A stretch of 45,986 nt of DNA, taken from the IMG/VR virus record IMGVR_UViG_3300022562_001351, positions 1 to 45,986 of that record; one strand, 5' to 3'. Positions 1 through 45,986 of this stretch are shown here, piece by piece. The position numbers and the translations under genes were made by a program. The notes under the pieces are model-generated. The model worked only from the letters and a program-made list of their open reading frames with translations, ran no database searches and was not told where the DNA came from. Each line of letters begins with the position of its first letter. Positions within the stretch are counted from its first letter, which is position 1. Source of the stretch: a virus.

Positions 1-144
1 GCAATAGCAGAGCAATACCAGAGCCCCTCCTAGCCGAGTGCTAGGGGGGGCTTCTGTTTAGTGCATCGCTAAACAGCGGGATAGCGAGGCTATCATCCCC
101 GGAGGGACTAATACTAACAGCAGAAGGTCATAGTATCGGTGCTA
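1..144. repeat. Terminal direct repeat, copy 1
   Basis: These 144 bases are identical to the last 144 bases of the window (45843-45986). Either the contig is a circle closed by overlapping ends, giving a unit of 45,842 bp, or the virion DNA has short direct terminal repeats. The repeat is non-coding and holds a terminator and the start of a structured region. No gene is interrupted at the junction. Confidence 0.95.
22..53 (+). terminator. Intrinsic terminator of the small gene before the genome closure
   Basis: Bases 22-34 pair with 40-52 in a 13-bp stem with one G-U pair and a CGAGT loop, followed by a short pyrimidine run (TTCTGTTTA). Across the circle it lies about 25 bp after the stop of the 70-residue gene at 45627-45839, where the same hairpin appears in the second repeat copy. 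Confidence 0.75.
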
Positions 145-287
145 GGGACCGCTATAGCTACCCCTAGACCACCAATGATGAGCCTCTCGCCTCTGGGTCC
201 CTCTATTTCGGGAGGTCGTTCAACAGAAATACTGCTTTCCCTCGCCATGTTACTGTGGTATGGGACCCCTCAGGGGAGGAATTTCTG
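54..287 (+). ncRNA. Candidate structured RNA / long 5' leader
   Basis: This stretch has no open frame and is crowded with inverted repeats: GTTTAG 56-61 with CTAAAC 69-74; GGGATAGC 78-85 with GCTATC 89-94 plus CCC; ATACTA 111-116 with TAGTAT 131-136; CTAGGG 142-147 with CCCTAG 162-167. A second pairing, AGGGACC 144-150 with GGTCCCT 196-202, would exclude the CTAGGG hairpin, which is the layout of a conformational switch. It ends in a CCCC/GGGG hairpin that overlaps the ribosome-binding site of the gene at 288. No known RNA family is recognised; the pairing is read by eye and not folded. Confidence 0.4.
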
Positions 288-434
288 ATGTCAGCGCCGA
301 AGTGTCCGTTTTGTGGTCATCCGATGGAGTTGAAGCGGGTGACGAATTTGGCTCGTTATTTCCGGTGTGCGATGTGCGGTCGGCAGTTGGAGCAGAAAAT
401 CGACGAAAACGAGCGAGAATCGGCGGATAATTGA
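288..434 (+). CDS. Small double-CxxC zinc-ribbon protein
   Basis: The gene encodes 48 residues with CPFC at 6-9 and CAMC at 27-30, the spacing of a single zinc ribbon, followed by an acidic, charged tail. The ATG is preceded by GGGGAGGA at 273-280, a strong ribosome-binding site. That site is part of a small CCCC-TCA-GGGG hairpin, so translation may be gated by RNA structure. Zinc ribbons of this size usually bind DNA, RNA or a protein partner; no specific target can be given. It stands alone downstream of the structured leader. Confidence 0.7.
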   Translation: MSAPKCPFCGHPMELKRVTNLARYFRCAMCGRQLEQKIDENERESADN

Positions 435-755
435 GACAATCTGCGATTTTTGGCGGATTTCTTTGAAATTTGCCGTTTTTCGCTGTTTCTGGTCTCAGGT
501 GTCAGAATTTTGACACCCCTCTCACCGCCGGTTTTGGGGTGTTTCACCCATAAAAGAATCTAGACGCCGATGGGAGCGAGGAGCGGAGCGACGAAGCGAG
601 TTCATCGGCAGGCGCGGCGGGTGGTTTTGAGGGGATTGCCTTTGCTTTGCTGCTGGGTGGAAGCCGGATAGCGGCCTTTTCTTGACTTCAGAGGTGAGCG
701 TGCGCCTCTCGCGCGCGTTTATTGTATTTTTCGGGATTTTGCAAGGCAGAGCAAA
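435..755. other. Non-coding stretch with hairpins
   Basis: No supported gene lies here. ACACCCC 513-519 pairs with GGGGTGT 536-542 and may end the zinc-ribbon transcript. GCCGATG 566-572 pairs with CATCGGC 603-609 and encloses a run of GAGCG-like repeats. The right end would receive transcription from the leftward genes that stop at 756. Confidence 0.5.
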
Positions 756-1061
756 TCAAGTCGCGGACGGATTCCCGTTTGTTTCCGAGGACCTGACCGG
801 TCTGTATACAGTTTTTGATTTTCGCCTTTTTTCGTTCCTCGCAGCCCGAAATCTTGCAAGCTCCGCGTCGTGTTCGGCGAGAAATGCAACCAATTCGCTG
901 GGTCCCTTGTCCTTGGCGCGGGTGTGCGGCTCGTAGACCTTCACCGGAACCTTCTGGCCGTAAACCTCTTTCATCACGATCCGATACGACGCTGTGGGTT
1001 TCCCCGCACCTTTCGGACTCTTGGATTGCTGCAGCTTGCTCGGTGCCCAACCGCGCTTCAT
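756..1061 (-). CDS. Small basic protein of unknown function
   Basis: 101 residues, rich in Lys and Arg at both ends, with a helical acidic and basic centre. The ATG overlaps the stop of the upstream gene by 4 bp (ATGA), so the two are translationally coupled. A longer in-frame start exists at 1121 but would sit inside the upstream gene. No family is recognised. The basic composition would suit nucleic-acid binding, which is only an inference. Confidence 0.6.
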   Translation of the reverse strand: MKRGWAPSKLQQSKSPKGAGKPTASYRIVMKEVYGQKVPVKVYEPHTRAKDKGPSELVAFLAEHDAELARFRAARNEKRRKSKTVYRPVRSSETNGNPSAT

Positions 1062-1435
1062 TTTCCAAATGCCTCCGGGTACGGGTTCGGAAGCCCGCAT
1101 CGCATCGCGTCCTCCGCCCAAAGCCGCTTTCTCGCGTTCAGGACCTCTTGTTCGTGGTTCAGAAATCGCCGGTAGGCCCGCTCACGCTCCTCTTTCGCTT
1201 CGCGTCGGCGCTTCCGTTCCATCTTTCCGGCCGTGCTGGACCACCACGCACGCGCCTCCTCCGAGCCCGTCACCGCCTCGGGGTCGATCGGAGGGTATTC
1301 AGGGTCCGGAATCGGGACCATTTCAACCGTCCCGCACGTCTGCGCGATGCAATGCGCTTCACTGGCCTCAATCGGCTCATCCGGAAGAAACCGGGTGAAG
1401 TAGGTCCCGTGGACTTGAACGATCTCCACTGCCAT
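1058..1435 (-). CDS. Unknown protein with charged helical C-terminal half
   Basis: 125 residues. The first half is Pro- and acid-rich (PIPDPEYPPIDPEAV) and the second is a long Arg/Glu/Lys helix (about 70-110), probably a coiled coil. The start at 1435 avoids running into the divergent gene at 1560. No clear ribosome-binding site precedes it. It is the first of a two-gene leftward operon that diverges from the late block. No family is recognised. Confidence 0.6.
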   Translation of the reverse strand: MAVEIVQVHGTYFTRFLPDEPIEASEAHCIAQTCGTVEMVPIPDPEYPPIDPEAVTGSEEARAWWSSTAGKMERKRRREAKEERERAYRRFLNHEQEVLNARKRLWAEDAMRCGLPNPYPEAFGK

Positions 1436-1559
1436 GGGGGCCAGATTAGCGCTTGCCGAATTCTGCGGTACGGTTTTCTTGCGCAGCAGGCTCTGTGATG
1501 GGGGGTGCTGGCTAGCTCGTTCCCGCCAGACCCCCCTATCACAACTTTGTGGAGGCGTC

Positions 1560-1769
1560 ATGAAAGGACATACCGAAACCCGCAGCCGACAGGTGACCGG
1601 GAGCAACCGAAACGGCGAGGGGCAGGTTCCCGCGTGCGAGAACACGCCGTCTTGCGAAGCCACGTTTTACAACGAAGCGCCGCGTGGCAACAGCAAATTC
1701 GACGATCCCGGTCCCGATGTGCTCGGACAGGGGCCGATGGAAGAAGCACACAGCTCCAAGATCCGCTAG
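1560..1769 (+). CDS. Small unknown protein opening the late block
   Basis: 69 residues, hydrophilic, with no recognisable domain. The ATG follows GGAGG (1551-1555) at normal spacing, and the gene ends 26 bp before the endolysin gene. The 124 bp between it and the divergent leftward gene should hold the late promoter, but no convincing sigma-70 pair was found there. Confidence 0.55.
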   Translation: MKGHTETRSRQVTGSNRNGEGQVPACENTPSCEATFYNEAPRGNSKFDDPGPDVLGQGPMEEAHSSKIR

Positions 1770-1795
1770 CACCTCACTCCCCCGGAGGTGACACC

Positions 1796-2236
1796 ATGCC
1801 GAGCTTCGGCCAACGCTCACAGAGCCGGCTCATGACCTGTGACCAGGACCTGATCGACCTCTGTGTGGCCGTCATCCCCCACACCGACTTCACCGTGCTC
1901 TGCGGCTTTCGCGGCGAAGAAGAACAGAACGAAGCCTTCGAAACCGGCCGCAGCCGGCTCAAATGGCCGTTCTCCAAACACAACCACCACGTCCTGCGCC
2001 CCGACCGGAACGACTACTCCCCCCTCTCCCTCGCCGTGGACATCGCCCCCTGGCACCCCGATCCCCCCCATATCCGCTGGGACAATGAACGCGAATTTGT
2101 GTATCTCGCCGGCATGATGATGCAAGCCGCCTTCGAACGCGACATCAAACTGCGCTGGGGCGGGAACTGGGACATGGATGCGGACCTCTACGACAAGAAT
2201 GTCCCCTTCGATCTGGTCCACTTTGAACTGCTATGA
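1796..2236 (+). CDS. Endolysin, M15-type peptidase
   Basis: 146 residues. The layout is that of phage L-alanyl-D-glutamate / D-Ala-D-Ala peptidases of the M15 (VanY-like) family. An SKH near residue 60-62 and AVDIAP (D82) give the first two zinc ligands, and FDLVHFE (D139, H142) gives the catalytic acid and third ligand. The stretch between SxH and AVD is longer than the usual SxHxxGxAxD, so there is a small insertion. It would cut the peptide cross-bridges of peptidoglycan at lysis. No signal peptide is seen, so export depends on the holin, encoded 29 kb away with the spanins. Good Shine-Dalgarno (GGAGGTG). Confidence 0.85.
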   Translation: MPSFGQRSQSRLMTCDQDLIDLCVAVIPHTDFTVLCGFRGEEEQNEAFETGRSRLKWPFSKHNHHVLRPDRNDYSPLSLAVDIAPWHPDPPHIRWDNEREFVYLAGMMMQAAFERDIKLRWGGNWDMDADLYDKNVPFDLVHFELL

Positions 2237-2793
2237 TCGAATACGAACCCCCTCGCCGAGAACCCATCCCGAAACGACTGCTCGTCGTCGGGTCCCCCCG
2301 TTCCGGCACCCACTTCTTCGCCAAACTCCTGCAGAATTTCGGAATGCGCGTGAAACACGAACGCATGGGCGAAGACGGCACCGTCAACAGCGCGTGGCTC
2401 GCCATGAAACAGAAAAATGACACCCTCCTGCACGTCGAAGGACGCCAACACTACACCTTCGACAAAATCCTCCACATCGTTCGACACCCGCTGCCCACCA
2501 TCGAATCCCTCTCCCGTGAACTCTCTCCCGTGTTCTGGGAATGGCAGTACGCCCACAGCAAAATCGCCATCGACGACCCCCATGACCTGGAACGCGTGTC
2601 CGCTTTCTGGGTCTTCTGGACGGATGGCTGCCAACACCTCTGCGATACCCATATCCGCCTGGAAGACATCGCCCACCTCGGAGATGTCGTCGGCAAAGGC
2701 AAACAACTCTCCCGACGGATTGAACCCTTGGAACTCGGCTGTATGCAAGAAGAAGTCGAAAAACGCTGCGAAATCTACGGGTACAAACTGTGA
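2233..2793 (+). CDS. Sulfotransferase-family protein
   Basis: 186 residues. GSPRSGT at 20-26 is the 5'-phosphosulfate-binding loop of PAPS-dependent sulfotransferases, and VRHPLPTIESL at 83-93 fits the 3'-phosphate-binding strand and helix (RxP...S). At 186 residues it is shorter than most family members (250-300) but keeps both cofactor sites. Family members move sulfate from PAPS to sugars, lipids or proteins; the acceptor here is unknown. The start overlaps the endolysin stop by 4 bp, so it is expressed late. A role in altering the host envelope or virion glycans is an inference. Confidence 0.8.
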   Translation: MIEYEPPRREPIPKRLLVVGSPRSGTHFFAKLLQNFGMRVKHERMGEDGTVNSAWLAMKQKNDTLLHVEGRQHYTFDKILHIVRHPLPTIESLSRELSPVFWEWQYAHSKIAIDDPHDLERVSAFWVFWTDGCQHLCDTHIRLEDIAHLGDVVGKGKQLSRRIEPLELGCMQEEVEKRCEIYGYKL

Positions 2794-3164
2794 CCAGCGA
2801 CATCAGCGACGTCGATCTGATCGAATCCTATCAGGAAGCCACCAAAGAAGACGTGCGCCAACTCGCCCGCGTCTACACCCGCGATGCGATCCAAACCCTC
2901 GTCGCGCTGATGAAAGCCCCCAAAACACCCCCCGGTGTCAAACGCCAGTGCGCCAGCGACATCCTCTCCCAAGGCTGGGGTCGGCCGGATAGCCGCGAAG
3001 ACGCCTCCGGAAGAGAGAAGGGGGGCCTTACCATCAATATCCTGAAGCTATCGACAGGAGTAGTCGATACCTACACCCACCATGATGAGGAGCGCGAGGA
3101 AATCCGCGAGGCCGTGGACGTCGCCGCCTTCATCGAAAGCCACACAGGGAAATACCATGAGTAG
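2790..3164 (+). CDS. Candidate terminase small subunit-like protein
   Basis: 124 residues from a GTG that overlaps the previous stop by 4 bp. Residues about 20-65 (ARVYTRDAIQTLVALM ... QCASDILSQGWGRP) follow the helical pattern common in small proteins just upstream of phage large terminases. The C-terminal half is acidic and probably flexible. The next gene also looks DNA-binding, so which of the two is the true small terminase subunit is open. Confidence 0.55.
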   Translation: MTSDISDVDLIESYQEATKEDVRQLARVYTRDAIQTLVALMKAPKTPPGVKRQCASDILSQGWGRPDSREDASGREKGGLTINILKLSTGVVDTYTHHDEEREEIREAVDVAAFIESHTGKYHE

Positions 3165-3444
3165 AGGCGGAGCCCGCACCGGTTCTGGACGACCCCCCAA
3201 AGCCCGTGATACGGTACGCAGTGAGATCATCCGCATCTCCGTCACCCCCTCCGAAATGGAGGTGCTGAATCTTCTCGCCAAACAATGGGATGTGCCCATG
3301 GGAACCGCTGCCTACGGACTGCTCGCAGACTGCATCGCGAAATGTAGACGCACCAAAGCACTCGCCATGCCGCACAAACTCATCTACGCCGCATCCCGCA
3401 TCGTTGCACAATACGAACCCGAACTGCAGGAGAATGCATCATGA
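3157..3444 (+). CDS. DNA-binding protein with AT-hook-like N-terminus
   Basis: 95 residues. The N-terminus GGARTGSGRPPK resembles an AT-hook and the start of many small terminase subunits. IIRISVTPSEMEVLNLLAKQW followed by a helix resembles a ribbon-helix-helix or short HTH unit. It overlaps the preceding gene by 8 bp and sits in the packaging cluster, so packaging-site recognition or local transcription control are both possible. Confidence 0.5.
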   Translation: MSRGGARTGSGRPPKARDTVRSEIIRISVTPSEMEVLNLLAKQWDVPMGTAAYGLLADCIAKCRRTKALAMPHKLIYAASRIVAQYEPELQENAS

Positions 3445-3875
3445 GTCAAGGCTACCCGATCGCGTGTCTCTGGTTTGATACGCAATCCAACGAAAACCCA
3501 GACTACGCCTCCAATGCGATCCACTGCTACATCGAAACAGCCCCAGGCGCGTTCAATATCACCAACTTCAACACCACCAGCACCCACAGCAACCTCATCA
3601 TCACCACCGACTGCAACACCACCACCGAATACTTCTGGGTGCCCGCAGAAACAACTGCCGCCACCGGCCAGTACAACAACATCAGCACCGCGATCAACGA
3701 CTTCACCCACATCCGCGATGCCATCCGCGAACTGCTCCCCTGTGCGGAAGAGGGAAGATTTGAGCCGTCATCGCCGCTTCGCGGCGAAATCGACCCCGAA
3801 GACTGTATGGGTGCTGAATCGGACCCCGGCATGGAAATGGGACAAGCCGAGAAGTGGTTCCGGGAGCACTTTTAG
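3441..3875 (+). CDS. Unknown protein, Thr/Asn-rich
   Basis: 144 residues with a Thr/Asn-rich centre and an acidic C-terminal third. It overlaps both neighbours by 1-4 bp. No family is recognised. The pattern of short strands suggests a beta-rich fold, possibly a minor structural protein. Confidence 0.6.
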   Translation: MSQGYPIACLWFDTQSNENPDYASNAIHCYIETAPGAFNITNFNTTSTHSNLIITTDCNTTTEYFWVPAETTAATGQYNNISTAINDFTHIRDAIRELLPCAEEGRFEPSSPLRGEIDPEDCMGAESDPGMEMGQAEKWFREHF

Positions 3876-4147
3876 TGAGAACGGACTGTACGGACTGCGG
3901 AAAATGCTGTGAGTACGTGCTGCTCCCCCTCAAGGACGACGACCACGCGAGATGGGCCGCATACCACGGAATCAACGTCGATCTGCTCGGCGGGAAGTGG
4001 TTCGCCAAGATCGACAAGGTCTGTATGCACCTGTCAGAAGAGAAGACCTGTCTCGTCTACAACACACCCGCCATGCCGAAATTGTGCCAGGAGTTTCTGT
4101 GTAGGGCGCTCAGCCCAAGAGGCTGGCCCGTGGAGGGAGTCGAATGA
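3875..4147 (+). CDS. YkgJ-like cysteine-cluster protein
   Basis: 90 residues. CTDCGKCCEYV near the N-terminus, a further Cys at KVCMHL, then TCLVYNTPAMPKLCQEFLC, form the Cys-cluster pattern of the YkgJ family, which is thought to bind zinc or an iron-sulfur centre. The GTG at 3875 shares its G with the previous stop; an ATG at 3854 is in frame but would overlap the previous gene. Phages carry such small proteins widely, and their role is not established. Confidence 0.65.
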   Translation: MRTDCTDCGKCCEYVLLPLKDDDHARWAAYHGINVDLLGGKWFAKIDKVCMHLSEEKTCLVYNTPAMPKLCQEFLCRALSPRGWPVEGVE

Positions 4148-4455
4148 TGGGCGTCCCTGAATTCAGCCAAAGCGCTCCGACCGCCACCGCCATCTCCGCG
4201 ATGGCGGCACAATCTCGCATCGCACGCGAAATGGCCTACTGCCCAAATTGCCGCTGCATGGAGTGTCAGGCCAAGAGACAGGACGTCTTTACCGGGCACC
4301 TCTACAGCGACATCCTTCCGCTTCCACCGGAAGTCGATACTGTCGAACCGAAGAAGAGCCATCTGGCGAAGTACGTCGCCTATGCGATCTACTGTGTCGT
4401 CTTCGTGACGCTCTTGCAGGTCGTCTTCGTGACTTGCTCTGGGAGAACCGTGTAG
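4144..4455 (+). CDS. Small Cys-rich membrane protein
   Basis: 103 residues. CPNCRCMEC near residue 33 could bind zinc. A hydrophobic helix (KYVAYAIYCVVFVTLLQVV) near the C-terminus would span the membrane with a very short outer tail. It overlaps the YkgJ-like gene by 4 bp and touches the terminase gene. No family is recognised. Confidence 0.55.
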   Translation: MMGVPEFSQSAPTATAISAMAAQSRIAREMAYCPNCRCMECQAKRQDVFTGHLYSDILPLPPEVDTVEPKKSHLAKYVAYAIYCVVFVTLLQVVFVTCSGRTV

Positions 4456-5772
4456 GTGGAGATCACTCTTCCCCTAGATTGGAGGCCACGTGATTACCAA
4501 AGGGCTGCGTGGGAAGCGCTTGAAACAGGCACCAAAAGGGCCTGTCTGGTCTGGCACCGACGCGCCGGTAAAGACCTATTCGCTATCAACTGGACAGCGA
4601 GCCAGATCTTCCAAAGGGTGGGACTCTACTGGCACGTCCTACCGACCTACCGTCAGGGTCGCAAGGTGGTATGGGAAGGCCGTACGCGTGACGGTCGGGC
4701 CTTCCTGGACCACTTCCCTGACGGAAACAACGCCGGACCCGGAAATCTCGTAACACGTAAACGTGACGATGAGATGGCCATGTGGTTCGCGAACGGCTCG
4801 GTTTATCAGGTCATTGGTGCCGATGACCCGGACCGACTCGTCGGCGCAAACCCCATCGGCATCATCTTCTCCGAATGGTCCGTTATGCCGCCTCGGGTCT
4901 GGGAGTTCATCCGACCCATTCTGGCTGAAAACGGCGGGTGGGCTGTGTTTATTTACACGCCACGCGGACGGAACCACGGCTATCGTACCTTCAACATGGC
5001 GCAGGAAACCGAAGGCTGGTTTGCCGAAAAGCTGAGCGTGGACATGACCCATGCCATTCCGATGTCGGCGGTCGAAGACGAACGCGCCGCCGGAATGCCG
5101 GAAGAATTGGTGCAGCAGGAATTCTACTGCTCGTTCGACGCACCCCTGGTCGGGGCCTACTACGGCGACCTGATGAGCACCATGACGGAAGAAAAACGCA
5201 TAGGGAAGATTCCATATGAACCCGAAAGACCGGTTACCACCGCTTGGGACCTGGGGGTCGCAGACTACACCTCCATTTGGTTCCACCAGCTCGTCGGACA
5301 CGAACACCGACTCATCGACTACTACCAAGCCTCCGGAGTTGGGCTGGACCACTATGCGAAAGTGCTATCCGAGAAGCCGTACGCGTACAAAGAGCATCTG
5401 GTCCCGCATGATGCGACGGTTCGGGAACTGGGTTCTGGAAAAAGCCGGATAGAGATGGCCCGCAAACTCGGCCTGAACATGCGGGTCGTGCCCAAGATGC
5501 CCCTGGCCGATGGCATCAATGCGGTGCGCTTCCTGCTGCCGAAGGTCTGGATCGACGAAGAGCGCTGCGAAACGGGCATCGAAGGGCTGCGCCAGTACAC
5601 CAAAGAGCGCATCCTGGACGAAGAGGGCATTGACGGAGAGGCCCTATTCCGCGACAAACCCCTGCACAACTGGGCCAGCCACCCCGCAGACGCCCTCCGC
5701 ACGCTCGCGGTGGGCTTGCGGGAATTCCGCAAACCAGTCGATGTCCTCTACCCCAAGCTCGCGATTGTCTAG
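4456..5772 (+). CDS. terL: Terminase large subunit
   Basis: 438 residues. The ATPase half carries the Walker A variant VWHRRAGKD at 32-40 and Walker B GIIFSEW at 135-141. The RNase H-like nuclease half begins at AWDLGVADYTSI (263-274), with D265 as the first metal ligand. The protein docks on the portal, pumps DNA into the procapsid and cuts concatemers. Starts at a GTG directly after the upstream stop; length is normal for the family. The packaging type cannot be decided from sequence alone, but the 144-bp terminal identity would fit either pac-type circular permutation or short repeats. Confidence 0.95.
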   Translation: MEITLPLDWRPRDYQRAAWEALETGTKRACLVWHRRAGKDLFAINWTASQIFQRVGLYWHVLPTYRQGRKVVWEGRTRDGRAFLDHFPDGNNAGPGNLVTRKRDDEMAMWFANGSVYQVIGADDPDRLVGANPIGIIFSEWSVMPPRVWEFIRPILAENGGWAVFIYTPRGRNHGYRTFNMAQETEGWFAEKLSVDMTHAIPMSAVEDERAAGMPEELVQQEFYCSFDAPLVGAYYGDLMSTMTEEKRIGKIPYEPERPVTTAWDLGVADYTSIWFHQLVGHEHRLIDYYQASGVGLDHYAKVLSEKPYAYKEHLVPHDATVRELGSGKSRIEMARKLGLNMRVVPKMPLADGINAVRFLLPKVWIDEERCETGIEGLRQYTKERILDEEGIDGEALFRDKPLHNWASHPADALRTLAVGLREFRKPVDVLYPKLAIV

Positions 5773-5780
5773 GAGAAGCC

Positions 5781-6002
5781 ATGTCGATCAAACACGAAAT
5801 GCAGATCCGAGACCTGATCGCCAAGCGCAAGGAAGCGGAGGAGAGGCTGGACAAGCTGGAGAAGGCGGTCAATACTTTGAGAAAATCCGTGGCGCATATT
5901 GAACGCCACGGGTTGAGCGATGGCGGCGTGGTCGTCCCCCAAACGCCGCTGCCGGAGACCCTGGATAAGCTGGAGCTTGGAAGGCAGCCAAAGGGGACGT
6001 AA
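5781..6002 (+). CDS. Small coiled-coil protein
   Basis: 73 residues; residues 1-45 form a charged heptad-like helix (LDKLEKAVNTLRKSV) and the rest is Pro/Gly-rich. AGGAG precedes the ATG at good spacing. It sits between terminase and portal, a common place for small accessory proteins of head assembly. No function is assigned. Confidence 0.6.
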   Translation: MSIKHEMQIRDLIAKRKEAEERLDKLEKAVNTLRKSVAHIERHGLSDGGVVVPQTPLPETLDKLELGRQPKGT

Positions 6003-6005
6003 GCC

Positions 6006-8156
6006 ATGGCTTCACCGCCGCTGATCGAAGCCGGCGACATCTATGATGATGCGCTGGATGTTCACCCCGTTACCGCCAACCGCGAAATCGACCCCCTGAC
6101 CGAAAACGAGATCAAGGCCATCCTGTCGCGAGAGATCGACGACGCGCTGGGTGGACTCGGCTCGCAGATCTCCGCCGAACGGCGACTCGCCCTGCGGTAC
6201 TACTACGGCCGCGACTTCGGCAACGAAGTCGAAGGGCGCTCCAAGGTCATTCTCACCGACGTCGCCGACACGATCGAATGGATCATGCCGTCGCTCATGC
6301 GCATGTTCACGGGCGGTCGCTATGTCGTGCGCTACCTGCCACGCGGACCCGGCGACGAAGAGGCCGCCGATCAGGCCACCGAGTACGTCAACAAGGTCTT
6401 CATGGACGAGCAGCGCGGATTCCAGGTGCTGCACGATTGGTTCAAGGACGCGCTGCTGGAAAAGAACGGCGTTACGAAAGCCTATTTCGAAGAGCGCGTC
6501 GAACCGAAAGTGGAGACCTACCGTGGGCTCACGATGGAGGGCGCGACAGCTCTACTCCAAGACGGACGCCTGGAAGCCATCGGGTTCGAAGAGAAAGAAA
6601 AGACACTGGGCACGAATCCGGAAACGGGCCTGCCCAACGTGGTCAAGTTCTATGACCTCGTGGTTCGCCAGAAGATTCCGGTCGGGCAGATCAAGATCGA
6701 CATCGTGCCGCCCGAGGAATTCCTGATCGCTCGCCGCGCCATCGAACTCAACGACCGCATCGGGTTCTGTGCGCACCGCAAGAAAGTGACAGTTTCTGAT
6801 TTGATCGCGCTCGGTTACGACCGAGACCTCGTGGAAAATCTACCCTCGGACGAGATGCCCGAGTTCACGGAGGGGCGCACGGAACGGTTCTCGTACGATG
6901 AGACCTCGCCGCTTTCGACCTCTGAGCGCTCCGACCCGGCCAGCCGCGAAATCTGGATCACGGAATGCTACGTCCGGATCGACGAGGACGGCGACGGCTA
7001 CTCGGAGCTGCGCAAGATCACGGTGGTCGGAGAGTCGAACATCACGATCCTGGACGACGAAGAGATCAACTGGCAGCCCTTCTCGTCCATCACGCCGATC
7101 CCGATGCCGCACCGGTTCCACGGACTGTCGGTTGCGGACCAGACCGCCGATCTGCAGCTCATCCGCTCTACGCTCTTGCGCCAGATGCTGGACAATATGT
7201 ATCTGGTCAACAACGGTCGCTATGAGGTGGTGGAGGGGGCTGTGGAGATCGACGATCTCCTCACCAGCCGCCCAGGTGGTGTCGTTCGGGTCACCGCCCC
7301 AGGAATGGTGAATCCCCTCCCCACCCAGCCCTTCAATCAGGCGTCCTACACCCTGCTGGACTTTCTGGAAAATGTGCGGCAGATGCGAACCGGCGCGGGG
7401 ATGCACAACCAGGGCCTGGACGCTTCCACCTTCCGCAATCAGACCGCGACGGGCGTGTCCCAGGTCATGAGCGCCGCCTACGCCCGCGTGGAGATGATCG
7501 CCCGCATCTTCGCCGAAACGGGCGTCAAGGACCTGTTCAAGAAGTTGCTTCGGCTGATGATCGAATCGCCCGTCAAGGATCGGGTCATCAAGCTGCGCGG
7601 CCAGTGGATCGAAGTCGATCCGTCCACCTGGAACGCGGACATGGATGTCGAAGTCCAGGTCGGACTCGGCGTCGGTCAGGCCGGCGAGCGCATCGCGTAC
7701 CTGATGCAGATGCTCCAGGTGCAACAAGCCGCTGCGATGGCGGGCCTCGTCAATGTGGTTTCGCCGGACAACATCTATCAAGCCGGCGTAGAAATGGCCG
7801 AAGCGATGCAGCTCCCGAATCCCGAGCGCTTCTTCACCGATCCGCAGGGCAAGCCTCCGCCGCCGCCGCAACCCGACGGCAAGGATCAGGTCAAGATCAT
7901 GGAGACCAAGCGCCGATCCGACGACAACCAGAAGACGCTGGAGATGGAGGCGAACAAGCTGCAAGTCGCGATGGCTGAAAAGAAGGCGATGTCGGAATTC
8001 CGCGTGATGGAGCTGCAGGAACACATGAAACTGGAACGAGAGAAGATCGCCTCGCAGGAGAAGATCGCTCTCGCCCAGGTGAAGGCCAACGAACGGATCG
8101 CCGCCAAGCGCGACTCCGAAAAGAAGAAGGAGCCGAAGAAAAATGGCAACGATTGA
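6006..8156 (+). CDS. Portal protein (P22/SU10 type)
   Basis: 716 residues. The N-terminal part contains the signature of podovirus portals: AERRLALRYYYGRDF, then EGRSKVILTDVADTIEWIMPSL. The middle has the wing and stem regions, and from about 600 the C-terminus is a long Lys/Glu/Met/Gln helix, the barrel-like tail of P22-type portals. Twelve copies form the ring through which DNA enters and leaves the capsid. Position directly after terL and before scaffold and capsid supports the call. Confidence 0.93.
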   Translation: MASPPLIEAGDIYDDALDVHPVTANREIDPLTENEIKAILSREIDDALGGLGSQISAERRLALRYYYGRDFGNEVEGRSKVILTDVADTIEWIMPSLMRMFTGGRYVVRYLPRGPGDEEAADQATEYVNKVFMDEQRGFQVLHDWFKDALLEKNGVTKAYFEERVEPKVETYRGLTMEGATALLQDGRLEAIGFEEKEKTLGTNPETGLPNVVKFYDLVVRQKIPVGQIKIDIVPPEEFLIARRAIELNDRIGFCAHRKKVTVSDLIALGYDRDLVENLPSDEMPEFTEGRTERFSYDETSPLSTSERSDPASREIWITECYVRIDEDGDGYSELRKITVVGESNITILDDEEINWQPFSSITPIPMPHRFHGLSVADQTADLQLIRSTLLRQMLDNMYLVNNGRYEVVEGAVEIDDLLTSRPGGVVRVTAPGMVNPLPTQPFNQASYTLLDFLENVRQMRTGAGMHNQGLDASTFRNQTATGVSQVMSAAYARVEMIARIFAETGVKDLFKKLLRLMIESPVKDRVIKLRGQWIEVDPSTWNADMDVEVQVGLGVGQAGERIAYLMQMLQVQQAAAMAGLVNVVSPDNIYQAGVEMAEAMQLPNPERFFTDPQGKPPPPPQPDGKDQVKIMETKRRSDDNQKTLEMEANKLQVAMAEKKAMSEFRVMELQEHMKLEREKIASQEKIALAQVKANERIAAKRDSEKKKEPKKNGND

Positions 8157-8358
8157 GGACGTGAAACAATTCCTGGCGAAGAATGCGAGCAGTGATCCGC
8201 GCAACACGCTTCATCAGCTCAAAGCCATGGTGTTCGGACAGGTCGTCAAGGAAACGACACCGGCTACTGACGAGCCGGCGGAGGAAACTGAAGCTCCGGA
8301 AGAAACGACGGACGACCCACAGGCTCCGACACGAAGAAAAAGAATGCGCAGTCGGTAA
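8143..8358 (+). CDS. Small unknown protein after the portal
   Basis: 71 residues with a short helix at the start and an acidic, Thr/Pro-rich tail ending in RRKRMRSR. It overlaps the portal gene by 14 bp and is probably translationally coupled. No family is recognised. Confidence 0.6.
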   Translation: MATIEDVKQFLAKNASSDPRNTLHQLKAMVFGQVVKETTPATDEPAEETEAPEETTDDPQAPTRRKRMRSR

Positions 8359-8388
8359 GTAGAGACTCCCCCTTCCCCCAGAGGTCTC

Positions 8389-8700
8389 ATGGACGAAAAT
8401 CAAGAAATTCTGCGTGGTAAGCAAGCCCACCAGTTACTGGAAAATGAGCTGTTAAATGAGGCACTTAACTCACTAGAGCAGAAGTACGAGACTGCGTGGC
8501 GTAACTCCAAACTGAGTCAGGTAGAGCTTCGGGAAGAAGCCTTCCGAATGCTCGGTGCAGCCAGAGAACTCAGAAGCTACTTGACAAATCTGGTGAATAC
8601 GGGAAAGTTGGCGTCAACCGCGCAGGCGCAGCGCGTAGAGCAAGTGGACCGGGAACGAAGATTATCGGAGTGGGATGGCGGCCCCGACGGGCAACCCTGA
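8389..8700 (+). CDS. Conserved-looking head-cluster protein
   Basis: 103 residues, almost entirely helical. The pattern RGKQAHQLLENELLNEALNSLEQKYETAW...SQVELREEAFRM...L..LVNTGKLAS is one often seen in a small phage protein between portal and scaffold. Its biochemical role is not established. It overlaps the scaffold gene by 26 bp. Confidence 0.6.
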   Translation: MDENQEILRGKQAHQLLENELLNEALNSLEQKYETAWRNSKLSQVELREEAFRMLGAARELRSYLTNLVNTGKLASTAQAQRVEQVDRERRLSEWDGGPDGQP

Positions 8701-9757
8701 TCTTGATATTCTCCGTCGGTTAGAAGAAGCAATCACCGACGAACCGATCCCGCCCGCCATTCCTGAGGATGCTCAGGAAATCGAAATAAAAGTTCCTCCG
8801 CAAGACCGCGCACCCGCACAGAACGAACCGGACGATGAAGAGCCGCCCCCGATTGCCGCAAAGGCCGTCGAAGAGGGCGAAGCTGAGGCAACTCCGTCGG
8901 ATGCTGCAACAGCGGCCGAGCAGGGCGAGGACGAGGTCCACACCCTATCCGACCTCGCAAGACTCTTCGAAGTCGAAGAAGCGGAGCTACTGGAACACCT
9001 TTCGGTCGATTCTGAAAACGGTGAATCCGTTCCGCTCGGGAAGGTCATCGAAGCCTACAAGAAGGCACCGCAAGTCACCCGAGAGTACGAAGCCTTCAAG
9101 CAGAAAGAAGCCGAGATCACCCGCCAGTCGGCAGAGCTGAGATCCAAGACGGACGATGCGATCCGCGAGCTGGCCGTGCATACCCAAGCGCTCCTGGACA
9201 TGACCCAGGAAGAATTCAAGGACGTCAACTGGTCCCAGCTCAAAGCCGAGGACCCAAGCCAGTACGTCTACCTGAAGGAACGCCAACGCGAACGCGGAGA
9301 CATCATCCAGCGCTCCATCGAAAAGATGAAGGCGATCGAAAACGAACGCATCGAAACCTTTCAGAAGGAGCGGCAGGCCAACCGATCCCAGGAAGTCGCT
9401 CGCTTGCACCAGAAGATGCCCGACTGGACGAAGCCGGATGTCGCCAACGCGGCGATGCAGGAAACGGCCGCATTTCTATCCGAAGCTGGGTTCTCTCAGG
9501 AAGAGATCAACAGCATCGAAGATCATCGCTACCTGCTGGTAGCGTATGAAGCAGCACAGTACCGAAAGATCAAAAACCAAGCCCCCAAAAAGTTGGACAA
9601 GTTGCGCGGACTCCCGAAGCCAAAGGCTGTGCTTCGGTCGTCAGCCCGAAGAGATTCGGCGACTGACGCGCAACGAAACACGCAGAAGAAAATGGATCGC
9701 CTGAGACAAACGGGCGACGAAAGGGACGCTGCGCGTCTTTTTGAGGAGCTTTTGTAA
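8675..9757 (+). CDS. Scaffolding protein
   Basis: 360 residues. The first 100 are acidic and Pro/Glu-rich, followed by a short folded unit (LARLFEVEEAELLEHL) and then long charged helices to the end. There are no enzymatic motifs. Composition, helix content and position directly before the capsid gene are those of scaffolding proteins, which guide capsid assembly and leave before DNA enters. The stop overlaps the capsid start by 1 bp (TAATG). Confidence 0.8.
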   Translation: MAAPTGNPDLDILRRLEEAITDEPIPPAIPEDAQEIEIKVPPQDRAPAQNEPDDEEPPPIAAKAVEEGEAEATPSDAATAAEQGEDEVHTLSDLARLFEVEEAELLEHLSVDSENGESVPLGKVIEAYKKAPQVTREYEAFKQKEAEITRQSAELRSKTDDAIRELAVHTQALLDMTQEEFKDVNWSQLKAEDPSQYVYLKERQRERGDIIQRSIEKMKAIENERIETFQKERQANRSQEVARLHQKMPDWTKPDVANAAMQETAAFLSEAGFSQEEINSIEDHRYLLVAYEAAQYRKIKNQAPKKLDKLRGLPKPKAVLRSSARRDSATDAQRNTQKKMDRLRQTGDERDAARLFEELL

Positions 9758-10764
9758 TGGCAATCGTATCCGGAACCTACGTGACGTACGGCACTGCTGG
9801 CGCACAGGGCCAGCGCGAAGATCTATCGGACGTGATCTACAGCATTTCGCCGACCGAGACACCGTTCATGATGATGGTCGGTCGCGGCAAGGCCACGGCG
9901 ACCACGCACGAGTGGCAGATCGACGCACTCGCAGCGGCCGACACGAACAACGCCCAGATCGAAGGTGACGAGGCGGCATTCACCGTTCCGAACAACACGA
10001 CTCGGGTCAACAACTACACCCAGATCAGCCGGAAGACGGTCATCATCTCGGGCACCACGGAAGCCGTGGACAAGGCGGGTCGAAAGTCGGAACTCGCCTA
10101 TCAGCTCGCGAAGATGGCCAAAGAGCTGAAGCGGGACATGGAGTCGATTCTGATCGCCGGACGGACCACGGCTGCGGCCGCACCCAACGGCAAGAACATC
10201 GGTTCCGCAGGTACGGCAGCCCAACTAGGCCCGTACGAGACCTGGATGACGACAGGCTCCGGCCAGCCGTCGAATCTCGGGAGCGGCGGTGCGAATACGG
10301 CCGAAACGGACGACTACTCGCCCACCGACGCCGCACAGCGGACGGACGGCACGCAGCGTGCGTTCAAGGAAGCGGACCTCAAGGAAGTCATCCGCGAGTG
10401 CTGGACGCAGGGTGGTGATCCGACGGTCATCATGGTGGGTCCGTTCAACAAGCAGGCGGTTTCGGCCTTCTCGGGCAACACGACCCGGTTCGACCGATCC
10501 GAGGACATGCGGCTGGTGACGGCGATCGACGTGTACGTGAGCGACTACGGCGAGCACCGTGTCGTTCCGAACCGCTTCTCGCGGGATCGTTCGGCGCTGG
10601 TCATCACGCCTCGCATGTGGTCGGTGGACTACCTCCGTGGCTTCCGTCAGTTCCCGCTGGCGAAGACCGGTGACGCGGAGAAGCGCGAACTCCTGGCGGA
10701 GTACACGCTTCGCGCCAGCAATCCGTGGTCTTCGGGAATCGTCGCAGACCTGACAACCAGCTAG
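9757..10764 (+). CDS. Major capsid protein (SU10-like, HK97 fold)
   Basis: 335 residues. The N-terminal stretch QREDLSDVIYSISPTETPF, the THEWQIDAL turn, NNAQIEGDEA, and the later ELKRDMESIL helix match the SU10-type major capsid family (DUF5309-like), which has the HK97 fold. A Gly/Thr/Ser-rich segment follows around residues 160-190. No separate protease gene was found. A hairpin 10 bp downstream probably sets the 3' end of an abundant message. Confidence 0.92.
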   Translation: MAIVSGTYVTYGTAGAQGQREDLSDVIYSISPTETPFMMMVGRGKATATTHEWQIDALAAADTNNAQIEGDEAAFTVPNNTTRVNNYTQISRKTVIISGTTEAVDKAGRKSELAYQLAKMAKELKRDMESILIAGRTTAAAAPNGKNIGSAGTAAQLGPYETWMTTGSGQPSNLGSGGANTAETDDYSPTDAAQRTDGTQRAFKEADLKEVIRECWTQGGDPTVIMVGPFNKQAVSAFSGNTTRFDRSEDMRLVTAIDVYVSDYGEHRVVPNRFSRDRSALVITPRMWSVDYLRGFRQFPLAKTGDAEKRELLAEYTLRASNPWSSGIVADLTTS

Positions 10765-10774
10765 TCGTAGACAA

Positions 10775-10808
10775 GGGGGTCGGGGTTGAAGCCGACCCCG
10801 GCCCCCTT
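10775..10808 (+). terminator. Hairpin after the capsid gene
   Basis: GGGGTCGG 10776-10783 pairs with CCGACCCC 10792-10799, followed by GGCCCCCTTTC. The T-run is short, so this is likely a partial terminator or an mRNA-stabilising end that lets the capsid message outnumber the messages for the genes behind it. Confidence 0.6.
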
Positions 10809-10827
10809 TCTGCACGGAGGTTTCGAA

Positions 10828-11232
10828 ATGGCTTTCCAAGAACAACACGACCTTCGCGAGTACCACATCACGACGAGTCCACTAGCCGTGCATACCACCG
10901 GGACGATCGCGCACATTCCCATTCCTGCATCCGGTCAGGTCATTCGCGCCATCGCGGCGTGCGACACGGCTGGCGACAGCGATGAAAACATCACTTTCGA
11001 ACTTGGCGGAGTTGCGCTGACTTCGGGCGGAACGACCGCAACGATGGTTTGTCAGAATGCGGACGTTGTAGGTGACATCCAGACGATCGAATTCGATCCC
11101 AACGCGAAGACGAATCTGGCACTGGAACCCGCTGATGGGGATGCGATTGCGGCGGGCGGAACGCTGGAAATCATCAGTGGAGGCGCAGGTACGGCTGGAG
11201 CGTACATCTTCGTCATCACGATTCGGCCGTAG
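10828..11232 (+). CDS. Small capsid-linked protein, family A copy 1
   Basis: 134 residues, beta-rich, no signal or membrane segment. It shares a layout with the next gene: an N-terminal GTIAHIPIP(A)SGQVIRAIAACD, a central DVVGDIQTIEFDP, then DGDAIAAGGTLEI and a final YIFVITIRP. The start at 10828 has GGAGG upstream. Position directly after the capsid gene suggests a head decoration or vertex protein; that role is inferred. Confidence 0.65.
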   Translation: MAFQEQHDLREYHITTSPLAVHTTGTIAHIPIPASGQVIRAIAACDTAGDSDENITFELGGVALTSGGTTATMVCQNADVVGDIQTIEFDPNAKTNLALEPADGDAIAAGGTLEIISGGAGTAGAYIFVITIRP

Positions 11233-11241
11233 GGGGCCACC

Positions 11242-11649
11242 ATGGCGAAACAAGAAATTCGTAGCGCTGGGGAGTTCTACCTAACGGCTTTCCACGTTGA
11301 TTGCAGTACGGTGGGAACGGTCGCGCATCTTCCGTTTCCGGTGAGATGCAAGGTCAATCGCATCCTCGCTGTCTGCGAAGTGGCTCCAGCAGGAGCCAAT
11401 ACCTTGACAGCAAGGCTTCACGGGAACCGGAATCTCAAGAACAACGGGACCTCCGCATCGAAAACGCTGCAAGCTGGCGACATTGCCGGGGACATCACCG
11501 TCTTGGAATTCTCTCCAACGCACTCAGATAATTGCGCCTCTGCGGCAATCGACGGAGATGCGCTCGCCAGGGATTCGTGTTTGGAACTGCGCACGACGGG
11601 TGGCAACGCAGCGACTTATACCTTCTTGGTGGTCTGCCGGCCCGACTAG
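11242..11649 (+). CDS. Small capsid-linked protein, family A copy 2
   Basis: 135 residues, a clear paralogue of the preceding gene: GTVAHLPFPVRCKVNRILAVCE, DIAGDITVLEFSP, DGDALARDSCLEL and TFLVVCRPD line up with it in order. The copies have diverged at most other positions, so the duplication is old. Probable head decoration protein. Confidence 0.65.
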   Translation: MAKQEIRSAGEFYLTAFHVDCSTVGTVAHLPFPVRCKVNRILAVCEVAPAGANTLTARLHGNRNLKNNGTSASKTLQAGDIAGDITVLEFSPTHSDNCASAAIDGDALARDSCLELRTTGGNAATYTFLVVCRPD

Positions 11650-11657
11650 GAGGAGCG

Positions 11658-11996
11658 ATGGGGCAACAGAATTTCCCGGTACTGACGATCTCTCCGGATT
11701 CCGCGACCCAAGTTCTCAACGTGGCTGCAGCATCCAACGTGGCGATCCCTACGCTTGCCAATGGGGCCCTTCCGAAATACGTCTACATCTGCGCATACGG
11801 TGGAGCTGCGGGTGACGTGATCTTCGTGACACCGAAGACGTCGGCTGCCAATGGGGCGTCCGCAACTGGGTTCCCGCTTCCGGTACAGAGCAATTCCGGA
11901 GTCGTGTTTAACGTGGCCGGGTATAGCCACATTGGATACGCGAATACGGGTGGCGGTACTGCAGACTTCAGCATTGTCCCGCTGGAAGACTTCTGA
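11658..11996 (+). CDS. Small capsid-linked protein, family B copy 1
   Basis: 112 residues with NFPVLTISPDS at the start, LPKYVYICAYGGAAGDVIFVTP in the middle and VAGYSHIGYA...PLEDF at the end. The next two genes share all three blocks. AGGAGG precedes the ATG. Likely virion surface protein; see the tandem-array finding. Confidence 0.65.
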   Translation: MGQQNFPVLTISPDSATQVLNVAAASNVAIPTLANGALPKYVYICAYGGAAGDVIFVTPKTSAANGASATGFPLPVQSNSGVVFNVAGYSHIGYANTGGGTADFSIVPLEDF

Positions 11997-12337
11997 TGGC
12001 ACAAAACTTCCCTTACATCACGGTAGGGGTCAATAATTCACTCACCCAGGCAACGATCAACACTTCTGGAAGTGATGCGATCCCTACGATGACGAACGGG
12101 ACGAAGCCGAAATATCTGCATATCAAATGCTTTGCAGGGGATGCCGGGGATACCTACACCGTGAGCCCGAGACATGGAGCCGTAGCCGGTGATGACACAA
12201 AGGGGTTTCCGCTGAGTATGCGTGGAGTTTCAGAAGTAATCCTAAACGTGACTGGATACTCTCACATCGGGTGGGATTTTGTCACGGGATCAGTCGGAAA
12301 TGGACACTTGATGTATACGCCGCTAGAGGACTTCTGA
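11996..12337 (+). CDS. Small capsid-linked protein, family B copy 2
   Basis: 113 residues. It shares NFPYITV, KPKYLHIKCFAGDAGDTYTVSP and VTGYSHIGWD...PLEDF with its neighbours. It overlaps the preceding stop by 1 bp and the following start by 1 bp, so the three copies form one coupled unit. Confidence 0.65.
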   Translation: MAQNFPYITVGVNNSLTQATINTSGSDAIPTMTNGTKPKYLHIKCFAGDAGDTYTVSPRHGAVAGDDTKGFPLSMRGVSEVILNVTGYSHIGWDFVTGSVGNGHLMYTPLEDF

Positions 12338-12684
12338 TGCAGCGATATATCAACGAGCTTCGAAACTTCCCGGTCTTCAGCATCGACCCAGATCGTGGCT
12401 CCCAGCAGCTACTCGCGAACGCTGTAGGAACGCTCAACATTCCGACGACCGCAAGTGGTCTTCGGGCAAAGTACGTCTATATCTGTGTGTACGGTGGAAC
12501 GACTTCGAATCGAATCGAATTCACGCCGGGTGGAACTTCTGGGGCGGCTGGAGAAACCTACGTTCTCACTCCGCTTCGCGACTGTGCAGTGACGCTAAAT
12601 GTCACAGGGTACAGCCAGATTTCTTGGCGCGAAGTGGGTGACGGAACATCCAATTTCACGGTCTACCCGCTGTCGGACGATTGA
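12337..12684 (+). CDS. Small capsid-linked protein, family B copy 3
   Basis: 115 residues, the most diverged of the three: NFPVFSIDPD, RAKYVYICVYGGTTSNRIEFTPG and VTGYSQISWR...PLSDD. It has a nine-residue N-terminal extension before the shared block. ATG overlaps the preceding TGA by 1 bp. Confidence 0.65.
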   Translation: MQRYINELRNFPVFSIDPDRGSQQLLANAVGTLNIPTTASGLRAKYVYICVYGGTTSNRIEFTPGGTSGAAGETYVLTPLRDCAVTLNVTGYSQISWREVGDGTSNFTVYPLSDD

Positions 12685-12696
12685 TGGGGATTGACG

Positions 12697-13068
12697 ATGG
12701 GTCTAATGCGGGAAATTTCGCAAGGAGAGATCGGAATCTCCACCAAGATCGGAATCGACGAGGCTGAAGATAAGATCGTCATCTCCAGGTTTTCGGACGT
12801 AGAGCCGATCATCCAGCACAACAAAATCCTCATGAACGATGGGACGAACGGCTACGGGCCGACGCGAGAATGGCGTCGTGTCGCGTCGATCCCGAACGTC
12901 ATCTTGGAGAAGTGGCTGCTGGAAGAAGGCATCCGGTACTGGGACTCCGAGGACACGCACAAGATCGCCGCAAAACTGGACGACCCAGAATGGAAGTTTC
13001 TCCGAACCGCTCCCGGCAAGGTTTCCCGTAAGCCGGTCCGGACGTGGTACAAGGGGTCCACCGTATGA
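12697..13068 (+). CDS. Phage structural-cluster protein of unknown role
   Basis: 123 residues. The core contains QHNKILMNDG, then ASIPNVILEKWLLEEGI, a pattern found in a small protein between the capsid and adaptor genes of many podovirus-like genomes. The ATG at 12697 is preferred over an in-frame TTG at 12691 because GGGGA lies 6 bp upstream of it. A head-completion role is inferred from position. Confidence 0.6.
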   Translation: MGLMREISQGEIGISTKIGIDEAEDKIVISRFSDVEPIIQHNKILMNDGTNGYGPTREWRRVASIPNVILEKWLLEEGIRYWDSEDTHKIAAKLDDPEWKFLRTAPGKVSRKPVRTWYKGSTV

Positions 13069-13748
13069 GCCCGACACCGGCCGATGCAGGCGGGATGGAT
13101 ACCTACGAAAAGCTCGTGGAAATGGTGGCGAGCTATCTGGGACGAAACGACCTCAACGAGCGCATCCCGGACTTCATTCGCCTCACCGAAGCGGACCTCT
13201 CTCGGGGCCTGAACCTTCGCGCTCAGGAAGAGGTGAAGAAGGGCACGCTGGTCGCCGGCCAGGGCTATCTTGACCTTCCTGAAGACCTGCAAACGCCTCG
13301 TCTGCTCCGGGTGGATACAGATCCGATGAGGCTGGTGTCGATCGTTTCGATGGACAAGTTCGCGGGGATCAACGACAGCGCTGCTAGCCAGGGTGTCAAT
13401 TACCCGCTGGCCGCAACGATCGTTGGAGACAAGCTCTACCTCGCACCGGCACCGCAATCCGCCGACGACTACACCCTCTTCTACCTCGCGAGGCTGATGC
13501 CGCTCAGTTCCAAGAACAGCAGCAACCGGATTCTTCGGGACGCTCCCGATGCGCTGCTCTTCGGAGCCTTGATGCATTCCGCGCCGTACATCGGCGACGA
13601 CGAGCGGACGGTGCTGTGGGGAACGATGTACTCGCAGGCGAAGGAAGCCTATCGGCGACTGGAGTGGAGAGCCCGAACCAGCGGTGGCCCGCTGCGCATC
13701 CGCCCGGATTTCTCGGTGGACGATCGGCATACCGTTGGGGGTGGCTAA
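13065..13748 (+). CDS. Head-tail adaptor (SU10/P22 gp4 type)
   Basis: 227 residues. The N-terminal helices TYEKLVEMVASYLGRNDLNERIPDFIRLTEADLSRGL match the adaptor proteins that sit below the portal ring in P22 (gp4) and SU10. A beta domain follows (GYLDLPEDLQTPRLLRV), and the C-terminal helices probably bind the portal. ATGA overlap with the previous gene. Confidence 0.82.
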   Translation: MSPTPADAGGMDTYEKLVEMVASYLGRNDLNERIPDFIRLTEADLSRGLNLRAQEEVKKGTLVAGQGYLDLPEDLQTPRLLRVDTDPMRLVSIVSMDKFAGINDSAASQGVNYPLAATIVGDKLYLAPAPQSADDYTLFYLARLMPLSSKNSSNRILRDAPDALLFGALMHSAPYIGDDERTVLWGTMYSQAKEAYRRLEWRARTSGGPLRIRPDFSVDDRHTVGGG

Positions 13749-15304
13749 TGCTCAAGCGCATCCCCTTCGGGAAGTACGCGCCTGATCTTCCCCCGGTTGT
13801 CAACCAGCAGGGGCTCATCAAAGCCAAGAACGTCGTCCCGACCAACGGCGGCTACGGGCCGCTGAAGAGCCTCACGAATGTTTCCGGTGCCACGGCGCTT
13901 CCGGCCTATTGCCGAGGTGCCGTCGGCGGGATCGACATTGCCGGCGCACCGTACAACGTCGCTGGCACGCAATACGCGCTCTACGCCACCGACCTGGGTG
14001 GTGCTACCGACAAGTCCAGAGCCATTGGATATGACACCGGGCTGGATGGACGGTGGGAATTCGCACCATTCGGAGAGGTCCTTTTCGCGACCAACTTCAA
14101 CGATGACCTGCAGTACATCCACACGCATCACCTTGGGCTGACGACCGAGAAGTTTGCGAATGTGTCGGATCTCAGCATCGCCCAGGAGGTCCCGCGTGCC
14201 CGCCACATCGGCGTTGTGGACAACTTCCTGGTCCTTGGGAACATCTACGACCCCATCATCGGACATCAGCCGGGTGGCATTTCGTGGTCTGCGGTCAACA
14301 ACGGTCTCTCCTGGCCGGAGCGCGGAACCCCCGGAGCAGTGGCTGTGCAGTCGGACCGCCAAGTCTTGGAGGGCAATGGCGGCTGGGTGCAGGCCGTGGT
14401 GCCGGGATCGGAAGTCGGTGCGATCTTCCAAGAGCACGCCGTTTGGCGGATGGACTACGTCGGCGGGGACGTTGTTTTCGCTTTGCGTAGAGTGGAACCG
14501 AATCGCGGGCTTCTGATTCCCGGTCTCGCTGTGCCCGTTTCTCGCTGGGTGTTCTATCTCTCCGAGGACGGTTTCTACCTCTTCGATTACACCCAGAGCA
14601 AGCCGATCGGGAAGGATCTGGTCAACTCCACCTTCTTCGCCGACTACGACGCGGACTACCCGGACCGGGTCTCCGCGATTCGCGACCCGGACTCCACGCG
14701 GATCTACGTGCTCTATCCAGGCTCGGGCAATTCCGGCGGGACGCCCAACAAGCTCCTCATCTACGACTGGGCGTTGGACCAGTTCAGCCATGCGGAGATC
14801 GACGCCGAGTATCTGGCCTGGGCGCTGACTTCCGGAAATCACCTGGACTCGCCGGACACGGTCGCGGACCCGGACATTCTCGGCAACCTCACGGGCGGTG
14901 TGGACACGGACCCCCCCGGTGATGAGACCTTCGACCTGCGGCTCTCGCCGCCAGGAGCGCTGACGATTGGGGCCTACGATACATCGCACATCCTCTCCAG
15001 CTTCACGGGAGCGAACCTGACCGCGCTGCTGGAGACCGGGGACATCGAAGTCAATCCGGGGATGCGCTCCTTCGTCAGCGGCGTGCGGCCGATCGTCGAT
15101 TCGGCGGATGCGACGGTTCAGGTCGCGGCGACAAGCCGCAAGAACGAGAGCTTCACGTACCACCCGATCAGCAAGCAGGACGACGACGGCAAGTGCCCGA
15201 CGCGGGTGGACGGGCGCTACCACCGATTCCGGGTTGTCCTCCCCTCGTCCTTCACCAACGCGGTAGGGATCGACGTGGAATCGCGGGCCTCGGGGAAGAA
15301 ATGA
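13748..15304 (+). CDS. Tail nozzle / stabilisation protein
   Basis: 518 residues, beta-rich. It begins with FGKYAPDLPPVVNQQGLIKAKNVVPTNGGYGPL, a typical start of SU10 nozzle and P22 gp10-like proteins. The repeated blade-like strands (VDNFLVLGNIYD, WSAVNNGLSW, RWVFYLSEDGFYLFDY) point to a beta-propeller. It would close the tail tube below the adaptor and anchor fibres. TAATG overlap with the adaptor gene. Confidence 0.82.
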   Translation: MLKRIPFGKYAPDLPPVVNQQGLIKAKNVVPTNGGYGPLKSLTNVSGATALPAYCRGAVGGIDIAGAPYNVAGTQYALYATDLGGATDKSRAIGYDTGLDGRWEFAPFGEVLFATNFNDDLQYIHTHHLGLTTEKFANVSDLSIAQEVPRARHIGVVDNFLVLGNIYDPIIGHQPGGISWSAVNNGLSWPERGTPGAVAVQSDRQVLEGNGGWVQAVVPGSEVGAIFQEHAVWRMDYVGGDVVFALRRVEPNRGLLIPGLAVPVSRWVFYLSEDGFYLFDYTQSKPIGKDLVNSTFFADYDADYPDRVSAIRDPDSTRIYVLYPGSGNSGGTPNKLLIYDWALDQFSHAEIDAEYLAWALTSGNHLDSPDTVADPDILGNLTGGVDTDPPGDETFDLRLSPPGALTIGAYDTSHILSSFTGANLTALLETGDIEVNPGMRSFVSGVRPIVDSADATVQVAATSRKNESFTYHPISKQDDDGKCPTRVDGRYHRFRVVLPSSFTNAVGIDVESRASGKK

Positions 15305-15453
15305 CGAAGAAATCAGCTCGGAACAAGAAGGTTTCGAAGAAGATCCAGCACATCTACCACGAAGAGCGGAAGAAGCCGAAGAGCCAACGCCGCACACGCA
15401 AGCAGATCATCGGGAAGGCAGAAGGGATGATTCCTGGAGGCAGGAAAAAGTAA
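15301..15453 (+). CDS. Very basic 50-residue protein
   Basis: 50 residues, about 40 percent Lys/Arg, with no acidic patch except one short helix. ATGA overlap with the nozzle gene and a 1-bp overlap with the next gene show it is a real coupled gene. It would bind nucleic acid non-specifically; packaging with the DNA or inside the tail is possible but unproven. Confidence 0.6.
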   Translation: MTKKSARNKKVSKKIQHIYHEERKKPKSQRRTRKQIIGKAEGMIPGGRKK

Positions 15454-15797
15454 TGGCGCAGAGCAACATCCCGCGAGCGCAGAACGTCCCGGAGTTCTGG
15501 AAGGGCGATGAGGAGGAGCATCGGCGGAAGATCAGCAGTGCGATCAATCAGCTCCAGCGCGGTGTGAGCAACAACTGTTTCACCGTGACGCTGGAAGCCG
15601 ACGACACCGAGACCGAAGTGCTCCATGAGCCTTGCCGACCGGGGACGGCGGTACAAATGACTCCAGGCAGCGCCTCCGCAGCGGCTTCATTCGCGACGGG
15701 CGTGATCTGGGTTGAAACGGAACAAGGAAAAGCGACGATTCACCATGACTCAAGCAGCGCAACAGACAGAGTCTTCCACGTCACCTTCAACGGTTGA
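15453..15797 (+). CDS. Small virion-cluster protein
   Basis: 114 residues. The N-terminal helix region (VPEFWKGDEEEHRRKISSAINQLQRG) precedes a beta-rich half (NCFTVTLEADDTETEV...VIWVETEQGKATIHHDSS...FHVTF). This helix-plus-sandwich layout is common in small phage proteins near tail genes. No function is assigned. Confidence 0.6.
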   Translation: MAQSNIPRAQNVPEFWKGDEEEHRRKISSAINQLQRGVSNNCFTVTLEADDTETEVLHEPCRPGTAVQMTPGSASAAASFATGVIWVETEQGKATIHHDSSSATDRVFHVTFNG

Positions 15798-15804
15798 GGT
15801 GGTG

Positions 15805-16212
15805 ATGGTGGGTCCGGAGAACCGGAGCCCATTCGTGGACGAGCAGATCCGGAAGCACCTGGAGCCGGCGTTGGCGCTCACCCATGGGCGCATCACGCTG
15901 GAGCAGGTCTTCATGCTCATGATGACCGAAAAGGCGCAGGTCTGGTTTGCGGTGGACGGAATGGACGTCATCACGGTGGTCGTGACCGAGATCGTCGAAT
16001 GGGTGAGCGGGCGCAAGTCGCTGAAGGTGATCCTGGCCGGAGGGTACGGCTCCTTGGACCGAGCGATGCAGCCGATCATGGACAAGCTGGAAGAGTTCGC
16101 AGACTTCGCGATCTGCGCGTCGATTATGGTGGAGGGACGCAAGGGTTGGGAGCGCACCTTGCCCGAGGGATACAAGTTCAGCCACTGCGTATTTGAGAAG
16201 GAGCTTTTGTAA
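15805..16212 (+). CDS. GNAT-like internal virion protein (T7 gp13 position)
   Basis: 135 residues. AQVWFAVDGMDVITVVVTEIVEW, then KSLKVILAGGYG, and a final MVEGRKGWERTLPEGYKFSHCVFEKEL follow the fold pattern of small GNAT-like proteins next to ejection genes in T7-like and other podoviruses. The acetyl-CoA P-loop is not clear, so catalytic activity is doubtful. I chose ATG 15805 because GAGG lies 5 bp upstream; an ATG at 15745 would add 20 residues but overlap the previous gene by 53 bp. Confidence 0.6.
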   Translation: MVGPENRSPFVDEQIRKHLEPALALTHGRITLEQVFMLMMTEKAQVWFAVDGMDVITVVVTEIVEWVSGRKSLKVILAGGYGSLDRAMQPIMDKLEEFADFAICASIMVEGRKGWERTLPEGYKFSHCVFEKELL

Positions 16213-17063
16213 TGGGCACTGGAAGCACAAAGACATCCTCGCAACCGTGGGGTCCTCAGGCCCAACAGTTTCGTCAACTGTTTCGACAGTTCGACCAGTC
16301 TGGCATCCGCGATCGGCCGCTGGAGTATTTTCCGGATTCGACGATTGCCGGCCGGAACCCGTGGTCCACGATGGCGAACCAGAACATCGCCAATCTGGTC
16401 GGAACGGGATCGCAAGGTCTGAACAGCGCCATCGCCGAGAACCAGCGGACCAGCGAAGGCTACTACCTACGCAATACGAATCCCTATCTGCGGGACATCG
16501 CCAGCACAGCCGGTGAAGACATCTCGCGCATGTACAACATGACGGTGATGCCGGCGATTGCGAGTCGGTTTGCAGGAGCCGGTCGCTCGGCAGGTCCGAC
16601 TTCGGGTGTGGCCAACGCGGAAGGGGCTGCGATCAGCGCAGCCCAGCGCGATCTCGGCCAGGAGCTGTCGCAGATGGTCGCGAACCTTTACGGCGGAGCC
16701 TACGAGTCCGAGCGCGGGCGGCAGGGTACGGCGGTCGCGCAAGCTCCGGGTCTGCGGCAAGCACAGTTCGCCGATCAGGCAGCACTCAGCGCAGCCGGCG
16801 CGGACGAATTCCAGTACGCGCAGATGCAGCTTTCGGACCTCGTCAATCGGTGGAACTTCCAGCAGTACGAGCCGTTCGAACGCTACGGCATGTACCAGGG
16901 CTTGATTTCGCAACCGTCTGGTTACGGCGAAACCAAGAACACCAGCAAACTAGGCACGGCCCAGTACATCGGAATGATTGGGTCTGCGCTCACGCCGTCG
17001 CTCGCCTCCTTGTTCGGGGGTGACAGCGGCGGCGGGATGATTCCTCCGGGGAAGATTGGATAA
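16212..17063 (+). CDS. Ejection protein, internal virion
   Basis: 283 residues, Ala/Gly/Ser/Gln-rich and helical. It contains the motif ISRMYNMTVMPAIASRFAGAGRSAG, often seen in podovirus internal virion proteins, then AQRDLGQELSQMVANLYGGAYESER. It begins a run of four genes that should form the ejectosome leaving the capsid ahead of DNA. TAATG overlap. Confidence 0.65.
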   Translation: MGTGSTKTSSQPWGPQAQQFRQLFRQFDQSGIRDRPLEYFPDSTIAGRNPWSTMANQNIANLVGTGSQGLNSAIAENQRTSEGYYLRNTNPYLRDIASTAGEDISRMYNMTVMPAIASRFAGAGRSAGPTSGVANAEGAAISAAQRDLGQELSQMVANLYGGAYESERGRQGTAVAQAPGLRQAQFADQAALSAAGADEFQYAQMQLSDLVNRWNFQQYEPFERYGMYQGLISQPSGYGETKNTSKLGTAQYIGMIGSALTPSLASLFGGDSGGGMIPPGKIG

Positions 17064-17839
17064 TGCCGGCTCTAGCAGGAATCGCAGCAGGAGTTGGATC
17101 TGCAGCCGCCGGGATTGGCAGCGCCCTCGCGGCAGGAGCCAGCGCGCTTGGGTCAGGCATCGCGAGCGTTGCGGGTTCCATCGGTTCAGGGCTGATGAAC
17201 GCTGTCGGGACCGTGGGAGCTGGCATCGCGGAAGGGCTCACGGGCTTGATGGGTGGTCCGGCCACGGCCGTCAGCTCTACGCTGGCCGGTGGCGCAGAGG
17301 CCGCTGGAACGGCTGCCGCTGGAGCGGGCAGTGGACTCATGAGCGGAGTTGCCACGGGCGCTGGCACGGCAGCGGAGGCAGGCGCAACAGGGCTCATGAG
17401 TGCCGCTGCAAATCCGGCCACAGAGATTGCTGGCGGTTTTTCTCAAGCGGTTCCGTACACGGTCCCGGAGAGCGTGGTTCCAGCCAGCGTGCCGGGTTCA
17501 AGTCCTGCCATCGTCGGATCTGGCACGCCCGTTTCTGGAACGGCGACACCTACAACCGTTGCGGGTGCATCCAAGATCCCGTCGGCTCCGAGCGCTCCAT
17601 GGACGCAAAACAAGTGGGCGAAGGCCGGTTCGAAGCTGCTGCAGAACATGGGCGGAAATGGCAAGGACGAGCGAGGCGGTGCGGTCCCTCCGGTTGGTGG
17701 CGGCGGAGCGGGAGCGAACGTGTTTCCCGCAGGTCCGACGCCGGAGCGGTACGTGTCGGGTCTCGCGCAGTCGCAGCAAGCGTCCGCGCAGAAGCTGATG
17801 GACGAATACCTCGCAAGAGGAGGGGTTTACTATGGATAA
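17063..17839 (+). CDS. Gly/Ala-rich ejection protein with membrane-active segment
   Basis: 258 residues. Residues 1-130 are Gly/Ala/Ser-rich with many GxxxG steps and no charged residue for long runs, as expected of a segment that inserts into a membrane. The second half is Pro/Gly-rich and ends in a helix with charged residues. It could line the channel through the inner membrane during DNA entry. Function is inferred from composition and neighbours. Confidence 0.6.
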   Translation: MPALAGIAAGVGSAAAGIGSALAAGASALGSGIASVAGSIGSGLMNAVGTVGAGIAEGLTGLMGGPATAVSSTLAGGAEAAGTAAAGAGSGLMSGVATGAGTAAEAGATGLMSAAANPATEIAGGFSQAVPYTVPESVVPASVPGSSPAIVGSGTPVSGTATPTTVAGASKIPSAPSAPWTQNKWAKAGSKLLQNMGGNGKDERGGAVPPVGGGGAGANVFPAGPTPERYVSGLAQSQQASAQKLMDEYLARGGVYYG

Positions 17840-18824
17840 GGCGTACATCGCGCAGGCGGCTCGTGACGACCGTGACGTCTTCGAACAGACCTCGGAGATG
17901 GAGTTTGCCGACCGGTTCGGAGCCGCCAAGGATCGCGGCCTGATGTCAGAAGTGAGCACGACCCCAAAGGCTCCGGCCGAAGACGCCGGATCGTTCATGG
18001 GCAACTTCGCGGACTGGTGGGCGAAGGATTCCACGCAGGAGAAGTTCCACGGCATCCTCGGCGCACTCAGCGGGACGTTCAGCGGTCTGGCAGGATTGCC
18101 GCTCGGAGGTGGTGACACGTCTTCGCTGGAGCGCGGGGCGGTGCGGGCGTCGATGGCTCCAGCGCAGGCGAAAGAGCTGATCCGGCAGCGCCAGTTCACG
18201 CGCTACATCGACAATGAGCTGGCGAATACCACAGACCCCCTGCGCCGAGACACGCTGATGGCCATCAAGTCCAACCCGGCTGCAGCCTCACAGTACCTCG
18301 CGGCCGAATCACTGGCAGGGCGAAAGCACGGCTACGCGCTGGAGGAGAACGAAAAGATCCACGAATACAAGATGGCTGAGATTGCGTTGCGCAATGAAGG
18401 GCGCAGCGGAAGTGGTGGTCTGACTGGGAATCGCTCGGATGACATCGGGACCGCGAACAACCTGTTCGCCTCACTGAGCCCAGATGAGCAGAAGACTTAC
18501 CGAGAAACGGGAAGGCCGCCCGGAAGATGGTTCCAAAATCCGGACATCATGAGATTGCTTCCGCACCTCTACTCGCCGAATGGCGGGGCGCTTGCAAATG
18601 AAGTGACGACGAGTGGTCTCCCCAGGATCGACCTGGACGAGAAGCCAGAAGGGGAGGATCGAACGTGGAGAGAGTTCTTGTACAACAAGCTCGCCACGGA
18701 CTGGGACTTTTTGCCGGAAAGCCTTCGACAGTGGTGGATGACGTTTCTGGAAGCCAATGAAGGTCCGGATGATGCGGAAGCGGTAGATGCTGTTCGAAAC
18801 AGGGCACGACCTCGGGGAATGTAA
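17832..18824 (+). CDS. Virion protein of the ejection cluster
   Basis: 330 residues, mostly helical and hydrophilic, with one small Gly/Leu stretch (GILGALSGTFSGLAGLPLGGG). It overlaps the previous gene by 8 bp and directly abuts the giant gene. No enzymatic motif is visible. Probably an internal virion protein. Confidence 0.6.
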   Translation: MDKAYIAQAARDDRDVFEQTSEMEFADRFGAAKDRGLMSEVSTTPKAPAEDAGSFMGNFADWWAKDSTQEKFHGILGALSGTFSGLAGLPLGGGDTSSLERGAVRASMAPAQAKELIRQRQFTRYIDNELANTTDPLRRDTLMAIKSNPAAASQYLAAESLAGRKHGYALEENEKIHEYKMAEIALRNEGRSGSGGLTGNRSDDIGTANNLFASLSPDEQKTYRETGRPPGRWFQNPDIMRLLPHLYSPNGGALANEVTTSGLPRIDLDEKPEGEDRTWREFLYNKLATDWDFLPESLRQWWMTFLEANEGPDDAEAVDAVRNRARPRGM

Positions 18825-21800
18825 ATGCCGACCCTTCAGGAAATGTTCCAGAGCCGAGAGTACCAGACCTCCAATCGCGAGCAGCAGCGAGAGATGTACT
18901 CGCTCTCCGACAAGGGGTTCGCAGGACTCTCGCGCAAGGATCAGGACCTGATTCTCGGAGAGATCGAAGACGAGTACGGCCGAAAGTGGTGGGAAGGTTC
19001 CTTCTGGGACGCCGTGGGTCGCGGAGCTTCCGGTTCTGCGAGTCATTTCGCCCACACGGCTCGCATGGGTATCGACCTTTTGCAACCGGATTCCATTCGC
19101 GAAGCCGCTGGAGCAGACACTGAATCCGACCTTGAGAAGTACCTGAAGGAGTTTGAGGAGCAAGCTGCAATTTCCAGCGAAAATCCGGAAGGCAAAAACA
19201 CCTGGATGGAGATTGCCGGGGAGGCCATCGGCAGCACCCTCGTAGCAGTGCCGACCTATGCAGGCATCATCGCGGCTGGAACGGCCGGCCTCACAGCAGC
19301 GGGCGTTTCCGCTCCGGTGGCGGGAGCCATCTCTGCGGTTGGTCTGGCCGGATTCGGGATGGGCGCGCTCTCCAAGGCCGACCAGGGCTGGCTGGAATCG
19401 CTCAAGGCTGGAACGCTGGACGCCGCTTTCTTTGCGCTCTTCCCTGGCCTCAAGGCCGCAGGCGCATCCCGTCCGATGAGCGCCCTGGTTCTCGGGAACA
19501 CAGCCTTCATGATGACACCCGAGGAGATGGACATCGAAGAGCGCCTTGGGCATGGCCTCACGATGGCGATCCTCGGTGCCGGCCAGAGACCTGGAATGCG
19601 CCCGAGCCAACGCCGTGCCTTCCTGGAAGTAGAGCAGCAGGCAAAGCTCAAGGCCGAAGAAGCCGCTACAGAAGTTCTGGAGCAGCGGGGTTACGAGGTC
19701 CGAGAGCGCGAGCAGATCGCGAACGATCGGTTGGAGCTTCCGAAGGACAAGCAGAAGGCGGCTGAGCTAGAGCGCAAGATCGAAGATCTCCCGCCCGAAG
19801 AGCGGCAGATGATGGAGGAGATCCGCGCCGCCGAGAAGAATGCAGAAGCGGAGACCCTGGCCGGTGTGGAGGAGCGGATCAAGTCGCTCAAGCTCCAGCG
19901 CGCCCGCGTGACCGATCCGAAGCAGCGCGGGTTCATCGACGAGGAGATCAACTTCCTCACGCGTGAAATGGGCGCGCAGGTCAAGCCGAAGCCGGAACCG
20001 CCGAAGCCGAAGAAGAGCCCAGTCCAGTACGACACCGGAGACTTCATCGTTCGTCGCATGTCGAAGACTTCGAACATCTGGTCGGTGCTCCGGAAAGGAC
20101 CCGACGGGAAGCCGGACAAGAGCGGGCCTATGGAGAGCTTCAATTCACTGGAAGAAGCGAAGCGCCGGGTCTACGACATCTACAACGAGCGCGAAAGGGT
20201 TTCGCTCCCGCGTGGTGAGGAAGGGAGTCAGGGGGATCTTCCTGCCAAAACTACGCGGGAGCGGACCACTCCGCCCGAGCCGCCGAGACTCGGCCAGGGC
20301 AAGGAGCGGGAGCCGGGTTTCTACGGCGAGTGGGAGACCTTCAGCGGCGAGTTCGAATCCCGCTTCGGAAAGATGGGCGAGTACCCCGACAAGCAGCTTC
20401 CTCCGGGTGGCGGTGAGGGCGGCGGTGCTGGGGGAGGCGGCGGTGAAGGTGGCGCGATCGGTGCCGGAAGGACTCCGCGAGAGCCCTACCGGAGCACGAA
20501 GGGCGATCGTCGCCGGCTGGAGTACGTCGATGACGGTCACGGTGCGCTCTGGATGATGCGCAAGGCCGGCATCGAAGACATGCCGGACAACGTCTACCAC
20601 AAGTTCAAGAACCTGCGTGGAATCCCCAACATGCAGGACGGCATGGTGCGCTGGGGAGCGGTGGGCTGGGTGCCGGACCCGAAGGTTCCTGGACGCCGGA
20701 TCATCAACTTCGTCGAAACGCCCGCGTATGACGTGACGCCTCGTCAAGCGACGATGACGACGCCGGACGGGAGGTCTCAGACCGTTACGACCTACGAGGC
20801 CACGGAGAGCCCGACCCGGACGCACAAGGGAGCTGGCGACATCATCCTGCCGATTCTCGGGAAGGGGAAGAAGTACGAAGCGGATTCCTGGGACTATTTC
20901 CAGGCGCGGCAGTCGAATGAGCTGATTACGCAGACGATCGACCCGTACACGAATCGCATCCGACCGGCGACTCCGCAGGAGATTGCCGAAGCCAAGACCC
21001 GCGAAAAGAACTGGGACCTGGACAAGATCGAAGAAGGTCTTGCCAAGGCCGACCCAACGCGGGTGGCAGTCTACGAGGCGATGAAGGCGTTCCAGCGCAA
21101 GATGGCTGACTTCTACGTGGACAGCGGCTTCATCACGCGGGATCAGGTCAACAACTGGATGCGGAAGGAGTACGCGTTCTCCTACATGCGAAACATGGAA
21201 GTCGGGCGCTCTGGCCGGCACCGCACGGTTGATTCCCTCGCCGCGAAGTTCGGCGTTCACAGACTGCACGGTTCGAAGCGCGACCTGCGCGATCGCTACA
21301 CGAACTGGATCACGGGTCCGCAGGACTTGGCCAGGGCGGCTCTCCAGAACAAGTGGGAGATCGAAACGGTGGACAAGGCGCTCGCTCTGGGCGGCTTCGC
21401 GGAGCGGGTATCCCCTTCCGCCGAACGGATTCAGGTGAGCCGGACGAATCTCCGCCGCGCCCTGATCGACGAGATGATGAACCACGAAGGGCTCACCGAG
21501 GCACAGGCGCAGGCGCGGATGCGCTGGATCGGAGAGCTTCCGGGCGACCTGGAGAGGCTGGCCTTCTTCATCGGCGCGAACAAGCCCTACGGCTCCGACA
21601 TCATCTCCATCGTCCGGCGCGGCAAGCCGGAGTATTACCGCGTCTACGACCCGGTCCTGCTACGCACCTTCGAATCCATCAATCGCCACGCGACCGAGGG
21701 GATCGCGGGACGCTGGATGCGGGCTTTCAAGGCGTTCAAGCAGGGCGCGATCACCCTGGACCCGAGCTTCATCGCATCCAACGGCGTGCGTGACCCGCTC

Positions 21801-23453
21801 ATGGCGACGGTCATGGGTCGCACGGGTCAGCAGCACATCACGGCTGCGGTGAACGGACTGATGCACACGATTCGACGATCTCCCGAGTATCGCGAGCTGA
21901 TCGCAAACGGCCTCGGTGGCGCGTCGATGCGGGACGGCATCCGGGTGACGCGGCGGCGGCTCGTAAAGGCAGCGCAACGAGCGAACCGGAAATGGTTCAA
22001 TCCGCGCAATCTGCTGCTGGGTCCTGGAGATATGTATCGCTTCCTCCATGAACTGGGGCGAGCGATCGAAATGGGTCCGCGTGTGGGAGAAGCCCTACGC
22101 GCCAGGAAGTCGGGCGTGAAGGGTCCGCGCAAGGGTTCCGCTGCGACGATGGAAGAGTCGGTCTTCGCGGGCCGCGAGGTCTCTACCGACTTCGCCACGC
22201 GTGGCGGCGGGAAGCCCACGGAGTTTGACGGCATTTTCGGCAAGCAGTGGGGACCAGAGGCGAATCAGTTCCTGGTCAACACCGTGCCCTTCTACAACGC
22301 GATGCTTGCCAGTACCGATCGCTTCTATCGCGCCCTGTTCCGAGACCCGAACGGGAAGCTCGGCACGGGTCTCAAGACGGGCATGGTCGGAATCACTTCG
22401 ATGCTTCTGTACGGGATCAACCGCTGGCTCTCCGAGAAGTACGGCCACCTGAAGGACGAAGACGGCCGGACGATGGTGGACTTCCTGAACCTGCCGGACT
22501 GGGCGCGCCAGACCGCGTGGCACTTCTACGTTCCGACGAAGTTCGACGAAAATTTCGAACCGAGCGCATTCGACCACTACCACATGCCGAAGTTGTGGGA
22601 AGTCGGCATGTTGGGCTCGCTCGCGGAGCGTTTCGCCGAGTCGATGATGGATGGCCCCGACGAGGACAAATCGCTCTTCCTGGATTCGCTGAATATCGTC
22701 GCGCACAACTTCAACTTCAAGACGGAAGGTGAGGGTATCCCGGTTCCGCTTCCTGCCGGAATCGACATCATCACCGAGCAGGCGATGAATCGGATTCTCT
22801 TCACGGGTCAGCCGATTGAAACACGCGGCATGGGCGAAGTGGAGCCGTGGCTTCGCAGCCGATCCAGAACGCCTCGGGTTCTCCAGGAGTTCTCCATCGG
22901 GCTGCGCAATCAGGATTGGGTGCCGGATACGATTCGTTCTCCGGCTCGGGCCGAGGCGCTTCTGCGCGGCATCTTCGGCAACTGGGCCAGCATCGGGATG
23001 CAAGTGACCGATCAGGTCTTCTTTCCAGGAGGTCCCGCACTGGGATGGGATGACGTACCGGTCGTTCGACGTTTCTACAGTGAAGCGGGAAAGTATGACC
23101 TCAACACAGAGCTGTACTACCGAAACCTGGAGAAATTCAATCAGGCTGCGGGAAATCTGCGGGAACTGGCCAAGCGCGGAGAGGAGAAGTTGTTCGAAGA
23201 GGAGTATCTAGATCCGGACCAGCAGCTCATGGTCCAGATGGCTCCTGGATTTGACCGTGCAAACCGCAGGCTTCAGCTCTACAACCGTGAGATTGACATG
23301 GTGAAGCGCGGCATCGCGGAGCCATTCGCTTCTCCGAAAGAAAAACGTCGCATCATCAACCGACTGGAAGCAGACCGCAACGCAATCATGAAGTCGATGA
23401 ACGAGATGTATGAGTTCATGAGGAAGCAACAGAAACAGATGGAGCGTCGGTAA
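18825..23453 (+). CDS. Giant polyvalent ejection protein with LPD38-type domain
   Basis: 1542 residues, 10 percent of the genome. Near the N-terminus two short Ala/Gly hydrophobic segments (about 130-190) could enter a membrane. A charged coiled-coil region follows at about 260-380, then a Gly-rich linker about 530-545. The C-terminal part contains AFKQGAITLDPSFIASNGVRDP, a hallmark of the large polyvalent-protein domain LPD38, and the associated long helices. No protease or lysozyme motif was found in it. Position last in the ejection cluster and size match the T7 gp16 role of leading DNA into the cell. Confidence 0.75.
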   Translation: MPTLQEMFQSREYQTSNREQQREMYSLSDKGFAGLSRKDQDLILGEIEDEYGRKWWEGSFWDAVGRGASGSASHFAHTARMGIDLLQPDSIREAAGADTESDLEKYLKEFEEQAAISSENPEGKNTWMEIAGEAIGSTLVAVPTYAGIIAAGTAGLTAAGVSAPVAGAISAVGLAGFGMGALSKADQGWLESLKAGTLDAAFFALFPGLKAAGASRPMSALVLGNTAFMMTPEEMDIEERLGHGLTMAILGAGQRPGMRPSQRRAFLEVEQQAKLKAEEAATEVLEQRGYEVREREQIANDRLELPKDKQKAAELERKIEDLPPEERQMMEEIRAAEKNAEAETLAGVEERIKSLKLQRARVTDPKQRGFIDEEINFLTREMGAQVKPKPEPPKPKKSPVQYDTGDFIVRRMSKTSNIWSVLRKGPDGKPDKSGPMESFNSLEEAKRRVYDIYNERERVSLPRGEEGSQGDLPAKTTRERTTPPEPPRLGQGKEREPGFYGEWETFSGEFESRFGKMGEYPDKQLPPGGGEGGGAGGGGGEGGAIGAGRTPREPYRSTKGDRRRLEYVDDGHGALWMMRKAGIEDMPDNVYHKFKNLRGIPNMQDGMVRWGAVGWVPDPKVPGRRIINFVETPAYDVTPRQATMTTPDGRSQTVTTYEATESPTRTHKGAGDIILPILGKGKKYEADSWDYFQARQSNELITQTIDPYTNRIRPATPQEIAEAKTREKNWDLDKIEEGLAKADPTRVAVYEAMKAFQRKMADFYVDSGFITRDQVNNWMRKEYAFSYMRNMEVGRSGRHRTVDSLAAKFGVHRLHGSKRDLRDRYTNWITGPQDLARAALQNKWEIETVDKALALGGFAERVSPSAERIQVSRTNLRRALIDEMMNHEGLTEAQAQARMRWIGELPGDLERLAFFIGANKPYGSDIISIVRRGKPEYYRVYDPVLLRTFESINRHATEGIAGRWMRAFKAFKQGAITLDPSFIASNGVRDPLMATVMGRTGQQHITAAVNGLMHTIRRSPEYRELIANGLGGASMRDGIRVTRRRLVKAAQRANRKWFNPRNLLLGPGDMYRFLHELGRAIEMGPRVGEALRARKSGVKGPRKGSAATMEESVFAGREVSTDFATRGGGKPTEFDGIFGKQWGPEANQFLVNTVPFYNAMLASTDRFYRALFRDPNGKLGTGLKTGMVGITSMLLYGINRWLSEKYGHLKDEDGRTMVDFLNLPDWARQTAWHFYVPTKFDENFEPSAFDHYHMPKLWEVGMLGSLAERFAESMMDGPDEDKSLFLDSLNIVAHNFNFKTEGEGIPVPLPAGIDIITEQAMNRILFTGQPIETRGMGEVEPWLRSRSRTPRVLQEFSIGLRNQDWVPDTIRSPARAEALLRGIFGNWASIGMQVTDQVFFPGGPALGWDDVPVVRRFYSEAGKYDLNTELYYRNLEKFNQAAGNLRELAKRGEEKLFEEEYLDPDQQLMVQMAPGFDRANRRLQLYNREIDMVKRGIAEPFASPKEKRRIINRLEADRNAIMKSMNEMYEFMRKQQKQMERR

Positions 23454-25600
23454 TGGCCACACGCGAACTTTCAGAATGGAGCATGACGGACGCTTCGAAC
23501 AACTTCACCCCAGAGGAAGGTGGCTGGGCCGAGGGGATGAAGCGCTCCGACGTGAACGACGCGGCGCGGGCCGACATGGGCGCGATTCGTCGCTGGTACG
23601 ACGACCCGGAGTGGCTGGATCTCACGGTTGGAGCAACCCTGGACAAGATCACGGCCACAGCAATTCGCGTCAACTCTGGCGACTACACGGCCTACTTTGG
23701 CGCAGGACGTCGCGTTAGGATGACGGGAGGCACGCCCTCTCCAGTCGATGCGACTGTAACTGCGAGCCAGGTTCTCGGTGGGCAAACTTTCGTCGGGCTG
23801 ACTGACTTCTCCGGCCACACGGAGGTCCCCACTGCTCCCACTGCGATCTACTCGCACATTACGTCATCCATCCAATCGGCTTCGTTCTTGGACCCAGTCA
23901 TCCTCCCGGTTACGCTGCTCACGGATGCCGGGATTCAAACTGCAATCGACGCACTGGAGGCTGACGGCGGCGGGATCATTGCGTTGGAGCCTGGGGCGAC
24001 CTATACGATCAGCAACACACTGACGGTTGGTCTCGGTACAAGCGAGGGCAATATCCGAATTATCGGGCGAGGGGCCATCCTGCAGGCAGATGCTTCTCTG
24101 GATGATGAGATCCTAGACATCCAGGACGCAGCGGCCGGAGTCATCGACGCGAACGTCACGCTGGAGGATGTGATCTTCGACGGGAATTCGGCCAACCAGA
24201 CCGTGGCGAGCGCTGGGATTGCGATGCTCTCCATCGGCGCAAACGTGAGCAACGTCTGGGTTCGTCGCTGCACGTTCCGAGACAGCTACGGGGACTGCGT
24301 CGGAATCCTTCCTGGCTGCCACAAGGTCTGGATTGAGAATTCTATCTTCGAAGACATGGGTGAAGATGGAATCTTCATGACGGACTCTTCGAACAACATC
24401 GACCAGATCGTGATTCGTGGCTGCTCGTTCGACACGCCTTGCAATACTGCCGGCATCACAACCGGTGCCGGAATCCATTTCGCCGGGAAGGTTCAGATCG
24501 AAAACTGCAACTTCATCAACATGGACCACGGAACGGATACGCAGATCGGTATCTGGGGAGCCGTGAAGGCTGCCGCATCCCCGACGGACCAGTCCGGACG
24601 CGAAAGTTCCATCGTCGGCTGTCGTTTCGAAGGAACCGGAGCCAACGCCAGGGGGATTTACCTTCAGGGTCGCGACTGCACGGTAGACAGTTGCCACTTC
24701 GACTTCTCTGGAGTGGGCACGGAAGGCGTCCAGGTGGAATACGCCGGCAACGAAGCCGAGCGCCATGTCATCAAGGGATGCAACTTCCAGAACGTCAACC
24801 GAGCCATTCGCTTCCAAGCCTCGGCGCAAGACTGCATCGCGCAGGGAAACGTGTTCAACGGATGCGCCTATTGTATCTATGACACCGGGCTGAGGAACAA
24901 GATTCTCTCCAACGTGATGTATAACGGAACTTTCGGAATCACCGTAGATTCCGGTGCAGACGATACGATGGTGGCTCTCAACACGATCGACACCATGAGT
25001 TCCGACTGCATCATCGTTGTGAGCGGAGCTACGCGAGTGCAGGTCGTCCAGAACATCACGAACAATCCGACCGGTAGCCATCTCACCGATGGCGGAACCG
25101 ACACAGGCATCATCGGCGGGTACTCCAACTATGAGCTGGAATTCGCGCTCGCCACTTCCATCACGGCGTTTACCACTGGAGTTTCCACTGAGACTCTAGT
25201 AAGCGACGGAGCCGGGAATGATTATCTCACGTCGTTCAACGCGCTGGCAGATAGCGACCGCGAGTGGATTGTCAGCTCCTGCTACATCCAAGGAAAGTGG
25301 GGGGCCACAGATGGTTCCATCGCTCCGATCATTTTGAGGCTTCGCCATGGAACAAACTCGGGTACTCCTACGAGCGACACCGAGATTTGCCGTCAGCAAA
25401 TTCAGTTTGGAGCGGCTGGATCAGCGACTTCAGGTGTTTGGGTAGACGATGGCTGGAGCGTTTCCTTCCCCGAAGTCGTATTCACCCCAGCGAGTGGTGA
25501 CGACATCTATCTCACCGCTGAGTCGGCAAACAACGCAGACCTGGACTTCTTGGGCAGCGATGTGAGCTACAACGCATACTTCCGTGTGAGGCCGAGATGA
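23453..25600 (+). CDS. Tailspike with right-handed beta-helix
   Basis: 715 residues. Residues 1-55 form an anchor (TDASNNFTPEEGGWAEGMKRSDVNDAARA) shared with the next gene. Residues about 150-560 show the short strand-turn repeats of a right-handed beta-helix (pectate-lyase-like: IRGCSFDTPC, IENCNFINMD, IVGCRFEGTG, VDSCHFDFSG, IKGCNFQNVN). The remaining C-terminal region is a beta-sandwich. Such spikes bind and often cut surface polysaccharide; the catalytic residues cannot be named here. Confidence 0.82.
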   Translation: MATRELSEWSMTDASNNFTPEEGGWAEGMKRSDVNDAARADMGAIRRWYDDPEWLDLTVGATLDKITATAIRVNSGDYTAYFGAGRRVRMTGGTPSPVDATVTASQVLGGQTFVGLTDFSGHTEVPTAPTAIYSHITSSIQSASFLDPVILPVTLLTDAGIQTAIDALEADGGGIIALEPGATYTISNTLTVGLGTSEGNIRIIGRGAILQADASLDDEILDIQDAAAGVIDANVTLEDVIFDGNSANQTVASAGIAMLSIGANVSNVWVRRCTFRDSYGDCVGILPGCHKVWIENSIFEDMGEDGIFMTDSSNNIDQIVIRGCSFDTPCNTAGITTGAGIHFAGKVQIENCNFINMDHGTDTQIGIWGAVKAAASPTDQSGRESSIVGCRFEGTGANARGIYLQGRDCTVDSCHFDFSGVGTEGVQVEYAGNEAERHVIKGCNFQNVNRAIRFQASAQDCIAQGNVFNGCAYCIYDTGLRNKILSNVMYNGTFGITVDSGADDTMVALNTIDTMSSDCIIVVSGATRVQVVQNITNNPTGSHLTDGGTDTGIIGGYSNYELEFALATSITAFTTGVSTETLVSDGAGNDYLTSFNALADSDREWIVSSCYIQGKWGATDGSIAPIILRLRHGTNSGTPTSDTEICRQQIQFGAAGSATSGVWVDDGWSVSFPEVVFTPASGDDIYLTAESANNADLDFLGSDVSYNAYFRVRPR

Positions 25601-27276
25601 GTGACCTGAAGAATTGGAGCGACGTCGCTGCGGATAACTCAGAAACGCCGCCCGATGGATGGCCTGAGGGAATGTTGCGGTCGGATGTCAACAACTCCGC
25701 ACGCGAGATGATGCGTGCGCTGATTGACTTCTACCGAAACGCCGAATGGATCACCGTCTATGTGACGACTGGCGATGCCTGGGCAGCAACGAAAGATTCC
25801 GCGACAGTCATCCGACTCACGCCTCAGGACGGACAAACCGCCGAAGACATCAGCGATCGGTTCCCGGCCGGATCTCGTTTCCGGTGGACGACGGATACGC
25901 CTTCCGTTCAAGAAGGATTCGTCGTATCTGGTGCCCTATCCACTGACGATACGCTCATTACGGTTGTCGTCGATGACGGAACGGATCTGGACGCTGGCGT
26001 GTCTTCGCGCACGCTGGAGATCGGTGTAGTAAGAGATCTACTGGAGAAGACAGCGTATTACCCCACTGGAGCGACACGCTCGCAGACGCCTCCACAGGTT
26101 CCGACGATCGACGACCTTGGCACGGCTGCAGACTATGACACTGGGTCTGGGAATGGCCTGGACGCGGATACGGTCGATGGTCTACATGCCTCGCAACTGA
26201 TTACGAGCGCTTCGGCTCCTGGCAAGAACGTCGTCTACAACCCTGGGATGCTGATCTGGCAACGCGGAACTTCGATCGACAACACGACGACAAATGGCAG
26301 GATCTACGTCAACGATGACAACGCCTACGTAGCGGATCGCTGGCGACTGCTCTCCGGGAACAGCACGGGCTCAACGGACAACCTTGTGACGGTCGCTGTC
26401 GATACGACGAGCGCACCTACAGGTCAGTACCAGTCGATGAAGTTCACAACTCAATCCTATACCGCAGGGGACAAGTTCGGAATTTTCCAGGTATTGGACG
26501 CGCAGGATTCTGGAATCCTTATTGGATCGGGCGCGATTTCGATGGGTGCCGATTTCATCGCTTCGGGCACGCTCTCCGGAATTCGCATGAAAGTGCTCGG
26601 TTGGAGTGGAGGCGCGGATCACGCGAATCTGTCTTTGACTCCCATCAGTGACTGGGGAACCGTCGGTGCGGCCGTCAGCTTTGCCGCCAACTGGACGGAG
26701 ATTGCGGATTCCGGGACGCTGACGATCAGCACGGCCTGGGAGCGAGAAACGATGGAGGACATGGACATCAGTGCCTATGGTGCCATCACCAACATCGGAA
26801 TCCTGATTTATGCGGACAGCGTATTCAGCGCGGGGAACACGCTGAATATCACTGGGGTACGGCTTGAGAACAGCACAGTGGCGGGGACCTTCTCTCCGAA
26901 CGATTACACAACCGATCTTCTACGCTGCCAGCGGTACTTCAATACGACCTTCGACTACGGAGAGGACCCGCGCCATGGCGTAGGTCTTCCAGGAGCAGCC
27001 ACTGGTCTCAACTCCAATGCGACTTCGAACCAGGGAATCATCGAATGGCGCTTCCCGGTGGAGATGCGCACAGATCCGACGATGAATTCATGGAACCCGT
27101 CCAATGCGACTCCAGCCGCGAACGAGAACGTATACGCGGAGAGAACGGGTGCCGACATGGATATTACGTCGTTCACCGAGCGCATCTCGCAACGGTCTGT
27201 GAGCTACCACAATGACAACGTAAATCCGACGAATACCACCATGCATGTCCACCTCGTAGCCGACGCGGAGTTCTAA
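25597..27276 (+). CDS. Second receptor-binding protein (tail fibre)
   Basis: 559 residues. The N-terminal 50 residues (NWSDVAADNSETPPDGWPEGMLRSDVNNSAREMM) match the anchor of the tailspike, so both attach to the same site on the tail. A linker with GNGLDADTVDGLHASQL follows, a common fibre trimerisation segment. The rest is beta-rich, with the LLRCQRYF motif typical of fibre tips. It overlaps the tailspike gene by 4 bp. Confidence 0.8.
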   Translation: MSDLKNWSDVAADNSETPPDGWPEGMLRSDVNNSAREMMRALIDFYRNAEWITVYVTTGDAWAATKDSATVIRLTPQDGQTAEDISDRFPAGSRFRWTTDTPSVQEGFVVSGALSTDDTLITVVVDDGTDLDAGVSSRTLEIGVVRDLLEKTAYYPTGATRSQTPPQVPTIDDLGTAADYDTGSGNGLDADTVDGLHASQLITSASAPGKNVVYNPGMLIWQRGTSIDNTTTNGRIYVNDDNAYVADRWRLLSGNSTGSTDNLVTVAVDTTSAPTGQYQSMKFTTQSYTAGDKFGIFQVLDAQDSGILIGSGAISMGADFIASGTLSGIRMKVLGWSGGADHANLSLTPISDWGTVGAAVSFAANWTEIADSGTLTISTAWERETMEDMDISAYGAITNIGILIYADSVFSAGNTLNITGVRLENSTVAGTFSPNDYTTDLLRCQRYFNTTFDYGEDPRHGVGLPGAATGLNSNATSNQGIIEWRFPVEMRTDPTMNSWNPSNATPAANENVYAERTGADMDITSFTERISQRSVSYHNDNVNPTNTTMHVHLVADAEF

Positions 27277-27816
27277 ATGGCGGCAAAGTACAAGATCTTC
27301 TACACCGACGACACTTCCCTGCTATGGAGTGACGTTTCTCCCAATGGAGATCCTAAATTGATCCCGGCGGCGAAGCGGATCGGCGTCCACAGCATCATCC
27401 AGCCGATCGACAACGAGACCGTGCGAGAGGTTGTGGAGCAGTACCACTACATTTTCAGCATCCGCGACAACAACTGGGTCGGCGTGGGAATCGACGGGCT
27501 GCTGGACTGGCTCGCCAACGACTTCGACAATATCCGCTGCATCATGCACGGGCGTACGCTGACGACCAACAAGTTCTGGGAGATCCGCCAGCGCATCCGC
27601 AGCGACCCGGACATCATTGGTGGCGTGAGTGCTCAGCGAGCGGCAGAAATGTCATACATGATTGAGCACAAGTACCGCGATCTGTATTGGATGAGCGGAG
27701 GACTTGGGCACGAACCGGTGGACGACCAGCGCTGGAGCGAGAATGCGCGCCATCGTCCCTATCACGAGGACTATTCCGAACGCCCAATTTACGGGTTTGA
27801 GACGTTCTATGGCTGA
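27277..27816 (+). CDS. Unknown protein after the tail fibre
   Basis: 179 residues, mixed alpha/beta. It begins KYKIFYTDDTSLLWSDV and contains HYIFSIRDNNWVGVGIDGLLDWL, a two-domain pattern seen in small phage proteins downstream of fibres. It directly abuts the fibre stop, so it is probably expressed with it. A chaperone or fibre-attached role is possible; nothing is certain. Confidence 0.6.
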   Translation: MAAKYKIFYTDDTSLLWSDVSPNGDPKLIPAAKRIGVHSIIQPIDNETVREVVEQYHYIFSIRDNNWVGVGIDGLLDWLANDFDNIRCIMHGRTLTTNKFWEIRQRIRSDPDIIGGVSAQRAAEMSYMIEHKYRDLYWMSGGLGHEPVDDQRWSENARHRPYHEDYSERPIYGFETFYG

Positions 27817-27828
27817 TAGGAGAGTGCC

Positions 27829-28863
27829 GTGGGCACGATGGGAATGGGAACCGGTGGCAATGGGTTCACCGGGGGCCAGTTTCGCTTTAGACAAGACGAT
27901 GGATATGAGAACCCAGCATCAGGGACGATCGCGAATTGGCTCGCAGCGATCAACACGAACATCAGCAGACCGATCAATGCAGGTCCATTTCGGCTTCGCT
28001 TCGCCATGCAGCGCAACAACTTGGAGCCGTCTGCCGACTACCAGTTCGACTTCATTTTCTCCTACAACGGAGCATCTTACGGTCCGATCACGACAACCGG
28101 CGCTCGCATTCGTGCCGTCAATTCTAGGTGGATTTCCCATCACGACGACACGACAGCCTACACCGGGGCAGATCAGGTGTACGCGAACACCTGGGCAGAC
28201 ACCACGAACGCAGCCGTTATCACCGGCACCTCTCCCCAACAGACCGGCACTTCAACCTGGACCGTCACTGCGATTGCAGAAGGACTCTCGGTTGAAATCT
28301 GCCTGCTGTGCAGACCGAATCTGCTTTCTGCAGGAGACTACATCGACATCCGTTGCCGACCTCTGGGAGTGCCGCCCGAATACGGGTGGGACTACACGCC
28401 GAGAATCAATTTCACCGCTGCGATCCAGGGAGCCCCGCAGCCCAAGCGAATCCAGGTCCCCCGAGAGGCTGAATTCAGGAAACGGCAAAAGCTGGATGTT
28501 GTCTATGGAAAGAAAGCTCCCGTGCAGACTCCTGGATGGATGGAGATCATTCAGCAGAGAACGGAGCGATACCCAGAGCTGTTGGCGCGAGATGTGTTCG
28601 ACGTTCGTGAGATCCTTCGCCAGCGTCCGTCGATCTCTGCTCCGCAAATCACGGTACGCGCTCCTGGCTGGATGGAAGCGATCTACTACCGGACGTCGAA
28701 ACTGCGATCCATCGCAGAACGTGGCGCGATCCAGGTTCAATGGCTCGTTCCACAAACCGAGTATGTTTATGGTGTGGCTGTGCCAGTCGTTTCTGGATCT
28801 GATTGGGGATGGCTGGTATCCCACATGGCTCAACGGGCACACGGCCACAACTTGAGGAGATGA
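27829..28863 (+). CDS. Virion-associated protein with Ig-like start and PGWME repeats
   Basis: 344 residues from a GTG. Residues 8-160 (GGNGFTGGQFRFRQDDGYENP... FRLRFAMQRNN) resemble a beta-sandwich unit widespread in phage surface proteins. The C-terminal part contains two copies of a PGWMExIxxRT motif about 43 residues apart, each followed by a helix. No enzymatic motif is visible. Likely exposed on the particle. Confidence 0.6.
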   Translation: MGTMGMGTGGNGFTGGQFRFRQDDGYENPASGTIANWLAAINTNISRPINAGPFRLRFAMQRNNLEPSADYQFDFIFSYNGASYGPITTTGARIRAVNSRWISHHDDTTAYTGADQVYANTWADTTNAAVITGTSPQQTGTSTWTVTAIAEGLSVEICLLCRPNLLSAGDYIDIRCRPLGVPPEYGWDYTPRINFTAAIQGAPQPKRIQVPREAEFRKRQKLDVVYGKKAPVQTPGWMEIIQQRTERYPELLARDVFDVREILRQRPSISAPQITVRAPGWMEAIYYRTSKLRSIAERGAIQVQWLVPQTEYVYGVAVPVVSGSDWGWLVSHMAQRAHGHNLRR

Positions 28864-28865
28864 TA

Positions 28866-29330
28866 ATGGGTCAAATGTTTTCCGTAGCAGTGAGTATGGC
28901 GACGAAGCTGGATGCCGTGGAGGATCTGTTCGAACTCTTCCCGGCCAGCCAGAATCCCATCTGCATTCACAGCATTCGGCTCGGACAGAGCACGTTGGAA
29001 GCCGATGCGAATGCGGGGATGGCTCGCATTTCCATGCGACGGGATACGGCGTCTGGAACGGGTACTGCAGCAACGCCGCGACCGCTCTTGGCAGGCAACG
29101 AGGCTTCCGACACGACCTGCGAGTACAACCATACGGTCGATGCGGCAGGAACCGAGACCATGCTGATCGAAGACTCCTGGAACGTGCAGGCTGGCTGGCT
29201 CTATCTCCCGACACCGGAAGAGCGCCCCTGGTTCACCAGCGCGGCCGGGATGGTTCTCCGCAATGAAGAAGTCGTAGCCGCCGCGACCATCACGATCACG
29301 GTCGTCTACGAAGAATTCAAGATGGTCTGA
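28866..29330 (+). CDS. Small beta-rich virion protein
   Basis: 154 residues. It has regular strands (ICIHSIRLGQST, MARISMRRDTASG, TITITVVYEEFKMV) and no signal peptide. AGGAG lies just upstream of ATG 28866. Sequence style and place suggest a structural protein, perhaps bound to the fibre assembly. Confidence 0.6.
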   Translation: MGQMFSVAVSMATKLDAVEDLFELFPASQNPICIHSIRLGQSTLEADANAGMARISMRRDTASGTGTAATPRPLLAGNEASDTTCEYNHTVDAAGTETMLIEDSWNVQAGWLYLPTPEERPWFTSAAGMVLRNEEVVAAATITITVVYEEFKMV

Positions 29331-29791
29331 TGAGTCCCTACGTCTACCGCAGACCCTGGAGCCGCGTCCTTCGCAAGATTGCGAGATGGAAGCAGTTTGT
29401 CGTACCGACGAAAGGGGTGTTCGTCGGCGACGGCGCGGGTTTTATTGGGCCGGCAGCTCGCGCTCAGGCTGCCATGGGTCTCGCGGTAGACGCAGTGGGT
29501 TTCATGCGCTCGGCGGTGCAAGCCACGATGGGTTTTGGACCCGCTGTAGATGCCAACGTGTTCATCGGGGCCGGCGCGGATGGGTTTGCGGCCTTTTCAG
29601 CAGCGGCTGACGGTGGTGCCGCCATTCAAAACGCAGGGGCGTCTTTTACTGGTGTATCTTCTTCGGTTGGCGCTGTGGCAGCCATCGGACCTTCCGCCAA
29701 AGGTACTGGATTCATGGGTCCGGCAGCGCTGGCGAAGGGTTGCATCCGTGAAGCTGCCAAAGCCTTCGCACGCATGGGGAGTGACAGATGA
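29330..29791 (+). CDS. Ten-residue repeat protein, Ala/Gly-rich
   Basis: 153 residues. After a basic N-terminus (1-29) the protein from residue 37 to the end can be written as nearly exact 10-residue units with a large hydrophobic residue at position 3, Gly or a polar residue at 4 and Ala or another small residue at 6, 7 and 9. Pairs of units make a clearer 20-residue repeat, for example GFIGPAARAQAAMGLAVDAV. The regular spacing suggests a solenoid or fibrous stack. No known family is recognised. It overlaps both neighbours by 1-4 bp. Confidence 0.65.
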   Translation: MSPYVYRRPWSRVLRKIARWKQFVVPTKGVFVGDGAGFIGPAARAQAAMGLAVDAVGFMRSAVQATMGFGPAVDANVFIGAGADGFAAFSAAADGGAAIQNAGASFTGVSSSVGAVAAIGPSAKGTGFMGPAALAKGCIREAAKAFARMGSDR

Positions 29792-30573
29792 CTGGGGTAC
29801 TGGACTGGCTCAGCGACAATCTGATCGAACTGCAGGGTCCAGTCGATGTCGCTAACGATGCGGCGATGTCCACGATTGCAACGACAGCGACGTGCGAAGC
29901 GAAGCTGTACGACACTGCCTACGACGGACGCATTGCAGCTTTTACGACCATCCTATCAGCGGATGCGTTGGCCGCTGCGACAACGATTTATGTGGCTGAT
30001 GCGTTGCCGGCTACGGTTGGCTCAACGATCCGGGTTTACGTCGATGACGGAACTCCGAATGAATTGACCGTACTGACAGTGAACACAGTAACGGGAGAGA
30101 TTACATTTGCTTCCGGTCTGACCGATGACGCGGCATCTGGCAACAAGGTCACGGTCGTCACCTACGGTGGAGCTACGAGTGTTAGATTCCCTGTAGACAA
30201 TTTGGGCGTTTGGACCGGTGGTGAAAATATGGAGATCACACTGGACGACGGAACCACCGCAGAAAAGACCGTAAGCGCTTATTTCGACCCCGATGATGGC
30301 TACGTGCGAGTCACAGCATTCGTCGGTTCTGACTTCTCAGCGGGCAACATCATCAAGCGTAAGATTGGAGCAGACATTACAAACTTTGCAGACTTCGGAA
30401 CCTTCCCCTCCAGTGATCCGGTCGCTGGTGATCCGACCTGGGGTTACCGAGGCACCATCGCGCACGACCATGCGGATCTAGCACTGGGGATGCGTGTGCG
30501 AGCGGAAATCACAGCAGTTGACGGAACTTTGAATTTGACGAGGAAGGCAATCGCGACCGTAATCAACCGGTAA
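29788..30573 (+). CDS. Beta-rich virion protein of unknown function
   Basis: 261 residues. The middle has a repeated pattern of strands with DDGT turns (IRVYVDDGTPNELTVLTV, MEITLDDGTTAEKTV, YFDPDDGYVRV), typical of phage baseplate or surface proteins with Ig-like folds. It overlaps the repeat protein by 4 bp and is the last virion gene before the lysis genes. Confidence 0.6.
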   Translation: MTGVLDWLSDNLIELQGPVDVANDAAMSTIATTATCEAKLYDTAYDGRIAAFTTILSADALAAATTIYVADALPATVGSTIRVYVDDGTPNELTVLTVNTVTGEITFASGLTDDAASGNKVTVVTYGGATSVRFPVDNLGVWTGGENMEITLDDGTTAEKTVSAYFDPDDGYVRVTAFVGSDFSAGNIIKRKIGADITNFADFGTFPSSDPVAGDPTWGYRGTIAHDHADLALGMRVRAEITAVDGTLNLTRKAIATVINR

Positions 30574-30575
30574 AA

Positions 30576-30585
30576 GGGTTAACCC
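30576..30585. other. 10-bp perfect palindrome before the lysis genes
   Basis: GGGTTAACCC lies between the last virion gene and the first lysis gene, 3 bp from the start codon. It could bind a protein or weakly block translation; no recognised operator matches. Confidence 0.3.
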
Positions 30586-30588
30586 CAA

Positions 30589-30924
30589 ATGAGTGCCGAT
30601 CTTATTTCAACTAGAATTCCATTTGACGACGGCGGGGGTGATGGCGTCATGAAACCTGGGACGCTCCACAGCTTGGACGATGTGATCGCCTGGGTTTATT
30701 CGCATGAGGCCCTGTTCGAAGAGCGCTGGAAGAACCAAGTTGGTTACAACAACTCTACTGATACGAAGACGACGGTTTGCCAGACCTTCATGCAAACGGA
30801 GCTGAAAGAGCTGCGCCTAGAAGTCCAGTCCATGCGCAAGTTGATCTATATCGCCATGGGGATGGTGATGTTCGTGGCGTTCATCGCGCCAATGATGGTC
30901 ACTTTTTTCCACCACGGGGGGTGA
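30589..30924 (+). CDS. Membrane-anchored coiled-coil protein, possible holin partner
   Basis: 111 residues. A short soluble region and a helix (TELKELRLEVQSMRKL) precede one C-terminal membrane helix (YIAMGMVMFVAFIAPMMVTFF). This coiled coil plus C-terminal anchor resembles XhlA-type proteins that work with holins. The holin-like gene follows 1 bp later. Sequence similarity to XhlA itself is not asserted. Confidence 0.6.
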   Translation: MSADLISTRIPFDDGGGDGVMKPGTLHSLDDVIAWVYSHEALFEERWKNQVGYNNSTDTKTTVCQTFMQTELKELRLEVQSMRKLIYIAMGMVMFVAFIAPMMVTFFHHGG

Positions 30925-30925
30925 A

Positions 30926-31162
30926 ATGGCAGAAACAACACGACCGGCATCGGCACCGACCACAGGCGCTTTACGGGACGCAGTGCGCACCTTCGTCGCC
31001 TTCATCGTCGCTTTCCTATTCGCCAAGATCACGGCAGCGGGTCTGGAGGTGGATCTGACGGGTGTGCAGGAGGGCGTAGTCGTCATCATCACGTCCGCGA
31101 TCTTGGCTTTCGTCGGCAAGGCCATGCGCAACAAGGGGATGACGCTCGGGAAGGTGGTCTGA
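30926..31162 (+). CDS. Holin-like protein
   Basis: 78 residues with two hydrophobic helices (FVAFIVAFLFAKITAAG and GVVVIITSAILAFVG) joined by a short polar turn and ending in a basic tail (KAMRNKGMTLGK). This is the class II holin layout. It would open the inner membrane at lysis time, releasing the endolysin encoded near 1.8 kb. Next gene overlaps its stop by 1 bp. Confidence 0.75.
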   Translation: MAETTRPASAPTTGALRDAVRTFVAFIVAFLFAKITAAGLEVDLTGVQEGVVVIITSAILAFVGKAMRNKGMTLGKVV

Positions 31163-31407
31163 TGGGCTACGCCGCGATCGGCGGGCTGGTGCTGCTGGTG
31201 GTCCTGTCCGTGGTGTTTCTGGTCAGCGAGGCCAAGAGCGGCGCGACCCGTGCGGCCGCTGCGGATGCGATGAAGGAGGTGATTGATGCGACGAAGCGGT
31301 TTGAGCAGGCTCGCCGTGATAGCGAGTCTCTTCCTCGCCGCGAGCGCATTCGGCGGATGCTGCAAGCGCTACGTGACCGTTCACGTACCACCGTGTCCGG
31401 GGATTGA
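31162..31407 (+). CDS. Inner-membrane spanin (Rz-like)
   Basis: 81 residues: an N-terminal membrane helix (GGLVLLVVLSVVFLVSE) followed by a charged helix suited to a periplasmic coiled coil. The last 122 bp overlap the start of the outer-membrane spanin gene in another frame, the classic arrangement of Rz and Rz1. With its partner it would fuse inner and outer membranes in the final step of lysis. Confidence 0.72.
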   Translation: MGYAAIGGLVLLVVLSVVFLVSEAKSGATRAAAADAMKEVIDATKRFEQARRDSESLPRRERIRRMLQALRDRSRTTVSGD

Positions 31408-31531
31408 CGAAGAAGCGCTCGTTCAGCTCTACCAGTTGGATGAAGCCGGCGATCACGACGCGTTGGTCACCTACATGGCAGACAAGATCCTGCCGTACTG
31501 CGATGGCATCGCCGCGATGAACGAGGAGTAG
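31286..31531 (+). CDS. Outer-membrane spanin candidate (Rz1-like)
   Basis: 81 residues. A signal sequence (RLAVIASLFLAASAFGGCC) ends in a Cys pair; the lipobox is imperfect (Phe at -3, Gly at -2 and -1). The start ATG at 31286 is fixed by AAGGAGGT (31273-31280), a near-perfect match to the ribosome anti-Shine-Dalgarno; a TTG at 31283 is less likely. It is embedded in the 3' part of the inner spanin gene and continues beyond it. The mature part is acidic rather than proline-rich, which is unusual for Rz1. Confidence 0.65.
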   Translation: MRRSGLSRLAVIASLFLAASAFGGCCKRYVTVHVPPCPGIDEEALVQLYQLDEAGDHDALVTYMADKILPYCDGIAAMNEE

Positions 31532-31532
31532 G

Positions 31533-31546
31533 GTTCCACGTGGAAC
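31533..31546. promoter_or_regulatory. parS-like palindrome
   Basis: GTTCCACGTGGAAC is a perfect 14-bp palindrome 2 bp after the spanin stop. It equals the inner 14 bases of chromosomal parS sites of the TGTTCCACGTGGAACA type, to which ParB clamps bind. The outermost T/A pair of the 16-bp consensus is replaced by G/G. No parA or parB gene is present in the window. As a hairpin it would be too short and too tight to be a terminator. Confidence 0.55.
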
Positions 31547-31550
31547 GACA

Positions 31551-31645
31551 GGATGGCTCCACCGATGTCGTTTGTCTTGGGATCAATCGACGTGAGGGGC
31601 CGGCAGAGCCATCCGTCACCAGTTTAACTGGCCATTGAATTCATA
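31551..31645. terminator. Convergent inter-operon hairpin region
   Basis: Between the last rightward late gene and the end of the leftward recombination operon lie GGATGGCTC 31551-31559 with GAGCCATCC 31606-31614, the odd palindrome CCAGTTTAACTGG 31619-31631, and an imperfect GGCCATTG/CAATGGGC hairpin. None has a clear T-run. This is where transcription from both sides should stop. Confidence 0.45.
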
Positions 31646-31652
31646 CAATGGG

Positions 31653-32528
31653 CTAGAACAGCTCGTCGTTCTCTTCTCCTTCCTCGGCTGCGTTTCCAGG
31701 GTCTGCGGGCCGCAGGTCCTCGTCCTCCAGCGCCTCTGCCTCCTTCAGAACGTCACCCAGCGGTGAGCCGGCCGGCCGCGCCTGCCTGGGGCGCTCCTCC
31801 AGGAATTCCCCGGTGTCGGGGTCCACCAATTCGCCATCGACTTCGATGATCTCCTCTGGCGTCTCTTCCGGTGGTTGCATGGTTGCGCCGATTCGCTCCA
31901 CCTCAGCCAGTAGGGGGTCCTCATCGGGAACCTCCTTCGGCTCCATCACGATCGGGATGCGGTGCTCCATCGGGTAGTCCTCCAGGACCTCGGCGACGTG
32001 GAATCCCATCAGGATGTCGCTGTAGTAGTCATCCATGTGGAAGCCGATTGCCCGCCACATCAGCATCCGCTTGGGATACTGGCTCCAGGGGCCGGGTTTC
32101 CCCCACAGGCCAGCCCGCTTCGCGTCCTTCACGCTGAAGGAGGTGGTGTAGACATCCGCCTCACCTCGCCGAAGTGTGGAGAAATGGGCCGTCCAGTCGT
32201 CCTCTCCAGCGGTCCCGGTGTATTTCTCCTTGAACCCTGTACCCGGCTCCAGGACATTGGCCTGCCGGATGAGCGCCTTGGCGAGCGCTCCCATGGGTCC
32301 CACGCGTCCGTTGATGGCCTTCATGTTCGACAGCGCTCGGAAGGGCGTCAGCCCAAGCTCTGCTCCGGCCTGAACCACGGCGAAGATCGCTGGCGTCTTC
32401 ATGCCCTTCGGAGCCAGTCCCGACTCCTCCAGCGCCCTGCAGAAGCGCCACGCGTCCTCCATCGACGTGAGGCTCACGCCTCTCTGACCCATTGCGATCA
32501 ACGAATTCTTTTGCTTCTCGTCACTCAT
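31653..32528 (-). CDS. recT: RecT-type single-strand annealing protein
   Basis: 291 residues. The core matches RecT: RALEESGLAPKGMKTPAIFAVVQAGAELGLTPFRAL, then FSVKDAKRAGLWGKPGPWSQYPKRMLMWRAIGF, and the final DIL(M)GFHVAEVLED. The last 90 residues are acidic and disordered. It would coat ssDNA and promote annealing with the exonuclease encoded at 33846-34688. Start chosen at 32528; a longer frame to 32600 would overlap the previous gene deeply. Confidence 0.85.
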   Translation of the reverse strand: MSDEKQKNSLIAMGQRGVSLTSMEDAWRFCRALEESGLAPKGMKTPAIFAVVQAGAELGLTPFRALSNMKAINGRVGPMGALAKALIRQANVLEPGTGFKEKYTGTAGEDDWTAHFSTLRRGEADVYTTSFSVKDAKRAGLWGKPGPWSQYPKRMLMWRAIGFHMDDYYSDILMGFHVAEVLEDYPMEHRIPIVMEPKEVPDEDPLLAEVERIGATMQPPEETPEEIIEVDGELVDPDTGEFLEERPRQARPAGSPLGDVLKEAEALEDEDLRPADPGNAAEEGEENDELF

Positions 32529-33036
32529 TGCCTTCCTCCCTGATGTCAAAAAACGGGACCCCTCGCAGTGGGGCGACGTATAGTGTCTCTGTTTCCCCAC
32601 GGTTTGGCCGGTGATCCGTGAATTCCCTGGTGGTCCAAAATTCTGCGGTGCTGGACCAAACTATTCCTACGTGCGTCCAGTTGCGGTTGAGCATGAAGAA
32701 GGCCCGTGGCTTGGGATTCGCGAAATCCCAGACGGCCTTCTTGCAGACGGTGATGTCCCGGTACGGGAAGTCGTCCGCGCAGGTGAAATCCAACCCGCGC
32801 TCCTTGACCCCGTAGACGTACTCCAGGTGCTGTTCAAAGCTGCGGAGCACGCCCTTGAAGTCGCCGGAATCCGCGTGGTCTGCGATGTCCTCCTGGCGCT
32901 TGGCGTAGGTCTTCGGCAGATAGATGGCATCATCTCCGCGACCGCGTAGCCATTGCACCACTCGGGCGACGGCGCGTCCATCTCCACGTACCGCGTTCAT
33001 GTAGGCGTCGTAGTTTTCCGCTGTCCTATACACCAC
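32521..33036 (-). CDS. Unknown protein in the recombination operon
   Basis: 171 residues from a GTG at 33036 (GTG at 33033 also possible) with GAGG upstream. The sequence has a helical N-terminal half and a strand-rich second half (GLDFTCADDFPYRDITVCKKAVWDF, HVGIVWSS). A distant PD-(D/E)XK nuclease fold is conceivable from D...D placement but not convincing. It overlaps both neighbours (11 bp and 8 bp). Confidence 0.5.
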   Translation of the reverse strand: MVYRTAENYDAYMNAVRGDGRAVARVVQWLRGRGDDAIYLPKTYAKRQEDIADHADSGDFKGVLRSFEQHLEYVYGVKERGLDFTCADDFPYRDITVCKKAVWDFANPKPRAFFMLNRNWTHVGIVWSSTAEFWTTREFTDHRPNRGETETLYVAPLRGVPFFDIREEGNE

Positions 33037-33856
33037 ACATTCCCTCGCAATCGTTTTCGAACTGGTTGATGAAGCTGAGCTGCGTCTCCTGCAGGATTTC
33101 TGCCGGAGGCAATTCCTCCAATGGGACAAGGAGGTTCGATACGAATTGTTCACGTTTCATTCCACGTCCTGTCCCATTGGATCTCAGCAGCCGATCGAAT
33201 TGGACAGCGCGCTGGAATTCTTCAGGCCGTTCCTTTCTCCACATCGCATACTCTGAAGCGTTCCGATACGGACACATCACGCACGCCGATCGTCCCGGAA
33301 TCGGATGTCTTGCTTCCAACAGCCAGCGCAGGCAGTCCGCTCGGCTCATCCCCATTTCGGCGAGCGGCCAGCGGTGCGTGATCCAGGGTCGCTTCGAAGG
33401 CTTTATCCGGGTCGCCTCATCGGTGCTGATCCCGATCCAGCTTTCGACCCGATAGCGCGGATGAGCACGTTCGTTGGGCTTGAGTCGCAGAATGGATCGG
33501 ATTTCCTCCTGGATCGGACGAATCTTGTACTCATTGGTGCATTGCCGCCGGCCTGGGACGGCTTTGCCGCCCTTGTCCATCCAGAAAGGAATGGAAGCGA
33601 ATCGCTTCTTCTTCTCCGGGTCAAAGGCGTTCTGGATGGCCTCTCCAATGTCTCCTTTCGTGACCACACGGATCGGAATGGAGCCGTGGTCGATCATGCG
33701 CTGCAGGTTTTCGTATACCCATTTTGGTTCCTGCTGAGTATCCGCAAAGATCGCGAAATTGGGGCGAGGAAGAATCTTCGCTTCGTTCGCCATCCAATAC
33801 ATCGCTGTGGATTGCACGCCTGCTCCGAGTGAGATCACGCGCAGATCAAAATGCAT
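33026..33856 (-). CDS. PAPS-reductase-family PP-loop protein
   Basis: 276 residues. SLGAGVQST at 9-17 is the PP-loop of the N-type ATP pyrophosphatases, and CTNEYK 106-111 then SACVMCPYRN (C192, C195) fit the phage branch of the phosphoadenosine phosphosulfate reductase family. Family members bind adenylated sulfur or a related nucleotide, and some modify DNA or tRNA. It lies between the exonuclease and annealing genes, so a link to DNA modification or protection is an inference. Start overlaps the exonuclease by 11 bp with GAGGGAG as ribosome site. Confidence 0.75.
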   Translation of the reverse strand: MHFDLRVISLGAGVQSTAMYWMANEAKILPRPNFAIFADTQQEPKWVYENLQRMIDHGSIPIRVVTKGDIGEAIQNAFDPEKKKRFASIPFWMDKGGKAVPGRRQCTNEYKIRPIQEEIRSILRLKPNERAHPRYRVESWIGISTDEATRIKPSKRPWITHRWPLAEMGMSRADCLRWLLEARHPIPGRSACVMCPYRNASEYAMWRKERPEEFQRAVQFDRLLRSNGTGRGMKREQFVSNLLVPLEELPPAEILQETQLSFINQFENDCEGMCGV

Positions 33857-34688
33857 CTTCTCCCTCTTCTGCTCGGAGAGCCCAGTCCGGCAGAAGAAGC
33901 GGCTGGATGTTCGATGGATACCCTGGCCACACGCCGGTCTCGTTGCACTGCACCCACTGTCGCAGATACTTGCGATACATCGACCTGCCCTTTGCGAGTG
34001 TCGCATCGTCGGGCTGATAGAGAGCACAGCAGAACGGCGGCTTCTTCTCCACCACAATCCAGATGAATTTTCGTTCGACCGAAGGACTCAGCTTCTCCAG
34101 TCCGTCCAGGTAGAACGCGGTCTGCGCGTGATACTGATACTTGATGACTTCGCGAATCCACGCACGTTCGCTGGCGTCCTCTGTCGTCTTCACGTCGATC
34201 ACTGCGCTGTTGCCCATGACGTAGCCCAAGCGATCGCAGCGGCCCTTGCACAGCACATCGGTCTCAGCATCTTTCCAGATAAACGACAGTTCATTGAATC
34301 CCGTTTCAGCGAGAATGTTGGACACGGCAGGATGTCCGTGAACACTGGCAGCCATCGCAGTACACAGCTCCCACTCCTCGCGGCGCAGAATGTCTTTGTC
34401 GTGGTTGTCCTTTTCGAACTGCGCCCAGATCTCCTTGTCCTTCTTTTTGCGGCGATCCACCTGAGGAGCGACCGCGTACTCCTCGGCGAACAGGTCTGGC
34501 TCCAGGATGGCACTGTGGGTTGCTTGCCCCAGTAGCATCGCAGCCGTCTGCTCCGGTGGGCTCACGATGGCCTCTCGGACGTGCGCAGCCGAGCGCTTGA
34601 AGTGCTTGAGCGTGCTGAAGTTCGCCGCATCCAGAGCACCGTACTCGGACATCGGCATTTTCGGGTAGACACCTTCTGAGGGCTTCAT
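33846..34688 (-). CDS. RecE-type exonuclease (PD-(D/E)XK)
   Basis: 280 residues. It has G(Q)ATHSAILEPDLF at 54-67, KGRCDRL at 148-154, AVIDVKTTEDAS at 162-173 with D165 and K167 as core acid and lysine, and YQYHAQTAFY at 184-193, the pattern of RecE-like/DUF3799 exonucleases. It would resect 5' ends to give ssDNA for RecT. AGGAGG lies 6 bp before the ATG. First gene of the leftward operon and divergent from the regulator at 34833. Confidence 0.85.
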   Translation of the reverse strand: MKPSEGVYPKMPMSEYGALDAANFSTLKHFKRSAAHVREAIVSPPEQTAAMLLGQATHSAILEPDLFAEEYAVAPQVDRRKKKDKEIWAQFEKDNHDKDILRREEWELCTAMAASVHGHPAVSNILAETGFNELSFIWKDAETDVLCKGRCDRLGYVMGNSAVIDVKTTEDASERAWIREVIKYQYHAQTAFYLDGLEKLSPSVERKFIWIVVEKKPPFCCALYQPDDATLAKGRSMYRKYLRQWVQCNETGVWPGYPSNIQPLLLPDWALRAEEGEDAF

Positions 34689-34731
34689 GTATCCTCCTAT
34701 TGCTCCACATCTGCTTTGGTGTTTGTACTGG

Positions 34732-34764
34732 CAGGCCATCGGGACTGACTCCCCCGGTGGCCTG
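34732..34764 (-). promoter_or_regulatory. Strong hairpin in the exonuclease leader
   Basis: CAGGCCATCGGG 34732-34743 pairs with CCCGGTGGCCTG 34753-34764 (12 bp, one G-T wobble position), nine-base loop, with partly matching CTGG/CCAG outside it. It lies 44-76 bp before the exonuclease ATG and would be in its 5' leader, or it may be a large operator between the divergent genes. Confidence 0.5.
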
Positions 34765-34783
34765 ACCAGATTCGCGCCCGAGT

Positions 34784-34800
34784 GTGACACATCCGGTCAC
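34784..34800. promoter_or_regulatory. Operator candidate between divergent operons
   Basis: GTGAC-N7-GTCAC inverted repeat, 17 bp, just upstream of the extended -10 of the regulator gene. Size and symmetry fit a dimeric HTH repressor site, which would let the regulator control its own gene and the exonuclease operon. Confidence 0.45.
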
Positions 34801-34816
34801 GGGTTGTCGATTTTTT

Positions 34817-34825
34817 TGCTATCAT
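34817..34825 (+). promoter_or_regulatory. Extended -10 promoter of the regulator gene
   Basis: TGCTATCAT (34817-34825) fits an extended -10. Transcription would begin about 7 bp later, at the ATG 34833, giving a leaderless message. This agrees with the absence of a Shine-Dalgarno before either ATG (34824, 34833). Confidence 0.45.
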
Positions 34826-34832
34826 GCGCCTC

Positions 34833-35144
34833 ATGTTGAAAGAAGACCGACTCCCGACTGCGCTGGTGCGCGCTCGGGAAAAAAGAGGCTGGTCGCTGTA
34901 CGAAGCAGCGAACCGAATGGGGCTTTCATCCACCAACTTGCTGCGCACGCTGGAAGGGCTGAATCCCGACCGAGCGCCGGGTGGTGCGGACTGCAAGCTG
35001 TCCACCGTGCTCGCCGTGATCCAGACCTACTGGCCGGACGTTACGTTGGACGACTTCGCGGATCGCGATCTGCTTTTCAAGTTGGTCCCGACCGATGCGA
35101 AATCGCATCGACGACTGAAAGGTTATCTCAGGAAAACCGGTTGA
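34833..35144 (+). CDS. HTH transcription regulator
   Basis: 103 residues. ALVRAREKRGWSLYEAANRMGLSSTNLLRTLEGL is a Cro/CI-type helix-turn-helix; the rest is helical and could form a dimer interface. It stands divergent from the exonuclease operon and directly before the replication genes, the usual place of a lysogeny or early regulator. The second ATG is preferred because the promoter would start the message there. Confidence 0.7.
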   Translation: MLKEDRLPTALVRAREKRGWSLYEAANRMGLSSTNLLRTLEGLNPDRAPGGADCKLSTVLAVIQTYWPDVTLDDFADRDLLFKLVPTDAKSHRRLKGYLRKTG

Positions 35145-35169
35145 CCTTCCCGCCAAGCGATGGCATGAT
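35141..35169 (+). promoter_or_regulatory. Promoter of the replication genes
   Basis: TTGACC (35141-35146), a 17-bp spacer and CATGAT (35164-35169). The start point would fall at about 35175-35176, on or beside the ATG of the next gene, which has no ribosome-binding site. The -35 box overlaps the last codons of the regulator gene. Confidence 0.5.
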
Positions 35170-35174
35170 CGCAA

Positions 35175-35564
35175 ATGGTTGGGGGGAAGTCGTTGGACCG
35201 TCCCGTTTTCAGTCGTGATTTCTACCGCGAGCTGGCTGCAGAGAACCCCTTCGGCCTGACGCTGCATTGGCGTGAGGTCGAAGCGTGGTTCAACTACATC
35301 GCGTGGCCGGCGTACAAGACCTACCACTACAAGCGCCATCAAGTCGCCGTCCGTCGGTGGTGGGCGCGCTGTCACATGCGGGACCTGGAACGCGCTCGCG
35401 AAGCGATGGAGAATGCGGATTACGAAGAAGCCTGCGAGCAGCAGGCCAAGTTACTAGACGCTGAAGTGGATCAGATGTTTGCCGACAAACATAACCCCCA
35501 GAATCGAAGAATACTGCGCAAGATCATGGGGGGGGGTGGTGTACGACAAGAACAGGACGAATGA
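35175..35564 (+). CDS. Replication-region protein of unknown function
   Basis: 129 residues, helical, with a basic aromatic core (HWREVEAWFNYIAWPAYKTYHYKRHQVAVRRWWARC) resembling a small DNA-binding or helicase-loader unit. It ends in MGGGGVRQEQDE encoded across a run of nine G. It directly precedes the helicase-like gene. A loader or initiator role is inferred from position only. Confidence 0.55.
   Translation: MVGGKSLDRPVFSRDFYRELAAENPFGLTLHWREVEAWFNYIAWPAYKTYHYKRHQVAVRRWWARCHMRDLERAREAMENADYEEACEQQAKLLDAEVDQMFADKHNPQNRRILRKIMGGGGVRQEQDE
35528..35536 (+). repeat. Run of nine G near the end of the replication-region gene
   Basis: G9 lies inside codons 118-121 of the gene at 35175. Loss of one G would fuse its frame with the downstream RecA-like ATPase frame. 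Such a run is prone to slippage in replication, transcription and sequencing. Confidence 0.8.
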
Positions 35565-35583
35565 AATCAGCCAGGAGAGCGGC

Positions 35584-36474
35584 TTGTACCTCCGGGCGAT
35601 GCTGGACCCACAAAAATTCTTCTCGGACATCTCTCAACCCGCCGGCCACCGAGCATGGTGCGCCACCTATCTGGCGCTCAAGCAGTGGTCCTCAAACGAA
35701 ATCAAGAAACCGGAAATCTCAGGAAACATCGAAGACACACTTCAGCGTTGGCCATCCAACGTCGAATACATCGACAACCACTGTGGCGGATTCTACGGCA
35801 TGTCCGTGATCCTTGGCGGGCAGAAGACCGGCAAGACGATGCTCGCGCTCGGGAGCTGCATTGAAGCGGCCGCGACAGAAGAATGGCAGGTCGTCTACCT
35901 CTGCGCCGAGCTGGACGAGCATGAGATGGCGACTCGGATCAACCGCTACCTGCTCGCCAACCCCAAAGCGATGTCCTGCGAGGAGTTTCTGCACGTCGTC
36001 TTCGTGGGCCGGGGCCAAACTCCGGAGATGATTCAGCAGGAGATCCAGATGATTACCGATCCGGGTGGCCCTCCCATCCTGATCTGTATGGACTCCATCA
36101 ACACCATCACCGAGATGAGCGGGAAGGACTACCTGAGGACCCTCAAGGAGTATGCGCTGTGGGCCATGCTCTCGCGCCGGATGTCCTACGGCGCTGCATC
36201 CTTCCTGATCGTATCCGAGACCAACCAGATCGGCGGGGCGAAGGGCGGGAAGCTGGAATTTTGGGCCGACCTCGTCGTGAAGCTGTCGGTGAAGCGCCAG
36301 GGGCTGATGCAAGGACTTGTTCCCGTGCGCATGGATCTGCTGGCTTCTCGCCGCACGGGTGGCGAAGGCGAGATGGGGATCTACCTTCGCAACCAGCAAA
36401 CCTGTCGGTTCCAGCCTGAAGCGGATCGTCCGCGCATTCGGCTGGCCGGGGGCATGGACTGGCATGATCTCTAG
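35584..36474 (+). CDS. RecA-like ATPase, DnaB/KaiC-type helicase
   Basis: 296 residues. GGQKTGKT at 78-85 is Walker A and ILICMDS at about 165-171 is Walker B. The stretch between (VVYLCAELDEHEMATRINRYL) matches DnaB/RadA-type RecA folds, and LIVSETNQI is the motif-3 region. The start is taken at TTG 35584 because AGGAG lies 6 bp upstream; GTG 35536 and TTG 35479 extend the frame upstream but lack a ribosome site. It probably unwinds DNA at the fork. Confidence 0.75.
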   Translation: MYLRAMLDPQKFFSDISQPAGHRAWCATYLALKQWSSNEIKKPEISGNIEDTLQRWPSNVEYIDNHCGGFYGMSVILGGQKTGKTMLALGSCIEAAATEEWQVVYLCAELDEHEMATRINRYLLANPKAMSCEEFLHVVFVGRGQTPEMIQQEIQMITDPGGPPILICMDSINTITEMSGKDYLRTLKEYALWAMLSRRMSYGAASFLIVSETNQIGGAKGGKLEFWADLVVKLSVKRQGLMQGLVPVRMDLLASRRTGGEGEMGIYLRNQQTCRFQPEADRPRIRLAGGMDWHDL

Positions 36475-36482
36475 GAGGGTGT

Positions 36483-36746
36483 ATGGCCGACTCTCAGTTG
36501 GCAGCGGTGATTGGGACCGAGTATGCGAGGATGCTGCACCAGATCCTACCGAGGATCGAAGATGCGATTGGACGCGGGAAGATGAGCGCCAGCTTTACTG
36601 TGACTGCGAAGTTCCGTGTCTCCCAGAAGGGGGAGATCGAAGCGACGTTGACGCAGAAGGCGACGATCCCGTTGGAGAATGCGTCGTTCAAGCTCTCCTA
36701 CCGATCCGGCCAACTCAGTCTCTTCGAAGGCTCTCCGAGCGAGTAG
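36483..36746 (+). CDS. Small phage protein of the replication cluster
   Basis: 87 residues: an N-terminal helix, then a beta stretch SFTVTAKFRVSQKGEIEATLTQKATIPLENASFKLSYRSGQLSLF. The ending with QLSLF is common in small phage proteins near replication genes; it resembles a clamp-binding peptide but this is untested. AGGAGG at 36473-36478. Confidence 0.6.
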   Translation: MADSQLAAVIGTEYARMLHQILPRIEDAIGRGKMSASFTVTAKFRVSQKGEIEATLTQKATIPLENASFKLSYRSGQLSLFEGSPSE

Positions 36747-36870
36747 AGCAAGAGCGAGAACTGGAGAAGTTTGGGCACGGTTACGACTGGTTCGCCTCGG
36801 ACCAGGAGCGAAGGGCGAAATGGAAGCGACTCATGCGGCACGGTGAGCGCGTGATTCGCGATGGGAGGCT
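36747..36870 (+). other. Short stretch with protein-like frame but no start
   Basis: One frame stays open into TGA at 36877 and reads like a real charged helix (GYDWFASDQERRAKWKRLM). It has no ATG, GTG or TTG between the end of the upstream gene and that segment. It lies in the -1 frame relative to the gene at 36483, so either a frameshift adds about 50 residues to that gene or this is a decayed gene. Confidence 0.35.
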
Positions 36871-37176
36871 GTGTTGAAAAAGCGTGACGCGCTGAACATC
36901 CCGCTCCATTTAGCACTGGGTCTTGCGGTCGCATTTGCCGTCTGTTGGTCGTACTGGATGGCGATCCCGACAACACTGGTTTGGGCGTTCCTGCGCGAGC
37001 AGGCGCAGCATCGTTGGATCATAGAGGAGCATCCAGCTATCGGAGCGCCTAGCACTGCGCTCGGAAAGCGCACCTTCTTCGACTTCTCCTGGTTGGGCTG
37101 GCAGCAAGTCTTTGAAATCGCGCAGATCACCACTGGTTCGGCTGTCGCGTGTGGGGTGTGGTATTTTCTCCACTGA
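36871..37176 (+). CDS. Small membrane protein
   Basis: 101 residues. Residues 8-40 form one or two hydrophobic helices (LHLALGLAVAFAVCWSYWMAIPTTLVWAFL), then a polar loop and a final hydrophobic helix (ITTGSAVACGVWYFL). GGGAGG is 2 bp before GTG 36871 and 5 bp before the TTG at 36874, so the TTG may be the true start. No family is recognised. Confidence 0.55.
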   Translation: MLKKRDALNIPLHLALGLAVAFAVCWSYWMAIPTTLVWAFLREQAQHRWIIEEHPAIGAPSTALGKRTFFDFSWLGWQQVFEIAQITTGSAVACGVWYFLH

Positions 37177-37502
37177 TGGGGTTGTCCCGCTGGGCGAACA
37201 CGCGTGACGGGAACGAGAAACCGATCGTCAGTGCGCTGCGGAAGATCGGAGCGTCCGTCTATCGACTGGACAAGCCCTGCGACCTCCTCGTCGGCTATCG
37301 CGGTAGGAATTTTCTGCTGGAAGTGAAGCTACCACTGGGTCCCCGTGGCGGCACTACGCACTCACATCTCAATGATTGGCAGAAGGATTTCGATCGCACA
37401 TGGCGGGGGCAGTTTGCTGTGGTTCGTTCTCCTGAGGAGGCGATTGCTCTAGTGTCTTTCTCGGACGACCCGCACCGCCCTTCGCGTGATTCTTTACATT
37501 AG
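37176..37502 (+). CDS. VRR-NUC-type nuclease
   Basis: 108 residues. RDGNEKPIVSALRKIGASVYRLDKPCDLLVGYRGRNFLLEVKLP has the E...D-x15-EVK spacing of the VRR-NUC branch of PD-(D/E)XK nucleases, followed by LNDWQKDF. These stand-alone phage enzymes are thought to cut branched DNA such as Holliday junctions before packaging. The ATG shares one base with the previous stop. Its last 134 bp overlap the convergent HTH gene. Confidence 0.78.
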   Translation: MGLSRWANTRDGNEKPIVSALRKIGASVYRLDKPCDLLVGYRGRNFLLEVKLPLGPRGGTTHSHLNDWQKDFDRTWRGQFAVVRSPEEAIALVSFSDDPHRPSRDSLH

Positions 37503-37749
37503 CCCGCGTTTTGCTGGGACGGACTCCCAGAAACGGGATGATGTCGCTCGGAGCCACGTCCAGATAAAGCGATAGCTTCAGGATGCTGCGCAGGGTGGTT
37601 CCGCCGAGGCTCTTCGCGTCCATCTTGTCGATCTTGCTGATCGTGGGCATGGAGCAGCCGGAATAGACCGACAGCTCCATCATGTTCAGCCCACGCGCCA
37701 TCATGATCCGCCGAAGTGGTGAGACTGTGGACTGGTGCTTCCAGGGCAT
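37369..37749 (-). CDS. XRE-type HTH regulator
   Basis: 126 residues. LRRIMMARGLNMMELSVYSGCSMPTISKIDKM is a Cro/CI-type HTH in the first third; the last 45 residues are Pro/Gln/Asn-rich and likely disordered. It overlaps convergently with the nuclease gene by 134 bp, so expression of each may interfere with the other. TGATG coupling with the small Cys-rich gene upstream places it at the end of the long leftward operon. Confidence 0.7.
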   Translation of the reverse strand: MPWKHQSTVSPLRRIMMARGLNMMELSVYSGCSMPTISKIDKMDAKSLGGTTLRSILKLSLYLDVAPSDIIPFLGVRPSKTRANVKNHAKGGAGRPRKTLEQSPPQENEPQQTAPAMCDRNPSANH

Positions 37750-37949
37750 CAGTTAAAGCTCACGCAGACGCCGAGGTTCGGCGGATCTTCTTGCATACAG
37801 ACGCATCCTGACATGCAGTCTGCGGACGAAAAGCACTTGTTCCCGCAGAGTCCATCCGCGCAATGCGCGAATTCCACCAGAAACAGGGCGACCACTCCAA
37901 GGAATACGATTGCGCCAAACGTCAACATGCCAATTTTCCAGCTACTCAC
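37749..37949 (-). CDS. Exported knottin-like peptide
   Basis: 66 residues from GTG with AAGGAG upstream. Residues 7-28 form a signal or membrane segment. After it come exactly six cysteines (35, 39, 45, 49, 51, 62); the spacing C-x5-C-x3-C-x-C from C39 to C51 equals that of squash-type cystine-knot peptides, and the final spacing is longer (x10 instead of about x5). One more Cys (C30) lies at the segment end. Such knots are stable, exported and often inhibit proteases or channels. Family membership is an inference from spacing. Confidence 0.6.
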   Translation of the reverse strand: MSSWKIGMLTFGAIVFLGVVALFLVEFAHCADGLCGNKCFSSADCMSGCVCMQEDPPNLGVCVSFN

Positions 37950-38052
37950 AGGGGATCTCCTTCTTTCCGTCGGTGCATTTCCCGAACATTCCGGTCCATA
38001 TACCGAAGTCTGTGTATCCTACGTGGCCGTCACCATCTAGGTCGGCACACAC
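37942..38052 (-). CDS. EF-hand / dockerin-like unit, possibly a frameshift extension
   Basis: The frame reads CADLDGDGHVGYTDFGIWTGMFGKC, with D-x-D-x-D-G-x-V-x-x-x-D typical of a calcium-binding loop. It may start at the GTG at 38052 (36 residues), but no ribosome site precedes it. It lies in the -1 frame of the gene at 38061-38471, and both frames stay open over TTTT, where a -1 slip would join them. It overlaps the start of the Cys-rich gene by 8 bp. Confidence 0.45.
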   Translation of the reverse strand: MCADLDGDGHVGYTDFGIWTGMFGKCTDGKKEIPCE

Positions 38053-38060
38053 GACTGGTT

Positions 38061-38471
38061 CTACTTCACATACGGACGTCCCGGTCGGGTAAAATCCACG
38101 ATACCTGCGTTTTCGCTGTAGTCCGACGGAACCCCCTGGTCGCTCACCACGTAGCAGCGGATCTCTGCCACTTCACCAATGTTGACCACCATATTCAGGT
38201 CCATGCGCGCTTCCGCACCACCGACAGAATCCACGCAGCCCAGCTCCACTGGTTCAGTCGTATCGGTTCGCACCCAGCACGCCTGAACGACCGTGTCGTA
38301 GGGAGCGACGGGTTGGCATCCTGCATTGAAGATGCCTCCCGTTTGCAGCAGCGGAACATTTGGACGTGGAGTGGGGGTCTGCGCGGTGGCGATCCGTACG
38401 AGGATCAGTGCAGCAGCGATTACCAGCAGGGCATAGACGATGCGTAGGTCGATTCGGATCGTGAATTTCAC
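38061..38471 (-). CDS. Exported protein with FN3-like C-terminus
   Basis: 136 residues from GTG. A signal peptide (IVYALLVIAAALILVRIATA) with an AxA site is followed by a Pro/Thr linker and a strand-rich domain (VVQACWVRTDTTEPVELGC...GEVAEIRCYVVSDQGVPSDYSENAGIVDFTRP) of fibronectin type III style with paired cysteines. The gene stops just after the last strand. It overlaps the preceding gene by 4 bp. It would act outside the inner membrane. Confidence 0.6.
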   Translation of the reverse strand: MKFTIRIDLRIVYALLVIAAALILVRIATAQTPTPRPNVPLLQTGGIFNAGCQPVAPYDTVVQACWVRTDTTEPVELGCVDSVGGAEARMDLNMVVNIGEVAEIRCYVVSDQGVPSDYSENAGIVDFTRPGRPYVK

Positions 38472-38764
38472 TGGTTCACTCCTTGAGCGGTAAGCATGTA
38501 CGGCATGAAAAATGCCACAGCGCTTCCTTCTGTCATTTGGGGGATGCGGTCGTCGTTGCGGAGGAAGGTCAAGCGGATGTTGCAACGACGACCGCTCTTG
38601 AGGGGGTCTCGTGGTTTCACCTGGGATTCTACCATGCGATAGCCCTCCGGTGGATTGTCCCGCAGATCTTCAACGACGTCATGGGCCAGCTCCCAGGTCC
38701 TTCCAGGGAAGCGGACGCAGAACGTGTTTTCATCGAAGATGTCAACGATGAGTGTCCTGCTCAT
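38468..38764 (-). CDS. Unknown 98-residue protein
   Basis: Mixed alpha/beta with no recognised domain (LIVDIFDENTFCVRFPGRTWELAHDVVEDL). Start at 38764; a longer frame to 38836 would lie in the upstream gene. Overlaps both neighbours (4 bp and 23 bp). Confidence 0.55.
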   Translation of the reverse strand: MSRTLIVDIFDENTFCVRFPGRTWELAHDVVEDLRDNPPEGYRMVESQVKPRDPLKSGRRCNIRLTFLRNDDRIPQMTEGSAVAFFMPYMLTAQGVNQ

Positions 38765-39227
38765 GTGCCTCCAGTGCCTTCTCCAGATCGCTGATGGTTC
38801 TCCGTGCAGCCGCCAGCTCTGTCTCCAGGCTTCCAATATACACGTCGTCCGCTTTCCTCATGATACCCATCAGGACGCCCAGCTTGTAGCAGTCGTGGGG
38901 ACCCAGGATCTCCAGCATCTCCTTCAGTAGATCGTACTCACTCGCGATGATGCGGAAATTCTTGCCGCGTCCCATGAACATGGTCTGGGTGGACACGCCC
39001 AGCATGTCGGCGATGTTCTCCACGGCATCGAATTCGGCGACTCCCTCCACGTATTCCGCACCCTCATCGTCCGGGATCGCTGCAAATTTCCCAAGCGATG
39101 GATCAGTGGGGTACTTCACGGGTTTGAAGTCGAATCCCATCTCTGTGAAGAATTCCGGCTTCATGATCGCGTAGCCATTGGTTTCCTTCAGCCATTCGAT
39201 GATTTTGGTCGGGTGTATCACTCTCAT
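38742..39227 (-). CDS. Unknown protein with C-terminal coiled coil
   Basis: 161 residues. The first 110 are mixed, with TKIIEWLKETNGYAIMKPEFFTEMGFDF; the last 35 (LETELAAARRTISDLEKALEAH) form a coiled coil suited to dimerisation. ATGA overlap with the gene upstream fixes the start at 39227. Confidence 0.55.
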   Translation of the reverse strand: MRVIHPTKIIEWLKETNGYAIMKPEFFTEMGFDFKPVKYPTDPSLGKFAAIPDDEGAEYVEGVAEFDAVENIADMLGVSTQTMFMGRGKNFRIIASEYDLLKEMLEILGPHDCYKLGVLMGIMRKADDVYIGSLETELAAARRTISDLEKALEAHEQDTHR

Positions 39228-39505
39228 GACTTTTTCTCCGAATCCAAGTCTCTGTAGACGTGCCATACGAACATGCCATCGAACACGGTGGCTTTGTGGA
39301 GCATCCCCGATTCGATGTGTCCTCCAGTGGGTACGATGCGGTAGTTATGCTTTCTGAAGCCTTTCACGTTCTCATCGTATTCCGTCCAGAAGGTGAGCAT
39401 TCCATCCTGCATCCCGATGTGGATCACCTTCGCGCTCAATGGCCATGTGAAGGAAAACAGCTCATTTGACACCGGTACTTGATGCTTATGGATGACCAGT
39501 TTCAT
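39224..39505 (-). CDS. DUF7352-like small protein
   Basis: 93 residues. VIHKHQVPVSNELFSFTWPLSAKVIHIGMQDGMLTFWTEYD... and the closing MFVWHVYRDLD follow a pattern widespread in small phage proteins (DUF7352-like). Function is not known. 4-bp overlaps on both sides. Confidence 0.6.
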   Translation of the reverse strand: MKLVIHKHQVPVSNELFSFTWPLSAKVIHIGMQDGMLTFWTEYDENVKGFRKHNYRIVPTGGHIESGMLHKATVFDGMFVWHVYRDLDSEKKS

Positions 39506-39834
39506 GCTGCTTTCCTCCTGCGACTCTGGGTCTTGCGGGCCTTCTTCGGCTTTTCGATCTTCTCCACCGAGAGTCCCACCACATGCCGGGGCTCCAGCTT
39601 CTTGTTCTTCACCACGTTGACTCCGATTGCCAGCGTGCGCTTCGCATACATGGTATGGATGGTCTTTTCGCTATCCACGAAGCGGGCAATGGTGCAGGCT
39701 CGGTTGATGAGCAGCGCGATTTGTCCACGCCCGAGGTTGCCAAAGACCTTGAATTTGCCGCTGACGAGAGCCCGAGTCGGGCGCATGTCAACATCGGTGA
39801 TGAGATGCTGTACTCGTACGCTTATATTGCTCAT
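39502..39834 (-). CDS. Basic protein, possible nucleic-acid binding
   Basis: 110 residues. A beta-rich core is followed by a strongly basic tail (KKARKTQSRRRKAA). Start at 39834 by ATGA overlap with the gene upstream. No family is recognised. Confidence 0.55.
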   Translation of the reverse strand: MSNISVRVQHLITDVDMRPTRALVSGKFKVFGNLGRGQIALLINRACTIARFVDSEKTIHTMYAKRTLAIGVNVVKNKKLEPRHVVGLSVEKIEKPKKARKTQSRRRKAA

Positions 39835-40136
39835 AGTTTCTCTCCACATCCACCACAATAGACATGCGCCGGCATTCGCCGCACGCCACATTGGGTGCAG
39901 AACCGTGCCACTCGGTCGGTTCTGGTTCGGGTTGTGCTCTTAATGGTAGGGAGGGGCGAACCGTAAACACTGGTTCGCTTGCGGCCCTGCTTCTTCCGGT
40001 ACGACTGGTTCTGCTCGTACGACTGCTGCTGCTTCTTGTTGCGATGATCCGGGTACTTCTGGAAATGATTGGCCGAGTCGATGGCCCCCTTGAAGGTCTT
40101 GTTGCACTTATGGCAGACGAACTTTCGTTTTCGCAT
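39831..40136 (-). CDS. Protein with C2H2 finger and zinc ribbon
   Basis: 101 residues. The N-terminus FVCHKCNKTFKGAIDSANHFQKYPDHR fits a C2H2-type finger. A basic, Gln-rich linker leads to a C-terminal ribbon FCTQCGVRRMPAHVYCGGCG (two CxxC pairs). Both ends probably bind zinc and the basic linker DNA. It shares bases with the recombinase stop (TAATG) and is likely translated with it. Confidence 0.7.
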   Translation of the reverse strand: MRKRKFVCHKCNKTFKGAIDSANHFQKYPDHRNKKQQQSYEQNQSYRKKQGRKRTSVYGSPLPTIKSTTRTRTDRVARFCTQCGVRRMPAHVYCGGCGEKL

Positions 40137-40729
40137 TACCAACTCCTGTTCTTGGTCGCATTAACGACTTCTGTGGCTCCTATGTGTTGCAGATACTTCT
40201 GCGTTGTCGTGAGGGAGACATGCCCTAGTGCCAGCATGATCTCCATCAGCTTCACGCCCTCGTCATACAATTCCTTGGCGAAGGTGTGTCTAAAAGCGTG
40301 AGGGTGGACGCGGCGATCTACGCCTGCGCGTCTTGCGGCGAGGTCAATCATCTGCTTGAGGTAGGCTGGCGATACACACGTCCCGTTTCTCGTTATGAAA
40401 AGGGGACCATCACCCGTACCGCGTATCGCCAGCCACTCGTTCACCATAGCACTGGTTCTCTTGTCGATGCCGACCTCGCGGGGCATCGCCCCTCCTTGGT
40501 ATCCCTTGGGCAGACGGATGCGGACGATCATGTTTCCTTCGGAGAGAACCGTGAGGTCGGATAGCTGGAGGGTACACAGCTCTTTGCATCGCATCCCAGT
40601 GCGATAAAGCACCGCGAGGATAGCCCGATTCCTCACGCCGACTCTGGTTCCGTCGATGGCCGCATCCAGCATCTTGAGGCATTGCGCTCTCGTCAGTGGA
40701 TGCGGCGGATAGCGATGACCCTTCCTCAC
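40136..40729 (-). CDS. Minimal tyrosine recombinase
   Basis: 197 residues, essentially only the catalytic domain. R47 (TGMRCKEL), K75 (LPKGYQGG), H144 and R147 (HPHAFRHTF), H170 (LGHVSLTTTQKY) and Y179 give a complete active site. There is no arm-binding domain and no core-binding domain before the catalytic part, so it is about 100-150 residues shorter than usual integrases. It may integrate the phage or resolve genome multimers. attP was not found. Confidence 0.82.
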   Translation of the reverse strand: MRKGHRYPPHPLTRAQCLKMLDAAIDGTRVGVRNRAILAVLYRTGMRCKELCTLQLSDLTVLSEGNMIVRIRLPKGYQGGAMPREVGIDKRTSAMVNEWLAIRGTGDGPLFITRNGTCVSPAYLKQMIDLAARRAGVDRRVHPHAFRHTFAKELYDEGVKLMEIMLALGHVSLTTTQKYLQHIGATEVVNATKNRSW

Positions 40730-40761
40730 GATTCTCCCCGGCTCAAGTGAGCGCTAAGGCA

Positions 40762-40851
40762 CTATAGCTGACCGTGGCATTTCAGCACACCAAGAATCAG
40801 CACCACAACAGCAACAACTAATCCACCGAATTGTGCAACTTCCCATAGCAT
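40762..40851 (-). CDS. 29-residue membrane peptide
   Basis: A single hydrophobic helix (FGGLVVAVVVLILGVL) with short polar ends. AGAGG precedes the ATG at 7 bp. It lies between the hairpin at 40877 and the recombinase. Too short for homology, so support rests on ribosome site and composition. Confidence 0.4.
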   Translation of the reverse strand: MLWEVAQFGGLVVAVVVLILGVLKCHGQL

Positions 40852-40876
40852 CACACACCTCTACATGGTGGGCAGA

Positions 40877-40906
40877 GGGAGGGGCACCACCCCTGACGCC
40901 CCTCCC
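40877..40906 (-). terminator. GC-rich hairpin between operon segments
   Basis: GGGAGGGGC 40877-40885 pairs with GCCCCTCCC 40898-40906, a perfect 9-bp stem. No T-run follows on either strand, so it may act as an RNA-processing or stability element, or as a weak attenuator before the recombinase. Confidence 0.5.
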
Positions 40907-40913
40907 CCGGCCG

Positions 40914-41396
40914 CTAATGGATCGTTTCCTTGCGGAACGATCCGGAGGCGGGATGTTCCGGACCTTCCGGCCCATCCCACGGGAAATCGACTGCTCGGTT
41001 GATCTGGATGCACTCCACCTTCCATGCAGAGAGATACTTCCTGCCGCAATCACGGCAGACGCTAGGTGCGAATCCGATATTCATCGCCACCTGTACCATA
41101 TCCTCTTCGGATTCTGGTTCATCTCCGATGGCACCGCGAACGATGACAGCTTCATGCTCTTTCATGGCTTTTTCGGCCATCTCATCTGCTTCCGCTCTGC
41201 TTCGTGTCCCCGGCTCCGCAGCGAGTGTTATCATGGTTCCGCACTCACATGGAATCACCACAGCAATCTCGGTGAATCCAGCCTGTGCCTCCTGCGGATG
41301 CATGATGTCCAGTGCCTTCTTCTTGTCCTCGTAGGACTTCATCGGTGTGTACCTGAGTCCGATGTCATGCAGCAGACTTGCGAGTAGTCGTTTCAT
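40914..41396 (-). CDS. Unknown Cys-containing protein
   Basis: 160 residues. CECG near the middle and CRDCGRKYLSAW later may form a zinc site. The ATG at 41396 has GGAGG 7 bp upstream; an ATG at 41411 would include that site in the coding part. It follows the VWA gene in the same operon and could be an accessory of that module. Confidence 0.55.
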   Translation of the reverse strand: MKRLLASLLHDIGLRYTPMKSYEDKKKALDIMHPQEAQAGFTEIAVVIPCECGTMITLAAEPGTRSRAEADEMAEKAMKEHEAVIVRGAIGDEPESEEDMVQVAMNIGFAPSVCRDCGRKYLSAWKVECIQINRAVDFPWDGPEGPEHPASGSFRKETIH

Positions 41397-41427
41397 TCCC
41401 GTTTCCTCCATGCCCTATGCGGGCTCA

Positions 41428-42867
41428 TCATTCATCATCCGTATCGCCTTCATCATACGCATCAGGATCGCGCTTGAGTGCTTTGCATACATCCCCTACG
41501 TCGATGCATCGCGTGATGTTGTTCTCCTTCTTCACGGTATCGCAGGCTTTGTTGATGAGTCGGTTAGAGTTGTCATTGACGCCTGTGACACCACCATCGG
41601 ACAGCCACACTCTCGGTTCCGGCTGACACGACAGCCACTCCAATGCCGGAAGGTCGATGACGTTCGATCCACCTCTCGTATTGAAGTTGCCTGCCTCCAC
41701 CTTCTTGCCATTGCGCACGACGATCTTGAGATCGCCCTCCCTTCCATAGCCAGAGTAGACAGCCACGGTCGTTGCAAACGGAGCACCCTCTACGATGCGT
41801 TGGATGTCTCTCTCCGAGATATGCATACTGCCGCTACTGTCGATGAGTACGGTTCCGCCTCCCTTGCGCTTCTTTGCCCTGCGTTTGAACACACGCTGGT
41901 CCGCAATGAATCGTTCGATGAAACGGAATTCCGTACCCTCCTCTGCACTCCTCGCTTTGGTGGTACGCTCCAGATCCGGAGATACCACAGGCACCGTCAA
42001 TGGCGGCGTGAGGATGTGCATCTCTCCGGGGGGAGTGTGCCCCCAATTCGTGCCATAGTACGGAGAGAGCTTGGGATCGTATCGGCTTGTTTGGCCCCAC
42101 GATCCATAGTCACCACCGTCGTAGGTCGATGGTTGGTGCTGCATCCCCTTCTTCATCTGGATGGATCGTCCGAATCCCATCTGGAGTCCAGCTCTGGCGA
42201 CCTTCGCCTCTCCATCAGGGTCATCTTCAGCTCTGCTGAATTTCCTCAGCTCCTTCTCCAGCCAGCGTGCGATGCGTTGCAGGGAGCTGAATTTCGGAAC
42301 GACACGCTGCGTCCCTCTGGCCCTCTCCATGCGTTTGTGCAGATTCTTCATCAGAGTCTGTAGCCAGATGGCTCTCACATCGCGTTGCTCTGCACATCCA
42401 TCCAAAACCATCCGATGGTATCTTGCGACGTTGGTGCCCTCGTAGCTGACGAGTCGCAATGCAGCAGCCACCACATTGCCCTCCCCCAGCTCCACCGAGA
42501 GATCCAGATAGGACTCCTTGCGCTCCGGTTCTGGTATGACGCATGGAATTCCCAGCAGAGCGAGTCCCTGATTCACCCTCATCTCTTCCAGGCTTTCGAT
42601 GCAGCCTCGCATCAGCCAGGATCGACAGCGGGGCTTATCCTTGGGACTCCATTTGGCGTGTCCCATCTCATGCCGTCGGATGTATTCTCCGTCGGGTGTG
42701 AGTGGGACCGCCATGATCCGCTTCCGCTTGTCGGTCTGTCCATCGACTTTGCCCAGCTCCTTGGACGATTTCTTGACATACTCAATGTCCACGACGCTGT
42801 AGCCACGGTAGGGATCTGGATCGACCAGCTCCGGATAGGGTTTGTAGTGGATCGGTTTACTCGCCAT
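41428..42867 (-). CDS. Metallopeptidase-VWA fusion, MoxR partner
   Basis: 479 residues. HEMGH at 66-70 is a HExxH zinc-binding motif, and IESLEEMRVNQGL that follows fits the helix with the third ligand. This is the layout of DUF2201-like putative metallopeptidases. From about 340 a von Willebrand A domain begins, with the metal-ion site DSSGS at 343-347 and later SDGG. Overlaps the AAA+ gene by 11 bp. In known pairs the AAA+ ring remodels a target selected by the VWA protein; here a cleavage step may be added. Target unknown. Confidence 0.75.
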   Translation of the reverse strand: MASKPIHYKPYPELVDPDPYRGYSVVDIEYVKKSSKELGKVDGQTDKRKRIMAVPLTPDGEYIRRHEMGHAKWSPKDKPRCRSWLMRGCIESLEEMRVNQGLALLGIPCVIPEPERKESYLDLSVELGEGNVVAAALRLVSYEGTNVARYHRMVLDGCAEQRDVRAIWLQTLMKNLHKRMERARGTQRVVPKFSSLQRIARWLEKELRKFSRAEDDPDGEAKVARAGLQMGFGRSIQMKKGMQHQPSTYDGGDYGSWGQTSRYDPKLSPYYGTNWGHTPPGEMHILTPPLTVPVVSPDLERTTKARSAEEGTEFRFIERFIADQRVFKRRAKKRKGGGTVLIDSSGSMHISERDIQRIVEGAPFATTVAVYSGYGREGDLKIVVRNGKKVEAGNFNTRGGSNVIDLPALEWLSCQPEPRVWLSDGGVTGVNDNSNRLINKACDTVKKENNITRCIDVGDVCKALKRDPDAYDEGDTDDE

Positions 42868-43861
42868 CGGTGGACTCCACAGCATCCAGCGCTGCCTTCT
42901 TCTGCTCTTCCTTGGCCCGCATTTCAAAAGCGAGCACCAGCGCTTCATGGATGTTCCTGCCACGGGACACACCGAATGCGATCTTGCACGCATCTTGCAG
43001 GTCCAGATCTTTGCGGAGGATGTCCAGTGCGGTCCATCCCCGTGCAGAGATCAGCCTGTCTCCCTCGCCGATGGTCTGCTCTGCGACCCTCTTGAGGTCG
43101 TCGTCGATGCGATCCAGCGCTTTGGGATGCATCCGTGTCACCTTGACGTATCCCATGAACCGATCTTGCAGTGGTTCCGGGAGCAATTCCGGAGCCCGGT
43201 TATCGGTTGCGATGACATGGAATCCCTCTGCCGGCCGTACCGTGTCGCCATTGGGCAGCGTGATGCAGGCAGTCTCAAAGGATTCCAGGATCGGGAAGAG
43301 CAATGCGAGCACATCCGAGGAGGCGTTGGTGATCTCATTGATGACCAGACGCTTCCCCTCTCGCATGGCACGGATGAACGGGCCATCGTGCCAGAGTGCA
43401 TCTCCACCCTTGAAGATGAAGTGTCCACGCAATTCCGCAGCAGAGGTTTCATCCGTCAATGTGACGGCATAGAACCCCTTGCCCGTGCGGCCGTAGTGAT
43501 AAGCCGCATACGTCTTGCCGATGCCGGGAGGTCCCCAGAGATACAGCGTGCGAACCGACGGAATCCCCAGGAGTCGTTCGATCATCTCCCAGGAGTCGAT
43601 GCTGAATTGCCAATCCCTGCGCCCCCCTTCGATGCCGCTCTTCTCCCAGAAATACTCTGCCAGCTTCAGCGCTCCATCTGCATTTGCTCGTTCAAAGTGT
43701 TCTCGGTCCATGATGATTTCGGAGGTGAATCCTCCATCATTGGAGAATCGGACCGTGACGGACACCTTCGTCTTTGCGTCATCCGCCCAATTCATGTCTG
43801 TGTCATGGACCTTGAGTCCGTATTCCTTCGCCATCTTTCGGATATGGTCGTCGAATCCCAT
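42857..43861 (-). CDS. MoxR-type AAA+ ATPase
   Basis: 334 residues. GPPGIGKT at 110-117 is Walker A, RLVINEI at 171-177 Walker B, IATDN about 217-221 sensor 1, and LQDRF about 231-235 the arginine-finger region. An N-terminal domain of about 85 residues precedes the ATPase. It matches the MoxR/CobS group, chaperone-like AAA+ that partner VWA proteins. GGAGG upstream of the ATG. The VWA gene overlaps its end, so the two are co-translated. Confidence 0.82.
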   Translation of the reverse strand: MGFDDHIRKMAKEYGLKVHDTDMNWADDAKTKVSVTVRFSNDGGFTSEIIMDREHFERANADGALKLAEYFWEKSGIEGGRRDWQFSIDSWEMIERLLGIPSVRTLYLWGPPGIGKTYAAYHYGRTGKGFYAVTLTDETSAAELRGHFIFKGGDALWHDGPFIRAMREGKRLVINEITNASSDVLALLFPILESFETACITLPNGDTVRPAEGFHVIATDNRAPELLPEPLQDRFMGYVKVTRMHPKALDRIDDDLKRVAEQTIGEGDRLISARGWTALDILRKDLDLQDACKIAFGVSRGRNIHEALVLAFEMRAKEEQKKAALDAVESTDGE

Positions 43862-43906
43862 TTCCCGTTTCCTCCGTGGCCTAGCTTGGCCTGTTGTTGG
43901 TTGGTA

Positions 43907-44104
43907 TCACCGGTTCACAGGATGATTTCGTTCTCGTTCTACTCTCATCCTGTACCGATTCATGATGTCCTTGTACTCCCTATCCAATCTGCGTCGATAG
44001 CGTACTTCGCTGACGAATACACAGATTGGGATCAGCAATGCTCCGATGAGGATCAGGATGCCGATGATCTGATCCTTCGTGAGCAAGACATACTCAGGCA
44101 GCAT
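43907..44104 (-). CDS. Small membrane protein with basic tail
   Basis: 65 residues: a membrane helix (IIGILILIGALLIPICVFVSEV) followed by an Arg-rich helix (YRRRLDREYKDIMNRYRMRVERER). ATG overlaps the upstream stop (TGATG). Possible membrane tether for a module of this operon; not a known family. Confidence 0.55.
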   Translation of the reverse strand: MLPEYVLLTKDQIIGILILIGALLIPICVFVSEVRYRRRLDREYKDIMNRYRMRVERERNHPVNR

Positions 44105-44532
44105 CACACCTCCACCATCCCATCGTTGGGATCGTCGATGTCGTCCGTGTCCATGTCGATTTTCGGGTGGATGCGGAGCATCGCCATGGTGAGCAATGCG
44201 CATCGGATGAGATACCCGTGAGGGCAGTCATCTTCCTCTGTGCATACCGGGCAGATCTGCATGACGGCGTTGATGCCATCGCCGTCATCCTCCAGCTTGA
44301 GCGGGTATCGTTCGTCGATGCTCTCCTTGATGGCGTAGATCGTCCGGGAGAGCATGATGCGGACGGGGTTGGGCATCTGATTGGACTGCTTGATGAGCAG
44401 ATGGATGATGCCGGTGACGCTGGCGACCTGTTCGATCATGCGTGCGGTATCGGGATCGCGGGTCATGTCTCGCTTCACCTTGTCATGCAATTCTCGTAGG
44501 CCCTGGTCGAATGTCTTGGACTGCTCACTCAT
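44104..44532 (-). CDS. Unknown 142-residue protein with possible zinc site
   Basis: Helical N-terminal part, then CPVCTEEDDCPHGYLIRCALL, a likely Cys/His zinc knot, and an acidic C-terminus. Starts at 44532, overlapping the preceding gene by 8 bp. No family is recognised. Confidence 0.55.
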   Translation of the reverse strand: MSEQSKTFDQGLRELHDKVKRDMTRDPDTARMIEQVASVTGIIHLLIKQSNQMPNPVRIMLSRTIYAIKESIDERYPLKLEDDGDGINAVMQICPVCTEEDDCPHGYLIRCALLTMAMLRIHPKIDMDTDDIDDPNDGMVEV

Positions 44533-44707
44533 CGTCGTACCCCTTGGGGATGCTGGTGTGGAAGATGGGCATCTCTGCGGGCGAGTATGCTTCGATCCAC
44601 TCCATGAGATCGTCTGCTGTGATGTGCTGGTCGATGAAGTCAATGGCATCGCCGTCGGTCATGCATTGGGCCGTGGCGATGATGGCCTGTGTGTGTGTGA
44701 TGGACAT
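44525..44707 (-). CDS. Small acidic protein
   Basis: 60 residues, helical, acidic (TDGDAIDFIDQHITADDLMEWIEAY). Small acidic early proteins often act on host factors, but nothing specific is visible. Overlaps the next gene by 8 bp. Confidence 0.55.
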   Translation of the reverse strand: MSITHTQAIIATAQCMTDGDAIDFIDQHITADDLMEWIEAYSPAEMPIFHTSIPKGYDDE

Positions 44708-44709
44708 TT

Positions 44710-44940
44710 CTACCCCCAGATCTTCTGAAACACGCCGGAGCGCTGGAGGGAGTACATCTGTCCATGGCCGGTGCCGAGTCCGTTGCCGTGTCGGTCATGG
44801 CAGGTGACGCACATGATGGCCCATGTGGGTCTTGAGCGGAGGATGCCATCGACGAACAGGGTCGCGATGGGCTGACGGCAGATCTGGCATTTCTCCGGGT
44901 TTTTGCTGTTCCAGGTGATGATTCGCTTGGGTTTGGTCAT
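44710..44940 (-). CDS. Small zinc-finger protein, first gene of the leftward operon
   Basis: 76 residues. CQIC near residue 18 and CVTCHDRHGNG later give a two-pair Cys/His zinc site, with a resemblance to HNH-type zinc knots, but the catalytic His-Asn-His set is not complete. AGGAGAT precedes the start by 8-9 bp. It opens the operon that runs to 37,369. Confidence 0.55.
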   Translation of the reverse strand: MTKPKRIITWNSKNPEKCQICRQPIATLFVDGILRSRPTWAIMCVTCHDRHGNGLGTGHGQMYSLQRSGVFQKIWG

Positions 44941-45195
44941 TGCGGGCTATCTCCTAGTCTCACCATGAGACGATGGGCGGCGCGAGCCGCGCGCCGGGGG
45001 CGATCGTAGCAAAACGCGCGGCCGGCGGCAACCGGTTGTTTTTTCGCGGGGTTACGGGCGCGCCGAGGCCCACGCAGTCAGCGCGGCATGGCGGGCATCA
45101 CTGGTTCTGCCGTCTCCCGCAGGTGGCGCGTGTGTGCGTGTGCGCGTCATGTTAGGCGCGTGGCTGTTAGGTCCGAAAATCTCTGATCGCCACAG

Positions 45196-45256
45196 CGCGA
45201 CCCGAGGGGAGCAGAATTTCAGAAAATCCATCCAGTGCACATCGCGACCCGAGGGG
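45196..45256. repeat. Pair of 14-bp direct repeats
   Basis: CGCGACCCGAGGGG occurs at 45196-45209 and 45243-45256, 47 bp apart (start to start), a spacing near 4.5 helical turns. The second copy lies in the loop of the CACATCGC/GCGATGTG inverted repeat. Possible binding sites of an initiator or repressor. Confidence 0.6.
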
Positions 45257-45347
45257 GGCGATGTGGCGGCCAGGGATCTGCGAGCGCTAGGTTACTGTCG
45301 GCCCGCAGGGTCGATGAGATGTTTTTCGCTGCTATTCAGTGGACACT

Positions 45348-45389
45348 GAACAGCAAACGCTGATCGCCGAACAGCAAACGCCGATAGCA
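45348..45389. repeat. Tandem 21-bp repeat (iteron-like)
   Basis: Two adjacent copies that match at 18 of 21 positions, each beginning GAACAGCAAACGC. 21 bp is two helical turns, so both would face the same side of the DNA, as in iterons. Related GAACA/TGTTC elements flank them. Confidence 0.65.
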
Positions 45390-45521
45390 TGGCCCGTAGT
45401 GTTCAGCGTGCGGCGATCGCCGAATCCGAGGGATTTCGGCACTCAACGCGGTCCGCAGTATGCCCTCAGGCTTGCGAGGATCGCCGCAGACGGATTTTTT
45501 TGAGAAATCCGAGGCAACGGG

Positions 45522-45550
45522 TTGACAACGGCCGAAACGTCGCGTAGGCT
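45522..45550 (+). promoter_or_regulatory. Sigma-70 promoter of the 70-residue gene
   Basis: TTGACA (45522-45527), 17-bp spacer and TAGGCT (45545-45550). The -35 is perfect, the -10 is weak, which suggests activation or tight control. Start point near 45557. Confidence 0.7.
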
Positions 45551-45557
45551 CGTTTCG

Positions 45558-45578
45558 TGGTCGCGGCAGTCGCGACCA
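45558..45578 (+). promoter_or_regulatory. Inverted repeat at the transcription start
   Basis: TGGTCGCG 45558-45565, loop GCAGT, CGCGACCA 45571-45578. It sits on the expected +1, so it may be an operator, or a 5' hairpin that protects the message. Confidence 0.55.
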
Positions 45579-45626
45579 ATGCCAAAGCAACAACAACAGC
45601 CGTTAGTACGGCATAGGAGAAACACA

Positions 45627-45839
45627 ATGGCAGGATATACCCTTGGACGTAACGTCAATGTCAGCAAGAACGGCAGCAAGCTCGTCATCACGGTCGATCT
45701 CTCCGCAGAGGGCAAGGTATCGTCCAGCGGCAAGAGTGATACCATCGCGACAACGGGAGCGCCGCAGCCCATCGGCGAGCTTCCCGACGGCCGGCCGTGC
45801 AAGCTGAACCTCAGCGTTTTCGCACCGGCAAAGGCATAG
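45627..45839 (+). CDS. Small beta-rich phage protein
   Basis: 70 residues. KLVITVDLSAEGKVSSSGKSDTIATTGAPQPIG is a strand-turn-strand pattern found in small single proteins of many temperate phages, usually transcribed alone; their role is unknown. AGGAG precedes the ATG. It has its own promoter, a start-site hairpin and a terminator, so it may be expressed during lysogeny. The structured region lies just after its terminator. Confidence 0.65.
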   Translation: MAGYTLGRNVNVSKNGSKLVITVDLSAEGKVSSSGKSDTIATTGAPQPIGELPDGRPCKLNLSVFAPAKA

Positions 45840-45842
45840 CCC

Positions 45843-45986
45843 GCAATAGCAGAGCAATACCAGAGCCCCTCCTAGCCGAGTGCTAGGGGGGGCTTCTGTT
45901 TAGTGCATCGCTAAACAGCGGGATAGCGAGGCTATCATCCCCGGAGGGACTAATACTAACAGCAGAAGGTCATAGTATCGGTGCTA
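45843..45986. repeat. Terminal direct repeat, copy 2
   Basis: Identical to positions 1-144. It starts 4 bp after the stop of the 70-residue gene and ends inside the structured region. Confidence 0.95.
45864..45895 (+). terminator. Intrinsic terminator, second copy
   Basis: Same 13-bp stem and CGAGT loop as at 22-53, here directly downstream of the 70-residue gene that it should end. Confidence 0.75.

Follow-up and report, generated by a model that had tools for sequence, protein, structure and literature searches.

The 46-kb genome of an uncultivated podovirus, analysed here as a single window of 45,986 nucleotides, carries two adjacent genes for a MoxR-type ATPase and for a protein that combines an HExxH motif with a VWA domain, and it raises the question of what such a pair does for a phage. 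In other phages the pair is often annotated as a vitamin B12 function, and surveys of ocean viruses often count viral cobS among the metabolic genes derived from hosts; yet most phages keep a zinc site that has been lost from the cellular B12 subunit. If the partner protein is a working metalloprotease, the B12 or metabolic annotation would be wrong for most phages.

An adjacent ATPase and HExxH-VWA gene pair

The genes of the locus are listed in Table 1. The ATPase matches Pfam AAA_5 (6.3e-20), and both motifs that the initial annotation had read from it could be located, Walker A (GPPGIGKT, residues 110-117, including K116) and the NEI at residue 175 of the Walker B sequence LVINE(I); TDN (sensor, 219-221) and DRF (233-235) follow. 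Its matches among PDB profiles were midasin, NorQ, CbbQ and CobS, which are ATPases with MIDAS/VWA partners, the match to CobS (1.5e-8) being weaker than those to NorQ (8e-21) and CbbQ (2e-13). In a phylogenetic tree the window ATPases formed a clade of their own outside CobS (support 98/97, with weak deeper branching), and cellular CobS was nested among the phage CobS-like ATPases. Two candidate relatives were set aside: MT837618, the longest-covering phage match of the ATPase, is RuvB-like and adjoins RuvA- and RuvC-like ORFs, and in Zaria the neighbour of the ATPase is a DUF7192 protein with no VWA domain, so that it was not counted as a pair.

Table 1. Features of the locus, with positions in the window.
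Feature	Position	Strand	Basis or remark
160-aa protein with CxC...CxxC zinc-ribbon-like cysteines	40914..41396	-	neighbour, not conserved
HExxH-VWA protein, 479 aa from the coupled ATG	41428..42867	-	zinc-site candidates and MIDAS
Overlap of the HExxH-VWA and ATPase genes, 11 bp, ATGGCGAGTAA	42857..42867	-	AAA+ stop and VWA start
MoxR-type (AAA_5) AAA+ ATPase, 334 aa	42857..43861	-	motifs and Pfam AAA_5
65-aa single-pass membrane protein with basic tail	43907..44104	-	same operon; no homologue in G007
142-aa acidic protein with CxxC-CPH cysteine cluster	44104..44532	-	neighbour, not conserved
60-aa acidic protein	44525..44707	-	neighbour, not conserved
76-aa basic protein with two CxxC pairs	44710..44940	-	neighbour; phrog_29767, 1.1e-8

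The partner protein matches phrog_33218 (4.7e-20). Its HEMGH (residues 66-70) and its MIDAS sequence DSSGS (343-347) lie where the initial annotation had placed them, and together with EEMR at 94-97 they give H66, E67, H70 and E94 as candidate residues of a zinc site. Among shuffled versions of the protein, HExxH and DxSGS each arose in 1.1%, and the combination of HExxH with a later E[DE]xR in 0.02%; since the motifs are this rare in shuffles and are also invariant in divergent homologues, we do not regard them as chance occurrences. A relationship to DUF2201 or CobT had been suggested, but neither Pfam model (PF06213/PF11775 for CobT) matched the protein at E<=0.1. An AlphaFold model of the protein was too poor to use (pLDDT 52.7), and an alignment of the VWA proteins gave only spurious matches among PDB profiles.

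Single-sequence scans of IMG/VR with either protein gave no match, and profile scans retrieved G007 alone. It is the sole long relative found and keeps the pair (46% and 36% identity), which is also encoded on three MAG contigs. It can be seen from an alignment of five proteins of the VWA subfamily, including those of G007 and the three contigs, that H66, E67, H70, E94, R97 and N99 are invariant in all five at 27-36% identity, and the ligands whose loss from homologues the initial annotation had considered are therefore retained. The MIDAS motif reads D[SIA]SGSM in all four full-length members. Judged from these alignments the window pair is a new, deeply diverged subfamily of a known phage pair, and it shows which residues have withstood deep divergence.

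The 11-bp overlap reported for the two genes is present, and its arrangement of AAA+ stop and VWA start suggests that their translation is coupled. The genes are also directly adjacent in the relatives L090, L094, L095 and L096, as the proposed linkage required, with overlaps of 11 bp in L090, 14 bp in L094 and 8 bp in L096. The wider module fared less well. All of the small neighbours that had been described (the membrane protein with its basic tail, the acidic 60-aa protein and the CxxC-bearing proteins) were found; however, they are not all joined by overlaps of 4-11 bp, the junctions along the locus being a gap of 2, overlaps of 8 and 1, a gap of 45, the overlap of 11 and gaps of 31 and 184. 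The flanking small genes have no detectable homologue in G007, which shares only the pair and more distant recombinase, helicase and recombination genes, and we have rejected a six-gene system. The membership of the 65-aa membrane protein in particular is doubtful for this reason.

Genomic context and proposed function

Within the window the pair lies near genes for RecT, an exonuclease and a tyrosine recombinase. In the other phages examined it is mostly found beside replication genes: exonuclease and annealing protein, gp46 and gp45, DNA ligase, DNA polymerase III alpha, or primase and helicase. This association favours a role in replication or recombination over one in exclusion. We propose, with a probability of roughly one half, that the two proteins form a machine that remodels other proteins at the expense of ATP and has a metallopeptidase-like head. 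The AAA+ protein would assemble into a MoxR-type hexamer, onto whose ring the VWA domain of the partner may dock in the way that NorD docks on NorQ, and the MIDAS metal would grip the client. ATP hydrolysis would then pull or twist the partner, so that either the client is presented or the partner's own N-terminal domain is released, and the H66-E67-H70...E94 site in that domain would bind zinc and cut a peptide bond. The client would most likely belong to the replication/recombination apparatus of the phage or its host and be targeted early in infection.

An alternative that we consider unlikely is that the pair acts as a virion-assembly chaperone with a processing peptidase for structural proteins. 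For group 2.2 jumbo phages, Iyer et al. 2021 (PMC7824862) proposed this role for a MoxR protein paired with a vWA protein that has a metallopeptidase N-terminus, by analogy with ATV p618 and p892, which interact and of which p618 is a virion protein. The window pair, however, lies on the strand opposite to the structural genes, together with the recombination genes, and the replication neighbourhoods of the pair in other phages likewise argue against assembly.

The initial annotation had thought of a defence-related role, in which a host immune protein would be cleaved or remodelled for anti-defence or superinfection exclusion. The occurrence of vWA-MoxR modules in bacterial conflict systems (PMC7159879) speaks for this, as does the patchy distribution of the pair, found in one of 36 related records, most of them fragments. 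The PADLOC models, however, gave only two marginal matches (0.007-0.009) and none that was meaningful, which leaves such a role unsupported, and the core status of the pair in cyanophages and its recurrent replication neighbourhood better suit a general function. We regard anti-defence or exclusion as distinctly unlikely.

The putative zinc site in other phages and in cellular CobT

As tblastn with the VWA protein against GenBank phages gave no match, the link to cyanophages was reached through the neighbours of the ATPase. The same architecture is seen in cyanophages ('peptidase' and 'cobS'), SSU5, and rhizobial, actinobacterial and ICP2-type phages. The HExxH-to-E domain of the window protein aligned with a profile of the cyanophage 'peptidase' (phrog_459-type; E 1.8e-5) and more weakly with an actinophage profile (5e-4). 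The cyanophage profile aligned over this domain with that of phage CobT-like proteins (5e-18), which in turn aligned end to end with cellular CobT (1e-51).

The zinc site was present in 80/80 cyanophage-like proteins, a count biased towards HExxH keepers by the search pattern GHEVGHA; a recount on the 70 that matched a second pattern at a different place in the sequence gave 70/70, which reduces this bias but does not remove it. In 48 cyanophage-like proteins the sole invariant residues across columns 58-91 are H58, E59, H62, A63, T66, N85, E88, D89 and R91, and the x positions of the motif vary (HEVGH, HECSH, HETGH, HEIAH). In the structure predicted for a cyanophage-type relative (pLDDT 76.7), HExxH and E lie on two helices following a beta-sheet; its best PDB fold matches were the NorD VWA and midasin MIDAS domains, and VWA dominated the top matches, among which there was no zincin for the N-terminal domain. 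Eleven other phage partners, fetched by tblastn without motif selection, retained the site in nine cases. The two exceptions, hairong and BUCTxx99, have lost HExxH and kept the pair, and the catalytic residues are therefore dispensable in some lineages.

The loss of HExxH in these two phages speaks for a metal-insertion chaperone of the NorQD type, in which the site would hold metal without cutting. NorQ and NorD, which insert iron (PMC13036017), are also the nearest structural relatives of the ATPase and the VWA domain. The general base E67 is, however, invariant alongside the histidines, although a site that only held metal would have no need of it, and no candidate metalloenzyme client is linked to the pair; we think this reading improbable.

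In cellular CobT, HExxH was found in 0/30 proteins, and the profile alignment reads SIALK at its position, as against all ligands in 5/5 of the window subfamily. A viral cobaltochelatase that borrows host CobN and raises cobalamin synthesis, as put forward by Liu et al. 2021 (PMC8651126), who named the pair cobST in many tailed viruses, is thus very improbable here, despite the real CobS/CobT homology and the nesting of cellular CobS described above, for the window ATPase lies outside CobS and fits NorQ and CbbQ structures better, its partner has no Pfam CobT match, and no further B12 gene was recognised among the annotated window genes. In the scanned subset of window proteins, no CobN or other corrin gene product was recognised. 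We conclude that the B12 reading of the pair is weakened. More tentatively, and at somewhat less than even odds, we suggest that the widespread phage 'cobST' genes, including the core 'auxiliary metabolic' cobS of cyanophages, are mostly not B12 genes and encode instead an ATP-driven zinc-protease machine for replication/recombination proteins, cellular CobT being a relative from which the zinc site has been lost. If true, this would be a core function common to T4-like cyanophages, pelagiphages, SSU5-type phage-plasmids and the podovirus group of the window.

Comparison with known systems

Bacterial MoxR and DUF2201 (PF13203/PF09967) pairs resemble the window pair in the MoxR neighbour, a VWA-like C-terminus and, in some, an HExxH motif. 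They differ in giving no Pfam match to it and in that the E of HExxH is not invariant; kinship beyond VWA was not supported, as hhalign aligned just 20 VWA columns. NorQ-NorD, CbbQ-CbbO and RavA-ViaA likewise join a MoxR AAA+ protein to a VWA partner, NorQ and NorD being the best structural matches, but NorD, CbbO and ViaA are not known to have an HExxH domain. The cellular aerobic cobaltochelatase CobS-CobT shares a MoxR-like ATPase and a VWA partner whose N-terminal domain is homologous; it differs in that HExxH is absent from all 30 CobT proteins sampled and in acting with CobN, which was not seen among the phage proteins scanned.

Although the locus had been put forward as an undescribed system, its architecture had already been reported in 2021 for jumbo phages, and many tailed viruses are known to carry the cobST pair. 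The jumbo-phage pair, which we compared by its description, likewise places a MoxR AAA+ gene next to one for a vWA protein whose N-terminus is a metallopeptidase domain, whereas the window is that of a 46-kb podovirus with the ATPase gene first. The 'CobT/CobS' pairs of SSU5, RHEph10, ICP2 and Gordonia phages (phrog_1576 and others) are alike in their two-protein architecture and, in nine of 11, in HExxH, but they are nearer to cellular CobST, the window ATPase falling in a separate clade. The 'peptidase' (phrog_459) and 'cobS' (phrog_249) of cyanophages and pelagiphages have an HExxH...EDxR N-terminus, a C-terminal VWA domain and an adjacent MoxR ATPase, set among replication genes; there the partner gene comes first and its product is of some 700-800 aa with a long linker, and the zinc-site domain of about 80 residues is the sole part that detectably aligns with the window protein.

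The pair in the window and its virus

The ATPase of the pair contains a Walker A motif, GPPGIGKT (K116), together with NEI, TDN and DRF motifs, and its gene overlaps that of the partner, which starts at 42867, by the sequence ATGGCGAGTAA common to both. The partner protein has HEMGH at residues 66–70, EEMR at 94 and the MIDAS motif DSSGS at 343; a search of this protein against Pfam gave no match. The initial annotation had described uniform overlaps of 4–11 bp at the flanking junctions as well, a description that does not hold, as not all of the other junctions are overlaps of this size. The genes discussed here are listed in the table.

Features of the window, with positions, strand and supporting matches
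Feature	Position	Strand	Match or remark
MoxR-type AAA+ ATPase	42857-43861	-	Pfam AAA_5, 6.3e-20
HExxH-VWA partner, 479 aa	41428-42867	-	phrog_33218, 4.7e-20 (C-terminal third)
Tyrosine recombinase, 197 aa	40136-40729	-	Pfam, 7.9e-28
PAPS-reductase-like protein	33029-33856	-	phrog_424, 9e-42; between exonuclease and RecT genes
RecT-like annealing protein	within ~31.6-45 kb	mostly minus-strand block	
Exonuclease	within ~31.6-45 kb	mostly minus-strand block	
Three successive ORFs, structural region	11532-12684	+	all match one and the same protein of relative L091, ~40% identity each

The window, 45,986 bases long, is a virus record from IMG/VR with its structural genes on the plus strand. A podovirus is indicated by the portal (phrog_1216), the head protein (phrog_1328), the scaffold and the terminase. 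The portal shares 36% identity with its counterpart in Pseudomonas phage tf. The pair falls in the mostly minus-strand block at ~31.6–45 kb, for which we infer early expression. The tyrosine recombinase encoded there is short, with the catalytic domain only and without the N-terminal arm-binding domain. The three successive ORFs of the structural region are apparent tandem paralogues. Portals of other metagenomic contigs are at most ~80% identical to the window portal, except for one identical copy, which is found on a 5.4-kb contig (L008) from a different metagenome; judging by this 100% identical portal, the window virus or a very near relative is also present in a second sample.

Conservation of the pair and of its predicted zinc site

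Among 36 related records, mostly fragments, the pair was encoded in one, the 48-kb record G007, where the ATPase and partner are 46% and 36% identical to those of the window. The 11-bp overlap of the window is found there too, followed by the same recombinase (56% identical) and recombination genes, and the small neighbour genes of the window pair have no detectable homologue in G007. Three further pairs, all on MAG contigs, came from scanning 84,980 species genomes; two of them adjoin an exonuclease and one of these (L094) also an annealing protein. Columns constant in all five partner proteins include H66, E67, G69, H70, W73, S74, P75, E94, R97 and N99.

More distant relatives with the same architecture were reached through the neighbours of the best phage matches of the ATPase. 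In pelagiphage HTVC008M the gene directly preceding 'cobS' encodes a phrog_459 protein, labelled 'peptidase', that carries HEVGH...EDIRI and a VWA domain. Profile comparison linked the window subfamily to this phrog_459-type family over the zinc-site domain (1.8e-5), the phrog_459-type family to a family of phage CobT-like proteins (5e-18, across 170 residues), and this phage CobT-like family to cellular CobT over its entire length (1e-51). HExxH and E(D)xR were kept in all 80 cyanophage-like proteins, and a 48-sequence alignment with a mean column identity of 34% showed no variation at the two histidines and two glutamates of these motifs. HExxH was also kept in 9 of 11 further phage proteins; it was absent from phages hairong and BUCTxx99, and in ICP2 the third-ligand motif was changed to VVDHNIEY. 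Both hairong (L225, 2483-4558) and BUCTxx99 (L226, 2480-4462) keep a CobS/CobT-like pair, with SEIAK and REVST respectively at the lost site. Separately, Microbacterium phage Zooman (L002, 4764-9185) encodes a MoxR-like ATPase with no annotated VWA neighbour, immediately before rIIA/rIIB-like genes.

Modelling of the window partner failed (pLDDT 52.7), and a cyanophage-type partner gave a model with pLDDT 76.7. The latter predicts HExxH in a helix at 49–65 and the downstream E88 in a helix at 81–99, both after three strands. Strands, then the HExxH helix, then the helix with the downstream glutamate is the order known from zincins. The top PDB matches of this model were the MIDAS domain of midasin and NorD VWA domains from complexes with NorQ. 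A Foldseek search of viral models added haloarchaeal virus, Thermus phage and ATV proteins. We conclude that the pair is real, coupled and conserved, and that the window partner carries a predicted zincin-like head.

Function and the assignment of viral cobST

MoxR-VWA pairs link ATP hydrolysis to client remodelling; in the case of NorQ, the pore holds a finger of NorD, and twisting of NorD has been proposed (PMC13036017). The genes found near the phage pairs (gp46/gp45, DNA ligase, DNA polymerase III, primase-helicase, exonuclease with annealing protein, and recombinase) suggest, by association only, that the client is a replication or recombination protein.

Liu et al. assigned viral pairs to cobaltochelatase and called the 'peptidase' label a misannotation (PMC8651126). 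Our sequence comparison weighs against this assignment because the zinc ligands are kept in most phage proteins and missing in cellular CobT (HExxH in 0 of 30), and because the window ATPase lies outside the CobS clade. In the ATPase tree, whose deep branches are weak and whose root is arbitrary, the window subfamily forms a clade of its own apart from CobS (98/97 support), and the cellular CobS sequences group as one clade (100/99) within the phage CobS-like ATPases. The sampled cellular CobT proteins (L102-L131) retain the homologous N-terminal domain with the HExxH zinc site missing, and cellular CobT has the appearance of a pseudo-enzyme counterpart to the phage-type protein.

A zincin-like head on such a partner has already been noted in jumbo phages (PMC7824862), and the window pair adds a new, divergent subfamily to a phage module that is already known. 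The general point on viral cobST is a more interesting outcome than the window pair itself.
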